Origin: Anaeromonas frigoriresistens | GTDB taxonomy: Bacteria > Bacillota > Clostridia > Tissierellales > SIT17 | Length of the DNA: 64,000 bases | Assembly: GCF_016820655.1 (NCBI RefSeq) | Contig: NZ_WSFT01000036.1 | Coordinates: 62,001 to 126,000 of the forward strand | Reading direction: 5' to 3' | Part shown: in pieces, positions 1 to 64,000 of the stretch | Layout of the letters: every line of letters starts with the position of its first letter | Numbering within the stretch: position 1 is the first letter of the stretch | Position numbers and translations under genes: made by a program | The notes under the pieces: generated by a model | The model's input: only the letters and a program-made list of their open reading frames with translations | What the model was told of the DNA's origin: nothing | Databases searched by the model: none

Positions 1-237
1 AATGCTATTCATCTTGAGTATGATTTGACCACTCCAGATTCTGAGGAAGCTATCATGAAGGAAAGAGCAATAGAGCTTTCGGGAGAAGCTTTTGTATTAG
101 CCGATCATAGTAAGTTTAATAAAATTAGCTCTGTGAAAGTTGCAGACTTAGATAAAGTATCCATTATAACTGGTAAAGAAAATGAAGAACATGATAAATA
201 TATACAAAAAACTGAAATGAAAGTAGTGACAGAATAA
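1..237 (+). CDS. DeoR-family transcriptional regulator, C-terminal fragment (fructose operon)
   Basis: The reading frame is open from the first base of the window, so only the last 78 residues of the protein are present and the start lies upstream. The segment ends in the pattern of the C-terminal sensor domain of DeoR regulators: a run like AFVLADHSKFNKIS followed by VADLDKVSIITG, where the family binds a sugar phosphate. The stop codon overlaps the start of the phosphofructokinase gene (TAATG), so it is cotranscribed with fruK and fruA. By family precedent it would be FruR, repressing this operon until fructose 1-phosphate accumulates. The HTH half is not in the window, so the assignment rests on the fragment and its context. 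Confidence 0.85.
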   Translation, partial: NAIHLEYDLTTPDSEEAIMKERAIELSGEAFVLADHSKFNKISSVKVADLDKVSIITGKENEEHDKYIQKTEMKVVTE

Positions 238-1151
238 TGATATATACAGTTACATTTAATCCAGCCATTGACTATGTTTTAGAAGTAGAAGACTTTAATC
301 TGGGAAATGTAAATAGATCAAAAGATAGCTATAAATATCCAGGAGGAAAAGGGATTAACATATCTAGAGTATTAAATATTTTAGAGACAGATAATCAGGC
401 TCTAGGATTTATTGGTGGATTTACAGGAGAATATATAAATAATTATTTAAGAGAACTAGGAATCCAAACTGACTTTATCTCTGTAGAAGGGGATACTAGG
501 ATAAATGTAAAGCTTAAGTCAGGAAAAGAGACAGAAATAAATGCTCCAGGACCAAATATATCCGAAAGAGATTTGGAAGCTCTTTTTAATCAGATTGATC
601 AATTAAAATCTAAAGATTTTTTAGTATTAGCTGGAAATGTTCAAAAAACTTTGCCTAGAGATATTTATTCAAGAATACAAGCTAGGTGTATGGATAAAGA
701 CATAAAAGTAGTTGTTGATACTACTGGAGAAGCACTAATATCAACAATAAAAAATAAACCCTTTTTAATAAAACCTAATCATCATGAACTAAGTCAAATA
801 TTTGATGTGGAAATAGAGGATAGAGAACAAGCTATAATCTATAGTAAAAAACTATTAGAACTAGGTGCTCAAAACATTATTGTTTCCATGGGAGGTGAAG
901 GAGCAGTATTAGTATCACAAGAGGGAATATACTATGGAGAAGCACCAAAGGGAATAGTGAGAAATTCTGTAGGAGCAGGAGATTCATTGATAGCAGGTTT
1001 CTTAGCCAAGTATTCTCAAAGTAAAGATACTATAGAATCATTTAGATGGGGAATAGCAGCCGGAAGTGCTACAGCCTTTTCAATGGATTTATGTTCTAAA
1101 GAAGAAGTAGAGAATTTAGTTAAAAGTATTAATATCAAGAAAATAAATTAA
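237..1151 (+). CDS. fruK: 1-phosphofructokinase
   Basis: A PfkB-family kinase of 304 residues that converts fructose 1-phosphate, delivered by the downstream PTS permease, to fructose 1,6-bisphosphate in the cytoplasm. Visible family marks are the N-terminal TFNPAIDY stretch, the PGGKGINISR sugar-binding motif near residue 35, and the C-terminal NSVGAGDS anion-hole motif with the catalytic Asp at 249. Length is normal for LacC/FruK-type enzymes. It starts one base inside the regulator's stop codon and is followed 17 bp later by fruA, the standard fruRKA order. Tagatose-6-phosphate kinase is the main alternative, but the fructose PTS neighbour argues against it. Confidence 0.93.
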   Translation: MIYTVTFNPAIDYVLEVEDFNLGNVNRSKDSYKYPGGKGINISRVLNILETDNQALGFIGGFTGEYINNYLRELGIQTDFISVEGDTRINVKLKSGKETEINAPGPNISERDLEALFNQIDQLKSKDFLVLAGNVQKTLPRDIYSRIQARCMDKDIKVVVDTTGEALISTIKNKPFLIKPNHHELSQIFDVEIEDREQAIIYSKKLLELGAQNIIVSMGGEGAVLVSQEGIYYGEAPKGIVRNSVGAGDSLIAGFLAKYSQSKDTIESFRWGIAAGSATAFSMDLCSKEEVENLVKSINIKKIN

Positions 1152-1168
1152 AATAAAGGGGAGTTAAT

Positions 1169-3037
1169 ATGAAAATCACAGATTTATTAAAAATGGACAC
1201 AATCATTTTAGATTTAAATTCTTCTTCAAAAGCTAAAGTCATAGATGAACTAGTTAATAAACTAGATAATGCAGGAAGACTTAATAATAAACAAGAGTAT
1301 AAAAAAGATATATTAAAAAGAGAAGAGCAAAGTACTACTGGAATAGGAGATGGAGTAGCTATACCCCATGCAAAGAGTAGGGCAGTAAAAACTCCAGCTA
1401 TAGCATTTGGTAGATCAATAAAAGGAATAGACTTTGATTCTCTAGATGGTGAAGCTAGTCATCTATTCTTTATGATTGCTGCCAGTGAAGGAGCGCATAG
1501 TGATCATTTAGAAACTCTTTCAAGATTATCTACTTTATTAATGGACACTACTTTTAGGGCTGCATTATTAAAAGCAAATTCTAAAGAAGAAGTAATAAGA
1601 CTTATTGATGAAAAGGAACAGTCTAAATCAAAGGATGAAGAAGTTGTAATTAAAAATAAAGGCAAATTATTAGCAGTAACTGCTTGTCCTACTGGAATAG
1701 CCCATACTTATATGGCGGCTGACTCTTTAAAAAATAAAGCAAAAGAAATGGGAGTAGATATAAAGGTAGAAACAAATGGTTCTACTGGAGTAAAAAATAG
1801 ATTGACTAATGATGAAATCAAGAATGCAACAGCTATAATAGTATCAGCTGACACAAAAGTAGAAATGGATAGATTTGATGGAAAAGTAGTGATTCAAACT
1901 CCAGTGGCAGATGCAATTAAGAAACCAGGGGAATTAATCCAAAGAGGATTAGATAAAGATGGAGGTATATATATAGGAGATAATACCTCTGGATCAAATG
2001 AATCAGCAAAGGGTGGTAAAGGAATATATAGAAATCTAATGAATGGTGTTTCTAACATGCTACCTTTCGTTGTAGGTGGAGGTATATTGATAGCATTAGC
2101 CTTCTTATTCGACTTTAATAATGCAGGGGCCACAGATTATGGTTCAGGGAATGATTTAGCACAGTTCTTTATGAATCTAGGGAAAACAGCCTTTGGATTT
2201 ATGCTACCAATTTTAGCAGGATATATAGCATTATCTATTGGAGATAGACCAGCTTTAGCTCCAGGATTTGTTGGAGGTGCTTTAGCAGCTAATGGAAATG
2301 CAGGATTTTTAGGAGCATTAGCAGCAGGTTTTATTGCTGGGTATTTAGTATTAGGACTTAAGAAATTATTTAGTGGATTACCTGACTCATTAGAAGGTAT
2401 TAAACCAGTACTACTTTTTCCTCTATTTGGTATCTTAATAATGGGAGTTATAATGACATTTGCAATAGTACCACCAGTAGAAGCATTAAATACAGGAATA
2501 AATAATTGGTTATCTGGATTAGGTGGAGCAAATAAATTATTATTAGGATTATTATTAGGTGGAATGATGGCAGTAGATATGGGTGGCCCGGTAAACAAGG
2601 CAGCCTATGTATTTGGTGTTGCATCTGTGGCTGAAGGAAATGGGCACATAATGGCAGCAGTTATGGCCGGTGGAATGGTTCCACCATTAGGAATAGCACT
2701 AGCTACTACATTCTTTAAAAATAAATTTACTGTTCAAGAAAGAGATGCTGGTAAAACAAATTATGTTATGGGATTATCCTTCATAACAGAGGGGGCTATA
2801 CCTTTTGCAGCAGCAGATCCAAAGGCAGTTATACCTTCAATTATAGCAGGGTCAGCTATAGCGGGGGGATTATCAGCAATATTTGGTGCATCATCACCTG
2901 CACCCCACGGAGGAATATTTGTATTTCCAGTAGTTACAAACTGGCTATTATATTTAGTAGCAATACTAGTAGGATCGCTAGTAACGGCTATATTACTAAA
3001 TATCTTTAAGAAACCTGTAGAATCAAAAACAATATAG
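1169..3037 (+). CDS. fruA: PTS fructose transporter, fused EIIABC
   Basis: A 622-residue fused permease that imports fructose and phosphorylates it to fructose 1-phosphate. Domains in order: EIIA (about 1-145) with phosphorylatable His67 in the context AIPHAKS; EIIB (about 163-265) with phospho-cysteine Cys173 in TACPTGIAHTYMAA; and a membrane EIIC domain from about residue 285 with many hydrophobic helices. The start follows GGGGAG at good spacing. The order A-B-C is the usual Gram-positive FruA architecture. A strong hairpin terminator follows, so this is the last gene of the fructose operon. Confidence 0.96.
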   Translation: MKITDLLKMDTIILDLNSSSKAKVIDELVNKLDNAGRLNNKQEYKKDILKREEQSTTGIGDGVAIPHAKSRAVKTPAIAFGRSIKGIDFDSLDGEASHLFFMIAASEGAHSDHLETLSRLSTLLMDTTFRAALLKANSKEEVIRLIDEKEQSKSKDEEVVIKNKGKLLAVTACPTGIAHTYMAADSLKNKAKEMGVDIKVETNGSTGVKNRLTNDEIKNATAIIVSADTKVEMDRFDGKVVIQTPVADAIKKPGELIQRGLDKDGGIYIGDNTSGSNESAKGGKGIYRNLMNGVSNMLPFVVGGGILIALAFLFDFNNAGATDYGSGNDLAQFFMNLGKTAFGFMLPILAGYIALSIGDRPALAPGFVGGALAANGNAGFLGALAAGFIAGYLVLGLKKLFSGLPDSLEGIKPVLLFPLFGILIMGVIMTFAIVPPVEALNTGINNWLSGLGGANKLLLGLLLGGMMAVDMGGPVNKAAYVFGVASVAEGNGHIMAAVMAGGMVPPLGIALATTFFKNKFTVQERDAGKTNYVMGLSFITEGAIPFAAADPKAVIPSIIAGSAIAGGLSAIFGASSPAPHGGIFVFPVVTNWLLYLVAILVGSLVTAILLNIFKKPVESKTI

Positions 3038-3052
3038 TAAAACTTATATAAG

Positions 3053-3090
3053 AAAAGGTGTAGAGGATATTCATGTCCCCTACACCTTTT
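3053..3090 (+). terminator. Rho-independent terminator of the fructose operon
   Basis: An 11-bp perfect stem (AAAAGGTGTAG paired with CTACACCTTTT) encloses a 16-base loop and ends in T residues, 15 bases after the fruA stop codon. Confidence 0.9.
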
Positions 3091-3207
3091 AACTTTTATT
3101 GTAGATTTACATTATTAATAAATTTTTCAGAAAATTATTTTTTTCAAATCCTAAATTAGTGGTAATATTAATATATAGAGAAAAATAATAATAGGGAGGG
3201 GATATAT

Positions 3208-3504
3208 GTGGCTATTGTAGAAGTGACTATTGTTCCTTTAGGAACAGAAAGTACATCATTGAGTAAATATGTAGCAGCATGTCATAAAGTATTAAAGGAC
3301 TCGGGATTAAAGCATCAGCTTACACCGATGAGTAGTATAATTGAAGGGGATATGAATGAGATATTAGAAACAATAAAGAAAATGCATGAAGTTCCTTTTA
3401 ATGAAGGGGCAATGAGAGTATCTACTCAGATTAAGATAGATGATAGAAGAGACAAAAAAGGCTCTATGGATCAAAAATTAGAATCAGTTAATTCTAAATT
3501 GTAG
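3208..3504 (+). CDS. MTH1187-family (UPF0045) thiamine-binding-type protein
   Basis: A 98-residue protein of the MTH1187/YkoF-like fold. It has the family start AIVEVTIVPLGTESTSLSKYVA, the central segment LTPMSSIIEGDMNEIL and the late stretch VSTQIKIDDRRD. Members form ferredoxin-like oligomers and some bind thiamine or its precursors; no enzymatic role is established. The start is a GTG eight bases after AGGGAGGGG; an ATG two bases earlier is in another frame that stops after four codons. It stands alone between the fructose terminator and the cobalamin promoter. A TPP-controlled operon lies 35 kb away, so a link to thiamine is only suggested by family. Confidence 0.8.
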   Translation: MAIVEVTIVPLGTESTSLSKYVAACHKVLKDSGLKHQLTPMSSIIEGDMNEILETIKKMHEVPFNEGAMRVSTQIKIDDRRDKKGSMDQKLESVNSKL

Positions 3505-3540
3505 ATAATAATCAATATATATTTTTAGTATAAAAAGATA

Positions 3541-3569
3541 TTTACTTATAGTTATATAGGTGTTATGAT
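3541..3569 (+). promoter_or_regulatory. Sigma-A-type promoter for the cobalamin riboswitch and operon
   Basis: TTTACT at 3541-3546 and TATGAT at 3564-3569 are separated by exactly 17 bases, just upstream of the riboswitch aptamer. This is a good vegetative promoter match and would start the leader near 3576. Confidence 0.6.
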
Positions 3570-3591
3570 AGAAGTACATAAACAATCGAAT

Positions 3592-3748
3592 AGAGAATCA
3601 GGTTCAATAAGATTAAAAGGGAAAGAGGTTAAAATCCTCTGCAGCCCCCGCTACTGTAACCATAACGAAATCTCAAGTCCACTATTATTTAAGAATGGGA
3701 AGGAGAGAAAGTAGGATGATGGTAAGCCAGGAGACCTACCTGATTTTT
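3592..3748 (+). promoter_or_regulatory. Cobalamin (B12) riboswitch
   Basis: The leader carries the conserved cobalamin aptamer pieces in order: an AATCAGGT arm near 3597, the AGGGAA-type element near 3618, the hallmark B12-box GCAGCCCCCGCTACTGT at 3641-3657, AAGTCC near 3675, and GTAAGCCAGGAGACCTACCTGA at its 3' end (about 3722-3743), whose CCTGATT pairs back with AATCAGG. A hairpin terminator lies downstream at 3850 before cbiM, so control is most likely by transcription termination when adenosylcobalamin or a related cobamide binds. It governs cobalt import and the whole biosynthetic operon. Confidence 0.95.
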
Positions 3749-3849
3749 AAAAAGTATACCTTCGGAGGGAGGGGAGTACTGGCTATATAGGTATTTATAG
3801 AATTAAACTTTGTTTAAAATATAACTATATATATTGATAGTCGTACATA

Positions 3850-3878
3850 AAATCCCATCTCGGAAGGTGGGATTTTTT
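3850..3878 (+). terminator. Terminator hairpin of the cobalamin riboswitch
   Basis: AATCCCATCT and AGGTGGGATT form a stem around a CGGA-type loop and are followed by six T residues. It sits between the aptamer and cbiM, where an expression-platform terminator is expected. Candidate antiterminator partners lie in the 100 bases after the aptamer, including a CTTCGGAGGGAGGGG stretch, but I have not folded the alternatives. Confidence 0.8.
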
Positions 3879-3917
3879 ATTTTGCACTTAATTAAAGATT
3901 ATTCGGAGGGGATAAAA

Positions 3918-4643
3918 ATGAAAAAGAAGTATTTAGTTTTAATTGGTTTAGTTTTAATGTTTATGCCACGATATGCAAATGCTATGCATATCATGGAAGG
4001 CTACTTAAGCCCTTTTTGGGCAGGATTTTGGACTATAGTTAGCTTGCCTTTTGTTATAGTCGGATTTAGAAAAATTTCTAAAATAGTAAAAGAAAATGGA
4101 AACAAAAAGATATTAATAGCACTAATGGGGGCATTTGTATTTGTATTATCTGCACTAAAATTACCATCAATAACAGGAAGTTCATCACATCCTACAGGAG
4201 TAGGACTTGGAGCTATAGTATTAGGGCCAGTTACAATGAGTGTAATTGGCATGATAGTGTTACTTTTTCAAGCGTTATTACTTGCCCATGGAGGAATAAC
4301 TACCCTTGGAGCAAATACATTTTCTATGGGAATAGTAGGTCCTTTTGTAGCATTTGGTATTTATAAATTATCTGAAAAAATAGGATGGAAGAAAGAAGTA
4401 TCAATATTTTTAGCAGCTTCACTTGGTAACTTAGCTACTTATACTGTTACATCTTTTCAATTAGCTGTTGCACATGCAGGAGCAAGTGAAGGAGTTATGC
4501 AATTGTTAGTTAAGTTTTTATCTATATTTGCTATAACTCAAATTCCACTTGCAATAGCCGAAGGTATACTTAGTGTTATTGTATATAATTTAATATCACA
4601 ATATAAAGATGAAGGAGTTTTAGCTTATGAAAAAAACATATAA
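3918..4643 (+). CDS. cbiM: Cobalt ECF transporter substrate-binding subunit CbiM
   Basis: The S component of a cobalt ECF transporter, 241 residues. A signal peptide (about 1-22, ending YANA) is followed by MHIMEGYLSP; exposure of Met-His at the mature N terminus supplies metal ligands in this family. Several membrane helices follow, with the GSSSHPTGVGLG and LLAHGGITTLGANTFSMG motifs typical of CbiM. I chose the ATG at 3918, which follows GGAGGGG. The same frame is open back to 3834, but that would run through the riboswitch terminator and put non-CbiM residues before the signal peptide. The 3' end overlaps cbiN by 17 bases. Confidence 0.95.
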   Translation: MKKKYLVLIGLVLMFMPRYANAMHIMEGYLSPFWAGFWTIVSLPFVIVGFRKISKIVKENGNKKILIALMGAFVFVLSALKLPSITGSSSHPTGVGLGAIVLGPVTMSVIGMIVLLFQALLLAHGGITTLGANTFSMGIVGPFVAFGIYKLSEKIGWKKEVSIFLAASLGNLATYTVTSFQLAVAHAGASEGVMQLLVKFLSIFAITQIPLAIAEGILSVIVYNLISQYKDEGVLAYEKNI

Positions 4644-4905
4644 AAATCTACTATTATTATCTATAGTTATATTACTTATAATAGCGCCTATACTCGTAAT
4701 AAAAGATTCTGAGTTTGCAGGTAGTGATTCTCTAGCTGAAGAAGCTATTCCTGAAAGTTATACTCCATGGTTTAAACCTCTTTGGGAACCGCCAGGAGGA
4801 GAAACTGAAACGCTTATATTCACATTACAAGGAGCTATAGGGACAGGAGTAATAGCATATTTCTTAGGCTATATGAAAGGCAAGACCAAAAATGTTAATA
4901 ATTGA
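4627..4905 (+). CDS. cbiN: Cobalt transport protein CbiN
   Basis: A 92-residue protein with one N-terminal helix, an extracytoplasmic loop containing the conserved PWFKPLWEPPGGETE segment, and a second helix (about 58-80). CbiN assists metal loading of CbiM in CbiMNQO cobalt transporters and is absent from most nickel versions, so its presence supports cobalt as the substrate. It overlaps the genes on both sides, which indicates translational coupling. Confidence 0.93.
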   Translation: MKKTYKNLLLLSIVILLIIAPILVIKDSEFAGSDSLAEEAIPESYTPWFKPLWEPPGGETETLIFTLQGAIGTGVIAYFLGYMKGKTKNVNN

Positions 4906-5572
4906 TACATATGCTTATATAAATAAATTAAGATGTTTTAATGACGATTTAAAATTTTTATTTTTTACAATTATGATCTCTATAGCATTATTTGCAAATA
5001 ATAGCTTTATACATTTAGCTATATTTTCTGTTATGAGCATTATTGTAACAATAATAGCTAAAATACCTATAAAAGTATATTTTAAAATGTATTTATTACC
5101 AATAGCTTTTATATTGTTAAGTCTAATAGCTTTTATATTTAGTATTTCAAATAATGATATAACAAGTTTATTTAGCATTAAAATCTCTAGTTTTTTTATA
5201 ATTATAAGAGAAGATAGCTTAATACAAGCTATCTCTCTTATTACTAGAGCTTTTTCTACAATATCTTGTAGCTATTTTTTAATACTCACTACACCTTTTA
5301 ATAGTTTAATCAAACTACTATTAAAGTACAAAGTACCAGTATTATTGATTGAACTTACAATGCTCACATATAGATTTATATTTATACTTTTAGAAGAAAT
5401 ATCAAAGATTTATAGAGCACAAGATTTAAAATTTGGATATAACACTATGAAAAATAGTTTTAATTCATTAGGGTTACTTTTAAGAACATTAATTGTTAGG
5501 ATGATTAAAAGATATAAAGATATGATAGTTTCTCTTGAAAGCAAAAATTATGACAGTCAATTTTATATGTAG
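4892..5572 (+). CDS. cbiQ: Cobalt ECF transporter transmembrane subunit CbiQ
   Basis: The T component of 226 residues: strongly hydrophobic N-terminal half, then a helical coupling region carrying EEISKIYRAQDLKFGY, the variant of the charged motif in EcfT/CbiQ proteins that contacts the ATPase. It joins CbiM to the CbiO ATPase. It overlaps cbiN by 14 bases and precedes cbiO by 8 bases. The hydrophobic region is very rich in Ile and Phe, in keeping with the AT-rich genome. Confidence 0.9.
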   Translation: MLIIDTYAYINKLRCFNDDLKFLFFTIMISIALFANNSFIHLAIFSVMSIIVTIIAKIPIKVYFKMYLLPIAFILLSLIAFIFSISNNDITSLFSIKISSFFIIIREDSLIQAISLITRAFSTISCSYFLILTTPFNSLIKLLLKYKVPVLLIELTMLTYRFIFILLEEISKIYRAQDLKFGYNTMKNSFNSLGLLLRTLIVRMIKRYKDMIVSLESKNYDSQFYM

Positions 5573-5580
5573 GTGAATAA

Positions 5581-6390
5581 ATGTTAAAGACAGTGAATTT
5601 AAATTATAATTATGAAGATGGAAAAGTGGCATTAAAAAATATAAATATAGATTTAAATAAAGGAAATAAGATAGGTATAGTTGGAGGAAATGGTGCTGGA
5701 AAAACTACCCTCTTCTTAAGTTTAATAGGTTATCTTAAACCTGATAAAGGTGAGGTTATATTTAATGATAAAAAGATTAAATATAATAAAAAATCCCTTA
5801 GAAATTTAAGGAGAGAAGTAGGGATAGTTTTTCAAGAGGCAGATAAGCAGATATTTTATTCAAATACATATGATGATATAGCTTTTGGACTTAGAAATTT
5901 AGGGTATGATGAAGAAATTATAAAAAGAAAAGTTGATATAATAATAAATTTGCTTAATATAGAGGAATTCAAAGATAAACCAGTGCATTTTCTAAGTCAT
6001 GGAGAAAAAAAGCGAGTTGCAATAGCAGGAGTTTTAGCATTAGATTGTAAAATAATTTTTTTTGATGAGCCTCTTGCAGGCTTAGATCCCAGTATGTCAG
6101 ACAATATGATAAATACTATGAATAATATTGTAAGAGAAGGTAAAAAAACAGTTGTATCAAGCCATGATATGGATTTTATATATGAATATTGTGATTATGT
6201 CTATGTATTAAATAAAGGTAAAGTCATAGATGAAGGGATTCCAAGTAAAATTTTTTTAAATGAAAATACATTAAACAAAGCTAATTTAAAAGAACCTTGG
6301 CTTGTGAAAATTCACAAGAAATTAAATATGCCTTTATTTAAAAATGAAGAAGAATTATATAATTTTAAAAGAGAAAATATAAAGGGGTGA
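5581..6390 (+). CDS. cbiO: Cobalt ECF transporter ATPase CbiO
   Basis: A 269-residue ABC ATPase that powers cobalt import, acting as a dimer under CbiQ. Walker A is GGNGAGKTT (about 35-43), the Q-loop is in VFQEADKQIF, the signature reads LSHGEKKRVAIAG, a slight variant of LSGGQ common in ECF ATPases, Walker B is IIFFDEPLAGLD, and the H-loop is in VVSSHDMDF. It ends three bases into the ribosome binding region of cbiP. Confidence 0.95.
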   Translation: MLKTVNLNYNYEDGKVALKNINIDLNKGNKIGIVGGNGAGKTTLFLSLIGYLKPDKGEVIFNDKKIKYNKKSLRNLRREVGIVFQEADKQIFYSNTYDDIAFGLRNLGYDEEIIKRKVDIIINLLNIEEFKDKPVHFLSHGEKKRVAIAGVLALDCKIIFFDEPLAGLDPSMSDNMINTMNNIVREGKKTVVSSHDMDFIYEYCDYVYVLNKGKVIDEGIPSKIFLNENTLNKANLKEPWLVKIHKKLNMPLFKNEEELYNFKRENIKG

Positions 6391-6395
6391 TACTT

Positions 6396-7892
6396 TTGAC
6401 AAAAAATATAATGATTCAAGGTACAGGATCTTCTGTAGGTAAAAGTATTATTACAGCAGCACTTTGTAGAGTTTTTAAAGAGGATGGATATAAGACTGCT
6501 CCATTTAAGTCACAGAATATGGCTCTAAATTCTTATGTGACTAAGAATGGAGAAGAAATGGGTAGAGCGCAAGTAGTTCAAGCTGAGGCTGCAGGGATAG
6601 ATCCTATGGTTGAGATGAATCCAATTTTATTAAAGCCTACAAGCGAAGTGGGAAGCCAAGTTATATTAATGGGTAGAGTGCATAAAAATTTGACCGCATC
6701 AGAATATCGTAAAGAAGTGCCTAATATAAAAGGAATAGTTGATAAAGCATATAAAAAATTAAGTAATGATTTTGATGTGATTGTGATAGAAGGAGCAGGC
6801 AGTCCTGCTGAAATAAATCTAAGAGAGAATGATCTTGTGAATATGGGATTAGCTGAATTAGTAGACAGTCCTGTGGTTCTTGTAGGAGATATAGAACGTG
6901 GTGGTGTTTTTGCATCACTCTATGGAACTGTTATGATTTTAGAGCCTTCAGAAAGAGCTAGGATAAAAGGATTTATTATTAATAAATTCAGAGGAGATAT
7001 TGAGATTCTTAAACCAGGAATTAAAATGTTAGAGGATAAAATTAATATACCTTGTCTAGGAGTTTTACCTTATTTTGATTTGAAAATAGATGATGAAGAT
7101 AGTGTAACTAGTAAATTTACTAATAATAAAAATAATGATATTAATATTGGAGTTGTTAAGTTACCTTATGTATCAAACTTCAGTGATTTTACTCCTTTAG
7201 AGATGGAAGATAGAGTGAGTGTAAAATATATAACAGAAGAAGAAGGTTTTGAAAATATAGACTTGCTTATAATTCCAGGAAGTAAAAATACTATTAAAGA
7301 TATGGAATTTATTATTAAATCTAGATTAGATCGTATTATTTATAAAAAGCATAAAGAGGGCATTCCTATTATAGGTATATGTGGAGGATATCAGATGTTA
7401 GGATATGAGATTCTTGATCCAAAAGGTATAGAATCTTCAATGAAACAAATTAATGGTTTAGGTTTAATGAAAACACAAACTATAATTCAGGAAGTTAAAG
7501 ATACTAAACAAGTTAAAGGTATAATAGCAAATAACCCAATAAATAATCTAGAAATTGAAACTGAAATAATAAATGGATATGAAATTCATATGGGTCAAAC
7601 CAAAAGATTTGATAAGTGTAAACCTTTTATAGAATTAGAAGATGGTAGATTTGATGGTGCAGTCAGTGAGACAGGATTAGTATTTGGTACATACCTTCAT
7701 GGAATATTTGAAAACGATAATTTCAGAACGAAATTAATTAAACTCTTAATAGCTAAAAAAGGATTAAATATAGATTCCAAATCATTAAACTTTAAAGAGC
7801 TCAAGGATATAGAATATCAAAAATTATCTGAGACTGTAAGAAAATACTTAAATATAGAAGAAATAAAGAAAATTTCGGGACTTTATAGATGA
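6396..7892 (+). CDS. cbiP: Cobyric acid synthase
   Basis: A glutamine-dependent amidotransferase (498 residues) that amidates adenosylcobyrinic acid a,c-diamide at positions b, d, e and g. The N-terminal synthetase domain opens TKNIMIQGTGSSVGKS with a dethiobiotin-synthetase-like P-loop. The C-terminal glutaminase domain has the nucleophile Cys in GICGGYQMLG and the His in GTYLHGIFEN. I prefer the TTG at 6396, about 8 bases from AAGGGG, since homologues begin MTKNIMIQG; a GTG at 6387 overlapping cbiO is the alternative. Confidence 0.94.
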   Translation: MTKNIMIQGTGSSVGKSIITAALCRVFKEDGYKTAPFKSQNMALNSYVTKNGEEMGRAQVVQAEAAGIDPMVEMNPILLKPTSEVGSQVILMGRVHKNLTASEYRKEVPNIKGIVDKAYKKLSNDFDVIVIEGAGSPAEINLRENDLVNMGLAELVDSPVVLVGDIERGGVFASLYGTVMILEPSERARIKGFIINKFRGDIEILKPGIKMLEDKINIPCLGVLPYFDLKIDDEDSVTSKFTNNKNNDINIGVVKLPYVSNFSDFTPLEMEDRVSVKYITEEEGFENIDLLIIPGSKNTIKDMEFIIKSRLDRIIYKKHKEGIPIIGICGGYQMLGYEILDPKGIESSMKQINGLGLMKTQTIIQEVKDTKQVKGIIANNPINNLEIETEIINGYEIHMGQTKRFDKCKPFIELEDGRFDGAVSETGLVFGTYLHGIFENDNFRTKLIKLLIAKKGLNIDSKSLNFKELKDIEYQKLSETVRKYLNIEEIKKISGLYR

Positions 7893-8851
7893 TAATGATC
7901 TGGGTGCTATTAATATCAACTATTCTAGACTATGTATTAGGTGATCCTTATTCTTGGCCCCACCCTATTATATTCATTGGTAAGCTAATATCCTTTAATG
8001 AAAAAAAGATTAGAAAATCAAAATATATTCCTTTAAAAATAGGAGGATTTTTATTAGTTATCATAACTTTAGTAACTGTGGTATTTATAATAAGTTTTAT
8101 TCTTTATATAGCTAACAGAATACATCCAATTATAAATATATTCATAACAATTTATTTATTATATACGTCTTTAGCAGGAAGGTGTTTAGATAAGGAGAGT
8201 AAGAAAATATATGAAGCTTTACATAAAGAAAATATAGTAGAAGGTAGAAAATTAATATCATATTTAGTAGGACGGGATACAGATAAACTATCAGAAAATG
8301 AAATTTGTAGGGCAACCATAGAGACTGTATCTGAAAATACAATTGATGGAGTATTGGCTCCGTTATTTTACATGTTACTAGGATTTTTGATAGGTATGCC
8401 TGTTCAATTTGTATTTATATATAAAACAATAAATACCCTGGATTCCATGGTGGGGTATATACAACATCCCTATACTGAAATAGGATACGCCTCAGCAAAA
8501 CTAGATGATATAGTGAATTTTATTCCAGCTAGAATAGGTAGCATATTAATGTTTATAGGAGGAAGTTTATTAGGTTATGATTGGAAAAATGGTTTCAAAA
8601 TACTAATTAGGGATAGGAACAATCATAAAAGTCCTAATGCAGGCTATCCTGAAGCTACAGTAGCAGGTTTGTTAAATATACAAATAGGGGGAACGAATAC
8701 CTACTTTGGTGAGAAAGTAGAGAAGCCAACTATAGGTGATAATATAAGTTCTTTAAGTGTAAAACATATCTTAGATTCAGTTAAAATTATGTATAGTAGT
8801 GAAATGATAACGGTACTTATTATGATACTTATTATGATATTTATTTCTTGA
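7889..8851 (+). CDS. cbiB: Adenosylcobinamide-phosphate synthase CbiB
   Basis: A 320-residue membrane protein that attaches (R)-1-amino-2-propanol phosphate (made by CobD) to adenosylcobyric acid. It has the family N terminus LDYVLGDPYSWPHPI, several membrane helices, and the conserved segments RATIETVSENTIDGVLAPLFY and GYPEATVAGLLNIQIGG. It overlaps the cbiP stop by four bases (ATGA-type). A rarer alternative start three codons in does not change the assignment. In this pathway nomenclature the same enzyme is CobD in aerobic organisms. Confidence 0.94.
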   Translation: MIMIWVLLISTILDYVLGDPYSWPHPIIFIGKLISFNEKKIRKSKYIPLKIGGFLLVIITLVTVVFIISFILYIANRIHPIINIFITIYLLYTSLAGRCLDKESKKIYEALHKENIVEGRKLISYLVGRDTDKLSENEICRATIETVSENTIDGVLAPLFYMLLGFLIGMPVQFVFIYKTINTLDSMVGYIQHPYTEIGYASAKLDDIVNFIPARIGSILMFIGGSLLGYDWKNGFKILIRDRNNHKSPNAGYPEATVAGLLNIQIGGTNTYFGEKVEKPTIGDNISSLSVKHILDSVKIMYSSEMITVLIMILIMIFIS

Positions 8852-8877
8852 TAAGGCTTTATGTAGGAGGTGTTTAT

Positions 8878-9924
8878 ATGAATAAACATGGAGGATATAT
8901 TGGAGAAGAAAAGGATGAAGTTTTAGATTTCAGTGTGAATATTAATCCTTTGGGTCCTTCAGAGAAAGTAGTTAATAACTTAAAAGAATCTTTAAATGAT
9001 ATACATAGATATCCTGAAATTGACGGAGCTAAAAGCATAAAGCATATTGCTGATCAATTAAAAATTACAGAGAACTCAATAATCTTAGGGAATGGAGCAA
9101 TTCAGTTAATTTATTTGTTCGCAAGGGCAATGAACTTTAAAAAGATATTAATTATTCAGCCTACCTTTAATGAATATGAAAGAGCATTTAAGCTAGCGGG
9201 TGGAGATGTTGAGTACCATATACTATATCCCAAATCTAATTTCATAATAGATATAAATAAATTAAAAGACAAGATGTATAGTACAAACCCGGATTGTGTG
9301 GTGCTTTGCAACCCAAATAATCCTACGGGAGTTTATTTCGATAAAGACTTTATAGAAGACTTGTTAAAAATATCAAAGGAAATGAATAGTTTTCTCTTAT
9401 TAGATGAATCATTTGTTGACTTCTTAGAAAAGAAATCAGCTATAGACTTAATAGATGAGTATGATTTATTTATACTTAGATCTTTAACAAAATTCTATTC
9501 TATTCCAGGGATACGAGTAGGATTTGGATTAGGGTCAGAAAAAGTTATCAAAAGACTGTCAAAATATCAAGAGCCTTGGTCATTAAATACATTAGCATTA
9601 AAGGCAATCCCTGATATAATCAACGATCATAGTTTTAATAAAAAGACATTAGAGTGGCTTTATGAAGAGAGGCAATTCATGTTATATGAATTAAAAAAAA
9701 TACGCTATATTAAAGTCTTTCAAACTTATACAAACTTCATTTTATGTAGACTTCGGAAAAGTAGTTCATATAAACTACAAGATTTATTACTAAAGGAAAA
9801 AATATATATAAGAACTTGTGAAGATTTTAATGGATTAGATAATAAATATTTTAGAATAGCTATAAAAAATAGAGAAGATAATATTAAACTTTTAAATGCA
9901 TTACAAACATTAGATATAAATTAA
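8878..9924 (+). CDS. cobD: Threonine-phosphate decarboxylase
   Basis: A PLP-dependent HisC-fold enzyme of 348 residues that decarboxylates L-threonine O-3-phosphate to (R)-1-amino-2-propanol phosphate for the nucleotide loop. It begins NKHGGYIGEEKDEVLDFSVN, typical of CobD, and carries the NPNNPTG motif near 150 and the PLP lysine in LRSLTKFYSIPGIRVGF. The ATG at 8878 follows TAGGAGG with ideal spacing; an in-frame TTG 30 bases upstream lacks one. Histidinol-phosphate aminotransferase is excluded by context: cbiB precedes and the threonine kinase gene is in the same operon. Confidence 0.93.
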   Translation: MNKHGGYIGEEKDEVLDFSVNINPLGPSEKVVNNLKESLNDIHRYPEIDGAKSIKHIADQLKITENSIILGNGAIQLIYLFARAMNFKKILIIQPTFNEYERAFKLAGGDVEYHILYPKSNFIIDINKLKDKMYSTNPDCVVLCNPNNPTGVYFDKDFIEDLLKISKEMNSFLLLDESFVDFLEKKSAIDLIDEYDLFILRSLTKFYSIPGIRVGFGLGSEKVIKRLSKYQEPWSLNTLALKAIPDIINDHSFNKKTLEWLYEERQFMLYELKKIRYIKVFQTYTNFILCRLRKSSSYKLQDLLLKEKIYIRTCEDFNGLDNKYFRIAIKNREDNIKLLNALQTLDIN

Positions 9925-9942
9925 TAGAAATGAGTGATCATA

Positions 9943-10506
9943 ATGAAAAGTTTAACTCTTGTAACCGGTGGAACAAGAAGTGGTAAAAGCAGCTTAGCTG
10001 AATCAATTGCAAAAGATAAAGGAGAAAAGATAGTTTATATTGCAACTGCAATTGCCTTTGATCAAGGTATGAAAGAAAGGATAAAAAAACATAAAGAAAG
10101 TAGACCGAATAATTGGATAACTATTGAACGCTATAAAAATTTTAATGACTTATCTGTAGACCAGTCCTTTATACAATCAGATACTGTGTTATTAGATTGT
10201 ATTACACTTATGGTCTCTAATTTGATCTTGGAGAGTAATATAGATTTTGATAATTGTAGTATTGAAGAAATAAATGATTTAGAAAAAGATGTTTTAAAAG
10301 AGTTAGAAGATATGCTTAGTGTAATAGATAATAAAAATGTTATCTTAGTTACTAATGAAGTTGGAATGGGGTTAGTACCATCTTATAAACTAGGAAATAT
10401 TTTTAGAGATATTGCAGGACGAGTAAATCAATATATCGCTAAAAAGTCTGATACTGTTTATCTAACCGTTTCAGGTATACCTATTAAAATTAAGGAATCA
10501 TTATAA
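9943..10506 (+). CDS. cobU: Adenosylcobinamide kinase / adenosylcobinamide-phosphate guanylyltransferase
   Basis: A bifunctional enzyme (187 residues) that phosphorylates adenosylcobinamide and then transfers GMP to give adenosylcobinamide-GDP. The P-loop is GGTRSGKSS at the N terminus; the family's VYIATA segment and late VTNEVGMGLVPSYKLGNIFRDIAGRVNQ are present. The ATG at 9943 gives the normal N terminus; a GTG at 9934 would add three residues. The next gene, cobS, begins at the base after its stop codon. Confidence 0.94.
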   Translation: MKSLTLVTGGTRSGKSSLAESIAKDKGEKIVYIATAIAFDQGMKERIKKHKESRPNNWITIERYKNFNDLSVDQSFIQSDTVLLDCITLMVSNLILESNIDFDNCSIEEINDLEKDVLKELEDMLSVIDNKNVILVTNEVGMGLVPSYKLGNIFRDIAGRVNQYIAKKSDTVYLTVSGIPIKIKESL

Positions 10507-11238
10507 ATGAAGGGTATTATGTTGCTCTTAACTTTTTTTACTAGAATTCCTATAAGAAAAGTATACTCATTTGATGAAGAAGAATTTATTAAAGGAATTA
10601 AATTTATGCCTTTAATAGGATTAGTTATTGGAGGATTTCTTTTAATAGCTGTGTATTTGGAAGAATATATTCATAGGCCTATTTTAAGTATTTTAATATG
10701 GATTATGTACATATGTTTAACCGGTGCATTACATATAGATGGACTTTCAGACACTATAGATGGTATATTTAGCAATCGAAATAAAGAACGAATGTTAGAA
10801 ATCATGAAAGATAGTAGAATTGGAGCATTTGGAGTTATTAGTATTGTGACTTTATTAGCTTTAAATATATCTTTGACTGTATATATTCCTCTTAAATATC
10901 TCTTTATAATGCCAGTTGTAGGAAGAAGTTTTGGAATAATATCTTGTTCAATTAGTAAATATGCTAGATCTGAAGGAATGGGGAAATTGTTTATTGAAAA
11001 CTGTGGTGCAAAAGAAGGAATAATAGCAATTATATTTTTGATTGTTTTTGGAATACCATTATATTCAGCTAAATTTATATTACCTATCGGGTTATGTTTT
11101 ATCGCTACAATGTATTTCACTAGATTTTTTAAAAGAGTATTAGGTGGAATGACTGGAGATACGATTGGGTTTATTATTGAAATTACTCAGTCTATATTCT
11201 TAATAATTATTTATTTATTAAGAGGGTGGATGATATGA
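10507..11238 (+). CDS. cobS: Adenosylcobinamide-GDP ribazoletransferase (cobalamin synthase)
   Basis: A 243-residue integral membrane enzyme joining adenosylcobinamide-GDP to alpha-ribazole or its phosphate. Family signs are the start LLLTFFTRIPIRK, the acidic motif LTGALHIDGLSDTIDGIFS near 75, MKDSRIGAFGV near 100, and GGMTGDTIGFIIEI near the C terminus, separated by hydrophobic helices. It abuts cobU and its stop overlaps the cobC start (ATGA). Confidence 0.94.
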   Translation: MKGIMLLLTFFTRIPIRKVYSFDEEEFIKGIKFMPLIGLVIGGFLLIAVYLEEYIHRPILSILIWIMYICLTGALHIDGLSDTIDGIFSNRNKERMLEIMKDSRIGAFGVISIVTLLALNISLTVYIPLKYLFIMPVVGRSFGIISCSISKYARSEGMGKLFIENCGAKEGIIAIIFLIVFGIPLYSAKFILPIGLCFIATMYFTRFFKRVLGGMTGDTIGFIIEITQSIFLIIIYLLRGWMI

Positions 11239-11819
11239 AGTTAATACTTGTAAGGCATCCTGAAACTGAAGCTAACTATCATAAGTTATATATAGGACAG
11301 ACTGAATCTCAGTATACGGATAAAGGGAAAGCTCAAGTGGAAAAAATACTTAATGAAATTGATTATACTGTGGATGTTATATACACTAGTCCAATGTCTA
11401 GGTGTAAATTATTAGCTGAAGAGGTTAGTAAAAAACTTGGAACTAAAATTATGATAGAAAACCGTATTAACGAAATAAACTTTGGAGTATTTGAAGGTAA
11501 GGATTTTAAAGAAGTTAAAGAGTTATATCCAGATATATGGGAAAATTGGACAAGGGATTATATTAATTATTCTATTCCAAAAGGTGAGAGTCTGATTGAT
11601 GTATACAGTCGGGTAGAAGAATTTCTAGAATCATTAAAAAATACAGAAACTACTAATATATGTATCACTCATGGAGGAATCATTCAGACTATAATAACTC
11701 TACTATTAGAATTGGATATAGATCAAAGATGGCATTTTAGGATATACCCAGGAACTATAGTAGAGATAAGTTATAACGAGAAATATGGTATTTTAGAAAA
11801 AATAAATAATACCTTTTGA
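11235..11819 (+). CDS. cobC: Alpha-ribazole phosphatase-type histidine phosphatase
   Basis: A phosphoglycerate-mutase-superfamily phosphatase of 194 residues. The phospho-histidine motif reads VRHPETE, with Pro where Gly is usual, and the second conserved His is in CITHGGIIQ; Arg and Glu of the family (YTSPMSRC, EINFGVFEG) are present. In the B12 pathway it removes phosphate from alpha-ribazole 5'-phosphate or from cobalamin 5'-phosphate. The ATG at 11235 overlaps the cobS stop by four bases and has AGAGGGTGG upstream; a GTG three codons earlier is less likely. Its place in the operon supports CobC over a general phosphatase. Confidence 0.86.
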   Translation: MKLILVRHPETEANYHKLYIGQTESQYTDKGKAQVEKILNEIDYTVDVIYTSPMSRCKLLAEEVSKKLGTKIMIENRINEINFGVFEGKDFKEVKELYPDIWENWTRDYINYSIPKGESLIDVYSRVEEFLESLKNTETTNICITHGGIIQTIITLLLELDIDQRWHFRIYPGTIVEISYNEKYGILEKINNTF

Positions 11820-11849
11820 TAAATATAGTATTTAAGGGAGGATAGCCAT

Positions 11850-13211
11850 ATGAAGAATATCATGATTGCTGGGACTGCCAGTGGGGTGGGAAAAACAACT
11901 ATCAGTTTAGGAATAATGTCAGCTTTATCAAAGAGAGGAATTAATGTAGCTCCATTTAAAGTTGGACCTGATTATATTGATCCTAAATTTCATAAATTTG
12001 TAACGGGTAATCCCTCTTACAATTTAGATAGCTGGTTATTAGATGAAGACACAGTTAAGTATCTATTCAAAAAAAACATGAAAGACAAGGATGTTGGAGT
12101 TATAGAAGGGGTTATGGGACTTTATGATGGGTTTGGAGTTGAAAAGGATATGGGAAGCTCTGCTCATATATCAAAAATACTTAAGACTCCTGTTATATTA
12201 GTGATAGATGGTAAAGGAATTTCCTTGAGTTCATCAGCTATAGTGTTAGGCTATCAAATGTATGATAAAGAAGTAGAAATTAAAGGGATTATTATTAATA
12301 GAGTGTCTGGAGAAAGGCATTATAATATATTAAAAACTGTAATAGAAAGAGATGTAGGTATACCTTGTTTAGGATATTTACCTTCTAACCTTAATATTAG
12401 TTTAAAAAGCAGGCATTTAGGACTTATACCGGCAAATGAAGTAATTGATTTACAAGAAAAATCTGATGAGTTAGCTAAAATCATAGAAGAAACTATTGAT
12501 TTAGATGAAATTTTAAAGGTAGCTGAGACAAATATTACAGAGAATAATAAAATTGATAATACTATAAATGGAAAAAAGTTTGGTTTAAGAATTGGAATTT
12601 TTGAAGATGAAGCTTTTAGTTTTTATTATCAAGATAATATTGATTTAATGAAAAAAATAGGGGTTGAATTTATATCTATAAGTCCATTAAAAGATGAAGT
12701 TCTTCCTTTAGAGTTAGATGGTTTATATATTGGTGGAGGTTTTCCTGAAATATTCACAAATGAGTTGGAAAAAAACATAAGCTTTAGACAAGACTTATTA
12801 AGACGACTTCAAGAAGGATTACCTGCATATGCTGAATGCGGTGGACTTATGTATTTGACAAAATCAATAACAGATTTAGAAGGAAAAAAATATGATATGG
12901 TTGGATTCTTTGAAACTGATAGTCTCATGACTAAAAGATTACAGAGGTTTGGGTATGTGGAAGTTGAATATAATGAAAAAATCAGTATTAGAGCCCATGA
13001 ATTTCATCGATCTAAAATACAAGATAACTCTAATATTGAATATGTATATAATGTTCAGAAGAAAAAGGAAGGTAAAAAAAATAAAGAATGGAAATGTGGA
13101 CTTAAAAAGAAAAATGTTATTGCAGGATATCCTCATATTCATTTTTATAGTAATAATGATTTTTTGTATAACATGTTAGACCATTGGGAAAAAGTAAAAA
13201 CTTTTGTATAG
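11850..13211 (+). CDS. cbiA: Cobyrinate a,c-diamide synthase
   Basis: A glutamine amidotransferase (453 residues) that amidates the a and c side chains of (cobalt-)cobyrinic acid. P-loop IAGTASGVGKTT lies at the N terminus, followed by FKVGPDYIDPKFH and LLDEDTVKYLF, which separate CbiA from CbiP. The class I glutaminase domain has GLYIGGGFPEIF and the nucleophile Cys in YAECGGLMYL. The region near 400-430 (QKKKEGKKNKEWK) is unusually lysine-rich for the family. A clear GGGAGGA binding site precedes the ATG. Confidence 0.95.
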   Translation: MKNIMIAGTASGVGKTTISLGIMSALSKRGINVAPFKVGPDYIDPKFHKFVTGNPSYNLDSWLLDEDTVKYLFKKNMKDKDVGVIEGVMGLYDGFGVEKDMGSSAHISKILKTPVILVIDGKGISLSSSAIVLGYQMYDKEVEIKGIIINRVSGERHYNILKTVIERDVGIPCLGYLPSNLNISLKSRHLGLIPANEVIDLQEKSDELAKIIEETIDLDEILKVAETNITENNKIDNTINGKKFGLRIGIFEDEAFSFYYQDNIDLMKKIGVEFISISPLKDEVLPLELDGLYIGGGFPEIFTNELEKNISFRQDLLRRLQEGLPAYAECGGLMYLTKSITDLEGKKYDMVGFFETDSLMTKRLQRFGYVEVEYNEKISIRAHEFHRSKIQDNSNIEYVYNVQKKKEGKKNKEWKCGLKKKNVIAGYPHIHFYSNNDFLYNMLDHWEKVKTFV

Positions 13212-13238
13212 TTCATTAAATTTTAAAGGGGGATACAT

Positions 13239-13754
13239 ATGTTAAATCAGAAAGCTTATAACAAGAAAATTTCTACAACAAAATTAACTTATTCTGGTAT
13301 GTTAGTAGCACTATCTGCGGTAGGGGCTATGATTAAATATCCAGGGACGAGTATTGCATTGGATTCAATGCCAGGTTTTTTCGCTTCATTATTTTTAGGT
13401 CCAGCCTATGGAGCTATAGTTGCTGCATTGGGACACCTACTAACAGCTACTACAAGTGGATTTCCATTGACTATTCCAATGCACTTAGTAATTACATTGG
13501 AGATGGCGGTAACAGCTTATATATTTGGTAAGTTGTATAAGAAAGGCTTCAGAATAATAGCTAATATTGTAGCAATTATACTAAATGGACCAGTTTCTTC
13601 TAGTATAGCAGCAGCTTTAGCTATACCCTTGGGACTACCATTATATGGATTGGGATTATTCTCGGTTATTATAATACCTTTAACAATAGCCTCTATCATA
13701 AATATAGTTTTTGCTACTTTATTATATGAGATTATTCTAAAGAACAGGAGATAA
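13239..13754 (+). CDS. cblT: ECF transporter S component, predicted alpha-ribazole transporter CblT
   Basis: A 171-residue membrane protein with about five or six helices and the ECF S-component look: a short cytoplasmic start, then TYSGMLVALSAVGAMIKYPG and FLGPAYGAIVAALGHLLTATTSGFP. The immediate neighbour encodes a PurM-like protein matching CblS, and the cblT-cblS pair is a described alpha-ribazole salvage module in Firmicutes. The substrate is inferred from this pairing. No separate EcfT/EcfA genes other than the cobalt-dedicated cbiQO are near, so it would use a shared energizing module encoded elsewhere. Confidence 0.78.
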   Translation: MLNQKAYNKKISTTKLTYSGMLVALSAVGAMIKYPGTSIALDSMPGFFASLFLGPAYGAIVAALGHLLTATTSGFPLTIPMHLVITLEMAVTAYIFGKLYKKGFRIIANIVAIILNGPVSSSIAAALAIPLGLPLYGLGLFSVIIIPLTIASIINIVFATLLYEIILKNRR

Positions 13755-13761
13755 ACTTTAT

Positions 13762-14505
13762 ATGAGATCAGAGCAATTTAGGGATTTGACATTTATAGAT
13801 ATAAATAAGGATCAAAAACTTGTGATATCCTGTGATTCTGCAGGAGCTATAGGAGAAAAAGAGAAAGATGTTATCACTGTGTCACCAAAAATAGTAGGTT
13901 ATTTTACTGCTCATGTAGCATTGGCAGAGATCTATGCAATAGGCAGTAGTCCTATGACTATAATTAATACATTGTCAGTTGAGATGAATCCAACTGGGAA
14001 ATTAATTTTAGAAGGGATTCAAGAATTGATTAAAGGATTAAATATATCTGAAGATATTATCGTAACTGGTAGTACAGAAGAGAATTTTTCAACACTACAG
14101 ACAGGGATGGGAATAACAGCAATAGGTATTATAGATAAAAAGGAGTGGAAGTGTCCTTATACACCTAAGAATACTTCAATTGTGGTGGTGGGTATTCCTA
14201 AGCTAGGAAGTGAAATAAGAAAAGGTGATAATGAAATCATTTCATTAAATACTATTAAAAAGTTAAAGAAAATGGAGTTTGTTCATGAACTATTACCTGT
14301 AGGTTCTAAAGGAATTTTAGAAGAAGTAAAAGAAATGGCTAGGACTAATAATCTAAATTATCATATCAATGAAAATTCAACTATAGACTTATATAAGTCA
14401 GGGGGTCCATCAACTTGTTTGATTATATCAGTTAATAAGGATACTTATAAGGACTTAAATAAATATATACAAGAGCCATTTAATAATATTGGATATTTTT
14501 ATTAG
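13762..14505 (+). CDS. cblS: Alpha-ribazole kinase CblS-type (PurM/AIR-synthase-like)
   Basis: A 247-residue protein of the AIR synthase (PurM/ThiL-like) fold. It has CDSAGAIGEKEKD near 27-39, TAHVALAEIYAIGSSP near 53, and an acidic TGSTEENFSTLQTGMG segment near 96. CblS phosphorylates imported alpha-ribazole to its 5'-phosphate, feeding CobS. It starts 8 bases after cblT. The fold is shared with ThiL, HypE and SelD, but length, absence of their special motifs and pairing with the S component favour CblS. Confidence 0.78.
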   Translation: MRSEQFRDLTFIDINKDQKLVISCDSAGAIGEKEKDVITVSPKIVGYFTAHVALAEIYAIGSSPMTIINTLSVEMNPTGKLILEGIQELIKGLNISEDIIVTGSTEENFSTLQTGMGITAIGIIDKKEWKCPYTPKNTSIVVVGIPKLGSEIRKGDNEIISLNTIKKLKKMEFVHELLPVGSKGILEEVKEMARTNNLNYHINENSTIDLYKSGGPSTCLIISVNKDTYKDLNKYIQEPFNNIGYFY

Positions 14506-14524
14506 GTATAAGGATGATTAAATT

Positions 14525-15394
14525 ATGATAAAAACAAAATGTCCTGCTTCTTGTGGGGAACTATTCCAAGGATATATAAATGGGAGTAATAAATTGATTT
14601 CATATCCTATTAATCTTTTTTCTCACGTAACATTGGAAGAGGGATATTCAACTAAAGACAAATATCCTAAAGTTTATAAAGGTATTGAGAAAACTTTTAA
14701 ATATTTTAAATATGGTTCAAAGAAAGATATTGGATTAAAAATAAACATTTCATCAGATATACCTAGAGGAAAAGGTATGGCGAGCAGTACGGCAGATTTA
14801 GCAGCTACCATATTAGCTACAGTGAAATACCTAGGAAAAGAAATAAAAGAGGAAGAAATAGCTAAAATATGTACAGAAGTAGAACCAACTGATAGCATCA
14901 TATTTTCACAACTAACACTATTTGATTATATTAAAGGTGATTATATAAAAAAATACAAAGGAAGTTTAGGTTGTAGAGTTCTATGTTTAGAAGGAAAAGG
15001 ATTTATTGATACTGTTTCTTTTCATAAAGCATTATCAAAGAGTGGTAGTAATGGGAGGTTAGAAGATTATAACAAAGCCTTAGAGTATATTGAAAAAGGT
15101 TTAGATAGTCAGGATATGATAAGTATAGGTAAAGGAGCAACTTTAAGTGCTTTTATAAATCAAAAATATTTATATAAGAAAAAGTTGCATTCTTTAAATT
15201 CTTTGGCATTAAAATGTGGAGCATATGGATTAAATATAGCTCATAGTGGAACTGTTATTGGGATACTATACAAAGAAAAATCATTTGATAAAGAGAGCTT
15301 TTTATTTCAACTAAACAATATTATATCTTTTAATAATTACAGTAGAATTATGGATTATGAAATTATCTCAGGAGGACCCAAATTTATTGAATAA
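14525..15394 (+). CDS. pduX: L-threonine kinase (PduX-type GHMP kinase)
   Basis: A 289-residue GHMP-superfamily kinase beginning with the PduX signature KTKCPASCGELFQGYI. The ATP-binding motif is IPRGKGMASSTADLAATI near 80-97, followed by VEPTDSIIFSQLTLFDY, also typical of PduX. It makes L-threonine O-3-phosphate, the substrate of CobD encoded 4.6 kb upstream in the same operon. The C-terminal GHMP region contains AHSGTVIGILY. Homoserine kinase and ispE-type kinases lack the CPASCGE start. Confidence 0.9.
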   Translation: MIKTKCPASCGELFQGYINGSNKLISYPINLFSHVTLEEGYSTKDKYPKVYKGIEKTFKYFKYGSKKDIGLKINISSDIPRGKGMASSTADLAATILATVKYLGKEIKEEEIAKICTEVEPTDSIIFSQLTLFDYIKGDYIKKYKGSLGCRVLCLEGKGFIDTVSFHKALSKSGSNGRLEDYNKALEYIEKGLDSQDMISIGKGATLSAFINQKYLYKKKLHSLNSLALKCGAYGLNIAHSGTVIGILYKEKSFDKESFLFQLNNIISFNNYSRIMDYEIISGGPKFIE

Positions 15395-15409
15395 TAAGGA
15401 GAGATAAAA

Positions 15410-16027
15410 ATGTCATATGTTAAAAAGCCTGCTTTAATAGAGGAAAAAAGTTTTGAAATTATTACGAAAGAATTAGGTGTTAGAAATTTTGATGAAAAAA
15501 CAAGTAAAGTTGTAAAGCGGGTGATTCACACAACTGCAGACTTTGAATATGCAGATTTATTAGAGTTTCATCCCCTAGCTATAGAGACTGGTATTGAGGC
15601 ACTTAAAAAAGGTGGAGATATATATACAGATACTCAAATGGTTAAATCAGGTATAAACAAAAGAAAATTAAGCGCATTGGGAGGAACGGTATGCAACTTT
15701 GTTCATGATGATGACGTAGTTAAGGAAGCTAGAGACAGAAGTATAACCCGGTCAATGGTAGCTATTGAAAAAGCTATAAAAAATGAAAATATTAGGATTT
15801 TTGCTATAGGAAATGCACCAACAGCTTTATTTACTCTAAAAGAGAAAATTGACAAGGGTATGCCTAAACCTGATCTTATTATAGGGGTTCCAGTAGGATT
15901 TGTAGGAGCAGCAGAATCAAAAGAAATAATAAAATCACTGGATGTACCCTATATCATAACCAAGGGAAGAAAAGGTGGAAGTACTGTTGCAGCTGCTATA
16001 ATAAATGCTTTGATATATATGATATAG
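15410..16027 (+). CDS. cbiC: Cobalt-precorrin-8 methylmutase
   Basis: A 205-residue enzyme that moves the C11 methyl to C12, converting cobalt-precorrin-8 to cobyrinic acid. The catalytic His is in RVIHTTADFEY near residue 43, the core family motif. GNAPTALF near 140 and a late VGFVGAAESKE are also conserved. A GGAGAG binding site precedes the ATG. It is followed directly by cbiD. Confidence 0.95.
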   Translation: MSYVKKPALIEEKSFEIITKELGVRNFDEKTSKVVKRVIHTTADFEYADLLEFHPLAIETGIEALKKGGDIYTDTQMVKSGINKRKLSALGGTVCNFVHDDDVVKEARDRSITRSMVAIEKAIKNENIRIFAIGNAPTALFTLKEKIDKGMPKPDLIIGVPVGFVGAAESKEIIKSLDVPYIITKGRKGGSTVAAAIINALIYMI

Positions 16028-16036
16028 GTGGCTAAT

Positions 16037-17152
16037 ATGAATCATTTTGTAGTTAAGAATGGTAAAAAATTACGGTTTGGATATACTACAGGATCCTGTG
16101 CCACAGCAGCTGCTAAAGGTGCTGCCAGAATGTTGATTACAGGAGATAAAATAGACAAGATTCAGATATTATCACCTAAAGGTTGGACTTTAGATTTAGC
16201 ATTACAAGATATTTATATTGAGGATAATATAGTACGATGCAGTGTTATAAAAGATAGTGGTGATGATCCTGATATAACCAACGGTATTAAAATATATGCT
16301 GAGGTTGAGAAAATAAATGAAGATAATATCTATATTTATGGTGGTATAGGAGTTGGGAAAGTAACTAAGCCTGGATTAGCTATTCCAGTGGGAGAATATG
16401 CTATTAATCCCACTCCAAGAAAAACAATTATTGATGGAGTATCTGAAGAATTACCAAAAGGAGTAGGGGTGAAAATAACGATTTCTATTCCAGAAGGAGT
16501 GGATATTGCAAAGAAAACTTTTAATCCTAAATTAGGAATAGAAGGAGGCATCTCTGTTTTAGGAACTACTGGAATTGTAGAGCCTATGTCTGAAGAGGCA
16601 TTTAAGGATTCTTTGGAATTAGAGTTGTCGATGTTGAAAGAACAAGGAATAAAAAAAGTGATTTTTTCTCCCGGTAATTATGGACGGGATTTTCTTAATG
16701 AATTATCTATAAAGGAATACTCTCATGTGAAAACTAGTAACTTCATTGGATTCATGCTGGATAAAGCTGTAGAGTATGAAATAGAAGAGATTCTATGGAT
16801 AGGTCATATAGGAAAAATGATTAAAGTGGCAGGAGGTATATTTCATACTCATAGTAAAATAGCAGATGGGAGAATGGAGATACTTGCCTCACGATGTGCA
16901 TTAATAGGAGCTCCTCAAAGTTTAATACAAAAAATCTTCGAGAGTACCACAACAGATGAAGCCATTCAATATATAGTAGAAGATAATATGGAAGGAGTAT
17001 TTTATGATATAGCTAATAAAATAAGCTACAATTGTGAGATGAGAACATATAAAGAAGTGAAAATTGGAACGGTAATTTTCTCTCGGGATCATGGGCTATT
17101 AAGCATGTGTTCTATTGCAAAAGAGATGTTGGAGGAATATGAAAATGAATAA
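16037..17152 (+). CDS. cbiD: Cobalt-precorrin-5B C1-methyltransferase
   Basis: CbiD (371 residues) methylates C1 of cobalt-precorrin-5B in the anaerobic route; its fold is unrelated to the other corrin methylases. Marks are LRFGYTTGSCATAAAKGA at the N terminus, SGDDPDITNG near 85, PAVGEYAINPTPR-like VGEYAINPTPRK near 125, and LWIGHIGKMIKVAGGIFHTHS near 255. I chose the ATG at 16037, which has ATAGGTGG 7 bases upstream; the GTG at 16028 would lie inside that site. Confidence 0.94.
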   Translation: MNHFVVKNGKKLRFGYTTGSCATAAAKGAARMLITGDKIDKIQILSPKGWTLDLALQDIYIEDNIVRCSVIKDSGDDPDITNGIKIYAEVEKINEDNIYIYGGIGVGKVTKPGLAIPVGEYAINPTPRKTIIDGVSEELPKGVGVKITISIPEGVDIAKKTFNPKLGIEGGISVLGTTGIVEPMSEEAFKDSLELELSMLKEQGIKKVIFSPGNYGRDFLNELSIKEYSHVKTSNFIGFMLDKAVEYEIEEILWIGHIGKMIKVAGGIFHTHSKIADGRMEILASRCALIGAPQSLIQKIFESTTTDEAIQYIVEDNMEGVFYDIANKISYNCEMRTYKEVKIGTVIFSRDHGLLSMCSIAKEMLEEYENE

Positions 17153-17771
17153 AATTTATGTAGTGGGATTAGGTCCTGGTCATAGAGATTATATTCTACC
17201 TATAGCTAAAAAAATAGTTTTAGAATCGGATGTAATAATAGGAGCTAAGAGAAACTTAAATAATATAGATACTAAAGGCAAGGAAATATTTGATATATCA
17301 CTAGGATTAAAGGAAATGATTGTATATATAAAAAACAATTGGGATATCAGAAAAATAGTAGTTGTAGTTTCAGGGGATACGGGATTCTATAGTTTATCAG
17401 ATTATTTAAAAAGGAATCTAGATAATAGAAGAATTAAAATGATTCCTGGAATTAGTTCTCTACAATATATGTTTTCTAAAGTAGGAGAAAGTTGGGAAGA
17501 TGCATACTTATGTAGCTTACATGGCAGAAATAATGACTTTTTAACTGCAGTTAAAGAAAATAAAAAGGTGGGAATATTGACCGATAAAGTTTGGAATCCT
17601 CAAAAGATTGCTAGTGAGTTAATAAAGAATAATATGAAAAGTAAGATAATGTATGTAGGAGAAAATCTATCCTATGAAACGGAAAAAATATATATAGGAA
17701 AGCCAGAAGAAATTGTTTGTTTAGAAGAAATTGACTTGAATGTGGTGGTGATATTAGATGAAATCATGTAG
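17145..17771 (+). CDS. cbiE: Cobalt-precorrin-7 C5-methyltransferase
   Basis: A tetrapyrrole methylase of 209 residues with the N-terminal KIYVVGLGPGHRDYI motif and VVVVSGDTGFYSL near 75. CbiE methylates C5; its partner CbiT, encoded next, acts at C15 with decarboxylation, and in many species both are fused as CbiET/CobL. The ATG at 17145 has GGAGG at nine bases, inside the end of cbiD. It overlaps cbiT by 14 bases. Confidence 0.92.
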   Translation: MNKIYVVGLGPGHRDYILPIAKKIVLESDVIIGAKRNLNNIDTKGKEIFDISLGLKEMIVYIKNNWDIRKIVVVVSGDTGFYSLSDYLKRNLDNRRIKMIPGISSLQYMFSKVGESWEDAYLCSLHGRNNDFLTAVKENKKVGILTDKVWNPQKIASELIKNNMKSKIMYVGENLSYETEKIYIGKPEEIVCLEEIDLNVVVILDEIM

Positions 17772-18339
17772 CTTTGGCATACCAGATGATAATTTTATAA
17801 GAGGAAATATTCCTATGACAAAAGAAGAAGTTCGTGCTATTTCTATTAGTAAATTAAGATTAAATAAAGAAGATAGAGTAGTAGATGTGGGGGCTGGAAC
17901 TGGGGCTATATCAATAGAAATAGCAGCTTTTATTCCAAAAGGAAAGGTTTATTCAGTCGAAAAAAATACAGAAGGAACAGATCTTATAAATAAAAACAAG
18001 AAGAATTTTAATATTAGTAACATTGAAGTAATAGAAGGGTTGGCCCCTGAAATCCTTAAGAGTATAGGTTCAATAGATAAAGTGTTTATAGGTGGTTCAT
18101 CCGGTAAAATGGATGAGATAATTATGTGGGCTAAGAAAAACTTGACTGATAAAGGAAGAATAGTTATAAATGCAATAACTTTAGAAAATGTATATAAGGC
18201 TATTACTTATCTTAAAAAGAATACATTTAAAAATATAGACGTTGTACATGTCAATATTTCAAAAGGAAAAAATATTGGAGATTTAACAATGATGATAGGA
18301 CAAAATCCCATCTATGTTATATCAGCTTCAAAGGAGTGA
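17758..18339 (+). CDS. cbiT: Cobalt-precorrin-6B C15-methyltransferase (decarboxylating)
   Basis: A Rossmann-type SAM methyltransferase of 193 residues, unlike the CbiE-type methylases. It begins GIPDDNFIRGNIPMTKEEVRAI, which is diagnostic of CbiT, then the SAM motif VVDVGAGTGAISIEIA near 42-57 and VFIGGSSGKMDEI near 110. It methylates C15 and removes the acetate carboxyl at C12. Translation is coupled to cbiE by overlap. Confidence 0.94.
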   Translation: MKSCSFGIPDDNFIRGNIPMTKEEVRAISISKLRLNKEDRVVDVGAGTGAISIEIAAFIPKGKVYSVEKNTEGTDLINKNKKNFNISNIEVIEGLAPEILKSIGSIDKVFIGGSSGKMDEIIMWAKKNLTDKGRIVINAITLENVYKAITYLKKNTFKNIDVVHVNISKGKNIGDLTMMIGQNPIYVISASKE

Positions 18340-18343
18340 TATT

Positions 18344-19057
18344 ATGGCAGGAAAATTTTATGGCATTGGAGTAGGTCCAGGAGACCCTGAATTACTGACT
18401 ATCAAGGCTACAAAAATATTAAAGACAATAGACATTGTAATATGTCCAGAAAGTAAAAAGGGACAAGGTAGCATAGCACTTAATATTGCAAAGGATTACT
18501 TACCGGTGAATGTTGAAATACTGTATCTTAACTTTCCAATGACTTATGATGAAGAGATTTTGAATAAGGCTTGGAGTGATAACGCAAATACCATTTACAC
18601 ATTACTAAATAATGATAAAAATATTGGATTTCTTACATTAGGAGATCCTATGATTTATAGTACTTATATGTATCTTATTCCCCATTTAAAATTAAAACAT
18701 ATTAGTATAGAAACTATCCCAGGAATAACATCCTTTAGTGCTTTAGCTAGTAGAGTTAATATTCCTTTAACATCTGGCGAAGAGACACTAGGTATAATTC
18801 CATTAAGGAAGAATATAGAAGGATTGGAGAAGGCATTAGAGAATTTTGATAATTTAATTATCATGAAGCCTTCAAATGAACATGAACAGTTAGGTGAAAC
18901 ACTAAAGAATAAAAACCTTGAAAATAATTTTGTACTTGTATCTAAATGTGGAACAGTAGAAGAAAAAATTAGTTATGATATTAGAGATTTAACAGATAAA
19001 AAAGTACCTTATCTTTCTACACTAGTTATAAAAAATAGGGGGTTAAAATATGAATAA
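18344..19057 (+). CDS. cbiL: Cobalt-factor II / precorrin-2 C20-methyltransferase
   Basis: A 237-residue tetrapyrrole methylase with the N-terminal FYGIGVGPGDPELLTIKATK motif, IGFLTLGDPMIYSTYMYL near 95 and IPGITSFSALASRVNIPL near 128. CbiL adds the C20 methyl, the first methylation after cobalt insertion. The ATG at 18344 follows AAAGGAGTGAT; upstream in-frame ATG at 18314 lies inside cbiT and has no binding site. It overlaps cbiF by 8 bases. Confidence 0.93.
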   Translation: MAGKFYGIGVGPGDPELLTIKATKILKTIDIVICPESKKGQGSIALNIAKDYLPVNVEILYLNFPMTYDEEILNKAWSDNANTIYTLLNNDKNIGFLTLGDPMIYSTYMYLIPHLKLKHISIETIPGITSFSALASRVNIPLTSGEETLGIIPLRKNIEGLEKALENFDNLIIMKPSNEHEQLGETLKNKNLENNFVLVSKCGTVEEKISYDIRDLTDKKVPYLSTLVIKNRGLKYE

Positions 19058-19808
19058 TGTATATTTTATTGGAGCAGGTCCTGGAGATCCTGATTTAATA
19101 ACTGTTAAAGGTAGAAATATTATTGAAAAGTCAGATATCATCATCTATGCAGGGTCATTAGTTAATAAGGAAATAATAGAATGTCGCAGAAAAGAAAGCA
19201 CATTATACAACAGTGCTTCCATGACTTTAGAAGAGGTTATAAAAGTGATAGAAGAAGGCGTTAAGGAAGATAAATTAATAGCTAGAGTTCATACAGGAGA
19301 TCCAAGTATATACGGTGCTATCAGAGAACAGATTGATTGGCTAGAAGATTTAGGAATATCTAGTAAAGTTATACCGGGAGTAAGTTCTTTTGTAGCATCA
19401 GCAGCAGCTCTAAATAAAGAGTTTACTCTACCAGATATATCCCAAACGGTTATTTGTACTAGACTAGAAGGTAGAACACCAGTGCCAGAGTCAGAGAGTC
19501 TAGATAAATTAGCTAGTCATAAAGCATCTATGGCTATATTTTTATCAGTTCATATGATAGATAATGTAGTTTCTAGACTTATGAAGCATTATGATAAGGA
19601 TACTCCAGTAGCAGTAATTCAAAAAGCAACTTGGGATGATCAAAAAATAGTCCAAGGAAAGCTATCTAATATTTCAGATAAAGTGAAGGAAGCAAATATA
19701 AACAAAACAGCTCAGATATTAGTAGGAGATTTTTTGGGAGATAAATATAGTTTATCTAAATTATATGATGCAAGTTTTTCTCATGGATATAGGAAGGCAA
19801 AAAAGTGA
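19050..19808 (+). CDS. cbiF: Cobalt-precorrin-4 C11-methyltransferase
   Basis: A 252-residue methylase. NVYFIGAGPGDPDLITVKGR opens the protein, YAGSLVN near 32 and RVHTGDPSIYGAIREQ near 75 distinguish CbiF/CobM from other corrin methylases, and FTLPDISQTVICTRLEGRTPVP near 128 is family-specific. It methylates C11. It overlaps cbiG through a GTGA junction. Confidence 0.95.
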   Translation: MNNVYFIGAGPGDPDLITVKGRNIIEKSDIIIYAGSLVNKEIIECRRKESTLYNSASMTLEEVIKVIEEGVKEDKLIARVHTGDPSIYGAIREQIDWLEDLGISSKVIPGVSSFVASAAALNKEFTLPDISQTVICTRLEGRTPVPESESLDKLASHKASMAIFLSVHMIDNVVSRLMKHYDKDTPVAVIQKATWDDQKIVQGKLSNISDKVKEANINKTAQILVGDFLGDKYSLSKLYDASFSHGYRKAKK

Positions 19809-20833
19809 AATTAGCTATTATTACCCTAACAAAGGGTGGGATAATACAAGCTAAGAGGATAAAGTCATATAAGAATAATGCTGATATTTATACTTTAGAT
19901 AAATATTGTATAGAGGAGTTATATGCTATAGAAGGAAAGTTATCTGAGTATATGCCTGTTCTATTTGAAAAATATGATACTCTTCTTTTTATTATGGCTA
20001 CAGGAGTAGTCGTAAGAAGTATATCTAAGCATATTAAACATAAAACCTTAGACCCAGCTATATTAGTTATGGATGAAAAAGGTAGGTTTATTATAAGTTT
20101 ACTTTCGGGACATATTGGGGGAGCAAATGAAGCTGCACAATCCCTTGCTAATTTAATAGGAGCTCAACCAGTTATTACAACAGCTTCTGATGTAAAAGGA
20201 GTTATCCCGATTGATATGTTAGCTATAAGATTAAAGTGCTACATTGATAATATGGAGGATGCTAAGGATATTACTTCTTTACTAGTGAATGAAGAACCAG
20301 TAGGAATAGAAACAGATATTTCTATAGATCCAGAAATACTAAAAGGATTTATTTTAAAGAATCAAAAAGAGTTTAACAGTATAAAAGGAATAGTAAATAT
20401 AACTAATAAGAAGGAAGTTAAATCATCATATAAAAGTGTACAATTAGTGCCTCAGAATATTGTAATAGGTATTGGGTGTAGACGAGGTATTTCTAGAAAT
20501 AAAATATTAGAAGCTATAAACTTATCTATGAATGATTTGAATTTGCATATTAAAAGTATCAAAGCTTTAGCAACCATAGATGTAAAAAGAGATGAAATAG
20601 GGATCTTAGATGCAGCTAAATGTCTACATATTCCATTAACTATTATAGATAGAGATAGGATTAAGAGAATAGAAAGTAAATTTAACTCTTCAGATTTTGT
20701 TAGAAAAACTATTGGAGTTGGATCGGTTTGTGAACCTTGCGGATATATAGTAAGTAAAAAAGGAAAATGTCTTATGAGAAAAAAAGCATATGAAGGTATA
20801 ACCATATCTATTTGGAAGGAGGAAATGAATTGA
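19805..20833 (+). CDS. cbiG: Cobalt-precorrin-5A hydrolase
   Basis: CbiG (342 residues) opens the delta-lactone and releases the C20 carbon as acetaldehyde. Regions in order: N-terminal domain with MATGVVVRSISKHIKHK and DPAILVMDEKGRF, the motif LLSGHIGGANEAA near 100, a linker, then the CbiG C-terminal domain with VIGIGCRRGIS near 218 and GVGSVCEPCG near 302. The start is GTG overlapping the cbiF stop. It is unfused, whereas some clostridia have CbiG joined to CbiH. Confidence 0.94.
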   Translation: MKLAIITLTKGGIIQAKRIKSYKNNADIYTLDKYCIEELYAIEGKLSEYMPVLFEKYDTLLFIMATGVVVRSISKHIKHKTLDPAILVMDEKGRFIISLLSGHIGGANEAAQSLANLIGAQPVITTASDVKGVIPIDMLAIRLKCYIDNMEDAKDITSLLVNEEPVGIETDISIDPEILKGFILKNQKEFNSIKGIVNITNKKEVKSSYKSVQLVPQNIVIGIGCRRGISRNKILEAINLSMNDLNLHIKSIKALATIDVKRDEIGILDAAKCLHIPLTIIDRDRIKRIESKFNSSDFVRKTIGVGSVCEPCGYIVSKKGKCLMRKKAYEGITISIWKEEMN

Positions 20834-21570
20834 ACAAGAATGGAAAAATTTATGTTGTAGGTATAGGCCCTGGAGATAAAAAGCATATGACCTTTAAAGC
20901 TGTAGAGGCTATTGAAAAATCTGATATAGTAATTGGATATAAGAAATATATAGAACTTATCGAGGATATGATAGATAGTAAAAAAATAGTATCATCTCAG
21001 ATGAAAAAAGAGGTTGAGCGTTGTGAGAAGACTTTAGAATATGCAGAGGATGGGAAGGTAGTTGCATTAGTAAGTAGTGGAGATGCTGGTGTATATGGAA
21101 TGGCAGGGATAATGATAGAGGTACTATTAAAGAAAAATAGTACAGTAGATATTGAAGTAATTCCTGGAGTTTCAGCAGCGAATGCATCAGCAGCTTGTGT
21201 AGGAGCTCCGATTATGCATGATTTTGCTACTATTAGTTTAAGTGACTTACTTACAGACTGGTCATTAATTGAAAAAAGAATACATTGTGCAGGTGAAGGT
21301 GATTTTGTTATAACTATTTACAACCCTAGAAGTAAAAAGAGACAAGAACAAATAGTAATATCAAGAGAGATTTTATTAAATTATAAAAGCAAAAGTACAC
21401 CAGTAGCAATTGTAAGAAATGCGAAAAGAGAAGATGAAGAAATAGTTTTAACTGATTTAGAGCATATGCTAGATCATAATATAGATATGTTCACAACCCT
21501 TATAATTGGAAACTCTAAATCCTATATCAAAGGAGGAAAAATGGTTACTCCAAGGGGCTATAGAATATGA
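20830..21570 (+). CDS. cbiH: Cobalt-precorrin-3B C17-methyltransferase
   Basis: A 246-residue methylase with GKIYVVGIGPGDKKHMTFKA at the start, ALVSSGDAGVYGMAGIM near 84 and VIPGVSAANASAACVGAPIMHDF near 110; the last stretch is typical of CbiH/CobJ. It methylates C17 with ring contraction. The chosen start is TTG at 20830, seven bases after AGGAGG and overlapping the cbiG stop; an in-frame TTG at 20812 precedes that binding site. Confidence 0.93.
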   Translation: MNKNGKIYVVGIGPGDKKHMTFKAVEAIEKSDIVIGYKKYIELIEDMIDSKKIVSSQMKKEVERCEKTLEYAEDGKVVALVSSGDAGVYGMAGIMIEVLLKKNSTVDIEVIPGVSAANASAACVGAPIMHDFATISLSDLLTDWSLIEKRIHCAGEGDFVITIYNPRSKKRQEQIVISREILLNYKSKSTPVAIVRNAKREDEEIVLTDLEHMLDHNIDMFTTLIIGNSKSYIKGGKMVTPRGYRI

Positions 21571-22325
21571 TATTAGTTTTATCTGGAACTCAGGATGGTA
21601 GAGATATAGTGGTTAAGTTGCTAGAACAAGGATATAGTGTATTAGCTACAACTGCCACAGAATATGGAGGGAAACTCTTTAAAAACCATCCTATGTTAGA
21701 TACTATATCCCAACGATTAGATGAAAATGACATGGAAAAAATAATAGATGAAAATGATATTAAAATTTTAATTGATGCTACTCATCCTTATGCCAGTGAA
21801 GCATCAAAAAATGCTATGAAAGCAGCTAATATTAAAAACATCTCTTATTTAAGATTTGAGAGAGAAAAGATTAATGTAAAAGGAATCAGGCGATTCTCTG
21901 ATTATGATGAAATAATAAAATTTCTACAAAATAAATCAGGAAATATATTACTTACAACAGGTAGTAATAATCTAGATAAATTTAAAATAGTTCCTTTTAA
22001 AGAAAGACTATATATAAGAGTATTACCTACTCATAATGTTATAAAAAAGTGCAATGACTTAGGCTTCTTACCTAAACAAATATTAGGACTACAAGGACCA
22101 TTCAGTAGTGAATTTAATAGAGCAATTTATGAGTTTTATAAAATAGATTATATTGTTACAAAGGATAGTGGTAAAGTAGGAGGTACTTATGAAAAAATCA
22201 AATCAGCTCTAGATATGAATGTAGAGGTACTTTTGATAAATAGACCTTCAATTAACTATACTAATGTAGCTACGAATATAGAAGATTTATTAAAAAGCAT
22301 TAAAAATATAGGAGGAAAATTATAA
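21567..22325 (+). CDS. cbiJ: Cobalt-precorrin-6A reductase
   Basis: A 252-residue reductase (CbiJ/CobK) that reduces the macrocycle with NAD(P)H. Family marks are ILVLSGTQDGRDIV at the N terminus, LIDATHPYASEASKNAMKAA near 70, LRFERE near 95, LLTTGSNNLDKF near 128 and VTKDSGKVGGTYEKI near 203. Its ATG overlaps the cbiH stop and its TAA overlaps the cbiX start. Confidence 0.94.
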   Translation: MILVLSGTQDGRDIVVKLLEQGYSVLATTATEYGGKLFKNHPMLDTISQRLDENDMEKIIDENDIKILIDATHPYASEASKNAMKAANIKNISYLRFEREKINVKGIRRFSDYDEIIKFLQNKSGNILLTTGSNNLDKFKIVPFKERLYIRVLPTHNVIKKCNDLGFLPKQILGLQGPFSSEFNRAIYEFYKIDYIVTKDSGKVGGTYEKIKSALDMNVEVLLINRPSINYTNVATNIEDLLKSIKNIGGKL

Positions 22326-22690
22326 TGAAAAAAGGATTATTAGTGGTAGGACATGGTAGTAGATCTGATGCAGCAAAAAAAGGATTTAATGAAATCGTTG
22401 ATATATTAAGAGGTAAAACTGATCAATATATTGTAAAGGGTGCATACATGGAGATAAGTAAGCCATTTATTCCAGATGTGGTTAGAGACATGGTAGAAGA
22501 AAATATTAAAGATATAGTGGTAGTACCTTACTTTTTATATGAAGGAATTCACATTAAAGAAGATATACCGAATATAATAGAAAAGCTAAATAACCAGTAT
22601 AAAGATGTTGAATTTAGAATAGCTAATCCCTTAGGAGTAGAGCCTGTTCTAGCAGATATATTACTCCAAAGAGTAAAGGATATAGATTAA
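22325..22690 (+). CDS. cbiX: Small-form sirohydrochlorin cobaltochelatase CbiX
   Basis: A 121-residue chelatase of the short CbiX(S) type known mainly from archaea, about half the length of the bacterial long form. The metal and proton-handling histidines are His10 in VVGHGSRSD and His76 in LYEGIHIKEDIP. It inserts cobalt into sirohydrochlorin or precorrin-2. As a single domain it should work as a homodimer. No long CbiX or CbiK is in the window. SirB-type ferrochelation is the alternative, unlikely inside a B12 operon. Confidence 0.9.
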   Translation: MKKGLLVVGHGSRSDAAKKGFNEIVDILRGKTDQYIVKGAYMEISKPFIPDVVRDMVEENIKDIVVVPYFLYEGIHIKEDIPNIIEKLNNQYKDVEFRIANPLGVEPVLADILLQRVKDID

Positions 22691-22715
22691 TAATAGCAAT
22701 ATGGAGGTCTATGAA

Positions 22716-23954
22716 ATGAAAATTGCAGTAGTTGGTATAAATCATGATACAGCAATAACAGAAGTTCGTGAAAAGGTTTCATTTACAGACACAAAAAAGA
22801 TCGATATCACAAATTATTTATTAGATAATGGAGTCAAAGAATGTGTGATACTCTCAACTTGTAATAGAAGTGAAATTTACATAGCTGATACAGAAGATAA
22901 TATTGATAAAAGTATAGAATCAGTAAAAAAAGTATATGAAGAGAAGGCAAAACCTGAAGAAATTAACAAATATTTATTTATCAAAGAGGATATAAAAGCT
23001 ATATATCATTTATATGAAGTTACATCAGGATTGAAATCTATAGTATTAGGTGAAGATCAAATCTTAGGACAAGTTAAGGAAGCTCATTTATTAGCTATGG
23101 AGCTAGGGGGAAGTCAGAAAACATTAAATAAGTTATTCAGAGAAGCAATTACAACCTCTAAAAAAGTAAAAAATAAGTTAAAGATATCTGAGCATCCTCT
23201 TTCGATTAGCTATATTGGTGTAAAATTTTTGAATGAACATATTCAATTGAAAGGTAAAAAAGCTCTTGTCATTGGATTGGGTAAAATGGGAAAGCTATCT
23301 TTAAAGTACTTAATTAATGAAAACCTAAGTACTCTATATATGTCTAATAGAAGTCATGGTAAATTAGTTAATATTCAAGATGAATATCCTAATGTAATAC
23401 CAATATCTTATGAACAAAGATATGAAATATTAAAAGAAGTAGACATACTGATAACTGCTACAGCTTGTCCTCATCATATTATATGTAAGGAAGATATGCC
23501 TAAACTAACGAAAAAATTATATGTTATGGATATGGCATTACCACGGGATGTGGATCAGAGATTATCACAGTTGGATTTTGTTAATCTTTACAATATTGAT
23601 AATTTGAAAGAAATAGTTACTTTAAATGAAAGTAAGCGAAAAGAATTATCGGAAAAAGCTAAAAATATAATAGATCAAGATGTATTAGATTTTATCCAAT
23701 GGCTCAAAACCTTAAAAGTAGATCCAATCATAAAGAATATGTATGAGAAATGTCAAGAAGTAGAGAAAGATACCATGGAATATATAAATAGAAAAATAGA
23801 TCTAAGTAAAAGAGACAAAAAGATAATAGAGAAAATAATCAGTTCATCTTTCAAACGAATAATTAGAAATCCAGCTATTAAACTTAAAGAGATTGAAGAC
23901 AAAGAAAAATTAGAAACATATATTAAAGTGATGGAAGAATTATATGGATTATAG
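22716..23954 (+). CDS. hemA: Glutamyl-tRNA reductase
   Basis: A 412-residue enzyme reducing glutamyl-tRNA(Glu) to glutamate-1-semialdehyde, the first step of C5 tetrapyrrole synthesis. It begins KIAVVGINHDTA, has the catalytic Cys in ILSTCNRSEIYI near 50, GLKSIVLGEDQILGQVKEA near 110, and an NADPH-binding stretch ALVIGLGKMGKLS near 188. The C-terminal helical dimerisation region is complete. The ATG at 22716 has GGAGGT at seven bases; the upstream ATG at 22701 overlaps that site. Placement after cbiX links precursor supply to B12 demand. Confidence 0.94.
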   Translation: MKIAVVGINHDTAITEVREKVSFTDTKKIDITNYLLDNGVKECVILSTCNRSEIYIADTEDNIDKSIESVKKVYEEKAKPEEINKYLFIKEDIKAIYHLYEVTSGLKSIVLGEDQILGQVKEAHLLAMELGGSQKTLNKLFREAITTSKKVKNKLKISEHPLSISYIGVKFLNEHIQLKGKKALVIGLGKMGKLSLKYLINENLSTLYMSNRSHGKLVNIQDEYPNVIPISYEQRYEILKEVDILITATACPHHIICKEDMPKLTKKLYVMDMALPRDVDQRLSQLDFVNLYNIDNLKEIVTLNESKRKELSEKAKNIIDQDVLDFIQWLKTLKVDPIIKNMYEKCQEVEKDTMEYINRKIDLSKRDKKIIEKIISSSFKRIIRNPAIKLKEIEDKEKLETYIKVMEELYGL

Positions 23955-24089
23955 AAGTCAAAGTTATTTATAGGTTAGGTACAAGCCCTTCCTTAGTAGA
24001 TTATTAAAATAACAATTAGAGTATATATACTAAATATTATAATAAATACTTATTTTTATTAGGAGATATTAAAGAAAGGAGGAATTTAT
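23955..24089 (+). promoter_or_regulatory. 135-bp gap between hemA and hemC with a possible internal promoter
   Basis: This is the longest gap inside the cobalamin operon. A TATAAT lies at 24038-24043, but the -35 region 17 bases before it (ATTAGA) is poor. No terminator hairpin is visible. It may hold an internal promoter for hemC onward; otherwise the operon continues through it. Confidence 0.3.
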
Positions 24090-24995
24090 ATGAAAATAGT
24101 AGTAGGATCTAGAGGTAGTAAATTAGCATTAACTCAAACAAAATGGGTCATAGATCAATTAAGGTATAAGTTTCCCTATGTAGATTTTCAAATAAAAATT
24201 ATTAAAACAAAGGGAGATATAATACAAAATATTTCTTTAGATAAGATAGGAGATAAAGGATTATTTGTTAAAGAGATTGAGAATTCTCTTTTAAGTAAAA
24301 GTATTGATATGGCAATACACAGTATGAAGGATATGCCTTCTGTGACTCCTAAAGGATTAATATTTACAGGAATACCAAAGCGGGAAGATCCTAGAGATGC
24401 ACTTGTTTTAAAAGAAGGATATAAAAGTTTAGAAGATTTACCTAAGGGAGCTCGTATAGGTACTGGAAGTAAAAGGAGAAAATATCAATTATTAAAGGTT
24501 AGACCAGACTTAGATATAGTTTCAATAAGAGGTAATATTGAAACCAGAATAGAAAAAATCCATACTGAAAACTTTCATGGAATTATATTAGCGGCAGCAG
24601 GCTTACATAGGTTGGGATTAAATAATAGAATCAGCATGTATTTATCACCAGAGGTTATTTTACCTGCTCCAGCTCAAGGTTCCTTAGCAATTGAAATATG
24701 CGATGAGCGTAAAGATATATATGATATGGTTAAAGAAATAAGTTGTAGAGAAACAATGATCCAAGTTAAAGCTGAAAGGGAATTTTTAAAGGGAGTAAAT
24801 GGAGGATGTCATATACCTGTAGGAGCCTTATGTACAGTTATAGATGATAAAATAATATTAGATTGTATTTTTGGAGATGAGGAAGGTAACAAATTAGTTA
24901 GGAAGACTAAAGAAGGTAAAATCGGTGAGGAGCAAGCATTAGGTATAGAATTAGCACAAGCTGTGATTGAGGAGTTGACAGATAATGAAGGGTAA
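24090..24995 (+). CDS. hemC: Porphobilinogen deaminase (hydroxymethylbilane synthase)
   Basis: A 301-residue enzyme that polymerises four porphobilinogens to hydroxymethylbilane. It opens VVGSRGSKLALTQTKWV, has IKTKGDII near 43, MAIHSMKDMPS near 82, and the cofactor-attaching Cys in VNGGCHIPVGAL near 240. A strong AAAGGAGG site precedes the start. It overlaps cobA by 11 bases, with no hemD between, although uroporphyrinogen-III synthase is needed between the two steps. Confidence 0.95.
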   Translation: MKIVVGSRGSKLALTQTKWVIDQLRYKFPYVDFQIKIIKTKGDIIQNISLDKIGDKGLFVKEIENSLLSKSIDMAIHSMKDMPSVTPKGLIFTGIPKREDPRDALVLKEGYKSLEDLPKGARIGTGSKRRKYQLLKVRPDLDIVSIRGNIETRIEKIHTENFHGIILAAAGLHRLGLNNRISMYLSPEVILPAPAQGSLAIEICDERKDIYDMVKEISCRETMIQVKAEREFLKGVNGGCHIPVGALCTVIDDKIILDCIFGDEEGNKLVRKTKEGKIGEEQALGIELAQAVIEELTDNEG

Positions 24996-25737
24996 AGTTT
25001 ATTTAGTAGGTGCAGGTCCAGGAGATTACAAACTAATTACATTAAAGGGCTTAGAAGCCATTAGAGAAGCAGATGTAATTGTATATGATAGATTAATAAA
25101 TGAAGAACTCCTTAAAGAAGCTAAAAAAAATTGTGAAATGGTATATGTAGGTAAAAAATCAAATCAACATACTATGAAACAAGAAGATATTAATACACTT
25201 TTAGTAAAAGAGGCAAGAGAAGGTAAAATCGTAACTAGATTAAAAGGTGGAGACCCTTATGTCTTTGGAAGGGGAGGAGAAGAAGGTATAGTATTATATT
25301 CAAATAATATTGAGTTTGAAGTTGTACCTGGAATTACCTCATCTATTGGAGGACTTTGTTATGCAGGTATTCCTATAACTCATCGTGACCATGCATCCTC
25401 TTTTCATGTTTTTACAGGACATTTAAAAAACGATGATGAAGAACTTGAGTGGGATTCAATGGTTAAATTGAATGGTACCTTAGTATTTTTAATGGGGATG
25501 AGCAACCTTGAAAAAATAGTAAGTAGGCTAATAGAGTATGGAAAGGATCCTAATACGCCAGTTGCGATAATTAATTGGGCTACTACACCTAATCAATATA
25601 CAATAACAGAAAGATTAGATCAAATATATCAACTTGCTCAAGAAAAGAATATAAAACCACCTAGTTTGATAGTAATAGGAGATGTAGTGAAGTGTAGGGA
25701 ACAACTGAACTTTTTTGAAAATAAAACTTTATCATAG
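24985..25737 (+). CDS. cobA: Uroporphyrinogen-III C-methyltransferase, stand-alone
   Basis: A 250-residue SUMT that methylates uroporphyrinogen III at C2 and C7 to precorrin-2, the branch point from heme. Motifs: KVYLVGAGPGDYKLITLKG, VIVYDRLINEELL, VTRLKGGDPYVFGRGGEE near 83, and VVPGITSSIGGLCYAGIPITHR near 110. In many clostridia this domain is fused to a C-terminal HemD; here the protein ends at the normal SUMT length and hemB follows. The symbol cobA here means the methyltransferase, not the adenosyltransferase. Confidence 0.94.
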   Translation: MKGKVYLVGAGPGDYKLITLKGLEAIREADVIVYDRLINEELLKEAKKNCEMVYVGKKSNQHTMKQEDINTLLVKEAREGKIVTRLKGGDPYVFGRGGEEGIVLYSNNIEFEVVPGITSSIGGLCYAGIPITHRDHASSFHVFTGHLKNDDEELEWDSMVKLNGTLVFLMGMSNLEKIVSRLIEYGKDPNTPVAIINWATTPNQYTITERLDQIYQLAQEKNIKPPSLIVIGDVVKCREQLNFFENKTLS

Positions 25738-25800
25738 AAGTTTATAGATATACTAATTGGGGAGTTACTAAATACCTTATAGCTAATGGGGAGGGATAAA

Positions 25801-26778
25801 ATGAAGATAATTAAAAGACCTAGACGTCTTAGATCTAATTCATTAATTAGGGAATTGATAAAGGAGACCCGGTTACAAGTAGAAGATTTAGTATATCCAC
25901 TATTTGTAGTAGAAGGAGAAAACATAAAAAAAGAAATATCTTCTTTACCTGGAAATTATCATTTTTCAATAGATAAACTAATTGAGGAAATAGATGAGCT
26001 TGAAAAATTAGGAATTAAATATATAATGCTCTTCGGAATACCTAATAAAAAGGATGAAATAGGTAGCCAAGCTTATAGTAAAGATGGCATAGTACAGAAG
26101 GCCATAAGGAGTATAAAACAACGACATAAGGATATATACATTATTACTGACATATGTCTATGCCAATATACAGATCATGGACATTGTGGGATTTTAGAGG
26201 AAACTGGATATGTTAACAATGATGAAACATTAGAGTATCTGTCTAAGATAGCAGTAAGTCATGCTGAAGCTGGAGCAGATATGGTAGCACCCTCAGATAT
26301 GATGGATGGACGAATAGGACATATGAGAAGAAAATTAGATGAAGATGGATATGTAAATTTACCAATAATGTCCTATAGCATTAAATACTCATCATCTTTC
26401 TATGGTCCATTTAGAGATGCAGCTCATTCAGCTCCATCCTTTGGTGATAGAAAGACTTATCAGATGGATCCAGCTAATCCTTCAGAAGCATTAAGAGAAG
26501 TGCAGCTAGACATTGAAGAGGGCGCAGACATAGTTATGGTAAAACCAGCATTAGCTTATTTGGACATAATTAGGAAAGTAAAGGATAAGTATGATGTTCC
26601 TATGGCAGCATATAATGTGAGTGGTGAATATGCAATGTTAAAAATGGCTATAAAAAATGATTTACTAAGTGAAGAAGCTATATATGAGTCACTTTTATCA
26701 ATAAAAAGAGCAGGGGCGGATATAATAATTACTTATTTTGCAAAGGAAATAGCACAGAAATTAAAGGAGCGGTATTAA
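25801..26778 (+). CDS. hemB: Delta-aminolevulinic acid dehydratase (porphobilinogen synthase)
   Basis: A 325-residue enzyme condensing two aminolevulinates. The zinc-binding cysteines sit in [15 protein letters not shown] near 118-132; the Schiff-base lysines are in [15 protein letters not shown]-flanked and [10 protein letters not shown] regions (about 195 and 247). The ATG at 25801 follows GGGGAGGG; an ATG 15 bases upstream overlaps that site. The stop codon overlaps hemL (TAATG). Confidence 0.95.
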
Positions 26779-28073
26779 TGAATTTTAAAAAATCTCAACA
26801 AGCTTTTAGTGAAGCAAAAAGATATATTCCAGGAGGGGTAAATAGTCCTGTAAGAGCATTCAAGTCAGTGGGATTAGATCCTATTTTCATTGAAAAAGCA
26901 AAGGGGAGTAAAATCTTTGATATAGATGGGAATTGTTATATAGACTATATTTGTTCCTGGGGACCTCTTATATTAGGTCATAGCAATGATAGAATAATTA
27001 AAGGGATTGAAGAAATTTTTGCTAAGGGAACAAGCTATGGAGTACCTACTGAAATAGAAACATCTATGGCGAAAAAAATAGTAGAAGCAGTCCCATCAGT
27101 AGATAAAGTAAGAATGGTAAACTCCGGTACAGAGGCTACTATGAGTGCCCTTAGACTTGCTCGGGCTTATACTAATAAAAATAAAATCATAAAATTTGGA
27201 GGATGTTATCATGGTCACTCTGATGGATTATTAGTTAAATCAGGATCTGGTACATTGACTTATGGAATACCTACAAGTCCCGGAGTAAACAGTACTGTTA
27301 TAGAAGATACCATAGTATGTGAATATAACAACATAGATTCAGTAAAGAAAGCCTTTCGAGAGTATTCTAATGATATAGCTGCTATAATTGTAGAGCCAGT
27401 AGCTGGAAATATGGGAGTTGTAGAAGCAGATTTAGATTTTTTAAAATATCTTCGAGATATAACGAATGAGAATAAGTCTTTATTAATATTTGATGAAGTC
27501 ATCACAGGTTTTAGATTAGCTTATGGTGGTGCTGGGGAAGTATATGATATAAAGCCTGATATAACATGCTTTGGAAAAATTATAGGAGGAGGACTACCAG
27601 TGGGTGCCTATGGAGGTAAAGCTGAAATTATGGATATGATAGCACCCCTAGGACCAGTATATCAAGCAGGCACTTTATCTGGCAATCCTCTAGCTATGCA
27701 TATGGGATATAAGACAATAGAAATATTAGAAGAGAATCCTAAAATATATGAAGAACTTGAAAGAAAAGCTGTAAAGTTAGAAGAAGGATTTAAAGAGCAT
27801 ATAGCTAGTTTAGATATAAAGGCAACTGTAAATAGGGTTAAAGGTATGTTGTGCTTGTTCATGGGAGAAGGACCTATGGATAGCTATGATCAGGTAATGA
27901 AATCAGATACAGATAAGTATTCTATATTTTTTAGAGAAATGCTAAACAGAGGAATATTGTTCCCTCCAGCTCAATTTGAAGGATTGTTTTTATCCACTGA
28001 ACATAGCGATGAAGATATAGAAAAAACTTTAGAATTTGCTTATGAGGCATTGAAAATAGCCTATAATAAATAG
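26778..28073 (+). CDS. hemL: Glutamate-1-semialdehyde 2,1-aminomutase
   Basis: A class III PLP aminotransferase of 431 residues converting glutamate-1-semialdehyde to 5-aminolevulinate. It begins SQQAFSEAKRYIPGGVNSPVRAF, has MVNSGTEATMSALRLARA near 115, FGGCYHGHSDGLL near 140, and the PLP lysine in CFGKIIGGGLPVGAYGG near 266. Together with HemA it gives the C5 pathway to ALA. It is the last gene before a terminator hairpin, so it probably ends the cobalamin operon. Confidence 0.95.
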   Translation: MNFKKSQQAFSEAKRYIPGGVNSPVRAFKSVGLDPIFIEKAKGSKIFDIDGNCYIDYICSWGPLILGHSNDRIIKGIEEIFAKGTSYGVPTEIETSMAKKIVEAVPSVDKVRMVNSGTEATMSALRLARAYTNKNKIIKFGGCYHGHSDGLLVKSGSGTLTYGIPTSPGVNSTVIEDTIVCEYNNIDSVKKAFREYSNDIAAIIVEPVAGNMGVVEADLDFLKYLRDITNENKSLLIFDEVITGFRLAYGGAGEVYDIKPDITCFGKIIGGGLPVGAYGGKAEIMDMIAPLGPVYQAGTLSGNPLAMHMGYKTIEILEENPKIYEELERKAVKLEEGFKEHIASLDIKATVNRVKGMLCLFMGEGPMDSYDQVMKSDTDKYSIFFREMLNRGILFPPAQFEGLFLSTEHSDEDIEKTLEFAYEALKIAYNK

Positions 28074-28099
28074 GGTATCCCACCGGGATACCCTATTTA
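28067..28099. terminator. Bidirectional terminator between hemL and the minus-strand ABC-F gene
   Basis: A 14-bp stem (TAAATAGGGTATCC with GGATACCCTATTTA) overlaps the hemL stop codon and lies 10 bases beyond the end of the convergent ABC-F gene. The T tract on the plus strand is only moderate (CCTTTATTATTT); on the minus strand the stem itself ends in T residues. Confidence 0.7.
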
Positions 28100-28109
28100 C
28101 CTTTATTAT

Positions 28110-29991
<1,882 letters not shown>

Positions 29992-31890
29992 ATGAATCTA
30001 TTAAGTATTGAAAGTGTATCAAAAAGATATAGTGAAAAAGAGCTATTTAATAATATAAGTTTTGGAATAAATGAAGGAGATAAGATAGGTCTGATTGGTA
30101 TCAATGGTACTGGTAAAAGTACTCTTTTAAAAATAATTACTGGAGAAGTAATACCTGATAGTGGAAGAATTATTAAAGGAAATAATGTTAGGATAGAGTA
30201 TTTAAGTCAAAATCCATATTTTAATGAAGAAGCTACGGTATTAGAGCAAATTTTTGAAGGAAATTCAGAAATAATGAAAACTATCAGAGAGTATAATAAA
30301 GCCATTGATAATACCGACACTCCTAATGAAGATATAATAAAACTAAGTCAACAAATGGACACTAAAAATGCATGGGACTTAGAAAGTGAAGCTAAAGCCA
30401 TCCTTACAAAATTAGGTGTATCGAACTTTAAAGCTAATGTAGGGAATTTATCTGGTGGTCAGAAAAAAAGAATAGCTTTAGCATCTGCATTAATAAAGCC
30501 TTGTGATTTACTTATATTAGATGAGCCTACAAACCATTTAGATAATGATTCTATTGATTGGCTAGAAGGATACTTAAATAATAGAAAGGGTTCTCTATTA
30601 ATGATCACCCATGATAGATATTTCTTGGATAGAGTAGTCAATAAAATAATAGAGTTAGATAACACAAATCTATATGAGTATAAAGGGAATTATAATTATT
30701 TCTTGGAGAAGAAAATAGAAAGAGAAGAAATAGAAGTATCTCAAGAGAAGAAAAAACAAAGACTATATAATCAAGAATTAAAATGGATAAGAACAGGAGC
30801 TAAGGCAAGAACTACAAAACAAAAGGCTAGAATTGATAGATTCGAACAGCTTAAGGATGAAGAAGTAAATACAACAAAAGATAGAGTAGATATTTCTGTT
30901 GGTAGTAGAAGACTAGGTAAAAAGGTAATAGAAATAAATAATATATCAAAAAGCTATGGTGATAAAAAGATAATTGAAGATTTTAGTTATACAGTTTTAA
31001 GAGATGATAGGGTAGGTATCATTGGACCAAATGGAATGGGTAAATCTACTCTTATAAATATAATCACAGGAAAAGTAGTTCCTGACAAAGGAACAGTTGA
31101 TATAGGAGAGACGGTAAAGATAGGAGTGTTTTCTCAAGAAACATATCATATCGATGATAGTTTGAGAGCTATAGAATATATAAAAGAAGGTGCTGAGTAT
31201 ATCAGTACAGCCGATGGAGATAAAATAACTGCATCACAAATGATGGAGAAATTTCTTTTCCCTGGAGATCTTCAATGGACTTATATATCCAAGCTCTCTG
31301 GAGGAGAAAAAAGAAGATTACACCTTCTCAGGGTTTTAATGGAAGCTCCTAATGTACTATTATTAGATGAGCCTACCAATGATATAGATATAGAGACCCT
31401 TACAATATTAGAGGATTATCTAGAAGGATTTCAAGGAGCGGTTATTTCAGTATCTCATGATAGATATTTTTTGGATAAGATGGCAGAAAAGATATTTGTA
31501 TTTGAAGGAGAAGGAAAAATAGAACAATATACAGGTAATTATACTGAGTTTAAATCAAACAAAAAAATTGATACTCTTTTTGTGAAAAATGAAAGTATGA
31601 CTAAGGAAAATAAAAAAGGTACCTCAAAAGATAGTAAAAAGAATCAAAAATCTCTAAAGTTTTCATATAATGAGCAAAGAGAATATGATGAGATTGATGA
31701 TATTATAGTAGAATTAGAAGAAAAAATAGAAAATATAGAAGAAAAAATTTCAGAGACGACTTCTGATTATGTATTACTTCAAGAGTACTTAAAAGAAAAA
31801 GGGAGTTTAGAAGAACAATTAGATCAAAAAATGAAAAGATGGGTATATTTAAATGAATTAGCTGAAAAAATTGAAGAGGAAAAAAAATAA
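29992..31890 (+). CDS. ABC-F family ATPase, Uup-like
   Basis: A 632-residue tandem-ABC ATPase without membrane helices. Both nucleotide domains are intact: Walker A GINGTGKST near 37 and GPNGMGKST near 350, signatures LSGGQKKRIAL and LSGGEKRRLHL, Walker [13 protein letters not shown] and VLLLDEPTNDID. The interdomain linker is highly charged with GAKARTTKQKARIDRF, and the C-terminal ~90 residues form a charged coiled coil, both as in Uup. The ATG at 29992 follows GAGAGGGG. A ribosome-linked role is expected from the family. Confidence 0.88.
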   Translation: MNLLSIESVSKRYSEKELFNNISFGINEGDKIGLIGINGTGKSTLLKIITGEVIPDSGRIIKGNNVRIEYLSQNPYFNEEATVLEQIFEGNSEIMKTIREYNKAIDNTDTPNEDIIKLSQQMDTKNAWDLESEAKAILTKLGVSNFKANVGNLSGGQKKRIALASALIKPCDLLILDEPTNHLDNDSIDWLEGYLNNRKGSLLMITHDRYFLDRVVNKIIELDNTNLYEYKGNYNYFLEKKIEREEIEVSQEKKKQRLYNQELKWIRTGAKARTTKQKARIDRFEQLKDEEVNTTKDRVDISVGSRRLGKKVIEINNISKSYGDKKIIEDFSYTVLRDDRVGIIGPNGMGKSTLINIITGKVVPDKGTVDIGETVKIGVFSQETYHIDDSLRAIEYIKEGAEYISTADGDKITASQMMEKFLFPGDLQWTYISKLSGGEKRRLHLLRVLMEAPNVLLLDEPTNDIDIETLTILEDYLEGFQGAVISVSHDRYFLDKMAEKIFVFEGEGKIEQYTGNYTEFKSNKKIDTLFVKNESMTKENKKGTSKDSKKNQKSLKFSYNEQREYDEIDDIIVELEEKIENIEEKISETTSDYVLLQEYLKEKGSLEEQLDQKMKRWVYLNELAEKIEEEKK

Positions 31891-32009
31891 ATAAAAATAC
31901 CTTTTTTGAAAAAAACTATTACACCTATGTGGCTAAAATTTCATGTTTATATATTTTATATAATACACAAACTATATAAGAATCCCAAATTAATTAAGGA
32001 GGTCAATAT

Positions 32010-32228
32010 ATGAGAAAATTAGCCGAAGGTGAAATGCTATCTTTGACAGGATTGTTGAAAATGGAGAAGGATGGTTTAGCAGTATCTAAAGCTATGAGTA
32101 GTTTAATAACTGATGAAGATTTAAAGAAACAAGCAGAAGCTAGTATATTAGCGATGGAAGGTAGAGTGAAAGGTATTCAACAATTTATAAATGAAAATAA
32201 TGTCACTCCAACCCAGGAGGTTAGATAA
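32010..32228 (+). CDS. Small helical protein paired with a spore coat protein
   Basis: A 72-residue, mostly alpha-helical protein (two helices around a short turn: MLSLTGLLKMEKDGLAVSKA and LKKQAEASILAMEGRVKGIQ). I cannot assign it to a named family with certainty; it resembles the first half of ferritin-like CotF-type coat proteins. It has an AGGAGG site and ends one base before the next gene, which encodes a CotF-type protein, so the two may form a complex. Confidence 0.7.
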   Translation: MRKLAEGEMLSLTGLLKMEKDGLAVSKAMSSLITDEDLKKQAEASILAMEGRVKGIQQFINENNVTPTQEVR

Positions 32229-32229
32229 T

Positions 32230-32532
32230 ATGAATACATTTCTAAACAACAAAATAAAAAACAATATAAATATTAATGATGAAGTTATAATAAACAATAT
32301 GTTAGCTAGTGGTAAAGGAACTGCAGATGCATATCTTAATGCTACTATGACTTGCGCTACTCCAGAGTTAAGAGCATTGTATGGATCTAGCTTAAATCAA
32401 ATAGTTGGTGGTCATACTGCTTTAACAGAATTAGCTGTTAAAAAAGGTTGGGAAAAACCATATGATCCTGCAAGTCAACAGTTATCTTCTGCATATAACA
32501 AATCTCAATTAACTATGAAAAGAGAAGATTAA
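32230..32532 (+). CDS. CotF-family spore coat protein
   Basis: A 100-residue protein with the CotF/DUF-like pattern: INDEVIINNMLASGKGTADAYLNATMTCATPELRALYGSSLNQIVGGHTALTELAVKKGW, then a Gln/Tyr-rich tail. Such proteins are placed in the spore coat and are markers of endospore formers. The ATG at 32230 follows CCAGGAGG with 9 bases spacing; the frame is open 39 bases further but that would overlap the previous gene. A terminator follows. Confidence 0.8.
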   Translation: MNTFLNNKIKNNININDEVIINNMLASGKGTADAYLNATMTCATPELRALYGSSLNQIVGGHTALTELAVKKGWEKPYDPASQQLSSAYNKSQLTMKRED

Positions 32533-32730
32533 TCAAAAGTTTTTAAGAGCCCTTATAATAAGGGTTCTTTTTATATGCTAAAAATATATTAAGTAATATA
32601 TTTAGTTCTAAAAGAGTATTGGAAAAATATTCTTTATATGATATTATGTTTTCAGATTTATTTTTGTAAAAATAAGTCAGAATTTGACAATTAATAAAAT
32701 GTTTTTACGTCTGAATTAAAAAATTATAAT
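32533..32730 (+). other. AT-rich spacer upstream of the c-di-GMP riboswitch
   Basis: Apart from the coat-gene terminator at its start, I see no gene here. A TTGACA near 32687 has no -10 at the right distance (the nearest TATAAT is over 30 bases away). Confidence 0.4.
32545..32575 (+). terminator. Terminator after the spore coat pair
   Basis: AAGAGCCCTT and AAGGGTTCTT (one G-T pair) form a 10-bp stem with a five-base loop, followed by a short T run. Confidence 0.85.
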
Positions 32731-32819
32731 TAACTTAACAAAGGCAAACTTATTGAAAAATAAGGACGCAAAGCTATGGGTCTAAGGATAAATCTATGAC
32801 TGCCAAGCCGCTAAGTTGG
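32731..32819 (+). promoter_or_regulatory. Cyclic di-GMP-I (GEMM) riboswitch
   Basis: The aptamer core is unmistakable: AAGGCAAACTTATTGAAAAATAAGG, then GACGCAAAGC, TGGGTCTAAGG, and ACTGCCAAGCCGC. Closing stem AACTTA (32732-32737) pairs with TAAGTT (32812-32817). A GAAA-type tetraloop closes P2 and the GACGCAAAGC strand carries its receptor-side elements. It sits 92 bases before a KASIII-like gene and a chemoreceptor gene. A TATAAT at 32725-32730 lies too close to the aptamer's first stem to be a canonical promoter unless transcription begins inside it. Confidence 0.93.
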
Positions 32820-32833
32820 ATGCTATTAATAGA

Positions 32834-32864
32834 AGATGGCTCTACTTAGAGCTATCTTTTTTAT
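32834..32864 (+). terminator. Terminator of the c-di-GMP riboswitch
   Basis: GATGGCTCT and AGAGCTATC form a 9-bp stem (one G-T pair) with a short loop and a following TTTTTT. It lies 15 bases after the aptamer, ahead of the controlled genes, so it is the likely expression platform. Whether ligand turns the genes on or off cannot be decided by eye. Confidence 0.8.
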
Positions 32865-32910
32865 TTTGACAAACTCCTTAGCAAAATAATAAACAAAAGG
32901 GGAGAGAATA

Positions 32911-33915
32911 ATGTTTAGAAATGTACTAATTAGTGGGGTAGGAGCTTATAACCCAGGAAAGGAAGTTAAGAATGAAACAATAATTAATCATTTTAGAAAG
33001 TATCAGTTAGATGAGCATGTAACCAACTTATTAGATAAATTGGGAAGAGATATAAGGAAACAAGCAGATGATAGTGAAAGTATGATAGGTATGGGAGTTA
33101 AAGCTTCAAAAGAAGCATTAAAGGAAGCAAAATTAAGAGCTGAAGATATAGATATGATTATATCGGCTACAGATACACCTCAATATTTGATGCCTTCTTG
33201 TGCTCTAATGATAAGAAATGAGTTAAAGGCTAGTAATGCTACTTCTGTATTTGACTTAAACAATAATTGTGTTGGTATGATAAGTGCTATAGATGTAGCT
33301 AGTAGATATTTAAAAACAGATAAGAAGTTTAAAAGAGCTTTAATAGTAGGTTCATTGCATGTAAGTCCTTTTGCTAAGGAAGATGATATGATTACATATT
33401 CAATAGTAGGTGATGGAGCTGCAGCAGTTATATTAGAATCAAAGGAAGAAGAAATAGAAAGAGGATTGTTAGCCACTCAAATGTTTACTGATGATAATTA
33501 CAATGATACTATAAGGTTTCCAGAGTGTGGATTACATAATATAGTGGATGATAATTTAAAAGGATATGATAGAAAGATGCAATGGAAACCCTTTGATTTT
33601 AGTTTCCTTTCTGACAAATGGTCTGAATTAGTAGTTACGCTGTTAGATGAAAATGAATATAAACCAGAACATGTCTCTCACTATTTTATGTCACAATTTT
33701 CTAAAGATGATATAAAAGTAACTTTAGAAAAACTAGGAAATAATTATGAACAAGCTACATTTATAGCAGATAAATATGGATATACGGGTAGTGCTAGCCC
33801 TATAATGGCATTGAATGAAAGGTTAAAAAAAGAAAAATTTAAGGATGAAGAACTAATAGTTTTTTGTTCGGTAGCTGCGGGATATACCATGCAAGCCCTA
33901 AGCTATAAATGGTAA
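32911..33915 (+). CDS. KASIII-like (FabH-fold) acyl transferase or condensing enzyme with an altered active site
   Basis: A 334-residue thiolase-fold protein. The nucleophile Cys120 is in FDLNNNCVGM and a plausible catalytic His257 in HVSHYFMSQF, but the Asn normally found in the GNTSAAS loop is replaced by Tyr291 (YGYTGSAS). FabH, OleA and PqsD keep Cys-His-Asn; KASIII-like acyltransferases lacking it exist. The protein is therefore unlikely to be the housekeeping FabH, and its substrate is unknown. It is the first gene behind the c-di-GMP riboswitch and is followed 26 bases later by a chemoreceptor gene. The start has GGGGAGAG upstream. Confidence 0.75.
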   Translation: MFRNVLISGVGAYNPGKEVKNETIINHFRKYQLDEHVTNLLDKLGRDIRKQADDSESMIGMGVKASKEALKEAKLRAEDIDMIISATDTPQYLMPSCALMIRNELKASNATSVFDLNNNCVGMISAIDVASRYLKTDKKFKRALIVGSLHVSPFAKEDDMITYSIVGDGAAAVILESKEEEIERGLLATQMFTDDNYNDTIRFPECGLHNIVDDNLKGYDRKMQWKPFDFSFLSDKWSELVVTLLDENEYKPEHVSHYFMSQFSKDDIKVTLEKLGNNYEQATFIADKYGYTGSASPIMALNERLKKEKFKDEELIVFCSVAAGYTMQALSYKW

Positions 33916-33941
33916 TAAATAAATGTTAATGGAGGTATATA

Positions 33942-35474
33942 ATGAGTGAGAGTACTAATACAATAATTGATTACCAAAAAAAGACTTTAAAATTTGTTTT
34001 AGTTATTTATTCTATAAGTGGTGCATTAGCCGCTATAACTTTTTCATTAATGAAATTTCTAGGATTATATAAAACAATCAAGTGGACAAGCATTGGGATC
34101 TTTTGGGGGCTAGTTATAACTGAGTCTATTGCTTTTTATTTGATGCATAGAAAAACTGTATATAATGGTACATTTGATACAAAAGACTTTAAGATCCTAA
34201 AGTATATGATATTTTTTATGACCTTTATAAATTATTTATTTTTAGTATTTATGGTTCCTTCAAAAGAGTTATGGATGAGTATATTTTATTTTATTATTTT
34301 GGGTGCTTTGTTTTTAGACGTTAAGTTAAATATTGCATTTATAGTAGCAGGTATTTTAAGTCAGATAGCAATATTTACTTTTAATACTAATACATTACCA
34401 GCAGAAGAAGTAATTATTCAGGAATTCATTATCAGGGCAATAGTAATAGGTCTTACTTCCTTTGGAATATTTATGTTCACTCTATTTGCATCTAGAGTAT
34501 TAAATCAAATACAACAAAAAGAAGAAGATCTAAAAATAAACAATAAGAAAATTTCAGATATATTTAATAAGACTTCTGAATTTGCTGATACTTTATTAGA
34601 TTCCAGTAAAATTGTTTCCACTATTGCAGAAGAAGAAAGTACCTCTATGCAAGAAGTTGCTTATACAAGTGATAATTTGCTCCATTCTAATAATAATATG
34701 TTAAATAAATCAAAAGAAAATACTAGAATTCTAGAAAATTTACTTTTAAATAATGAGAATATAACTAATAAAACTAAAAGTAGTGAAAATTTAGCACTAA
34801 ATCTTATAGAGAAATCTAATAAAAATGAAATTTTATTAAATGAAGCATCAGGAATAATGAAAAAAATTAAAGAAAGTATAGAGTTTACCTTTGCTGCTAC
34901 AACAAGTTTGCAGAATAAAGCAAAAGAAGTGGATGAGATATTACATATTATTGGAAGTATAGCAGAACAAACTAATTTATTAGCACTAAATGCTTCAATA
35001 GAAGCAGCTAGAGCTGGAGAATCAGGAAAGGGATTTGCAGTGGTAGCTAATGAAATAAGAAATCTTGCAGAAAGTACTAAAGAATCGTTAAATGATGTGT
35101 CTGGTATAACTACAGAGCTGAAAACTAAAATTTCTGATGTGGAAGATTTAATGACGAAAAATAATAGTCAGATAACAGAAGGAAATGATATAGTAGGAGA
35201 CACAGTAGAGAATGTAAAAATAATGATAAATGATTTAAAAGATTTTGCAGAGACTATAAAAGATATTAATAATAAATCTGAGGATCAACTTAATAAAACT
35301 AGGGAAGTAGTTAGTTTTAATGAAAATATTTATGAAAACACACAAAATACTATCGCAGAGTTCAATAACCTAATGCATTCAATACAACAGAGTGCAGCTA
35401 TGAGCCAAGAATTATCAGCAAATGCTGAAAGCTTAAATGACCTTGCAATTCAAATGAATCAGCTAATAAAGTAA
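33942..35474 (+). CDS. Methyl-accepting chemotaxis protein with a multi-helix membrane sensor
   Basis: A 510-residue chemoreceptor. The first ~190 residues contain about six membrane helices with almost no periplasmic domain, so it probably senses membrane or intracellular conditions. No HAMP is evident; a coiled-coil region leads to the signalling hairpin tip [19 protein letters not shown] near 350 and adaptation helices on either side. It shares the c-di-GMP riboswitch leader with the KASIII-like gene. The downstream terminator appears to be split by an insertion sequence. Confidence 0.88.
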
Positions 35475-35583
35475 GATACAGTTATATAATCCTTTAGAAC
35501 ATAATTATCTTATCAAGAATCTATTTAATTTTCTTATATTTGCTGAATATTTAAGTATCATATGTATAAGTTATCAGGTAAAG

Positions 35584-35602
35584 AAAAGACCTTCATAAAT
35601 TT
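35584..35602 (+). other. Left arm of a terminator palindrome interrupted by an insertion sequence
   Basis: AAAAGACCTTCAT plus AAATTT here and ATGAAGGTCTTTT at 37079-37091 would together form a perfect 32-bp palindrome followed by CTTTT, that is, a terminator. The element at 35603-37073 lies between the halves, with AATTT on both sides (35598-35602 and 37074-37078) as a probable target duplication. Confidence 0.65.
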
Positions 35603-35609
35603 AAAATGT

Positions 35610-35656
35610 ACCCAATAGAGTAGACAATGAAAAAAAGTCTACCCTATTGGGTATTT
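35610..35656 (+). terminator. Hairpin inside the left end of the insertion sequence
   Basis: ACCCAATAG plus GTAGAC pairs with GTCTAC plus CTATTGGGT (one-base offset), followed by ATTTTCTTTT. It should stop transcription entering from the chemoreceptor gene, protecting the transposase gene from read-through. Confidence 0.7.
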
Positions 35657-35700
35657 TCTTTTATAATGAAATAAAGATAAATGATAGGAGTTGAGAATTT

Positions 35701-36120
35701 ATGAGTAATATAATTTTTAATGAAGAAGAGATTAAAATATTATCTCAAAATAAATATATTAAAAAAGTAAGTTCAAAATCTATAACTTATACTGATGAAT
35801 TTAAACGTATTTTTATTTGCGAATATGAGAAGGGAAAGCCTTCTAGAGAAATTTTTGAAACCTACGGTTTTGATGTAAATATTCTTGGTATAGAACGTGT
35901 CAAATCTGCAGGTAAAAGGTGGCGCAAAGCATATAAAAATAATGGTGTATTGGGGCTCAAAGATACGAGGAAAGAGAAATCTGGAAGATTAAAAGAAAAA
36001 GAACTTTCGCTAGAAGAAAAATATGAACGTCTTAAAGCTCAAAACAATTTACTTAAAGCAGAAAATGAATTACTAAAAAAGCTAGATATGATAGAGAGGA
36101 GGTCGATAAAAAAGAAATAA
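35701..36120 (+). CDS. IS3-family transposase OrfA
   Basis: A 139-residue DNA-binding subunit: N-terminal helix-turn-helix region (TYTDEFKRIFICEYEKGKPSREIFETYGF), then a leucine-zipper-like helix at the C terminus (EKYERLKAQNNLLKAENELLKK). Near its end the zero frame reads ATA AAA AAG, giving the heptamer A-AAA-AAG used for -1 frameshifting in IS150, with AGGAGG about nine bases upstream as a stimulator. Frameshifting gives an OrfAB fusion of about 445 residues, the active transposase. Confidence 0.9.
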   Translation: MSNIIFNEEEIKILSQNKYIKKVSSKSITYTDEFKRIFICEYEKGKPSREIFETYGFDVNILGIERVKSAGKRWRKAYKNNGVLGLKDTRKEKSGRLKEKELSLEEKYERLKAQNNLLKAENELLKKLDMIERRSIKKK

Positions 36121-36143
36121 AGTTATCTTCTAAACAAAAATTC

Positions 36144-37037
36144 ATGCTTATTAATTTGATAGTTAAGAAATATAAACTGAAAAGTATGATTAGTTATTTG
36201 TGTAAAATATCAGGTGTATCCCGTTCTGGTTATTATAACTATTTTTCATTAAAATCTCAAAAATCAAGAGAACAAAGAAATAAGGAAGATAAAAAATTAA
36301 GAGATAATATTCTAAAAGCTTACAAATTTAAAGGTAGAAAAAAGGGTGCTAGACAAATAAAAATGACATTAGCAGACCAATTTCAAATCATCTACAACCT
36401 CAAACGAATTAGAAGGATTATGAAAAAGTTTAATATTATATGTCCCATTAGAAAAGCAAATCCATATAGAAGAATGATGAAGGCTACTAAGGAGCACCGA
36501 GTAGTTTCTAACTTACTAAATAGAGAATTTAAACAAGATGTACCAGGCAAAGTATTACTCACAGATATAACTTATTTATCTTATGGGAAGGGAAAACGAG
36601 CATATTTATCAACAATTAAAGATGCTTCTACTAATGAAATACTTAGTTACAATTTATCTACTAGCCTTGCTCTAAATATAGCTACAGACACAATCCATAA
36701 ATTAATGCAGAACAAAAATATACTAATAGATTCTAATGCTTTTATACACTCAGATCAAGGTACTCATTATACAAGTCCAGTATTTCAAAACGTGCTAAAA
36801 TCATATGGATTAGGTCAATCTATGTCTAGACGAGGTAACTGTTGGGATAATGCACCGCAAGAATCATTTTTCGGTCATTTTAAGGATGAGTCCTATATAA
36901 AATCTTGTAATACCTTTGAAGAATTGCAAGAAGAAATAGATCAATATATGATTTACTACAATAGATATAGATGTCAATGGGGATTAAAAAAGATGACTCC
37001 TGTTAAGTACAGAAATCATCTTCATAATGCCGCATAG
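36144..37037 (+). CDS. IS3-family transposase OrfB (DDE catalytic part)
   Basis: A 297-residue integrase-core protein when counted from the first ATG, though its frame is open back to the slippery site and is probably made as a -1 frameshift fusion with OrfA. The HTH-21-like N-terminal region is followed by the catalytic triad: Asp in LLTDITYL, Asp in IHSDQGTHY, and Glu in NAPQESFFGHFK. The WGLKKMTPVKYR ending is typical. No stop or frameshift damage is visible. Confidence 0.92.
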   Translation: MLINLIVKKYKLKSMISYLCKISGVSRSGYYNYFSLKSQKSREQRNKEDKKLRDNILKAYKFKGRKKGARQIKMTLADQFQIIYNLKRIRRIMKKFNIICPIRKANPYRRMMKATKEHRVVSNLLNREFKQDVPGKVLLTDITYLSYGKGKRAYLSTIKDASTNEILSYNLSTSLALNIATDTIHKLMQNKNILIDSNAFIHSDQGTHYTSPVFQNVLKSYGLGQSMSRRGNCWDNAPQESFFGHFKDESYIKSCNTFEELQEEIDQYMIYYNRYRCQWGLKKMTPVKYRNHLHNAA

Positions 37038-37154
37038 TCTTTTTTTATTTGTCCTTGACTAAGGGTACATTTTAATTTATGAAGGTCTTTTCTTTTATAA
37101 AAGGTAAATTTAGTATTAATGTAGAATATATATCTAAAAGAGGAGGATGATGAG

Positions 37155-38075
37155 ATGAAAAATCTTTCAAATAAAGCATTAAATAATGCAGAAGAAGCTA
37201 TTAAAAAATTTTCTAGACCTTTAGTTAAAAGTATTTTTCAAAGTGAGTTTTATAGTGGAACTACTAAAAAGATAATAGAGGAATTAAAAAAATATCAGAA
37301 TGAAGATGGAGGATTTGGTAATGGTCTAGAACCAGACTTTAGACTTCCAAATTCATCTCCAATGGCTACTTCTGTTGGATTGAGATTGTTATCTGACCTA
37401 GACTATTTAAAAGAAGTAAAAGAAATGATAAAAAAAGCTATAAACTATTTAGAGAAAACATTTGATAAAGATAGAATGGGATGGTTTGCAGTACCAAAGG
37501 AGGTTAATGATTACCTTCACACTCCCTGGTGGCATTATAACGAAGAAGAGGGCATGACAGTGATTGATAGAAATTGGGGAAATCCTTCTGCTGAAATAAT
37601 AGCATATTTATATAAGTATAGAGAATATATTAAGACATTGGATATAGATGGTTTAGTGAAATACGGGATAGATTATATACAAAATAAAGAGAAATTTGAT
37701 TCAGAAAATGAAGTTTTTTGTTATATCAAATTATATGAAGTTTTACCTGTTTCTTTACAAGAAGAGCTTAAAGAACCTATTGCTAAAGGGATAAATCAGA
37801 CAATAGTATATGATGAAAATAGATGGTATGAATATGTACCTAGACCTTCAGACTTTGTAGATGATCCTAATAAATTTAGGTTTGGGATAAAAGAATCTCA
37901 AATACAAAAAGACTTAGATTATTTAATAAGAGAATTAGAAGATGAAGGTAAAATACTACCCCCTTGGGGAAAGTCCTTTTATACAGATGAATTCAGAGAT
38001 GCGTATAATCATTGGATAGGAATATTAACTTTAAAAGCTTTAAAGAAACTTCAAAATCACGGAAGAATAGAATAG
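37155..38075 (+). CDS. Alpha/alpha-toroid protein, terpenoid-cyclase or prenyltransferase-like, function unknown
   Basis: A 306-residue protein with repeated helices and the QNEDGGFGNGLEPDFRLPNSSP segment near 47-68; the QxxDGGFG pattern marks the toroid fold of squalene cyclases and prenyltransferase beta subunits. No DXDD or DCTAE cyclase motif and no zinc-binding pattern of farnesyltransferases is obvious, and it is less than half the length of squalene-hopene cyclase. Single-toroid proteins of this kind are common in Firmicutes without a known role. Its binding site AGAGGAGGATG is strong, and a VOC gene follows 14 bases later. Confidence 0.6.
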   Translation: MKNLSNKALNNAEEAIKKFSRPLVKSIFQSEFYSGTTKKIIEELKKYQNEDGGFGNGLEPDFRLPNSSPMATSVGLRLLSDLDYLKEVKEMIKKAINYLEKTFDKDRMGWFAVPKEVNDYLHTPWWHYNEEEGMTVIDRNWGNPSAEIIAYLYKYREYIKTLDIDGLVKYGIDYIQNKEKFDSENEVFCYIKLYEVLPVSLQEELKEPIAKGINQTIVYDENRWYEYVPRPSDFVDDPNKFRFGIKESQIQKDLDYLIRELEDEGKILPPWGKSFYTDEFRDAYNHWIGILTLKALKKLQNHGRIE

Positions 38076-38089
38076 GAAGGTGATTTAAG

Positions 38090-38440
38090 GTGAACAATGG
38101 TCTAATTGTATTCTTTGGAACAGATAATCTAGAAGAAACAGATAAATTCTATAGAGGTTTATTGGGCCTCCAATTATATAAAGATCAAGGAGTATGTAAA
38201 ATCTATAAAGTATCTGACAATTCGGGACTTGGCTTTTGTAATCATATAGAAAAAACAGTAAAGGATAAAAGTCCAATAATAACATTACTTACTGAAGATG
38301 TTGATGGGGTATATAATAATTTGGTAGACAAAGGATATAAAGTAGACAATCCTCCTGAGAAGAATGATAAATTTAATATATACCATTTTTTTGTAAAAGA
38401 TAATAATGGGTATACAGTGGAGATTCAGAAATTTTTATAA
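38090..38440 (+). CDS. VOC-superfamily (glyoxalase-like) protein
   Basis: A 116-residue protein with the paired beta-alpha-beta layout of the vicinal oxygen chelate fold: LIVFFGTDNLEETDKFYRGLLGLQLYKDQ at the N terminus, and a C-terminal half ending FFVKDNNGYTVEIQKFL, where the terminal Glu is a usual metal ligand. The N-terminal His ligand of glyoxalase I is replaced, so enzyme activity is uncertain. The start is GTG with AGGAAGGTG upstream. It is probably coexpressed with the preceding toroid gene. Confidence 0.8.
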   Translation: MNNGLIVFFGTDNLEETDKFYRGLLGLQLYKDQGVCKIYKVSDNSGLGFCNHIEKTVKDKSPIITLLTEDVDGVYNNLVDKGYKVDNPPEKNDKFNIYHFFVKDNNGYTVEIQKFL

Positions 38441-38499
38441 TAAATGATATTGATTTTATAAGAAAACTATGATAGATTTAAGACGAGAATTGAATAATG

Positions 38500-38592
38500 T
38501 TTAGGGGAGCCTGATTATAGGCTGAGAGTGGGATTAATCCCAGACCCTCATAACCTGATTTGGATAATGCCAACGTAGGGAGATAGAATAGT
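38500..38592 (+). promoter_or_regulatory. TPP riboswitch (THI element)
   Basis: Conserved TPP aptamer parts in order: TAGGGGAGCC near 38503, GGCTGAGAGTGGG near 38520, ATCCCAGACCCTCATAACCTGATTTGGATAATGCCAACGTAGGGAGA spread over 38538-38583, which includes the ACCCTTTGAACCTGAT-like and GATAATGCCAGCGTAGGGA signatures. It precedes two terminator hairpins and the thiamine operon. Confidence 0.96.
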
Positions 38593-38635
38593 GTATATGC
38601 TATTTTAAAGGGATATATACATATTTATGATTATG

Positions 38636-38668
38636 AGGGAGCAAATTTTTTGCTCCTTTTTCTTTTTT
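38636..38668 (+). terminator. First terminator behind the TPP riboswitch
   Basis: GGAGCAAA and TTTGCTCC form an 8-bp stem with a two- to four-base loop and a long T tract (TTTTTCTTTTTTT). It is the likely ligand-controlled platform of the riboswitch. Confidence 0.85.
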
Positions 38669-38722
38669 TCAAAGGAAGTAAATGAACAATAATTTCTTTT
38701 GGAGAATAGAAGAATGATAGTC

Positions 38723-38756
38723 ATAGCTCATCACCTAGGTGATGAGCTTTTTTTAT
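38723..38756 (+). terminator. Second terminator before thiS
   Basis: AGCTCATCACC and GGTGATGAGCT form a perfect 11-bp stem with a two-base gap at its centre, followed by TTTTTTT. It lies 56 bases after the first hairpin and 27 bases before thiS, so the operon has two terminators in series. Confidence 0.85.
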
Positions 38757-38782
38757 ACCTAAATAAGAAAGGAGGTAGACAT

Positions 38783-38977
38783 ATGATTGTAAATGGCAAA
38801 GAAATGGAGTTGGCTAATGGAATAACCATTTTAGATTTACTAGATAAACTAGAAATAGAACCAGATAAGGTAGTAGTGGAGGTAGATTTAGAGATTATTG
38901 ATAAGAGTGAGTATAACAATAAAAAGTTAAGTAGTAATTCTAAAGTAGAGATAATTCGTTTTGTGGGAGGGGGTTAA
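38783..38977 (+). CDS. thiS: Sulfur carrier protein ThiS
   Basis: A 64-residue ubiquitin-fold carrier, beginning MIVNGKEMEL and ending in the required Gly-Gly (FVGGG). ThiF adenylates its C terminus, after which it carries sulfur as a thiocarboxylate to ThiG. I start at the ATG at 38783, after AGGAGG; the frame is open 84 bases further but that would run through the second terminator. The extra C-terminal Gly makes GGG, so whether the last residue is trimmed or the true end is GGG is unknown. Confidence 0.93.
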   Translation: MIVNGKEMELANGITILDLLDKLEIEPDKVVVEVDLEIIDKSEYNNKKLSSNSKVEIIRFVGGG

Positions 38978-38978
38978 T

Positions 38979-39779
38979 ATGGAAGTTTATATAAATGAAA
39001 AACCTAGAGATATTGCTAAAGGGACAATGCTATTTGATTTAAAAAAACAAATAAAAAAAGATTCAGATGTGATAGTGTATAACGGATTTATAGTAAAAGA
39101 AAATCTAGAACTAAAGGAAAAGGATAGAGTTGTATTCATCAAAAGAGGAGAAATACCATCAGAAGAGGATATGGAGGCTATGCTTGTATCTAGACATACT
39201 CCTTTAGTCCATGAAAAAGTTAAAGGTTATACTGTGGGCATTGCTGGATTAGGAGGATTGGGATCTAATGTAGCCCTTTCTTTAGCTAGATTAGGGGTAG
39301 GAAAGTTAGTTCTAATAGACTTTGATGTAGTTGAGCCTAGTAATCTAAATAGACAACAATATTTTATAAGACATATCGGCATGAATAAAACTGATGCCTT
39401 AGAAGAGTTAATCAATGAATGCAATCCCTTTGTAGAGATAGAAAAAAGGAAAGTATTCTTGGATGAAAATAATATAGAAGATGTGTTGAGAAATGTAGAT
39501 ATTATAGTAGAAGCCTTTGACAACCCAATGTCTAAAGCAATTATTACCAATACAGTATTAAGAGATATGAAAGATAAGAAAATAGTAGCTGCCTCAGGAA
39601 TGGCAGGGCACTTTACAGGAAACACAATAGTATCAAGAAAAATAAGAGGTAACTTCTATTTAATAGGAGATGGAGAAAATGAAGCTAGACCAGGACAAGG
39701 GCTGATGGCTCCTAGAGTTGCCATAGCAGCAAATCATCAAGCAAACACTGTTTTAAGAATAATATTAGGTGAAGAATAA
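38979..39779 (+). CDS. thiF: ThiS adenylyltransferase ThiF with an N-terminal ThiS-like domain
   Basis: A 266-residue protein. Residues 1-60 resemble ThiS ([18 protein letters not shown], then VVFIKRGE) but lack a terminal Gly-Gly; residues ~75-266 are an E1-like adenylyltransferase with [22 protein letters not shown] (nucleotide-binding), [15 protein letters not shown], and the KTDALEELI segment. It activates ThiS. The usual CxxC zinc pairs of E. coli ThiF are not evident, as in short clostridial forms. The start ATG follows GGGAGGGGG inside the end of thiS. Confidence 0.9.
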
Positions 39780-39795
39780 AGGGAGGATTATATAT

Positions 39796-40560
39796 ATGAA
39801 TAAATTAGTAATCGGAGGAACTGAGTTAGATAGTAGACTTTTTATAGGTACAGGAAAATACTCTTCTAATAATATATTACCTAAGGTAATAAAGAGCTCT
39901 AAGACTCAAGTAGTGACTGTTGCTCTTAGAAGAGTAGACTTAAGTAATGAAGAAGAAAATATTTTAAATTATATAGATAAGGATTGTATATTATTACCTA
40001 ATACTTCAGGGGCAAGAACTGCTGAAGAAGCAGTTAGAATTGCAAGATTAGCTAAGGCTGCAGGGTGTGGAAATTGGATTAAAATTGAAGTGATTTCTGA
40101 TAATAAATATTTACTTCCTGATAATAAAGAAACCATAAAGGCAACTGAAATTTTAGCAAAGGAAGGTTTTATAGTTCTTCCCTATATGAATCCTGATCTA
40201 ATGGATGCTAAGAGAATGGTAGAAGCAGGAGCAGCAGCAGTAATGCCTTTAGGTGCTCCCATTGGAAGTAATAGAGGTATTAGAACAAAAGAAATGATTA
40301 AGATACTTATCGATGAAATAGATGTTCCTATAATAGTAGATGCCGGGATTGGTAAGCCATCAGATGCCACATTAGCCATGGAAATGGGAGCTGATGCAGT
40401 ATTAGTTAATACAGCTCTAGCTACAGCAGGAGATCCTATATTAATGGGGGAAGCTTTCGCACAGGCAGTAGAAGCTGGTAGAAAGGCTTTTATTTCAAAG
40501 GTAGGACCAGAAAGAGCAAAAGGAGAAGCATCTTCACCACTGACAGGATTCTTAAGATAG
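39796..40560 (+). CDS. thiG: Thiazole synthase
   Basis: A TIM-barrel enzyme of 254 residues that builds the thiazole phosphate from deoxyxylulose 5-phosphate, dehydroglycine and ThiS-thiocarboxylate. It opens [21 protein letters not shown], has [11 protein letters not shown] near 45, [15 protein letters not shown] with the substrate lysine region near 100, and [10 protein letters not shown] near 155. The ATG at 39796 follows AGGGAGG; an upstream in-frame GTG overlaps thiF. Confidence 0.95.
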
Positions 40561-40572
40561 AGGAGGTAAGAT

Positions 40573-41676
40573 ATGAGTTTTTATGAGAAAGTCAAAGACT
40601 TTAATGGTTTTAATTTTAATAACTTTTTTAATAGTATTACTGAAGAAAAAATAGAACATATTTTAGTTAAAGATAGGGTAAATGAAGAGGATTTTCTTTC
40701 CCTTTTATCTCCTAAGGCTGAAAAATACTTAGAAGAAATGGCACAAATAGCCCATGATATTTCTATTAACAATTTTGGAAGGGCCATATTATTATATACG
40801 CCAATGTATTTATCAAATTATTGTGTAAACAAGTGTCTATATTGTGGCTATAATGTGGAAAATGGCATAAGAAGAAAGAAATTAGCGTTAGGCGAAGTGG
40901 AGGTTGAAGCTAAAGCCATATATGAAATGGGATATAGACATATATTGATATTAACAGGAGAATCAAGAAAACATAGTCCTATATCTTACATTAAGGATTG
41001 TGTAAAAATACTTAAGAAATATTTTAGTTCAATTGCTATTGAAATATATCCTTTAGAAGAAGATGAGTATCGAGAGCTTATATGTTCAGGAGTAGATAGC
41101 CTTACATTATATCAAGAAGTATATGATGAAGATACCTATAAATCAGTTCATGTGGCAGGAGCAAAATCTAATTATAAATATAGATTAGATGCTCCTGAAA
41201 GGGCGGCAAAGGCAAAGATACATTCTTTAAGTATAGGAGCTTTGTTAGGATTAGAGGATTGGAGAAAAGAGGCTTTCTTCACTGGACTTCATGGGAAATA
41301 TATTGAAAAAAACTATCCTGATATTGAATTAACCTTATCAACTCCAAGGATAAGACCCCATGCCGGGAGTTTTGAATATGTAAGAGAAGTTACTGATAAG
41401 AATATAGTACAAGCTATGTTAGCCTATAAAATATTTATTCATAGAGCAGGAATAAATATTACCACAAGAGAAAGGGCTGAATTTAGGGATAACCTTCTGC
41501 CTCTAGGAGTTACTAAGATGTCTGCCAGTGTCTCTACAGAAGTAGGAGGACATTCTAACAATGAAAAAGGAGATAAACAATTTGAAATAGATGATAGTAG
41601 AAATTTAGAGGATATAAAATTTGCAATTAAGGCGAAAGGATATCATCACATCTTTAAAGATTGGGAGCCTATATAG
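40573..41676 (+). CDS. thiH: 2-iminoacetate synthase ThiH (radical SAM)
   Basis: A radical SAM enzyme of 367 residues that cleaves tyrosine to dehydroglycine (2-iminoacetate) and p-cresol. The cluster motif CVNKCLYCGY lies near 86-95, followed by LTGESRKHSPISYI and EIYPLEEDEYREL. It is oxygen-sensitive and replaces ThiO, which fits an anaerobe. A GAGGAGG site precedes the ATG. Confidence 0.95.
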   Translation: MSFYEKVKDFNGFNFNNFFNSITEEKIEHILVKDRVNEEDFLSLLSPKAEKYLEEMAQIAHDISINNFGRAILLYTPMYLSNYCVNKCLYCGYNVENGIRRKKLALGEVEVEAKAIYEMGYRHILILTGESRKHSPISYIKDCVKILKKYFSSIAIEIYPLEEDEYRELICSGVDSLTLYQEVYDEDTYKSVHVAGAKSNYKYRLDAPERAAKAKIHSLSIGALLGLEDWRKEAFFTGLHGKYIEKNYPDIELTLSTPRIRPHAGSFEYVREVTDKNIVQAMLAYKIFIHRAGINITTRERAEFRDNLLPLGVTKMSASVSTEVGGHSNNEKGDKQFEIDDSRNLEDIKFAIKAKGYHHIFKDWEPI

Positions 41677-41678
41677 AA

Positions 41679-42287
41679 ATGAATAAAAATATGATTTATG
41701 TAGTTACTAATAGAAATTTAATTAAAGAAGAAAATTTTTATGAAGCAATAGAACGATGTTCTCAAGCTTCAATAGATGGACTTATTTTAAGAGAAAAGGA
41801 TTTATCAACAGATGAACTTTTAGAAATGGCAAAGAGGGTAAAAGTGATAACTAATAAATATCATATTCCTTTAATAATCAATGGAAATATCGAAGTGGCT
41901 AAAAAGATAAATAGCTATGGTTGTCATCTTAGTTATAAAGATATTCCTAATAATTATCATAAAGAAGGTTTAAAGCTAGGGGCTTCAATTCATAGTGTAG
42001 AGGAAGCCATAGAATCAGAAAGGTTGGGAGTAGATTATATTATTGCAGGAAATATATTCGAAACTGACTGTAAACCAGGATTAATTGGAAAGGGAATAGA
42101 GTTTCTAGAGGAGATTAAGAGCAGAGTATCCATACCTATCATAGCTATAGGTGGAATAGATATTGATAATGCTAAGAAAGTTATCAATGCTGGAGTTAAT
42201 GGAGTGGCTATAATGTCTTCAGCTATGAACGATATAAATAATAGGTTTATTAATAAGCTTAGAGAGGAAGTGGAGGAGAATATATGA
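41679..42287 (+). CDS. tenI: TenI-like thiazole tautomerase (ThiE paralogue)
   Basis: A 202-residue barrel of the ThiE/TenI family. It keeps LILREKDLSTDEL and GNIFETDCKPGLIGKGI but lacks the NDRVDIALA and VHLGQNDLP motifs for phosphosynthase activity, reading LIINGNIEVAKK and CHLSYKDIP instead. TenI aromatises the ThiG product. A second, motif-complete ThiE lies downstream, so two paralogues split the work. The ribosome binding site is weak; starts at 41679 or 41688 are both possible. Symbol assigned by motif loss and context. Confidence 0.78.
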   Translation: MNKNMIYVVTNRNLIKEENFYEAIERCSQASIDGLILREKDLSTDELLEMAKRVKVITNKYHIPLIINGNIEVAKKINSYGCHLSYKDIPNNYHKEGLKLGASIHSVEEAIESERLGVDYIIAGNIFETDCKPGLIGKGIEFLEEIKSRVSIPIIAIGGIDIDNAKKVINAGVNGVAIMSSAMNDINNRFINKLREEVEENI

Positions 42288-43093
42288 AAAAAGTTTTGAC
42301 GATAGCTGGGTCAGATAGTTGTGGTGGAGCCGGTATTCAAGCAGATATAAAGACTATGGATGCATTAGGTGTATATGGAATGAGTGTTATCTGTGCTGTA
42401 ACTGCACAAAATACTATGGGAGTAGAAGATGTACAGGATATGACTCCAGATATAGTTAGAGCTCAAATAGATGCAATCTTTACTGATATTGAAGTAGATG
42501 CAGTAAAAATTGGAATGGTGTCTAGTCCTGAAATTATAAGAGTTATAAAGGAAAGACTTATTTTTTATAAAGCAAAAAAAATTGTAGTTGATCCAGTTAT
42601 GGTATCGAAAAGTGGATATCATCTATTAAAAAAAAAGGCAATAGATGAGTTAAAAGGATTAATTTCTATAGCCGATATAGTGACTCCAAACATACCCGAA
42701 GCAGAAGTATTAACAGGATTAAATATCATAACAGAAGAAGATATGAAAAATGCAGCAAAAAATATAATAAAGATGGGAGTAAAAAGTGTATTAATAAAGG
42801 GTGGACATAGATGTAATGATGCTACAGATATATTACTTTATAAAGAAAACTTTTTAGTAATACCTGGGAAAAAGATAGATACAGAAAATACTCATGGTAC
42901 TGGTTGTACTCTTTCTTCCTCTATAGCATCACAATTAGCTAAAGGGTTCAGCATTAAAGAATCGGTAATTCTATCAAAGAAATATATAACTAAAGCTATT
43001 GAAAATTCATTTGCTTTAGGAAAAGGTGTAGGGCCGGTGGGGCATCTTATAGATCTATATAAAAGAGGGGGAACTGATTATGGAGAGAATTAA
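42284..43093 (+). CDS. thiD: Hydroxymethylpyrimidine/phosphomethylpyrimidine kinase
   Basis: A ribokinase-fold enzyme of 269 residues phosphorylating HMP twice to HMP-PP. It starts VLTIAGSDSCGGAGIQADIKTM, has GMSVICAVTAQNTMGV near 32, DAVKIGMVSSPEII near 71, DPVMVSKSGYHLL near 103 and the C-terminal anion hole THGTGCTLSS. It overlaps the tenI-like gene by four bases and cytX by 14. Confidence 0.95.
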   Translation: MKKVLTIAGSDSCGGAGIQADIKTMDALGVYGMSVICAVTAQNTMGVEDVQDMTPDIVRAQIDAIFTDIEVDAVKIGMVSSPEIIRVIKERLIFYKAKKIVVDPVMVSKSGYHLLKKKAIDELKGLISIADIVTPNIPEAEVLTGLNIITEEDMKNAAKNIIKMGVKSVLIKGGHRCNDATDILLYKENFLVIPGKKIDTENTHGTGCTLSSSIASQLAKGFSIKESVILSKKYITKAIENSFALGKGVGPVGHLIDLYKRGGTDYGEN

Positions 43094-44255
43094 GAATAGA
43101 TCCATGACATTGTTGTGGGCTGGAGCAGCTATTTCAATTGCAGAGATTTATACTGGGGGGTTAGCAGCCCCCTTAGGATTTGCTAAAGGAATAAGTGCTA
43201 TCCTCTTAGGACATCTAATTGGTGGAATACTATTAGCTTTGTGTGGAGTAATATCTTTTGATAAAAGAAAAAATGCCATGGAGACAGTAAAGGATACTTT
43301 AGGAGAATGGGGAGTAAAGATAGTTGCTTCTTTAAATGTATTGCAACTATTAGGTTGGTCTGCTGTGATGATTATTCAAGGAGCTAGAGGAATAAACGCT
43401 ACATTGGGATTATCTTATAAACTTAGTTTAATAATAATGGCTATATTTGTTTTTATGTGGTCCTATTATTTTGAGAGAAAATCAAAGAAAATAAATGATT
43501 TTGCAGTACTCACCCTTTTAATATTAACTTGCTTAATATTTTTTAATATTGACTTTGAAAGGATAATTCCTACCGGAGCTAATGTGAGTTTTATAACTGT
43601 AGTAGAACTCTCTATAGCTATGCCTGTTTCATGGATCCCTTTAATAGGAGACTATACCATGAGGGGGGAGAGTAGAAAGGGAGTATTCTTATCTAGTTTC
43701 TTCGGTTATTTTATTGCCAGCTCTAGCATGTATGTATTAGGATTATTGATAACTTTATTTACCGGATTAGATATAGTTCAATTCATATCAAGTTTTTCAG
43801 TACCTATAGTTGCATGTATAATTATAGTTCTTTCTACTGTTACTACTACTTTCTTAGATATTTATTCTGCAGTAGAATCTTCCAAACAGATATTTAAATT
43901 TAATAGCACAACGAGAATGGTGGCAGTATATTGCTTTATTGGATTTGCAATTTCACTATTCTTTCCTATTGTAAAATATGAGAGTTTTTTACTTACAATA
44001 GGAAGTGTATTTATACCAGTGTATAGTATTGTTATCATTGAGTATTTCTTTATAAAAAATAAAGGATTTAATAAGGTTAATATAATTGGAGTTATATTTG
44101 CTGCCATTGGATGTATTCTGTACAATTATTTTATATATCAGGGATTATACATGCCTACGGTATTGATATTAGGAGTTATATCTATTAGTTATTATTTAGT
44201 AGCGAGAGGATTTAAAAACAATAAAAATTTTAAAGAACAGCGCAACCAAGGGTAG
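43080..44255 (+). CDS. cytX: Hydroxymethylpyrimidine transporter CytX
   Basis: An NCS1-family permease of 391 residues with about 12 helices, opening IKNRSMTLLWAGAAISIAEIYTGGLAAPLGF, then LQLLGWSAVMIIQGARGIN. CytX genes occur beside thiamine genes under TPP riboswitches and are taken to import HMP. In this operon, with thiazole genes but no thiC, imported HMP may replace de novo pyrimidine synthesis. Substrate is inferred from context and family. Confidence 0.87.
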   Translation: MERIKNRSMTLLWAGAAISIAEIYTGGLAAPLGFAKGISAILLGHLIGGILLALCGVISFDKRKNAMETVKDTLGEWGVKIVASLNVLQLLGWSAVMIIQGARGINATLGLSYKLSLIIMAIFVFMWSYYFERKSKKINDFAVLTLLILTCLIFFNIDFERIIPTGANVSFITVVELSIAMPVSWIPLIGDYTMRGESRKGVFLSSFFGYFIASSSMYVLGLLITLFTGLDIVQFISSFSVPIVACIIIVLSTVTTTFLDIYSAVESSKQIFKFNSTTRMVAVYCFIGFAISLFFPIVKYESFLLTIGSVFIPVYSIVIIEYFFIKNKGFNKVNIIGVIFAAIGCILYNYFIYQGLYMPTVLILGVISISYYLVARGFKNNKNFKEQRNQG

Positions 44256-44266
44256 GGGTGAATGAA

Positions 44267-44896
44267 ATGAAAATAGATTATAATTTATATTTAGTAATAG
44301 GAGAAAGTTTTTTGAATAATATTACTCTAGAACATGCAGTAGAACAGGCTATTTTAGGTGGAGTAAGTATTATTCAATTAAGGGAGAAGGAATGCAATAC
44401 TATAGAATATTATAAAAAGGCTCAAATGATAAAAAAAGTAACAGAAAAGGATAATATACCCCTTATAATAAATGATAGAGTAGACATAGCACTTGCGATA
44501 GATGCAGATGGAGTGCATTTAGGACAGAATGACCTTCCTATTAAAGAAGCAAGAAAATTGCTAGGTAAAAGTAAAATAATAGGAGCAACTGTAAGGAGTG
44601 TTGAGCAAGCTATAAAGGCAATAGAAGAAGGAGCAGATTACTTAGGTATAGGAGCCACATATCCTACAAAAAGCAAGACTGATGTGAGTAAAGTTTTAGG
44701 AATAAAAGGCGTAAAAGAAATTGCATCATTGGTTGACATCCCTAAAGTAGCTATTGGAGGTATAAATATTACAAATGTAGAAGAAGTACTTACTACGGGA
44801 GTTAATGGAGTAGCTGTTATATCTGGTATTCTAAAGAGTAAAGATATAAGAAAGAGTGCTAAGGAGATAAAAGGAAAAATTTCATCATTAAAATAA
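44267..44896 (+). CDS. thiE: Thiamine-phosphate synthase
   Basis: A 209-residue ThiE with the full set of motifs: IIQLREKECNTIEYYKKA, IINDRVDIALAIDADGVHLGQNDLPI, and GIGATYPTKSKTDVSKVLG. It couples HMP-PP with the thiazole phosphate. I start at the ATG at 44267, eight bases after AGGGGTGA; the GTG at 44258 falls inside that site. It is the last thiamine gene in the operon. Confidence 0.95.
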   Translation: MKIDYNLYLVIGESFLNNITLEHAVEQAILGGVSIIQLREKECNTIEYYKKAQMIKKVTEKDNIPLIINDRVDIALAIDADGVHLGQNDLPIKEARKLLGKSKIIGATVRSVEQAIKAIEEGADYLGIGATYPTKSKTDVSKVLGIKGVKEIASLVDIPKVAIGGINITNVEEVLTTGVNGVAVISGILKSKDIRKSAKEIKGKISSLK

Positions 44897-44948
44897 TAAT
44901 AATAATTTTCCTTACTTGTCCATATATATGTTATAGGGGGGATTATAT

Positions 44949-45101
44949 ATGGCTAAAAATTATAGAGGTAACAATATTAAGAGGGAATCTGGTTGGAGAG
45001 GAACTTGTCCTCTATGTAAAAGGACAGGAGTAAAACTCTTATGGGAGAAGGTTATTTCAGAAGATAAAAAAATTAATGTTTGTAAAAGATGTGGTAAATA
45101 A
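44949..45101 (+). CDS. Small zinc-ribbon protein (50 residues)
   Basis: An open frame of 50 codons with an excellent GGGGGGAT binding site. It begins MAKNYRGNNIKRESGWRG and has two CxxC pairs, CPLC at 20-23 and CKRC at 45-48, spaced like a treble-clef or ribbon zinc site. The basic N terminus (K3, R6, K11, R12, R17) suggests nucleic-acid or ribosome contact. No named family is recognised. It lies 52 bases after thiE and just before a terminator, so it may be cotranscribed with the thiamine genes. Confidence 0.7.
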   Translation: MAKNYRGNNIKRESGWRGTCPLCKRTGVKLLWEKVISEDKKINVCKRCGK

Positions 45102-45107
45102 CATGAT

Positions 45108-45134
45108 AAAAGCCCTCAATGGAGGGCTTTTATA
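45108..45134. terminator. Bidirectional terminator between the zinc-ribbon gene and amrS
   Basis: AAAAGCCCTC and GAGGGCTTTT form a perfect 10-bp stem with a four-base loop. A-runs on one side and T-runs on the other let it work for both converging genes. Confidence 0.9.
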
Positions 45135-46005
45135 CATTACCTAAGACTACATTATTTAGATGCTTACTTGCTATTTCTTTAGCTTCATACATTAAATCAA
45201 TATTTGTTGGAGGATTATCCATTTTATACATAGGAAAATATCTAGCAAGGTGAAGGGGTATGTCCCTATCAATACTACCTAAAAACTTTGAAAGGTCTTC
45301 TATTTCCTCCAAATTATCATTTTCTCCTGTTACTAAGAGGGTGGTTACCTCTACATGACATTCTTTTGCTGCAATTTCTATAGATTTAAGTACTGGATTT
45401 ATTCTGCCTCCACAAATATTTTCATAATACTCATTACTAAAGGCTTTTAAATCTATATTCATAGCATCCACAAAGGGAAGAAGTTCCTTTAAAGGCTCCT
45501 CTGATATAAAACCATTAGTAACTAATACTACTGATTTGTTTTTATCTCTTTCCTTTATTAGTTTAGCTGATTCAAACACATATTCATACCATATACTAGG
45601 CTCATTATAAGTAAAAGCAACACCTATATTATCACTGGTATTAAAGACTGTGTCAGATAACTCCCTTACCGATACTTGTTGACTATGAGAATGGTAGTCA
45701 GTGAATTGAGCAATAGAATAATTTTGACAAAAACTACAGGTTAAATTACATCCAAAGCTACCAACAGATAGTATTTTACTATTAGGTTTAAAGAATTTTA
45801 AAGGTTTCTTTTCAATAGGATCAAGAGATAGTGCTGTTACCTGTCCATAATTAGTACTGAATAGACTCCCCTCTTCATTAAGCCTTACACTACATTTTCC
45901 TAGATCGCCTTCTTTAATTAGACAATTATGAGGACATAGATAACAGTGTACTTTATCATCATCAAGCCTCTTATAAAACATTGCTTTCTTTTTGATTTTA
46001 TACAC
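45130..46005 (-). CDS. amrS: AmmeMemoRadiSam system radical SAM enzyme
   Basis: A radical SAM protein of 291 residues. The cluster motif is CNLTCSFC (Cys86, Cys90, Cys93), preceded by an N-terminal Cys cluster CYLCPHNC plus Cys38, as in AmrS and pyruvate-formate-lyase activase relatives. FTYNEPSIWYEY and VLVTNGFISEEPLKEL are family segments. Its substrate is unknown. It is read from a GTG directly after the MEMO-AMMECR1 gene, with ATG at 45981 as an alternative start. Other activases are less likely because of the partner gene. Confidence 0.88.
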   Translation of the reverse strand: MYKIKKKAMFYKRLDDDKVHCYLCPHNCLIKEGDLGKCSVRLNEEGSLFSTNYGQVTALSLDPIEKKPLKFFKPNSKILSVGSFGCNLTCSFCQNYSIAQFTDYHSHSQQVSVRELSDTVFNTSDNIGVAFTYNEPSIWYEYVFESAKLIKERDKNKSVVLVTNGFISEEPLKELLPFVDAMNIDLKAFSNEYYENICGGRINPVLKSIEIAAKECHVEVTTLLVTGENDNLEEIEDLSKFLGSIDRDIPLHLARYFPMYKMDNPPTNIDLMYEAKEIASKHLNNVVLGNV

Positions 46006-47412
46006 CTACCTTTCTATATATCTAATTACTTCAAATTTCTTTATATCATAATCTTCATTTTCATCTATTCCAGCTTTTTTTAGTACTATAGACAATTGTT
46101 GATCTACTGTATCTACACCTTCTAAGTCTGGCAGTAAAACTCCAGAACGAGTATCCTTAGAAATAATAACCCCATACTCTTTAGGGTTAAGCTCAGACTT
46201 TGTTGTAGGCTCTGGCTTTGTAAGTACGTCTACTGAAAAATCTATATCTTCTAATTCATCTTTTTCTACACTGAAGAATCTAGGATCATAAATCCCAGCT
46301 TCTATAGAATTTCTGATGATTTCTTCTGCAATAGATTCTGTTGTAGGGAATATGGTTCCAATACATCCTCTAAGTTCTCCTTCTTTCTTTAGGGATACGA
46401 ATACCCCTCTTTGTTTATTTTTCATATCATCAGTTATATAAGAGGGAAGCTCAGTAAGACGACTTCCAGTTTTTAAATAATGGGTAAGATTTTCTCTCGC
46501 TAATCTAACATAGGGATTACTATTTTTCACTCTGTTTTCATAGGACTTTCTTTTTCTATCTAATATAGAATCTAGCTTGCTATTATCATCATTATCAAAA
46601 CTAAATTCCATTACACCATAGCCTACTCCAAAGGTGCCTTCGTAGCTTAAAAGCTCCCCTTGGAATTGATATTTATCTAGTGCACCTAGCATGATAACAA
46701 CAGATCTCCTACCACATTCCCCAGCATTATTTATTACTTCTTTATTCATATTCAAAAGTCCTAAAGTATCTCCTTTTTCTAGTAATTTTAAAAATTCTTT
46801 ATCAAATTGTTTTCCATAAGGACTATAATCATAGGGACCTTCATCCTTTAGTCTATGAGACAAATCTCCACTGGCGATCATAAGTGCATTAACATCCATT
46901 GCTTCTAAGGCTTCACTAAGTACCATACCAAACTTGTATAATTCCATATCACTTAAAGGAGCATAAGTAATATGGATAATATTATAGTCGGTATAATATT
47001 TATTAATAAAATATAGGGGTACTATAGCTCCATGATCTAGTTTAAATGACGAATCATATTCATTTAATAACGAAGCATTAGATTTAACTATGGGGATTTC
47101 TTTATCAACAGCTAAATCATGGATTTTATCAGCTAGAGATATATCTATATTTACATTCATTGATACATCAGGAACTCCAAAATCGGATAAATCTCCTTGA
47201 ATATCTTCTCCATAGGATATAGAAAGAGCATCTCTAAACATGCTGCCATGGGGAGTTATCAAGATTATAGCATCTGGGGATTTCGTTTTAATTTCATTTC
47301 CTATTCTTTGCATACTTCTGTAGGTATCGATTATTTTCATTTCTTCACCTCTTCCTACCTCTGGAACAACTATAGGCGGGTGGGGAAGTAAATAGAATCC
47401 GTTAATACTCAA
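46006..47412 (-). CDS. AmmeMemoRadiSam fusion protein: MEMO domain plus AMMECR1 domain
   Basis: A 468-residue two-domain protein. Residues ~1-270 form a MEMO/class III extradiol-dioxygenase-like domain (LLPHPPIVVPEVGRGEE, ILITPHGSMF with a His, ASGDLSHRLKDEGPYDYSPYG). Residues ~295-468 are an AMMECR1 domain with VRLARENLTHYLKTG, RGVFVSLKKEGELRGCIGT and IEAGIYDPRFF. MEMO, AMMECR1 and the radical SAM partner co-occur widely; their joint function is unknown. The TTG at 47412 is seven bases after GGAGG; a GTG at 47421 overlaps that site. Confidence 0.87.
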   Translation of the reverse strand: MSINGFYLLPHPPIVVPEVGRGEEMKIIDTYRSMQRIGNEIKTKSPDAIILITPHGSMFRDALSISYGEDIQGDLSDFGVPDVSMNVNIDISLADKIHDLAVDKEIPIVKSNASLLNEYDSSFKLDHGAIVPLYFINKYYTDYNIIHITYAPLSDMELYKFGMVLSEALEAMDVNALMIASGDLSHRLKDEGPYDYSPYGKQFDKEFLKLLEKGDTLGLLNMNKEVINNAGECGRRSVVIMLGALDKYQFQGELLSYEGTFGVGYGVMEFSFDNDDNSKLDSILDRKRKSYENRVKNSNPYVRLARENLTHYLKTGSRLTELPSYITDDMKNKQRGVFVSLKKEGELRGCIGTIFPTTESIAEEIIRNSIEAGIYDPRFFSVEKDELEDIDFSVDVLTKPEPTTKSELNPKEYGVIISKDTRSGVLLPDLEGVDTVDQQLSIVLKKAGIDENEDYDIKKFEVIRYIER

Positions 47413-47421
47413 AGTGACCAC

Positions 47422-47625
47422 CTCCGATTAATATACTCTGTACATATATTTACCCTAATTATATGGATTTATTATAATAATGTAAAAGGGTAAATATTTA
47501 TTATTTAATATAAAAAGAATAATCATGATTATCTATTTTTAAAAATAAAAGGGAAAAAATATATAATAGGGAACTATTAATATATAGTAGAATAGTAGTA
47601 GTATTACCAGAGAGGAGATGTAAAA
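47422..47625. promoter_or_regulatory. Divergent spacer between the MEMO-AMMECR1 gene and the MutS-like gene
   Basis: About 200 bp, very AT-rich, without a gene. It contains ATTATAATAATG near 47471 and similar -10-like stretches; promoters for both neighbours presumably lie here, but I cannot place -35 elements with confidence. Confidence 0.35.
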
Positions 47626-49434
47626 TTGCAGGAGCCAAAAGATATATATATAAGAAGAAAAGAAAAATACTCTATATTATCAGAAATAATCCATAGAACT
47701 ATGAATATGGTTAGTTTACTAAGATTAGTAACAGCGATATCGATTTTCATTGTATTTATATTTTTGTCTAGAGATATGAGAGATGGAGTTATATGGGGGG
47801 TTACAGGAGTATTATCTGCTATATTTATATATTTGATAATATTTCATAACAAGTTAAAGCATATGTATAAATATTTTTTAATTTTCAAAGATATTAACTC
47901 TAAGTCAATAGATAGATTAGAGGGTAAATGGGTTTCTTTAAAAGATACTGGAGAAGAATTTATAAATGAAGAGCATAATTATACCTTTGACTTAGATATA
48001 TTTGGTCAAGGGTCATTATTTCAATACATAAATAATACATGTACATCCCAGGGAAGAAATAGATTAGCTTATGTTTTATCTAATCCCTTTACAACAAAAA
48101 AAGAGATTGATGAAAGACAGGATGCAATTAAAGAACTTTCTAAGAAAAGATGGTGGAGACAACGGCTTTTAGCTGAAGGAATGACTATAGAAGAAAAGAA
48201 TAGGGATAGCAAAAGTCTAATAGAGTGGGGAAAGAGTAAAAATACTTTGTATAGTAATAAATGGTTCAAAAGTATAGTCAGAATTCTTCCATTCATCACT
48301 ATTTTGTCAATACTTGCTGGGTATATTCTAGGAGTAATAACTTGGATAATACCTACCTTGTTAATCATAACTCAATACTCAATGGGATACTTCAACAGAA
48401 AAAATATAAATAAGGAGTTCAATGAAGTTTATAAATATAAAGATGAAATAAAAGTATATTGGAAAATACTTAATAACTTTGAAAAGGCTAAATTTAAATC
48501 ATCTTATTTGATTAAATTAAAAAACAGAATAAAAAATGATAAAGGATACTCTGCTATTAAACAATTTAAAGTTTTAGATAAAATAGTAGAAAACATATTA
48601 AATAGAAAGAATATTTTATTTATCCCTATCAATGTACTAACTTTATGGGATTATCACTGTTTAATAGCATTATATAAATGGAAAAACAATTCAGGGGATC
48701 TAGTAAGAGATTGGTTATATGTAGTTGGGGAAATCGAAGTTCTTTCAAGTTTATCTTCTATAGGATATGATAATCCCCAGTGGTCAATACCAGAAATAGC
48801 TGAAGAAGACTCTGTTTTCATATCAAGAGAGATAGCTCATCCTTTACTAATTAATAAGTCAGTAAGTAATAGTATAAAAATACAAGATCCTTCTAGAATA
48901 GTTTTGATAACAGGTTCTAATATGGCAGGGAAGAGTACATTTTTAAGAACTATAGGAATCAATCTTGTTTTAGCCTATAGTGGAACATATATTTGTGGTG
49001 AAAGACTCCGTTGTTCTTTGATGAACTTACAAACTTGTATGAGAATTAGCGATGATTTAGAAGCTGGGATTTCTTCTTTCTATGGAGAACTTAGAAGAAT
49101 AAGCAATATAGTGAAAGCCTCTAAGGAAGATACTCAAGTTTTCTTTTTGTTAGATGAAATATTTAAGGGGACGAACTCCTATGATAGACACCTAGGAGCT
49201 AAAATGCTATTAAAACAAATGTATAAAAATAATGCAATGGGTCTAGTTTCCACCCATGATTTAGAGTTAGGAGAACTTGAAAAAAGTACTATGGGCAATG
49301 TTTTGAATTATCATTTTCAAGAACATTATAAAGAGGGACAAATACACTTTGACTATCTCTTAAGAAGAGGGGTATCAACTACAAGAAATGCAATATATCT
49401 CATGAAAATGGCAGGAGTTGATATAGAAAATTAA
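47626..49434 (+). CDS. Membrane-anchored MutS-like ATPase
   Basis: A 602-residue protein with a MutS C-terminal ATPase domain but no mismatch-recognition domain. Two helices lie near residues 30-70 and one or two more near 215-250. MutS-core-like helices follow, then Walker A TGSNMAGKST near 428, and FFLLDEIFKGTNSYDRHLGA (Walker B) near 505, with STHDLELGELEK later. Such 'MutS-related' proteins are distinct from repair MutS and have no settled role. The start is TTG 12 bases after GAGGAGA. Repair function is not implied. Confidence 0.8.
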   Translation: MQEPKDIYIRRKEKYSILSEIIHRTMNMVSLLRLVTAISIFIVFIFLSRDMRDGVIWGVTGVLSAIFIYLIIFHNKLKHMYKYFLIFKDINSKSIDRLEGKWVSLKDTGEEFINEEHNYTFDLDIFGQGSLFQYINNTCTSQGRNRLAYVLSNPFTTKKEIDERQDAIKELSKKRWWRQRLLAEGMTIEEKNRDSKSLIEWGKSKNTLYSNKWFKSIVRILPFITILSILAGYILGVITWIIPTLLIITQYSMGYFNRKNINKEFNEVYKYKDEIKVYWKILNNFEKAKFKSSYLIKLKNRIKNDKGYSAIKQFKVLDKIVENILNRKNILFIPINVLTLWDYHCLIALYKWKNNSGDLVRDWLYVVGEIEVLSSLSSIGYDNPQWSIPEIAEEDSVFISREIAHPLLINKSVSNSIKIQDPSRIVLITGSNMAGKSTFLRTIGINLVLAYSGTYICGERLRCSLMNLQTCMRISDDLEAGISSFYGELRRISNIVKASKEDTQVFFLLDEIFKGTNSYDRHLGAKMLLKQMYKNNAMGLVSTHDLELGELEKSTMGNVLNYHFQEHYKEGQIHFDYLLRRGVSTTRNAIYLMKMAGVDIEN

Positions 49435-49456
49435 TATAAATTAACTTAATTCCCTA

Positions 49457-49484
49457 TTTACTTATCGGAATATATGTGTATAAT
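49457..49484 (+). promoter_or_regulatory. Probable promoter of the tcyP-type gene
   Basis: TTTACT at 49457-49462 and TATAAT at 49479-49484 with a 16-base spacer, 32 bases before the transporter start codon. The first element is only a fair match. Confidence 0.4.
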
Positions 49485-49515
49485 ATAAATAAGACTAAAA
49501 TAGGAGGGAATTAAC

Positions 49516-50880
49516 ATGAATGATATAATATTAATCATTTTAAATATATTAGTATTTTCAGGTCTAATATATGGATTGTTTATGATGCAAAAGAAACATA
49601 TATCCTTCACCAAAAGGGTATTGTTAGCTCTAGTAGGGGGAATTATTTTTGGAGGTATTCTACAATTAATTTATGGTTCAGGTTCAAATGTTGTTACGGA
49701 ATCCAATACATGGATTTCTATAGTAGGATCTGCCTATGTTAGGTTATTAAAAATGATAGTAATTCCACTAATATTTGTAGCTATAACTAGTGCAGTAATA
49801 AATCAAGACTCAAAAAATCTTGGTAAAATGGCTGGCATAATTATATTAGTATTAGTTCTAACTACAGCTATATCAGCAGCAGTAGGTGCGGGAACAGCTA
49901 GTATCTTTAATTTAACAGCCGAAGGGTTGCAACAGGGACAAGATGAAATTGCAGCTGGAGAAAGATTAGAAGAAAGGTTAGGAGAATTTCAACAACAAAG
50001 TATTCCTGACCAAATAGTAGGGATTATTCCAACTAATCCATTTTACTCTATGACGGGACAAGGTAGTTCGTCTACATTATCAGTAGTTGTATTTGCTGCT
50101 ATTATAGCGATAGCTACAATAGGACTTAGAAGAAAAAAACCAGAATCAGCAGAACACTTTGCTAAAATAATTAAGACATTGCATGATGTAGTTATGAGAA
50201 TGGTAACTCTAATATTAAGACTAACTCCTTATGGAGTATTAGCTCTTATGACTAAAGTGATGTCAACAAGTAATTTTGAGGAAATATATAGATTATTAAA
50301 GTTCGTATTAGCATCCTATGTGGCTCTAATTTTAATGATGATTATTCACTTTATAATATTAGCTATATTTGGATTAAATCCTATGAAGTTTATTATGAAA
50401 TCAGCCCCAGTTCTTGCCTTTGCCTTTACTTCAAGAACAAGTGCAGGAGCTTTGCCATTAAATATTGAGACTCAAATTGATAAACTAGGAGTTTCAGAGG
50501 GACATGCTAACCTATCAGCTTCATTAGGAACTAGTATTGGACAAAATGGATGTGCCGGTATTTATCCTGCTATGTTAGCCATTATGATAGCACCGACTAT
50601 AGGAATAAATCCATTAGCTCCAGCATTTTTAATAAAATTAATTATAGTAACAGCATTAAGTTCCTTTGGTATTGCAGGAGTTGGTGGTGGTGCTACTTTT
50701 GCAGCTTTAATAGTTTTATCTACAATGGGACTTCCAGTAGGATTAGTAGGTTTACTAATAGCTATAGAACCATTAATTGATATGGGTAGAACAGCTGTAA
50801 ATGTAAGTGGATCAATGGTGTCAGGCTTAATTTCAAGTAAGATAATGAATAAGATTAATACAGAAGTTTATAATAAATAA
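49516..50880 (+). CDS. tcyP: Sodium:dicarboxylate-family symporter, L-cystine transporter TcyP-type
   Basis: A 454-residue DAACS transporter with about eight helices plus re-entrant loops. Marks include SAYVRLLKMIVIPLIFVAITSAVINQ near 75, SRTSAGALPLNIETQID near 308 (the serine-rich loop), and GIAGVGGGATFAALIVLSTMGLP near 395. Overall sequence resembles TcyP of Bacillus rather than GltP or DctA. A hydrophilic insert with QQGQDEIAAGERLEERLGEFQQQ near 135-165 is typical of TcyP. A strong terminator begins within its stop codon. Substrate is by family similarity. Confidence 0.82.
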   Translation: MNDIILIILNILVFSGLIYGLFMMQKKHISFTKRVLLALVGGIIFGGILQLIYGSGSNVVTESNTWISIVGSAYVRLLKMIVIPLIFVAITSAVINQDSKNLGKMAGIIILVLVLTTAISAAVGAGTASIFNLTAEGLQQGQDEIAAGERLEERLGEFQQQSIPDQIVGIIPTNPFYSMTGQGSSSTLSVVVFAAIIAIATIGLRRKKPESAEHFAKIIKTLHDVVMRMVTLILRLTPYGVLALMTKVMSTSNFEEIYRLLKFVLASYVALILMMIIHFIILAIFGLNPMKFIMKSAPVLAFAFTSRTSAGALPLNIETQIDKLGVSEGHANLSASLGTSIGQNGCAGIYPAMLAIMIAPTIGINPLAPAFLIKLIIVTALSSFGIAGVGGGATFAALIVLSTMGLPVGLVGLLIAIEPLIDMGRTAVNVSGSMVSGLISSKIMNKINTEVYNK

Positions 50881-50910
50881 AAAGGAAGACCCTAGGGTCT
50901 TCCTTTTTAG
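50879..50910 (+). terminator. Terminator after the tcyP-type gene
   Basis: AAGGAAGACC, a short CTAG centre, and GGTCTTCCTT, with A residues before and TTTTT after. It is almost identical to the hairpin at 54303-54330, on the other side of the peptide/ABC block, with a compensatory base-pair change. Confidence 0.9.
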
Positions 50911-51113
50911 GTGTAAAATTGAAAGATATTTTTCTATAGTTACAGATTCTCTTTGGAATAAATATATATATATAAACTGTGCTAAATTATATATATTATT
51001 AAGTTATGATTTGAAGTTGAATAGATAATAGAGCTGGAATTATTATGTGGTTAAATAGCATCCATTATAATTTTCTTCAAATATAGACAGAGCACCAGAA
51101 TATTGTCGAACGA

Positions 51114-51177
51114 TAAATTTGATAAATAAATTTACCTGTGATATAATTTTGATAAATAAATTTACTAATATTATAAT
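51114..51177 (+). promoter_or_regulatory. Two tandem, nearly identical promoters with an operator-like repeat
   Basis: Promoter 1: TTGATA 51119-51124, 17 bases, TATAAT 51142-51147. Promoter 2: TTGATA 51149-51154, 17 bases, TATAAT 51172-51177. Both share the block TTTGATAAATAAATTTAC at a 30-bp offset, and the first also sits in an inverted repeat TAAATTT-N7-AAATTTA (51114-51134) overlapping the -35, which could be an operator. No other promoter in the window matches the consensus as well. Confidence 0.7.
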
Positions 51178-51435
51178 GATAAAGGAATATATTGTTTGGA
51201 CATTAAATAAAATTAAATAAAAATAATTTATTATAAATTAATCGAGCGATAAAGGATAAGTGTTTCATGCCACTTATTATTTAAATGTTCTATCATTGAT
51301 TGAAATAAGGCCATTATATAAGTGACATAGTTAATTTTAGACTATAAGGATAGTAAAATAATAAATAAATTTTTAAAATAACTTATACAAAGTACTTATT
51401 TAGAAGAAATACTTAAAGGATTTGACTGCTGGGAC

Positions 51436-51463
51436 ATTAAAGGTAGCTCGAGATACCTTTAAT
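51436..51463. repeat. Near-perfect 28-bp palindrome
   Basis: ATTAAAGGTAGCTC is followed directly by its reverse complement with one mismatch (GAGATACCTTTAAT), centred on CTCGAG. No T tract follows, so it looks more like a dimeric-protein site or a cruciform/RNA hairpin than a terminator. Confidence 0.6.
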
Positions 51464-51810
51464 ATAGAAACTATTATAATAACATAGAAAGATAAGCGTA
51501 ATCTCTAATGTATCTGATGAAATAGCTTTAAATATTTCTGAATATTTCGATAATTAAGTAATGCGTTTTAATACGCTAATATTCTTGATGTTATTTAATA
51601 GTAAAACATAAAATTCATTTATTGGACATGCTACTATTTTATAGCTAATTTATTATTACCAATAAAATTACATCTAGGTAGATTTGTAGTCCTGAGGGAA
51701 TTATTCCTAAAGGATAGGTAAAATGGTTATTTTCTCAAATAAAAAACGTATCATTAAAATGTGAGCATAATATGTTATTTTAATAAGTTGAACAAAAATA
51801 AGGAGTGGTG

Positions 51811-51831
51811 TCAAAAAACAACCTTTTTTGA
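51811..51831 (+). other. Hairpin just upstream of the secreted-peptide gene
   Basis: TCAAAAAA and TTTTTTGA form an 8-bp A/T stem around CAACC. It could weakly end transcription or control translation, 30 bases before the start codon; it is not GC-rich enough for a normal terminator. Confidence 0.4.
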
Positions 51832-51860
51832 GACTACGTGTGAAGAAAGGTAGGATTTAA

Positions 51861-52256
51861 ATGAAAAGAAAAAAATATGTTGCTTTTTTAATTGCCTTTG
51901 TTATGTGTTTAATTACTTTAATGCCAGCCGCTGCATCTGCAGATACTTCTAGTACATGGAGCACAAGAGGAGTTAAACATCTTGCTTGGACGAAAAATTA
52001 TATATGGTGGTCTTATGATTCATCTAAGATTATAGCTTCTGATACAGACCAACAACGTAGCGGTTTATTTGTTATAAATAGAGGCATTACAAAATTAGGG
52101 TCACAATCTACAAGCACTAAGTGGGTTTTTAACTGTAAGAATGAATTTTTAGCAGGTGCAGAATTAGGTGGAGTAACTCTTGGATGGGCACAAACTATTA
52201 TTGATCAAGCTAGAGTTTATGTGTCCGGTAATGGCTACTGGAGTTTTGATATTTAG
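51861..52256 (+). CDS. Secreted Trp-rich peptide, bacteriocin-like, possibly distantly lactococcin 972-like
   Basis: A 131-residue precursor. A signal peptide (MKRKK, hydrophobic core, then PAAASA) ends at about residue 27 (A-S-A before Asp28), leaving a mature protein of about 104 residues with seven Trp, one Cys (92) and no helix-forming stretch long enough for a membrane. It begins STWSTRGVKHLAW and ends YVSGNGYWSFDI. The TW-x3-G start, Trp/Tyr content and beta-type pattern recall lactococcin 972 proteins, as does the following ABC pair, but no diagnostic motif is complete. The start has AAAGGTAGGA. Its function is not known. Confidence 0.6.
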   Translation: MKRKKYVAFLIAFVMCLITLMPAAASADTSSTWSTRGVKHLAWTKNYIWWSYDSSKIIASDTDQQRSGLFVINRGITKLGSQSTSTKWVFNCKNEFLAGAELGGVTLGWAQTIIDQARVYVSGNGYWSFDI

Positions 52257-52337
52257 TTTTTATTTGTAAAATAATCAATTAGATACATTAGTAGATTAAT
52301 AAACTATTACATTTTATTGAAAAGACATATTTAAAAA

Positions 52338-52378
52338 CCCATTCACTTTTAGACAATGGATATCTAGAAGTGAATGGG
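52338..52378 (+). other. Strong intercistronic hairpin between the peptide gene and the ABC genes
   Basis: CCCATTCACTT and AAGTGAATGGG form an 11-bp perfect stem, extended inwards by a G-T mismatch and TAGA/TCTA. There is no T tract after it, so it is not a standard terminator. It could stabilise the 3' end of the peptide message or lower expression of the transporter genes. Confidence 0.6.
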
Positions 52379-52402
52379 ATAAATTATAAAGGAGATTGAT
52401 TT

Positions 52403-53071
52403 ATGATACAATGTACTAATTTTTCTAAGAGTTATTCAAATAAATGCATAATAGAGAAATCAAGTTTTGAAATAAGGGAGAATAAGATTTCATTTTTAAT
52501 GGGACCTAATGGTTCGGGAAAGACAACACTTATCAAATGTATGATGGAAATGGAAAAATATAATGGTGATTTTATTTTTGAGGGTAAAAATATAAGTCAG
52601 ATACGAGATAAGTGTATGGTTCTTTGGGATGATTGTCCTTTTTATATGAATCTTAATGGAATAAAAAATCTAATAATCTTTGGTGAAAATAAAAAATCTA
52701 AAAATGAAATTAAAGAAATCGCATCTAATTACTTAGATTATGGATTACTAAGAAGAAAAGTAAAGACATATTCTTATGGACAGAAAAAAAAATTAGCCTT
52801 AGTATTGGTGGAAATTTTAGAACCTAAGTATTTGATTATGGATGAAATATCAAATGGATTAGACTATGAGATGATAAGAATATTAAAAAAAATTATTAAA
52901 AGTTGGTCGAAGGATATGACTATTTTACTTACAGGTCATCAATTTAGTTTTTACAATGATATAGTAGATGATTTGTTTGTGTTTAAAAATAAACAGATAA
53001 CATTACTAAAAGAGAATTTTTCTGACAGTGGTGAAAAGTTGGAGGATGTATATGATGAAGAAATATGTTAA
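52403..53071 (+). CDS. ABC transporter ATP-binding protein (peptide/immunity-type)
   Basis: A 222-residue ABC ATPase. Walker A is MGPNGSGKTT near 34, the signature reads YSYGQKKKLALVL near 115, Walker B is YLIMDEISNGLDYE near 142, and the H-loop region is LLTGHQFSFY. The Q-loop glutamine position reads LWDDCPF, so the usual Gln is missing. It is probably coupled to the membrane protein encoded next, with which it overlaps by about 20 bases. In bacteriocin loci such pairs give export or self-protection; which one applies here is unknown. Confidence 0.85.
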   Translation: MIQCTNFSKSYSNKCIIEKSSFEIRENKISFLMGPNGSGKTTLIKCMMEMEKYNGDFIFEGKNISQIRDKCMVLWDDCPFYMNLNGIKNLIIFGENKKSKNEIKEIASNYLDYGLLRRKVKTYSYGQKKKLALVLVEILEPKYLIMDEISNGLDYEMIRILKKIIKSWSKDMTILLTGHQFSFYNDIVDDLFVFKNKQITLLKENFSDSGEKLEDVYDEEIC

Positions 53072-53987
53072 ACAAGAATTAAGGTGGGGAATTAATTCAA
53101 AGATTTATTACATAGTCGCAATTTTTTTAAGTTTATTATTTGTATTAACGTTATTTTTAAATTATAGTGCGGTTATTAATACATATGATAGCTATCTTAA
53201 AACTGAGAATTATTATGTGGAAAATGGACTTGATATTGAAAAAGATTTAGCTGGTGAGTATAACTTGGAAGAGAATGAAAATGGAGGGACAGTTTCTAAT
53301 CCTATTTTGTATTACAAAGATACTGTAAGTAGGCATATTTATGCAGCAAGTCCTAAATATATGTTGTCACAACTTTTAGAGTCTTCAATTTTACTTTTTC
53401 CCTTAGTATTTGGAATTTTGGGACTGTTAGTTGCTAGCACTGACTTTAAGTATAAAACGATTAAGCTTAAGACAGTAAGAATGGACAGGTCTACTCTTGG
53501 AATTGTAAAACAGTTATCAATAGTATTTAGTAGTTTTATTATTTTAGTAATAACATTAATTATTTCTTATCTTATAGGATGGATTATGTACATTAAATTA
53601 TCGAGTAGTATACCAATTGAAGAATTTAATGTAGGGACATTCAATGCAAGCTCATTAATTATAGTAAAATTCATTTTTGCATATATAATTGCTTTGATTT
53701 TCGCAGAAATTGGTTATACTTTAGGTATGATATTTAAGAATTCAATTATAGGAATGATTGTAATTATTGTATATATATATATATTGCCTAATCTTGGTAG
53801 GTTTGATTTAAAAAATTCCTATTTTTACTTTGCTAGAAAGGTTTTTGATTTTTATGGTGTGGTTTCTGTCCAATCTCCTAAAGAAACTTCACTTATAGTA
53901 TCTACACTGATTATATTATCTGTTATTATCATATCATTTATTGCAAATATGTTTATCATAGTAAAACGTAGTTCATTTGAGAGTTGA
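53052..53987 (+). CDS. ABC transporter permease partner
   Basis: A 311-residue membrane protein with about six helices (near 10-35, 105-130, 155-180, 205-230, 235-252 and 282-305). After helix 1 there is an extracellular loop of about 75 residues containing ENYYVENGLDIEKDLAGEY and DTVSRHIYAASPKYMLS. The layout is that of ABC-2-type permeases. I start at ATG 53052, six bases after GGAGG; neighbouring ATGs at 53046 and 53055 are possible. It shares an operon with the ATPase gene. Confidence 0.8.
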   Translation: MMKKYVKQELRWGINSKIYYIVAIFLSLLFVLTLFLNYSAVINTYDSYLKTENYYVENGLDIEKDLAGEYNLEENENGGTVSNPILYYKDTVSRHIYAASPKYMLSQLLESSILLFPLVFGILGLLVASTDFKYKTIKLKTVRMDRSTLGIVKQLSIVFSSFIILVITLIISYLIGWIMYIKLSSSIPIEEFNVGTFNASSLIIVKFIFAYIIALIFAEIGYTLGMIFKNSIIGMIVIIVYIYILPNLGRFDLKNSYFYFARKVFDFYGVVSVQSPKETSLIVSTLIILSVIIISFIANMFIIVKRSSFES

Positions 53988-54073
53988 TAGATACCTTTTA
54001 ATTAAAATTAATAGAATCTCATGTTATTGAGAAAGGTATATGTTTTATAAAATTGAAGTTTGGAGGAGAAAGA

Positions 54074-54241
54074 ATGATAGAGAATAAATTGAAAGTTATT
54101 TTGGTTTGTTTTTTTATATTGATTGCATTAATAATACTATTAACAAAGGTATCTTCCTTTTTTTATAAAAATAATATAAATTATGGCTCATTGAGACTTG
54201 AGAAAGTAAATCATTCACTAGAATTGGTTGTGGGTGATTAA
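54074..54241 (+). CDS. Single-helix membrane peptide of the secreted-peptide locus
   Basis: A 55-residue protein starting MIENKLKVILVCFFILIALIILL, with one membrane helix (about 7-26) and a charged, outward or cytoplasmic tail. The ATG follows GGAGGAG at good spacing. No family is recognised. It is the last gene before the terminator, in the position of small immunity or accessory proteins in bacteriocin operons; this role is inferred only. Confidence 0.55.
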   Translation: MIENKLKVILVCFFILIALIILLTKVSSFFYKNNINYGSLRLEKVNHSLELVVGD

Positions 54242-54302
54242 CTCAAAAAAAATCTTTGAATAGCATTTCTGGATTAAGGTAAAGTTATTTCAATCTCTAA
54301 AT

Positions 54303-54330
54303 AAAAAGGAAGACTCTAAGGTCTTCCTTA
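54303..54330 (-). terminator. Terminator of the YfmM-like ABC-F gene
   Basis: AAGGAAGACT, CTA, AGGTCTTCCTT form a stem; on the minus strand a TTTTTATTT tract follows, right after the stop codon of the ABC-F gene. Read from the plus strand it also lies behind the 55-residue gene. It differs from the hairpin at 50879-50910 by two positions that keep the pairing. Confidence 0.85.
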
Positions 54331-55884
54331 AACTGTTTTTGTAGTCCAATCTTCACAATTCCATATTTCAGTAGCAATCTCTCTATAAAATTCTGGTTCA
54401 TGAGAGATTAATAGGATAGTTCCGTCATATTCCTGTAAAGCTCTTTTTAGTTCTGCCTTTGCATCCACATCTAAATGGTTAGTAGGCTCATCTAGAACTA
54501 AAACATTGGTTTCCCTATTTATTAGCTTACAAAGTCTGACTTTAGCTTGTTCTCCTCCACTTAATACAAGCATTTTGCTTTCAATATGTTTAGTGGTAAG
54601 ACCACATTTAGCTAGAGCAGCCCTAACCTCATATTGATTAAACCCAGGGAACTCCTCCCAGATTTCTTCTATACAAGTGTTATAGTTATCTCCTTTAATT
54701 TCTTGCTCAAAATATCCTACATATTGATTATCGCCTTTTCCAACTGATCCTGATATAGGAGATATCTCTCCTAAGATACTTCTTAAAAGCGTAGTCTTGC
54801 CAATACCATTTGCTCCTACTAATGCAATCTTTTGCTTTCTTTCCATTCTTAAGTTTAATGGTTTAGATAGGGGTTCATCATATCCTATAACTAAATCATT
54901 AGTTTGGAATATTAATTTTGATGATGTTCGTGCTTCTTTAAAATCAAATTCTGGTTTTGGTTTTTCTTTGTCTAATTCAATTATATCCATTTTATCTAAT
55001 TTCTTTTGTCTAGACATGGCCATATTCCTAGTGGAAACTCTGGCCTTATTTCTTGCAACAAAATCCTTAAGACCTGCAATTTCTTGCTGTTGCTTTTTAT
55101 AGGCTGATTCTAATTGTTGTTTTTTAACTTCATGAACTCTCTTGAAATTATCATAATCTCCTACATATCTATCTAACTTTTGATTTTCCATATGATAGAT
55201 AATATTTATTACACTATTTAAAAAAGGTATATCATGGGAGATCATTATAAATGCATTTTCATAATTATTAAGATATATTTTTAACCATTCTATATGTTGT
55301 TCATCTAAATAATTTGTAGGCTCATCAAGCAATAATATATCGGGTTTTTCTAATAAAAGTTTTGCTAATAATACCTTTGTTCTCTGACCTCCACTAAGAT
55401 CATTTACATCTTTTTCAAAACCAATCTCTTCAAGACCAAGACCTCTGCCTACTTCTTCTGCTTTTGCGTCAATCATATAAAAATCATTGTTTGTTAATAT
55501 ATCTTGGATAGTTCCCATATCTTCTAATAGAGTCTCTAATTCTTCAGGGCTTGCCTCCGCCATTTTATCGCATATTTCATTCATCTCAGCTTCATAATCG
55601 AAAAGATATTGAAAGGCACTTTTTAATACATCTCTGACAGTCATACCTTTTTCTAAGGAAGTATGCTGATCTAAATATCCAATTCTTACCCTTTTAGACC
55701 ATTCAATATTTCCTTCATCCGGTTGTAATTTTCCTGTGATAATATTCATAAATGTGGATTTTCCTTCTCCATTTGCTCCAATAAGACCTATATGCTCTCC
55801 TTTTAATAATCTAAAAGAAACATCTTCAAATAAGGCTCTATCTCCAAAACCATGGGTTAGATTTTTAACTGTAAGAATACTCAT
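54328..55884 (-). CDS. ABC-F family ATPase, YfmM-like
   Basis: A 518-residue tandem-ABC protein without membrane segments, the length of Bacillus YfmM, which it resembles from its start (SILTVKNLTHGFGDRALFEDVSFRLLKGEH). Walker A motifs GANGEGKST near 38 and GANGIGKTT near 350, signatures LSGGQRTKVLL and LSGGEQAKVRL, Walker B ILLLDEPTNYLD and [12 protein letters not shown]. The linker between domains is Lys/Gln-rich. It is the third ABC-F gene in the window. A ribosome-linked role is expected; a resistance role is not shown. Confidence 0.88.
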   Translation of the reverse strand: MSILTVKNLTHGFGDRALFEDVSFRLLKGEHIGLIGANGEGKSTFMNIITGKLQPDEGNIEWSKRVRIGYLDQHTSLEKGMTVRDVLKSAFQYLFDYEAEMNEICDKMAEASPEELETLLEDMGTIQDILTNNDFYMIDAKAEEVGRGLGLEEIGFEKDVNDLSGGQRTKVLLAKLLLEKPDILLLDEPTNYLDEQHIEWLKIYLNNYENAFIMISHDIPFLNSVINIIYHMENQKLDRYVGDYDNFKRVHEVKKQQLESAYKKQQQEIAGLKDFVARNKARVSTRNMAMSRQKKLDKMDIIELDKEKPKPEFDFKEARTSSKLIFQTNDLVIGYDEPLSKPLNLRMERKQKIALVGANGIGKTTLLRSILGEISPISGSVGKGDNQYVGYFEQEIKGDNYNTCIEEIWEEFPGFNQYEVRAALAKCGLTTKHIESKMLVLSGGEQAKVRLCKLINRETNVLVLDEPTNHLDVDAKAELKRALQEYDGTILLISHEPEFYREIATEIWNCEDWTTKTV

Positions 55885-56044
55885 TTAATACGTCCTTTCT
55901 ATTTACAAAATAATTAAATACCACAGAATATCTTATAATATATTACACATAAAGTAAACTATTTATGGGTTAAAGAGTATCATAAGATATATTGCTTTAA
56001 GATGGATACATATAATTTAAATTGCATATTTATGAATAAATTTA
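55885..56044 (+). other. Intergenic stretch upstream of the lysine riboswitch promoter
   Basis: Between the start of the minus-strand ABC-F gene and the L-box promoter I see only AT-rich DNA; the promoter of the ABC-F gene must lie in it (minus strand) but I cannot place it. Confidence 0.35.
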
Positions 56045-56073
56045 TTGACAGTGTTTTTATACCATGGTATGCT
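56045..56073 (+). promoter_or_regulatory. Sigma-A-type promoter for the lysine riboswitch
   Basis: TTGACA at 56045-56050 and TATGCT at 56068-56073 with a 17-base spacer, about 35 bases before the riboswitch. A perfect -35 makes this one of the clearest promoters in the window. Confidence 0.7.
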
Positions 56074-56105
56074 TATGAGAACAACTTAATAGAATCTGTT
56101 GATTC

Positions 56106-56277
56106 AATTGTAGAGGAGCGACATTTAAGAGTACTTAGTGGAGTTAAGCAACGCTGAAACGAAAGAAAAGGAAATGTCGCCGAAATATATAACTGATTGC
56201 TTTAAGGTTATATATTGGGTCTAAATAGAATATATTTAGAACTGTCACAAAGAAAAACTTTGTGGAGTGCTATTGGT
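56106..56277 (+). promoter_or_regulatory. Lysine riboswitch (L box)
   Basis: Conserved L-box parts in order: TTGTAGAGGAGCGACATTTAAG near 56108 (with AGAGG and GCG), GTACTTAGTGG, AACGAAAGAAAAGGAAATGTCGCCGAA near 56160-56184, a CTGATTGC and TATTGGGTC helix, and ACTGTCACAA with TTGTGGAGTGCTATTGG near 56270. Five helices around a junction are apparent. Behind it comes a hairpin terminator, then an NhaC-family transporter gene. Confidence 0.94.
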
Positions 56278-56358
56278 TGAATTAGAAGGTAATACATATA
56301 AGATTAATATAATAGTTTAATATTAATGTCTATTTATATATGTCTATTTAACCATTCT

Positions 56359-56391
56359 AATCCTTAAACTAATAGTTTAAGGATTTTTTTA
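56359..56391 (+). terminator. Terminator of the lysine riboswitch
   Basis: AATCCTTAAACTA and TAGTTTAAGGATT form a 13-bp stem with a small loop and a following TTTTT, 80 bases after the aptamer. Confidence 0.85.
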
Positions 56392-56527
56392 TGTCTTTAA
56401 AGTTTTTCCTAAACTAATCTTTAATATAATAAGAAGTTTTAACTTCCTATGAATTCAACAATCTATTTAAGTGAATGCTACAAAATTTAATAAATTTTGA
56501 ACAAATAAAAAATTAGGAGGGGTTTTA

Positions 56528-58249
56528 GTGAGGAAAAAGGTATTATTAGTATTATTATTTTTAATCTTTATAACCAACATAGCTATGGCAGCCGAAGGAG
56601 ATATTGGTCAAATGAATGCAAAAAAATATGGTATATGGACATTGATACCACCATTAGTGGCCATAGTATTAGCATTCATAACAAAAAATGTTGTAATATC
56701 TTTATTTATTGGGGTATTTTCAGGAGCATTTATTTTAGGATTAAATGACTATGGCATTTTTGGAGCATTTCTTCAAGGTTTTTTAAATGTAATAAATTAT
56801 ATGATTGGGTCATTATCTGATGGATGGAATGCAGGTATAATTCTTCAATGTTTAACAATAGGAGGATTAATAGCACTGATATCAAAAATGGGAGGAGCAA
56901 AGGCAATTGCTGAAGCCTTAGCTAAAAGGGCAAAATCTCCAGTGAGTGCACAATTAATCACTTGGATTTTAGGACTATTTATTTTCTTTGATGATTATGC
57001 AAATGCACTAATTGTAGGTCCTATAATGAGACCTGTTACGGATAGAATGAAAATCTCTAGAGAAAAACTAGCATTTATTATAGATGCTACAGCAGCTCCT
57101 ATTGCTGGTATTGCATTGATTTCTACATGGATAGGTTACGAAATAGGGTTATTAAAAGATGCATATGAGTCTATAGGTCAGAATGTAAATACCTATGGTA
57201 TATTTGTATCTACGATTCCATATAGATTCTATAATCTATTAATATTAGCATTTATAGTAGCTACAGTAATTTTTATGAAAGAGTTTGGTCCTATGTATAA
57301 ATCAGAAAAAAGGGCTAGGATTACAGGGAAAGTATTGCCTGATGGAGCAAAGCCTATGTTAGCTGATGCTGAGGGTCATTTAGAACCAACAGAAGGAATA
57401 GATTTAAAGGTAAGAAATGCATTGGTTCCAATTTTAGTATTAATTTTTGCAGCATTTGCAGGATTTTATTATAATGGCTATACTGCCTTATCTGAAGATC
57501 CAGCAATGATAAATATGATTAAGAATGCTCCTTTATCGTTAGATGCAATAAGAGAAACATTTGGAGCCTCAGATGCAAGTATAGTTTTATTCCAAGCAGC
57601 TCTTTTAGGAAGTATAGTTGCTTTAATAATGGGAGTTAAGCAGAAGATATTTACAGTATCAGATGGTATTGATACATTTATTCATGGGTTAAAATCTTTA
57701 TTAATCACAGGGGTAATATTAATATTAGCATGGTCCCTATCAGGAGTAATTAAAGATTTAGGAACAAGTAAGTTTTTAGTATCTATGTTAGATGATAAAA
57801 TGCCCCAATTTTTATTACCATCTTTAATATTTATATTTGGGGCAGTTATATCATTTGCAACAGGAACATCCTATGGAACTATGGGGATACTTATGCCCCT
57901 TACTATACCATTGGCATTCTCAATATCTCCTGACAGTAACTATATGATCATGAATGCAGGAGCAGTTTTAACAGGAGCTATTTTTGGAGATCATTGTTCT
58001 CCTATATCAGATACCACAATCCTATCATCAATGGGAGCAGCTTGTGACCATATAGATCATGTTAAGACCCAGTTATATTATGCATTAACGGTAGGGGCTA
58101 TCACTATATTATTTGGATATATACCAGTAGGACTAGGAATACCAGTATATATAGTACTACCAATAGCTTTATTAGCTATAGTAGTCACAGTATTCTTTTT
58201 CGGAAAATCTGTAAAAGAAGAGGATATTAAAGAGACTAGTACACTATAA
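56528..58249 (+). CDS. NhaC-family transporter, predicted lysine transporter
   Basis: A 573-residue membrane protein of the NhaC Na+/H+ antiporter family. It has an N-terminal signal-like stretch ending IAMAAEGD, then about 12 helices. Family segments include FFDDYANALIVGPIMRPVTDR near 157, DATAAPIAGIALISTWIGYE near 187, and FATGTSYGTMGILMPLTIPLAF near 440. The lysine riboswitch in front indicates lysine import, as for LysW-type NhaC proteins. The start is GTG after AGGAGGGG. A proton/sodium antiporter role without lysine is the alternative. Confidence 0.85.
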   Translation: MRKKVLLVLLFLIFITNIAMAAEGDIGQMNAKKYGIWTLIPPLVAIVLAFITKNVVISLFIGVFSGAFILGLNDYGIFGAFLQGFLNVINYMIGSLSDGWNAGIILQCLTIGGLIALISKMGGAKAIAEALAKRAKSPVSAQLITWILGLFIFFDDYANALIVGPIMRPVTDRMKISREKLAFIIDATAAPIAGIALISTWIGYEIGLLKDAYESIGQNVNTYGIFVSTIPYRFYNLLILAFIVATVIFMKEFGPMYKSEKRARITGKVLPDGAKPMLADAEGHLEPTEGIDLKVRNALVPILVLIFAAFAGFYYNGYTALSEDPAMINMIKNAPLSLDAIRETFGASDASIVLFQAALLGSIVALIMGVKQKIFTVSDGIDTFIHGLKSLLITGVILILAWSLSGVIKDLGTSKFLVSMLDDKMPQFLLPSLIFIFGAVISFATGTSYGTMGILMPLTIPLAFSISPDSNYMIMNAGAVLTGAIFGDHCSPISDTTILSSMGAACDHIDHVKTQLYYALTVGAITILFGYIPVGLGIPVYIVLPIALLAIVVTVFFFGKSVKEEDIKETSTL

Positions 58250-58256
58250 AAAAAGT

Positions 58257-58311
58257 ACCTCCTAATAGTAGCAATATATTGCTTAATGCATATGATATAT
58301 TATTAGGAGGT
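58257..58311 (+). promoter_or_regulatory. Hairpin hiding the ribosome binding site of the small gene
   Basis: ACCTCCTAATA (58257-58267) pairs perfectly with TATTAGGAGGT (58301-58311), which contains the AGGAGGT of the next gene. The loop carries a small inner hairpin GCAATATATTGC. It starts eight bases after the transporter stop codon and has no following T tract. Confidence 0.65.
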
Positions 58312-58317
58312 GTTTGT

Positions 58318-58437
58318 ATGTCAGGAAGAGCAGCAGGAAGAGGATTTTTTGGTATTGACGACGATTTATTACTTATTATAGGTGTTATAGTAGTAATATT
58401 CCTTCTATTCCCTGGATTCGGAAAAGGATTTTACTAA
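58318..58437 (+). CDS. 39-residue Gly-rich membrane peptide, YjcZ-like (sporulation-associated?)
   Basis: Reads MSGRAAGRGFFGIDDDLLLI, then a hydrophobic helix IIGVIVVIFLLFPGFGKGFY. The MSG...G start, single helix and small size recall the YjcZ/YhcZ-type spore peptides of Bacillus, which end in hydrophobic and aromatic residues. It has a perfect AGGAGGT binding site, which is buried in the hairpin described above. A terminator follows four bases after the stop codon. Confidence 0.7.
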   Translation: MSGRAAGRGFFGIDDDLLLIIGVIVVIFLLFPGFGKGFY

Positions 58438-58440
58438 ATA

Positions 58441-58474
58441 AAAAAGAGAGTTGATTTAATCAACTCTCTTTTTT
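58441..58474. terminator. Bidirectional terminator between the small peptide and the aminopeptidase
   Basis: AAAAAGAGAGTTGATT and AATCAACTCTCTTTTT form a stem of 16 bp with T runs on both strands, 10 bases from the end of the minus-strand aminopeptidase gene. Confidence 0.9.
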
Positions 58475-58483
58475 ATTTATAAT

Positions 58484-59716
58484 CTATATTGCCCAATTAC
58501 CATCTTTGAATATTTGTATCTTTTCTCCATCCTTAGTTTCACCGAAAATATTCATATCAGGAGATCCAATCATGAAATCTTCATGGATTAAGGAATCATT
58601 AGCACCCTTTGATTTCAATTCATCACTTGTCATATCTCCACCATTTTCTATACATGTAGGATAAGCCATTCCAAGAGCTAAGTGACAAGAAGCATTCTCA
58701 TCAAATAAAGTATTGTAGAATATAGTGTCCATATTAGATATAGGAGAATCATCTGGAACTAAAGCTACTTCACCTAGAAAACTTGCACCTTCGTCAGTTT
58801 CGATTAATTTTTTTAAGGTTTCATATCCTTGTTCTGCTGTAAAGTCTACTACCTTTCCATCTTTAAAAGTTAAAGTGAAATTATCTACTAAACTACCACT
58901 ATAATTAAAAGGCTTTGTATTTTTCACTACTCCATTTACTCCATTTCTTAATGGCATTGTAAACACTTCTTCTGTAGGAAGGTTTGCAACGAAATATGTA
59001 CCACTGGCATTTTCTTCTCCTCCACCGGCCCAGACATGATCCTTAGGAAGTTCTACTTCTAAATCTGTTACTTCAGACTTAAAGTATAGTTTTTTAAATT
59101 TCTTTTCATTTAGATAATTAACTTTAGATTCTAGATTTGATAAATGTTCTTCCCAAGCTTTAACAGGGTCCTCTTTATCTATTCTAACTATTTTAAATAT
59201 TTTTTCCCATAATTTCTCTACTGCTTCTTCTGCTTCTAAATCACTGAATACCTTTTTTGCCCAGTCTTCTGTAGGAACGGATACTACTCCCCATGCTATT
59301 TTACTAGCCATTAAGTAATTTCTGAAGTTTTTAAGAGCTAAAGATCTAGTTTTATTATTTGTAGCTATTTTTTTGGGATCTACATCCTTGAATAAATCAG
59401 GATTTGATGCTGATATAGAAAGGAAAGCTGCTCCGTTTTTAGCTAATTCTTCTCTTCCATCTGCCATCCATTGTGGAAATTCTTCAAAAGCTTTATCAGG
59501 GGCATTTTGATATCTTATTAGACTTGACTGTTCGTCATTCCAAAAAATAATTACATCCTTAGCTCCAGCTTTATATGCCTCTTTTGACAATGCTCTAGTA
59601 TATTCTTTAGATTCTATAGGAGCATTGATAACAAGAGTTTGATCTTTTTGTATATTTACTCCTATTTTAATAGCTAATTCAGCATATTTTTGTAGAAAAT
59701 CTTGAAAGTTTTCCAT
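58484..59716 (-). CDS. M29-family aminopeptidase
   Basis: A 410-residue metallo-aminopeptidase of the AmpS/PepS (thermophilic M29) family. It begins MENFQDFLQKYAELAIKIGVNIQKDQTLVINAPIES. Metal ligands expected in the C-terminal half are visible in LGEVALVPDDSPIS (Glu), FDENASCHLALGMAYP (Glu, His), and LIHEDFMIGSPDMNIFG (His, Asp). It trims N-terminal residues from peptides in the cytoplasm. Start chosen at the ATG at 59716, eight bases after AAAGGA; ATGs at 59719 and 59725 are alternatives. Confidence 0.9.
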   Translation of the reverse strand: MENFQDFLQKYAELAIKIGVNIQKDQTLVINAPIESKEYTRALSKEAYKAGAKDVIIFWNDEQSSLIRYQNAPDKAFEEFPQWMADGREELAKNGAAFLSISASNPDLFKDVDPKKIATNNKTRSLALKNFRNYLMASKIAWGVVSVPTEDWAKKVFSDLEAEEAVEKLWEKIFKIVRIDKEDPVKAWEEHLSNLESKVNYLNEKKFKKLYFKSEVTDLEVELPKDHVWAGGGEENASGTYFVANLPTEEVFTMPLRNGVNGVVKNTKPFNYSGSLVDNFTLTFKDGKVVDFTAEQGYETLKKLIETDEGASFLGEVALVPDDSPISNMDTIFYNTLFDENASCHLALGMAYPTCIENGGDMTSDELKSKGANDSLIHEDFMIGSPDMNIFGETKDGEKIQIFKDGNWAI

Positions 59717-59900
59717 CATAATCATCCTTTACTTTTTTAGTCTATCTCTATTTTAACCTAAAAAATGAAATAAGTCAGTGAATAAACTAAAATGTTTCAA
59801 TATTTTCATAATTCTGATATTCGAGGTATAATATATACATAGATTCATCTACATAAGAAAGGGTAAAAATTTGGTATAAAATTTAAAGGGGGAGATAAAT

Positions 59901-61859
59901 TTGGAAAAATTAAAATTAGATAATTTTATAAAGTATAAATTTTTATCGGGGGTGAAGCATTCACCTAAAGGTAACTGGTTGGGATTTGTACTACATGAAA
60001 TGGATAAAGAGGAAAATAAATACCTATCTAATATATGGATTTGTAAAGATCAACAAACATATCAGTTAACTTCATCTGATGAAGATAGAAGTTATTTATG
60101 GTTAGAAGATGGAGAAAATATTTTATTTTCTAGTAATAGAACTCTTAACGATAAAGAGAAAGCACAAGAAGGAGAAGAATTTACCCAATATTATAAAATT
60201 AATATAAATGGAGGAGAGGCAAGAAAATACTTTAATATAGATAAAAGAATAGAGTCAATTAAACAAATAGATGAAGACAGATTTATATTTACTGCAAGCT
60301 TTAATAGTACTACAAAAAATGATAAAAAAGACAAGGATGAAAAAGATTATATAGTATTAGATGAAATACCTTTTTGGTCAAATGGAGAGGGATACACTAA
60401 TAAAAAGAGAAGTAGATTATATATTTATAATAAAAGAACCGGGGAGACAATAGAAATAACTGATGAATATACTGATGTTGAAGGTTTTCATTTGAATAGT
60501 GACAAAAACAAAGTAGTTTATATAAGTACGAATTATAAGAGTAAGATGGATATAGATAATGATATATTTATATATGATATTGATAAGGATAATATAGATA
60601 AGGTAAGTAGTGATGAGGTATTTGCATATAGTTATGCAAACTTTATAGCAGAAGATAAATTAATCCTTTTAGGTAGTGATATGAAAAGATATGGAATAAA
60701 CGAGAATAGTAAGTTTTATATTATAGATATTAATAGTAAAGAGAGAAAATGTATAACTCCAGAATTTGAAAGAAGTACTTGGAATTCAGTAGGGTCAGAT
60801 TGTAGGTATGGATCTTCAGCTAATATCATTATGGAAGGGGAGTATCTATATTTTATAACTACAGAAGAGGATAGCTCGTATATTAATAGGATAGACATAG
60901 ATGGAACAATTGAAAAACTGACCTCGAAAAAGGGTTCTGTGGATGGATTTAGTGTATGTGATGGAGAGATTTTCTTTATTGGTATGAGAAATTTAAAATT
61001 ACAAGAGATATATAAATTAGAGAATAAAGAAGAAAATCAAATAACTAAATTCAATGAATGGTTACATAAAGAAAAAAATATTGCATCTTTAGAAAAGTAC
61101 ACAATTAAAAATGGCCATGTAGATATTGATGGATGGATAATGAAACCTGTAGATTTTGAAGAAAATAAAAAATACCCAGCAATTTTAGATATCCATGGAG
61201 GTCCTAAAACTGTATATGGGGAAGTATTCTATCATGAGATGCAGTATTGGGCAAATCAAGGGTATGTAGTATTTTTCTTAAATCCTAGAGGAAGCGATGG
61301 AAAAGGAAATGAATTTGCTGATATTAGAGGAAAATATGGAACAATAGATTATGAAGACATAATGGAATTTACTAAAAGTGTGTTAGATAAGTATAGCTTT
61401 ATAGATAAGACAAAAGTTGGAGTTACTGGAGGTTCCTATGGAGGGTTTATGACAAATTGGATTATAGGACATACAGATATATTTGAAGCTGCTGTGTCTC
61501 AGAGAAGTATATCTAATTGGATTTCTAAATTTAATACTACAGATATAGGGTATTATTTTGTAGAAGATCAAAACGGAGCTACTCCCTGGTCTGATCATGA
61601 AAAACTATGGTGGCATTCACCTTTAAGATATGCTGATAAAGTTAAAACACCTACTTTATTTATCCATTCAGAAGAGGATTATAGATGTTGGGTTGTGGAA
61701 GGAATTCAAATGTTTACAGCATTAAAATTTCATGGAGTAGAAAGTAGAATGTGTATTTTTAAAGAAGAAAATCATGAATTAAGTAGAAGTGGAAAGCCGA
61801 AGCATAGAATAAGAAGATTAGAAGAGATAACTGAGTGGTTTGATAAGTATTTAAAATAA
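59901..61859 (+). CDS. S9-family peptidase (prolyl oligopeptidase / acylaminoacyl peptidase type)
   Basis: A 652-residue serine peptidase. The first ~380 residues are a beta-propeller-like region; the C-terminal alpha/beta hydrolase domain has AILDIHGGPKTVYGEVF near 425, the nucleophile Ser512 in TGGSYGGFMTNW, Asp in FIHSEEDYRCWVVEG and His in ENHELSRSGKPKHRIRR. No signal peptide is visible, so it acts in the cytoplasm. The start is TTG, ten bases after GGGGGAGA. Substrate class within S9 (oligopeptides, acyl-peptides) cannot be fixed. Confidence 0.9.
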   Translation: MEKLKLDNFIKYKFLSGVKHSPKGNWLGFVLHEMDKEENKYLSNIWICKDQQTYQLTSSDEDRSYLWLEDGENILFSSNRTLNDKEKAQEGEEFTQYYKININGGEARKYFNIDKRIESIKQIDEDRFIFTASFNSTTKNDKKDKDEKDYIVLDEIPFWSNGEGYTNKKRSRLYIYNKRTGETIEITDEYTDVEGFHLNSDKNKVVYISTNYKSKMDIDNDIFIYDIDKDNIDKVSSDEVFAYSYANFIAEDKLILLGSDMKRYGINENSKFYIIDINSKERKCITPEFERSTWNSVGSDCRYGSSANIIMEGEYLYFITTEEDSSYINRIDIDGTIEKLTSKKGSVDGFSVCDGEIFFIGMRNLKLQEIYKLENKEENQITKFNEWLHKEKNIASLEKYTIKNGHVDIDGWIMKPVDFEENKKYPAILDIHGGPKTVYGEVFYHEMQYWANQGYVVFFLNPRGSDGKGNEFADIRGKYGTIDYEDIMEFTKSVLDKYSFIDKTKVGVTGGSYGGFMTNWIIGHTDIFEAAVSQRSISNWISKFNTTDIGYYFVEDQNGATPWSDHEKLWWHSPLRYADKVKTPTLFIHSEEDYRCWVVEGIQMFTALKFHGVESRMCIFKEENHELSRSGKPKHRIRRLEEITEWFDKYLK

Positions 61860-61918
61860 TATAATTAAAGACCTGTTTATAGCTAATACTATAGATGGGT
61901 CTAAATTTTATGTTATCA

Positions 61919-61935
61919 TTGATAATTATTATCAA
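61919..61935 (+). promoter_or_regulatory. Perfect 7-1-7 Fur-type operator
   Basis: TGATAAT-T-ATTATCA (61920-61934) equals the Fur consensus TGATAATNATTATCA exactly. Symmetry extends outwards to 31 bp (GTTAT..ATTGATAAT-T-ATTATCAAT..ATAAC) with one mismatched pair. It lies about 57 bases before the fabV start codon. Iron regulators of the family (Fur) are the first choice; PerR and Zur boxes differ at the outer positions. Confidence 0.75.
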
Positions 61936-61991
61936 TAATAACATAATTAAAAAGTAACAGGATAAAAATAAACTTCAAGGAGTTGACATAT

Positions 61992-63188
61992 ATGATTATA
62001 AAGCCTGAATTAAAAGGTAATGTTTCAAAAACTGCCCATCCCTATGGATGTAGAGAAGTTGTAAAGAACCAAATAAGATATGTAAAAGACAAAGGAAGAT
62101 TTGAAGGCCCTAAGAAAGTGTTAATATTAGGAGCTTCATCAAGTTATGGACTAGCATCCCGTATAGCTTTAGCCTTTGGAGCAGGAGCTGATACAATAGG
62201 TCTATCCTATGAAAGAGGGATAGTAAATGAAGAAAAGCTAGCTACTGCAGGATGGTGGAATAATATTTTCTTTAAAGAAGAGGCTGAAAATGAAGGATTA
62301 ATTGCTAAGAATTTTATTGGAGATGCATTTTCTGATGATATGAAGGAAAGGGTGATAGAATATATTAAAAAGGAATTTGGAGGTAAAATAGATCTATTGA
62401 TATATAGTCTTGCCTCTGGAAGGAGAACAGATCCTAGATCGGGAAATACATACTATTCCGCCCTCAAGCCCATAGGAGAGTCTATTAAAGGATATAATAT
62501 TAATATAGAGAAAGAAGAGTTATTTGAACAAGAAGTAGTTTCTGCTACTAAAGAAGAGATAGATAACACAGTCAAGGTAATGGGAGGAGAAGATTGGAGA
62601 TGGTGGGTTGAAGCATTACTTAAAGAAGATCTATTAGCAGAAAGATTTAAAACCACACTATTTTCATATATAGGACCAGAGGTTACAGAAGGGTTTTATC
62701 GTTCTGGGACATTAGGAAGAGCTAAAAAAGATGCAGAAGAAACTTCAGATAAACTAAATAATTTGTTAAGAGAAAGGGTAAATGGAGAGTCTATCATAAC
62801 AGTAAGTAAAGCTGCTACTACAAAAGCTAGTGCTGTAATACCTATTCTTCCTGTGTATGCTTGTTCATTATATAAAGTTATGAATGAAAAAGGGCTACAT
62901 GAAACATTGATAATGCATCAATATAGGTTGTTTAACGATATGATCTATGGAGATAAGAGAGAAATAGATGGAGAGGGTAGACTACGTCCTGATTCTTGGG
63001 AGATGAGAGAAGATGTTCAGTCTGAGGTCAAAGATATATTGAAGGATGTTACTCCAGAGAACTTTAAAGATACGACAGCATTTGATGTATTTATGAAGGA
63101 ATTTATGGAATTGAATGGATTTGGAATAGATAATGTGAACTATGAAGAGGATATTAATATAGAGGAGTTAAAGAAGTTCAAACCATAA
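61992..63188 (+). CDS. fabV: Trans-2-enoyl-CoA/ACP reductase FabV
   Basis: A 398-residue short-chain-dehydrogenase-superfamily reductase of the FabV/Ter type, which reduces trans-2-enoyl-ACP or enoyl-CoA with NAD(P)H. It begins MIIKPELKGNVSKTAHPYGC, has VLILGASSSYGLASRIALAFG near 45 (nucleotide binding), and the active-site Y-x8-K as YRSGTLGRAK near 234. The family prefers enoyl-CoA in some members (butyrate pathways). The ATG at 61992 is nine bases after AAGGAG; a TTG at 61983 touches that site. A Fur-type box is upstream, and a terminator follows. Confidence 0.92.
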   Translation: MIIKPELKGNVSKTAHPYGCREVVKNQIRYVKDKGRFEGPKKVLILGASSSYGLASRIALAFGAGADTIGLSYERGIVNEEKLATAGWWNNIFFKEEAENEGLIAKNFIGDAFSDDMKERVIEYIKKEFGGKIDLLIYSLASGRRTDPRSGNTYYSALKPIGESIKGYNINIEKEELFEQEVVSATKEEIDNTVKVMGGEDWRWWVEALLKEDLLAERFKTTLFSYIGPEVTEGFYRSGTLGRAKKDAEETSDKLNNLLRERVNGESIITVSKAATTKASAVIPILPVYACSLYKVMNEKGLHETLIMHQYRLFNDMIYGDKREIDGEGRLRPDSWEMREDVQSEVKDILKDVTPENFKDTTAFDVFMKEFMELNGFGIDNVNYEEDINIEELKKFKP

Positions 63189-63189
63189 A

Positions 63190-63222
63190 TAAAAAATAAG
63201 GTCCTAGGACCTTATTTTTTAT
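63190..63222. terminator. Bidirectional terminator after fabV
   Basis: AAAAATAAGGTCC and GGACCTTATTTTT form a 13-bp stem with only a two-base centre, with A/T runs suited to both strands. The convergent transporter gene ends six bases further on. Confidence 0.9.
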
Positions 63223-63227
63223 TTATA

Positions 63228-64000
63228 TTAATTAATATTAAGTATAGATTTGATAAAATCCCAATAAGAGCTTATTAATATAATACCTACTGCAACAGGA
63301 ACTACATATTTTATTAAAATACTCCATATACCAGCTAATCTAAATTTCACTCCAGAACTTTCAATTTCTTTAATAGCTTCTTTGGTAGTTAAAACCCAAC
63401 CTACAAATATAGATAATAGGAAAGCTCCAGTTGTAAGAAGGATATTTGAAGCTAATTTATCATATAGATCAAAGAAATTTAGTGATCCTAATACTTTAAA
63501 ATCCCATGCTCCGAGGGATAAAGAAGCAGGTATACCTATTAAAAATATTATTATACCTATGATTATTGCAGATGAAACCCTGCCTTTATTTTTCTCATCC
63601 ACAAAATAGGATACAGCTACTTCTAGCATTGATATTGAAGATGTTATTGCTGCAAATAATACTAAGATAAAGAATAATACAAGGAATAAATTACCCATTG
63701 GCATTGATGCAAATACAGCAGGTAAAATTACAAACATTAAACCTGGGCCTCCTGTAGGCTCAAAACCAAGAGCGAATACTGCTGGTAATATAGCTATACC
63801 TGCTAATATAGCAATTAATGTATCCAATATTGGAATAATAGAAGAAGTAGTTATCAAGTTATCTTTTTTATCTAGATAGCTACCATATGTGACAATTGTA
63901 CCCATTCCAATACTTATAGAGAAGAATACCTGACCTAAAGCATCCATAGCTACATTCATATTAATCTTTGAAAAGTCTGGAACGAATAAGAATTCTACAC
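63228..64000 (-). CDS. NSS-family sodium-dependent transporter, C-terminal part
   Basis: The frame runs open to the window edge, so about 256 C-terminal residues of the protein are present and its start is beyond the window. The visible part has LFVPDFSKINMNVAMDALGQVFFSISIGMGTIVTYGSYLDKKDN, matching the sixth to seventh helix region of NSS/SNF transporters, followed by four or five more helices and ASLSLGAWDF. Members carry amino acids or amines with sodium; the substrate cannot be told from this part. Confidence 0.87.
   Translation of the reverse strand, partial: VEFLFVPDFSKINMNVAMDALGQVFFSISIGMGTIVTYGSYLDKKDNLITTSSIIPILDTLIAILAGIAILPAVFALGFEPTGGPGLMFVILPAVFASMPMGNLFLVLFFILVLFAAITSSISMLEVAVSYFVDEKNKGRVSSAIIIGIIIFLIGIPASLSLGAWDFKVLGSLNFFDLYDKLASNILLTTGAFLLSIFVGWVLTTKEAIKEIESSGVKFRLAGIWSILIKYVVPVAVGIILISSYWDFIKSILNIN

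Follow-up and report, generated by a model that had tools for sequence, protein, structure and literature searches.

What is encoded by a compact group of four genes in Anaeromonas frigoriresistens, and what could its products do for the cell? The group lies in a 64,000-nt stretch of contig NZ_WSFT01000036.1, hereafter called the window, for which an earlier note had proposed an antibacterial protein with a transporter giving self-protection. Our analysis makes it likely that the locus encodes a Sec-secreted bacteriocin-like protein together with an ABC pump that would protect the producer, both carried on a mobile cassette; the antibacterial activity is what we infer from the features described below. 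The cassette is real, it recurs on mobile carriers, and it has no description in the libraries that were searched.

The open reading frames confirmed the proposed set of a precursor, an ABC ATPase, a permease and a 55-aa protein with one helix, all on one strand (Table 1). The start of the permease was placed at the ATG at 53055 rather than at the GTG at 53028, because the related proteins align from this ATG. Beyond the four genes, no ORF of at least 40 aa starting with ATG, GTG or TTG was found between positions 50881 and 54297, and therefore no regulator or sensor was seen there. In the 955-bp stretch 5′ of the peptide gene, ORFs reach at most 64 codons when read from stop to stop, and the stretch has no second copy in the genome. 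This ORF-poor stretch includes, at 51113–51172, two 30-nt copies that are 80% identical, each with a TTGATA-17-TATAAT promoter-like match; such sites occur in the region at chance level (30 found versus 28.5 expected). An Rfam scan of the locus returned nothing at the gathering score, and no tRNAs were found between 40000 and 64000. The four flanking genes that were identified encode MutS-like, symporter, ABC-F and antiporter proteins. The MutS-family gene (47626–49434) shares only 57% identity with the genes at the same site in two congeners, as compared with 80–86% for three neighboring genes.

Table 1. Features of the cassette and of its borders (positions in the window)
Feature	Position	Strand	Remarks
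Secreted precursor, 131 aa	51861..52256	+	signal peptide about residues 1–27 (51861–51941), by inspection; mature part 104 aa (51942–52253)
ABC transporter ATPase, 222 aa	52403..53071	+	PF00005, E 1.2e-18; 68–72% identical in three other lineages
ABC-2-like permease, 310 aa, 6 hydrophobic helices	53055..53987	+	first 17 nt lie within the ATPase gene
55-aa protein, one hydrophobic helix	54074..54241	+	in 4 of 6 distinct loci; ATG 54074 after GGAGG
RNA hairpin, strong, 16 bp, no U-run	52338..52378	+	between the peptide and ATPase genes
32-nt terminator-type hairpin, left copy	50874..50905	.	borders the segment that congeners lack
32-nt terminator-type hairpin, right copy	54298..54329	.	94% identical to the left copy
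3.4-kb segment missing in two other genomes of the genus	50906..54297	+	flanking genes adjacent there

The N terminus of the precursor has a KRKK sequence followed by a hydrophobic stretch and by AASA before D28, and it was therefore assigned as a signal peptide by inspection. Similar N termini were recognized by eye in all six distinct precursors. The mature protein of the window has 104 residues, including seven Trp, four Tyr and one Cys, with a pI of 8.8, so that the earlier description of a seven-Trp mature part of about this length was borne out for the window. The number of Trp residues ranges from two to seven among the six members, and hence the seven Trp are not a trait of the family. 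The peptide of the window had no significant match in Pfam (best E 0.12), NCBIfam (0.097), PHROGs, PADLOC or PDB sequences, and the six members searched singly reached at best 0.039 in Pfam and 0.014 in NCBIfam, with scores well short of the cut-offs. The six-member profile gave a best E of 0.18 against PDB sequences, and no significant match to known bacteriocin families was obtained in Pfam, NCBIfam or by profile comparison. These HMM searches agree with the suggestion that the peptide lacks a complete known motif, as it could be placed in no family of the libraries that were searched. Two structure models of the peptide, each built from two sequences, were all-beta proteins sharing six main strands, at low confidence (pLDDT 49.5 and 45.3), and fold searches with the 49.5-pLDDT model returned no match with E ≤0.001 or Z ≥5. 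On the two Lactococcus plasmids that carry it, the peptide is annotated merely as a hypothetical protein.

As judged from its sequence, the ATPase of the window is an ordinary ABC ATPase. Among the best 25 of its 186 NCBIfam matches, the top one was an ABC-F model (117.5 bits, below cut-off), and the best transporter model was that of a lantibiotic-protection ATPase (105.9 bits versus a cut-off of 309.75). The permease has, as had been noted, a long loop, in which about 68 residues separate its first two hydrophobic helices. It gave no significant match in Pfam, NCBIfam, PHROGs or PADLOC; one of the six permease members matched PF12730 (ABC2_membrane_4; E 2e-4) and one a sulfate-transporter model (0.0022). 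The small protein of the window had weak matches only, none of them significant, the best being 0.017 in PHROGs and 0.025 in Pfam. Its gene is present in the window and in loci L015, L026 and L027, and no counterpart was seen in the ORF lists of genome G386 or of plasmid pLLUC7005E. When the window was compared with the same three loci, which we call its near members, the identity was 68–72% for the ATPase, 51–56% for the permease, 46–54% for the mature peptide and 34–41% for the small protein. Hence, the peptide diverged faster than the ATPase and about equally to the permease.

Seven loci, that of the window included, contain the peptide, and six of them are distinct, as the two Lactococcus plasmids are near-identical there; the others are a Bacillus chungangensis prophage and genomes G386, G793 and G887, which lie outside the class of the window. 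In every one of the seven loci, the ABC genes come immediately 3′ of the peptide gene on the same strand, ATPase first and permease second, and the frames of the two genes overlap in six loci, and in G386 only if an upstream start is used. The earlier note had staked its reading in advance on a recurring link between the peptide and the ABC pair, and such a link is present in every peptide locus. A scan of genome contigs with the permease identified one relative, in B. chungangensis DSM 23837 (52% identity), with four genes in the same order, while the same scan with the window peptide gave no match. A search of the phylum with the window peptide led to G386 (29% identity over residues 25–130, E 6.7e-4), where the peptide, ATPase and permease are all present, and with the G386 peptide as query, plasmid sequences gave both Lactococcus plasmids (E 6e-6 and 1e-5), each with the same three genes. 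Plasmid searches with the peptides of the window, L015 and L027, and with the L015 permease, gave no match. A profile search in the order of G386 added G887 (E 1e-34) and G793 (E 7e-29), with four genes each. A profile built from the window peptide and those of its three near members placed the G386 peptide at the top of 548 six-frame stretches (E 1e-7) and the pLLUC7005E peptide at the top of 159 (2.7e-5). In leave-one-out profiles, the peptide was the top match in each of the six loci among six-frame stretches of at least 20 aa (E 3.7e-6 to 2e-41). Because both kinds of profile recover the G386 and pLLUC7005E peptides, their homology does not depend on a single alignment.

The cassette is rare, and it is carried on mobile elements, namely a plasmid and a predicted prophage. 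In samples with one genome per species, the peptide was found only in the window's own genome among 249 of its order (two weak matches dropped), in 3 of 348 genomes of the order of G386, G386 among them (four-member profile, one match dropped), and in 2 of 329 genomes of the phylum with the six-member profile, which were the already known own genome and G386 (one match dropped). The discarded matches were of several kinds. Among 60 relatives, G041 matched besides the own genome; in the own order (3 of 249 matched), G041 matched at 23% identity and E 0.0013, and the match in G133 covered 37 residues within a 490-aa frame. The match in G862 (4 of 348 in the order of G386) lay inside a helicase-like gene, and that in G310 (3 of 329 in the phylum) was antisense to an FtsX-like gene and contained a stop. 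The phylum search with the peptide matched 9 of 398 genomes, from which the own genome and G386 were kept; among the seven dropped, the ORFs were read at locus L012 alone, and the other six were set aside by score and coverage. With the permease, G060 in the own order (2 of 249, counting the own genome; E 1.2e-5) proved to be a generic ABC-2 pump. The six-member permease profile matched 49 of 234 genomes of the order of G386 at 1e-6, with clear relatives in G793, G386, G847, G766 and a fragment in G855 (E ≤2.5e-23), the next match being at 2e-13. From the weaker set, G797 was a generic pump by its ORFs. The peptide profile found nothing significant in loci L044–L052, L073 and L074.

The B. chungangensis copy is located 3′ of genes for a BhlA holin (PF10960, 1.6e-10) and a glucosaminidase-amidase lysin, with tail-like genes, recognized by eye, further upstream. 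It lies within the viral contig UViG_2926488731_000003 of IMG/VR, a predicted prophage, which was the only contig matched in the viral-contig scans (by three of seven, the other four giving nothing). Plasmid pLLUC7005E is a 6-kb mobilizable plasmid with seven annotated genes, three of which are the peptide, ATPase and permease genes. Genomes G386, G793 and G887 belong to the same phylum as the window, a label distinct from "same class", and yet the ATPases of the three near members are as much as 68–72% identical to that of the window. In the window itself, the 3.4-kb segment is bracketed by the two 32-nt hairpins between convergent flanking genes. In congeners G001 and G003, the sodium:dicarboxylate symporter and ABC-F genes, 80–86% identical to those flanking the cassette, are adjacent, the ORF ends being 42 and 74 nt apart with a single hairpin of other sequence between them, which defines an empty site; G002 was left out of this comparison, since it had no ABC-F match at the cut-off used. 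The absence from the two congeners could reflect a gain in the window or, alternatively, a loss from the congeners.

The intergenic stretch between the peptide and ATPase genes of the window is more stable than expected (z −4.6; none of 200 shuffles reached this stability). Stable folding was also found there in L015 (z −4.8), L026 (−3.4) and L018 (−5.8), while it was at chance in L027 (−0.5) and in G386 (L020; −1.0), and hence it is not kept in two of the six loci. The hairpin may possibly serve as a partial terminator or an mRNA stabilizer that favors the peptide over the pump.

Several loci contain the pump genes without a complete peptide gene. Plasmid pUCCL630E has the ABC pair, with a permease 100% identical to that of pLLUC7005E, an adjoining IS sequence and no peptide. 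In G766, a full-length ATPase-permease pair is present with no peptide detected, while G847 has an N-terminally shortened permease without the ATPase. About 73 C-terminal residues of the permease are left in G855, between the neighbors that flank the whole cassette in G386. On plasmid pLLF72C, the signal-peptide start is missing from the peptide frame, and the pump genes are full length. The retention of the pump without the peptide fits immunity genes, as had been proposed with the transporter as a means of self-protection, and is awkward for an exporter. Two of the four peptide-less cases have decayed, and therefore the pump is not essential either; such pumps could also serve unrelated tasks. 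Just 5′ of the IS fragment and the peptide-less pair of pUCCL630E there is a 94-aa, secreted-looking ORF (L021, 2732–3016), which does not match the peptide profile. G386 and G855 are of one genus, in which the cassette (L020, 8301–10514) and the permease stub (L072, 3915–4136) thus have the same neighbors.

The family to which the peptide belongs was compared with lactococcin 972, a bacteriocin that binds lipid II and blocks septum formation. It is conceivable, though unlikely, that the peptide is a highly divergent branch of the lactococcin 972 superfamily, with the same beta-sandwich fold, a lipid II-type action and a swapped ABC partner; this would be compatible with a bacteriocin role and would compete over the family alone. 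The plan of a Sec-type precursor followed by ABC genes is shared, and the six main strands predicted in both low-pLDDT models are consistent with such a fold. Additionally, one report files mediterrocin in the lactococcin 972 family at only 18% identity and describes a DUF1430 gene in its locus (PMC12345188). Against this assignment, the peptide profile and lactococcin 972 gave an hhalign probability of 0.1%, and HMM searches in both directions found nothing significant. The yardstick was two sequences only, from pBL1 and a Streptococcus plasmid homologue, which were used because a PF09683 search in 120 genomes of the order of G386 gave nothing, controls included. PF09683 was absent among the matches of the window peptide up to E 10 and of the six members up to E 1. 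The partner typical of this family is a seven-TM DUF1430 protein. In pBL1, a 648-aa DUF1430 protein (PF07242, 5.9e-22) precedes the ATPase, whereas the window permease had no Pfam match and none of the six permeases matched DUF1430 up to E 1. The gene order also differs, as it is bacteriocin, permease and ATPase for lactococcin 972. Hence, the likeness to lactococcin 972 suggested in the earlier note holds for the general architecture and not for profile similarity, the DUF1430 partner or gene order.

The constant position of the ABC genes 3′ of the peptide gene could also be explained if the pair exported or processed the peptide, which would then be a pheromone or a surface protein and no weapon. 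Some bacteriocins do rely on dedicated exporters. We consider this explanation improbable, since all six distinct precursors have signal-peptide-like N termini by eye, no peptidase domain was found among the best 25 of 35 Pfam matches of the ATPase or in the permease by Pfam, pumps exist without a detected peptide, and no regulator or sensor ORF was seen between 50881 and 54297. That the cassette is a prophage- or plasmid-borne factor for envelope modification or superinfection exclusion, as the copy adjoining lysis genes might suggest, is very improbable, because the peptide and permease have no match in PHROGs or PADLOC, three peptides and the window permease were unmatched in 50,697 phage records, and no phage genes were recognized by eye beside the window, pLLUC7005E and G386 copies.

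The simplest reading is that the cassette encodes a bacteriocin-like secreted protein and an ABC pump dedicated to immunity. Of the earlier proposal, the recurring link and the lack of a family match were supported, and the peptide-less pumps fit the self-protection role; the tie to lactococcin 972 did not extend beyond architecture. The precursor would be secreted by the general Sec route and cleaved to a protein of about 104 residues, probably all beta and rich in aromatic residues. Once outside, this protein would act, most likely at the envelope, on Gram-positive bacteria that are susceptible and probably related to the producer. In the manner of LanFEG-type pumps, the ATPase and permease would remove the protein, or a complex that it forms, from the membrane and so protect the producer. 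In one sub-clade, the one-helix protein might assist the pump as an accessory immunity factor, the hairpin would allow more peptide than pump to be made, and the cassette would move horizontally. To our knowledge, no antibacterial activity has been described for any member, and no paper on these genes was found in the open-licence literature under the plasmid and strain names, B. chungangensis, or Sec-type and beta-sandwich bacteriocins. The wider proposition is evenly poised. It holds that the secreted proteins form a bacteriocin family not described before, all beta and unmodified, which is served by a separate class of ABC-2 immunity pump and, in one clade, by the one-helix protein as helper, and that prophages, small plasmids and chromosomal islands carry the cassette from one bacterial class to another. 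Few sequence families of protein-type bacteriocins are known in Gram-positive bacteria; if the reading is true, it would provide a further one whose immunity pump is compact, and bacteriocin mining would gain a profile. The natural carriers in Lactococcus and Bacillus are easily grown, which makes it immediately testable.

Three known systems are informative for comparison. The LanFE(G) pumps, with TIGR03740 ATPases, are similar in having an ATPase-permease pair beside a secreted peptide gene; they differ in that the cassette ATPase stays far below the cut-off of that model, the cassette has one permease, and its peptide has by eye an ordinary signal peptide. No lantibiotic precursor or modification genes were recognized by eye among the ORFs between 48500 and 57500. 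The ATPase profile matched 6xjh_C over positions 3–201 of 222 (E 8.6e-29), which we take to be the phenol-soluble modulin transporter PmtCD; the substrates of PmtCD are short helical peptides without a signal sequence, and the cassette ATPase scored 78.7 against a PmtC cut-off of 375 bits. In comparison with lactococcin 972, the cassette has a 310-aa permease in place of the 648-aa DUF1430 protein and an extra one-helix gene in one clade. At the same time, lactococcin 972 (pBL1), streptococcin B and mediterrocin likewise combine a small secreted protein that has no dedicated leader with downstream ABC genes to which immunity is ascribed, and two papers indicate that immunity by these genes is mostly presumed for lactococcin 972-type loci (PMC11796350; PMC4055356). 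Lactococcin 972 also resembles the cassette in having a stable fold after the peptide gene (z −4.5 in pBL1) and in being encoded, as one copy of the cassette is, on a small mobilizable Lactococcus plasmid.
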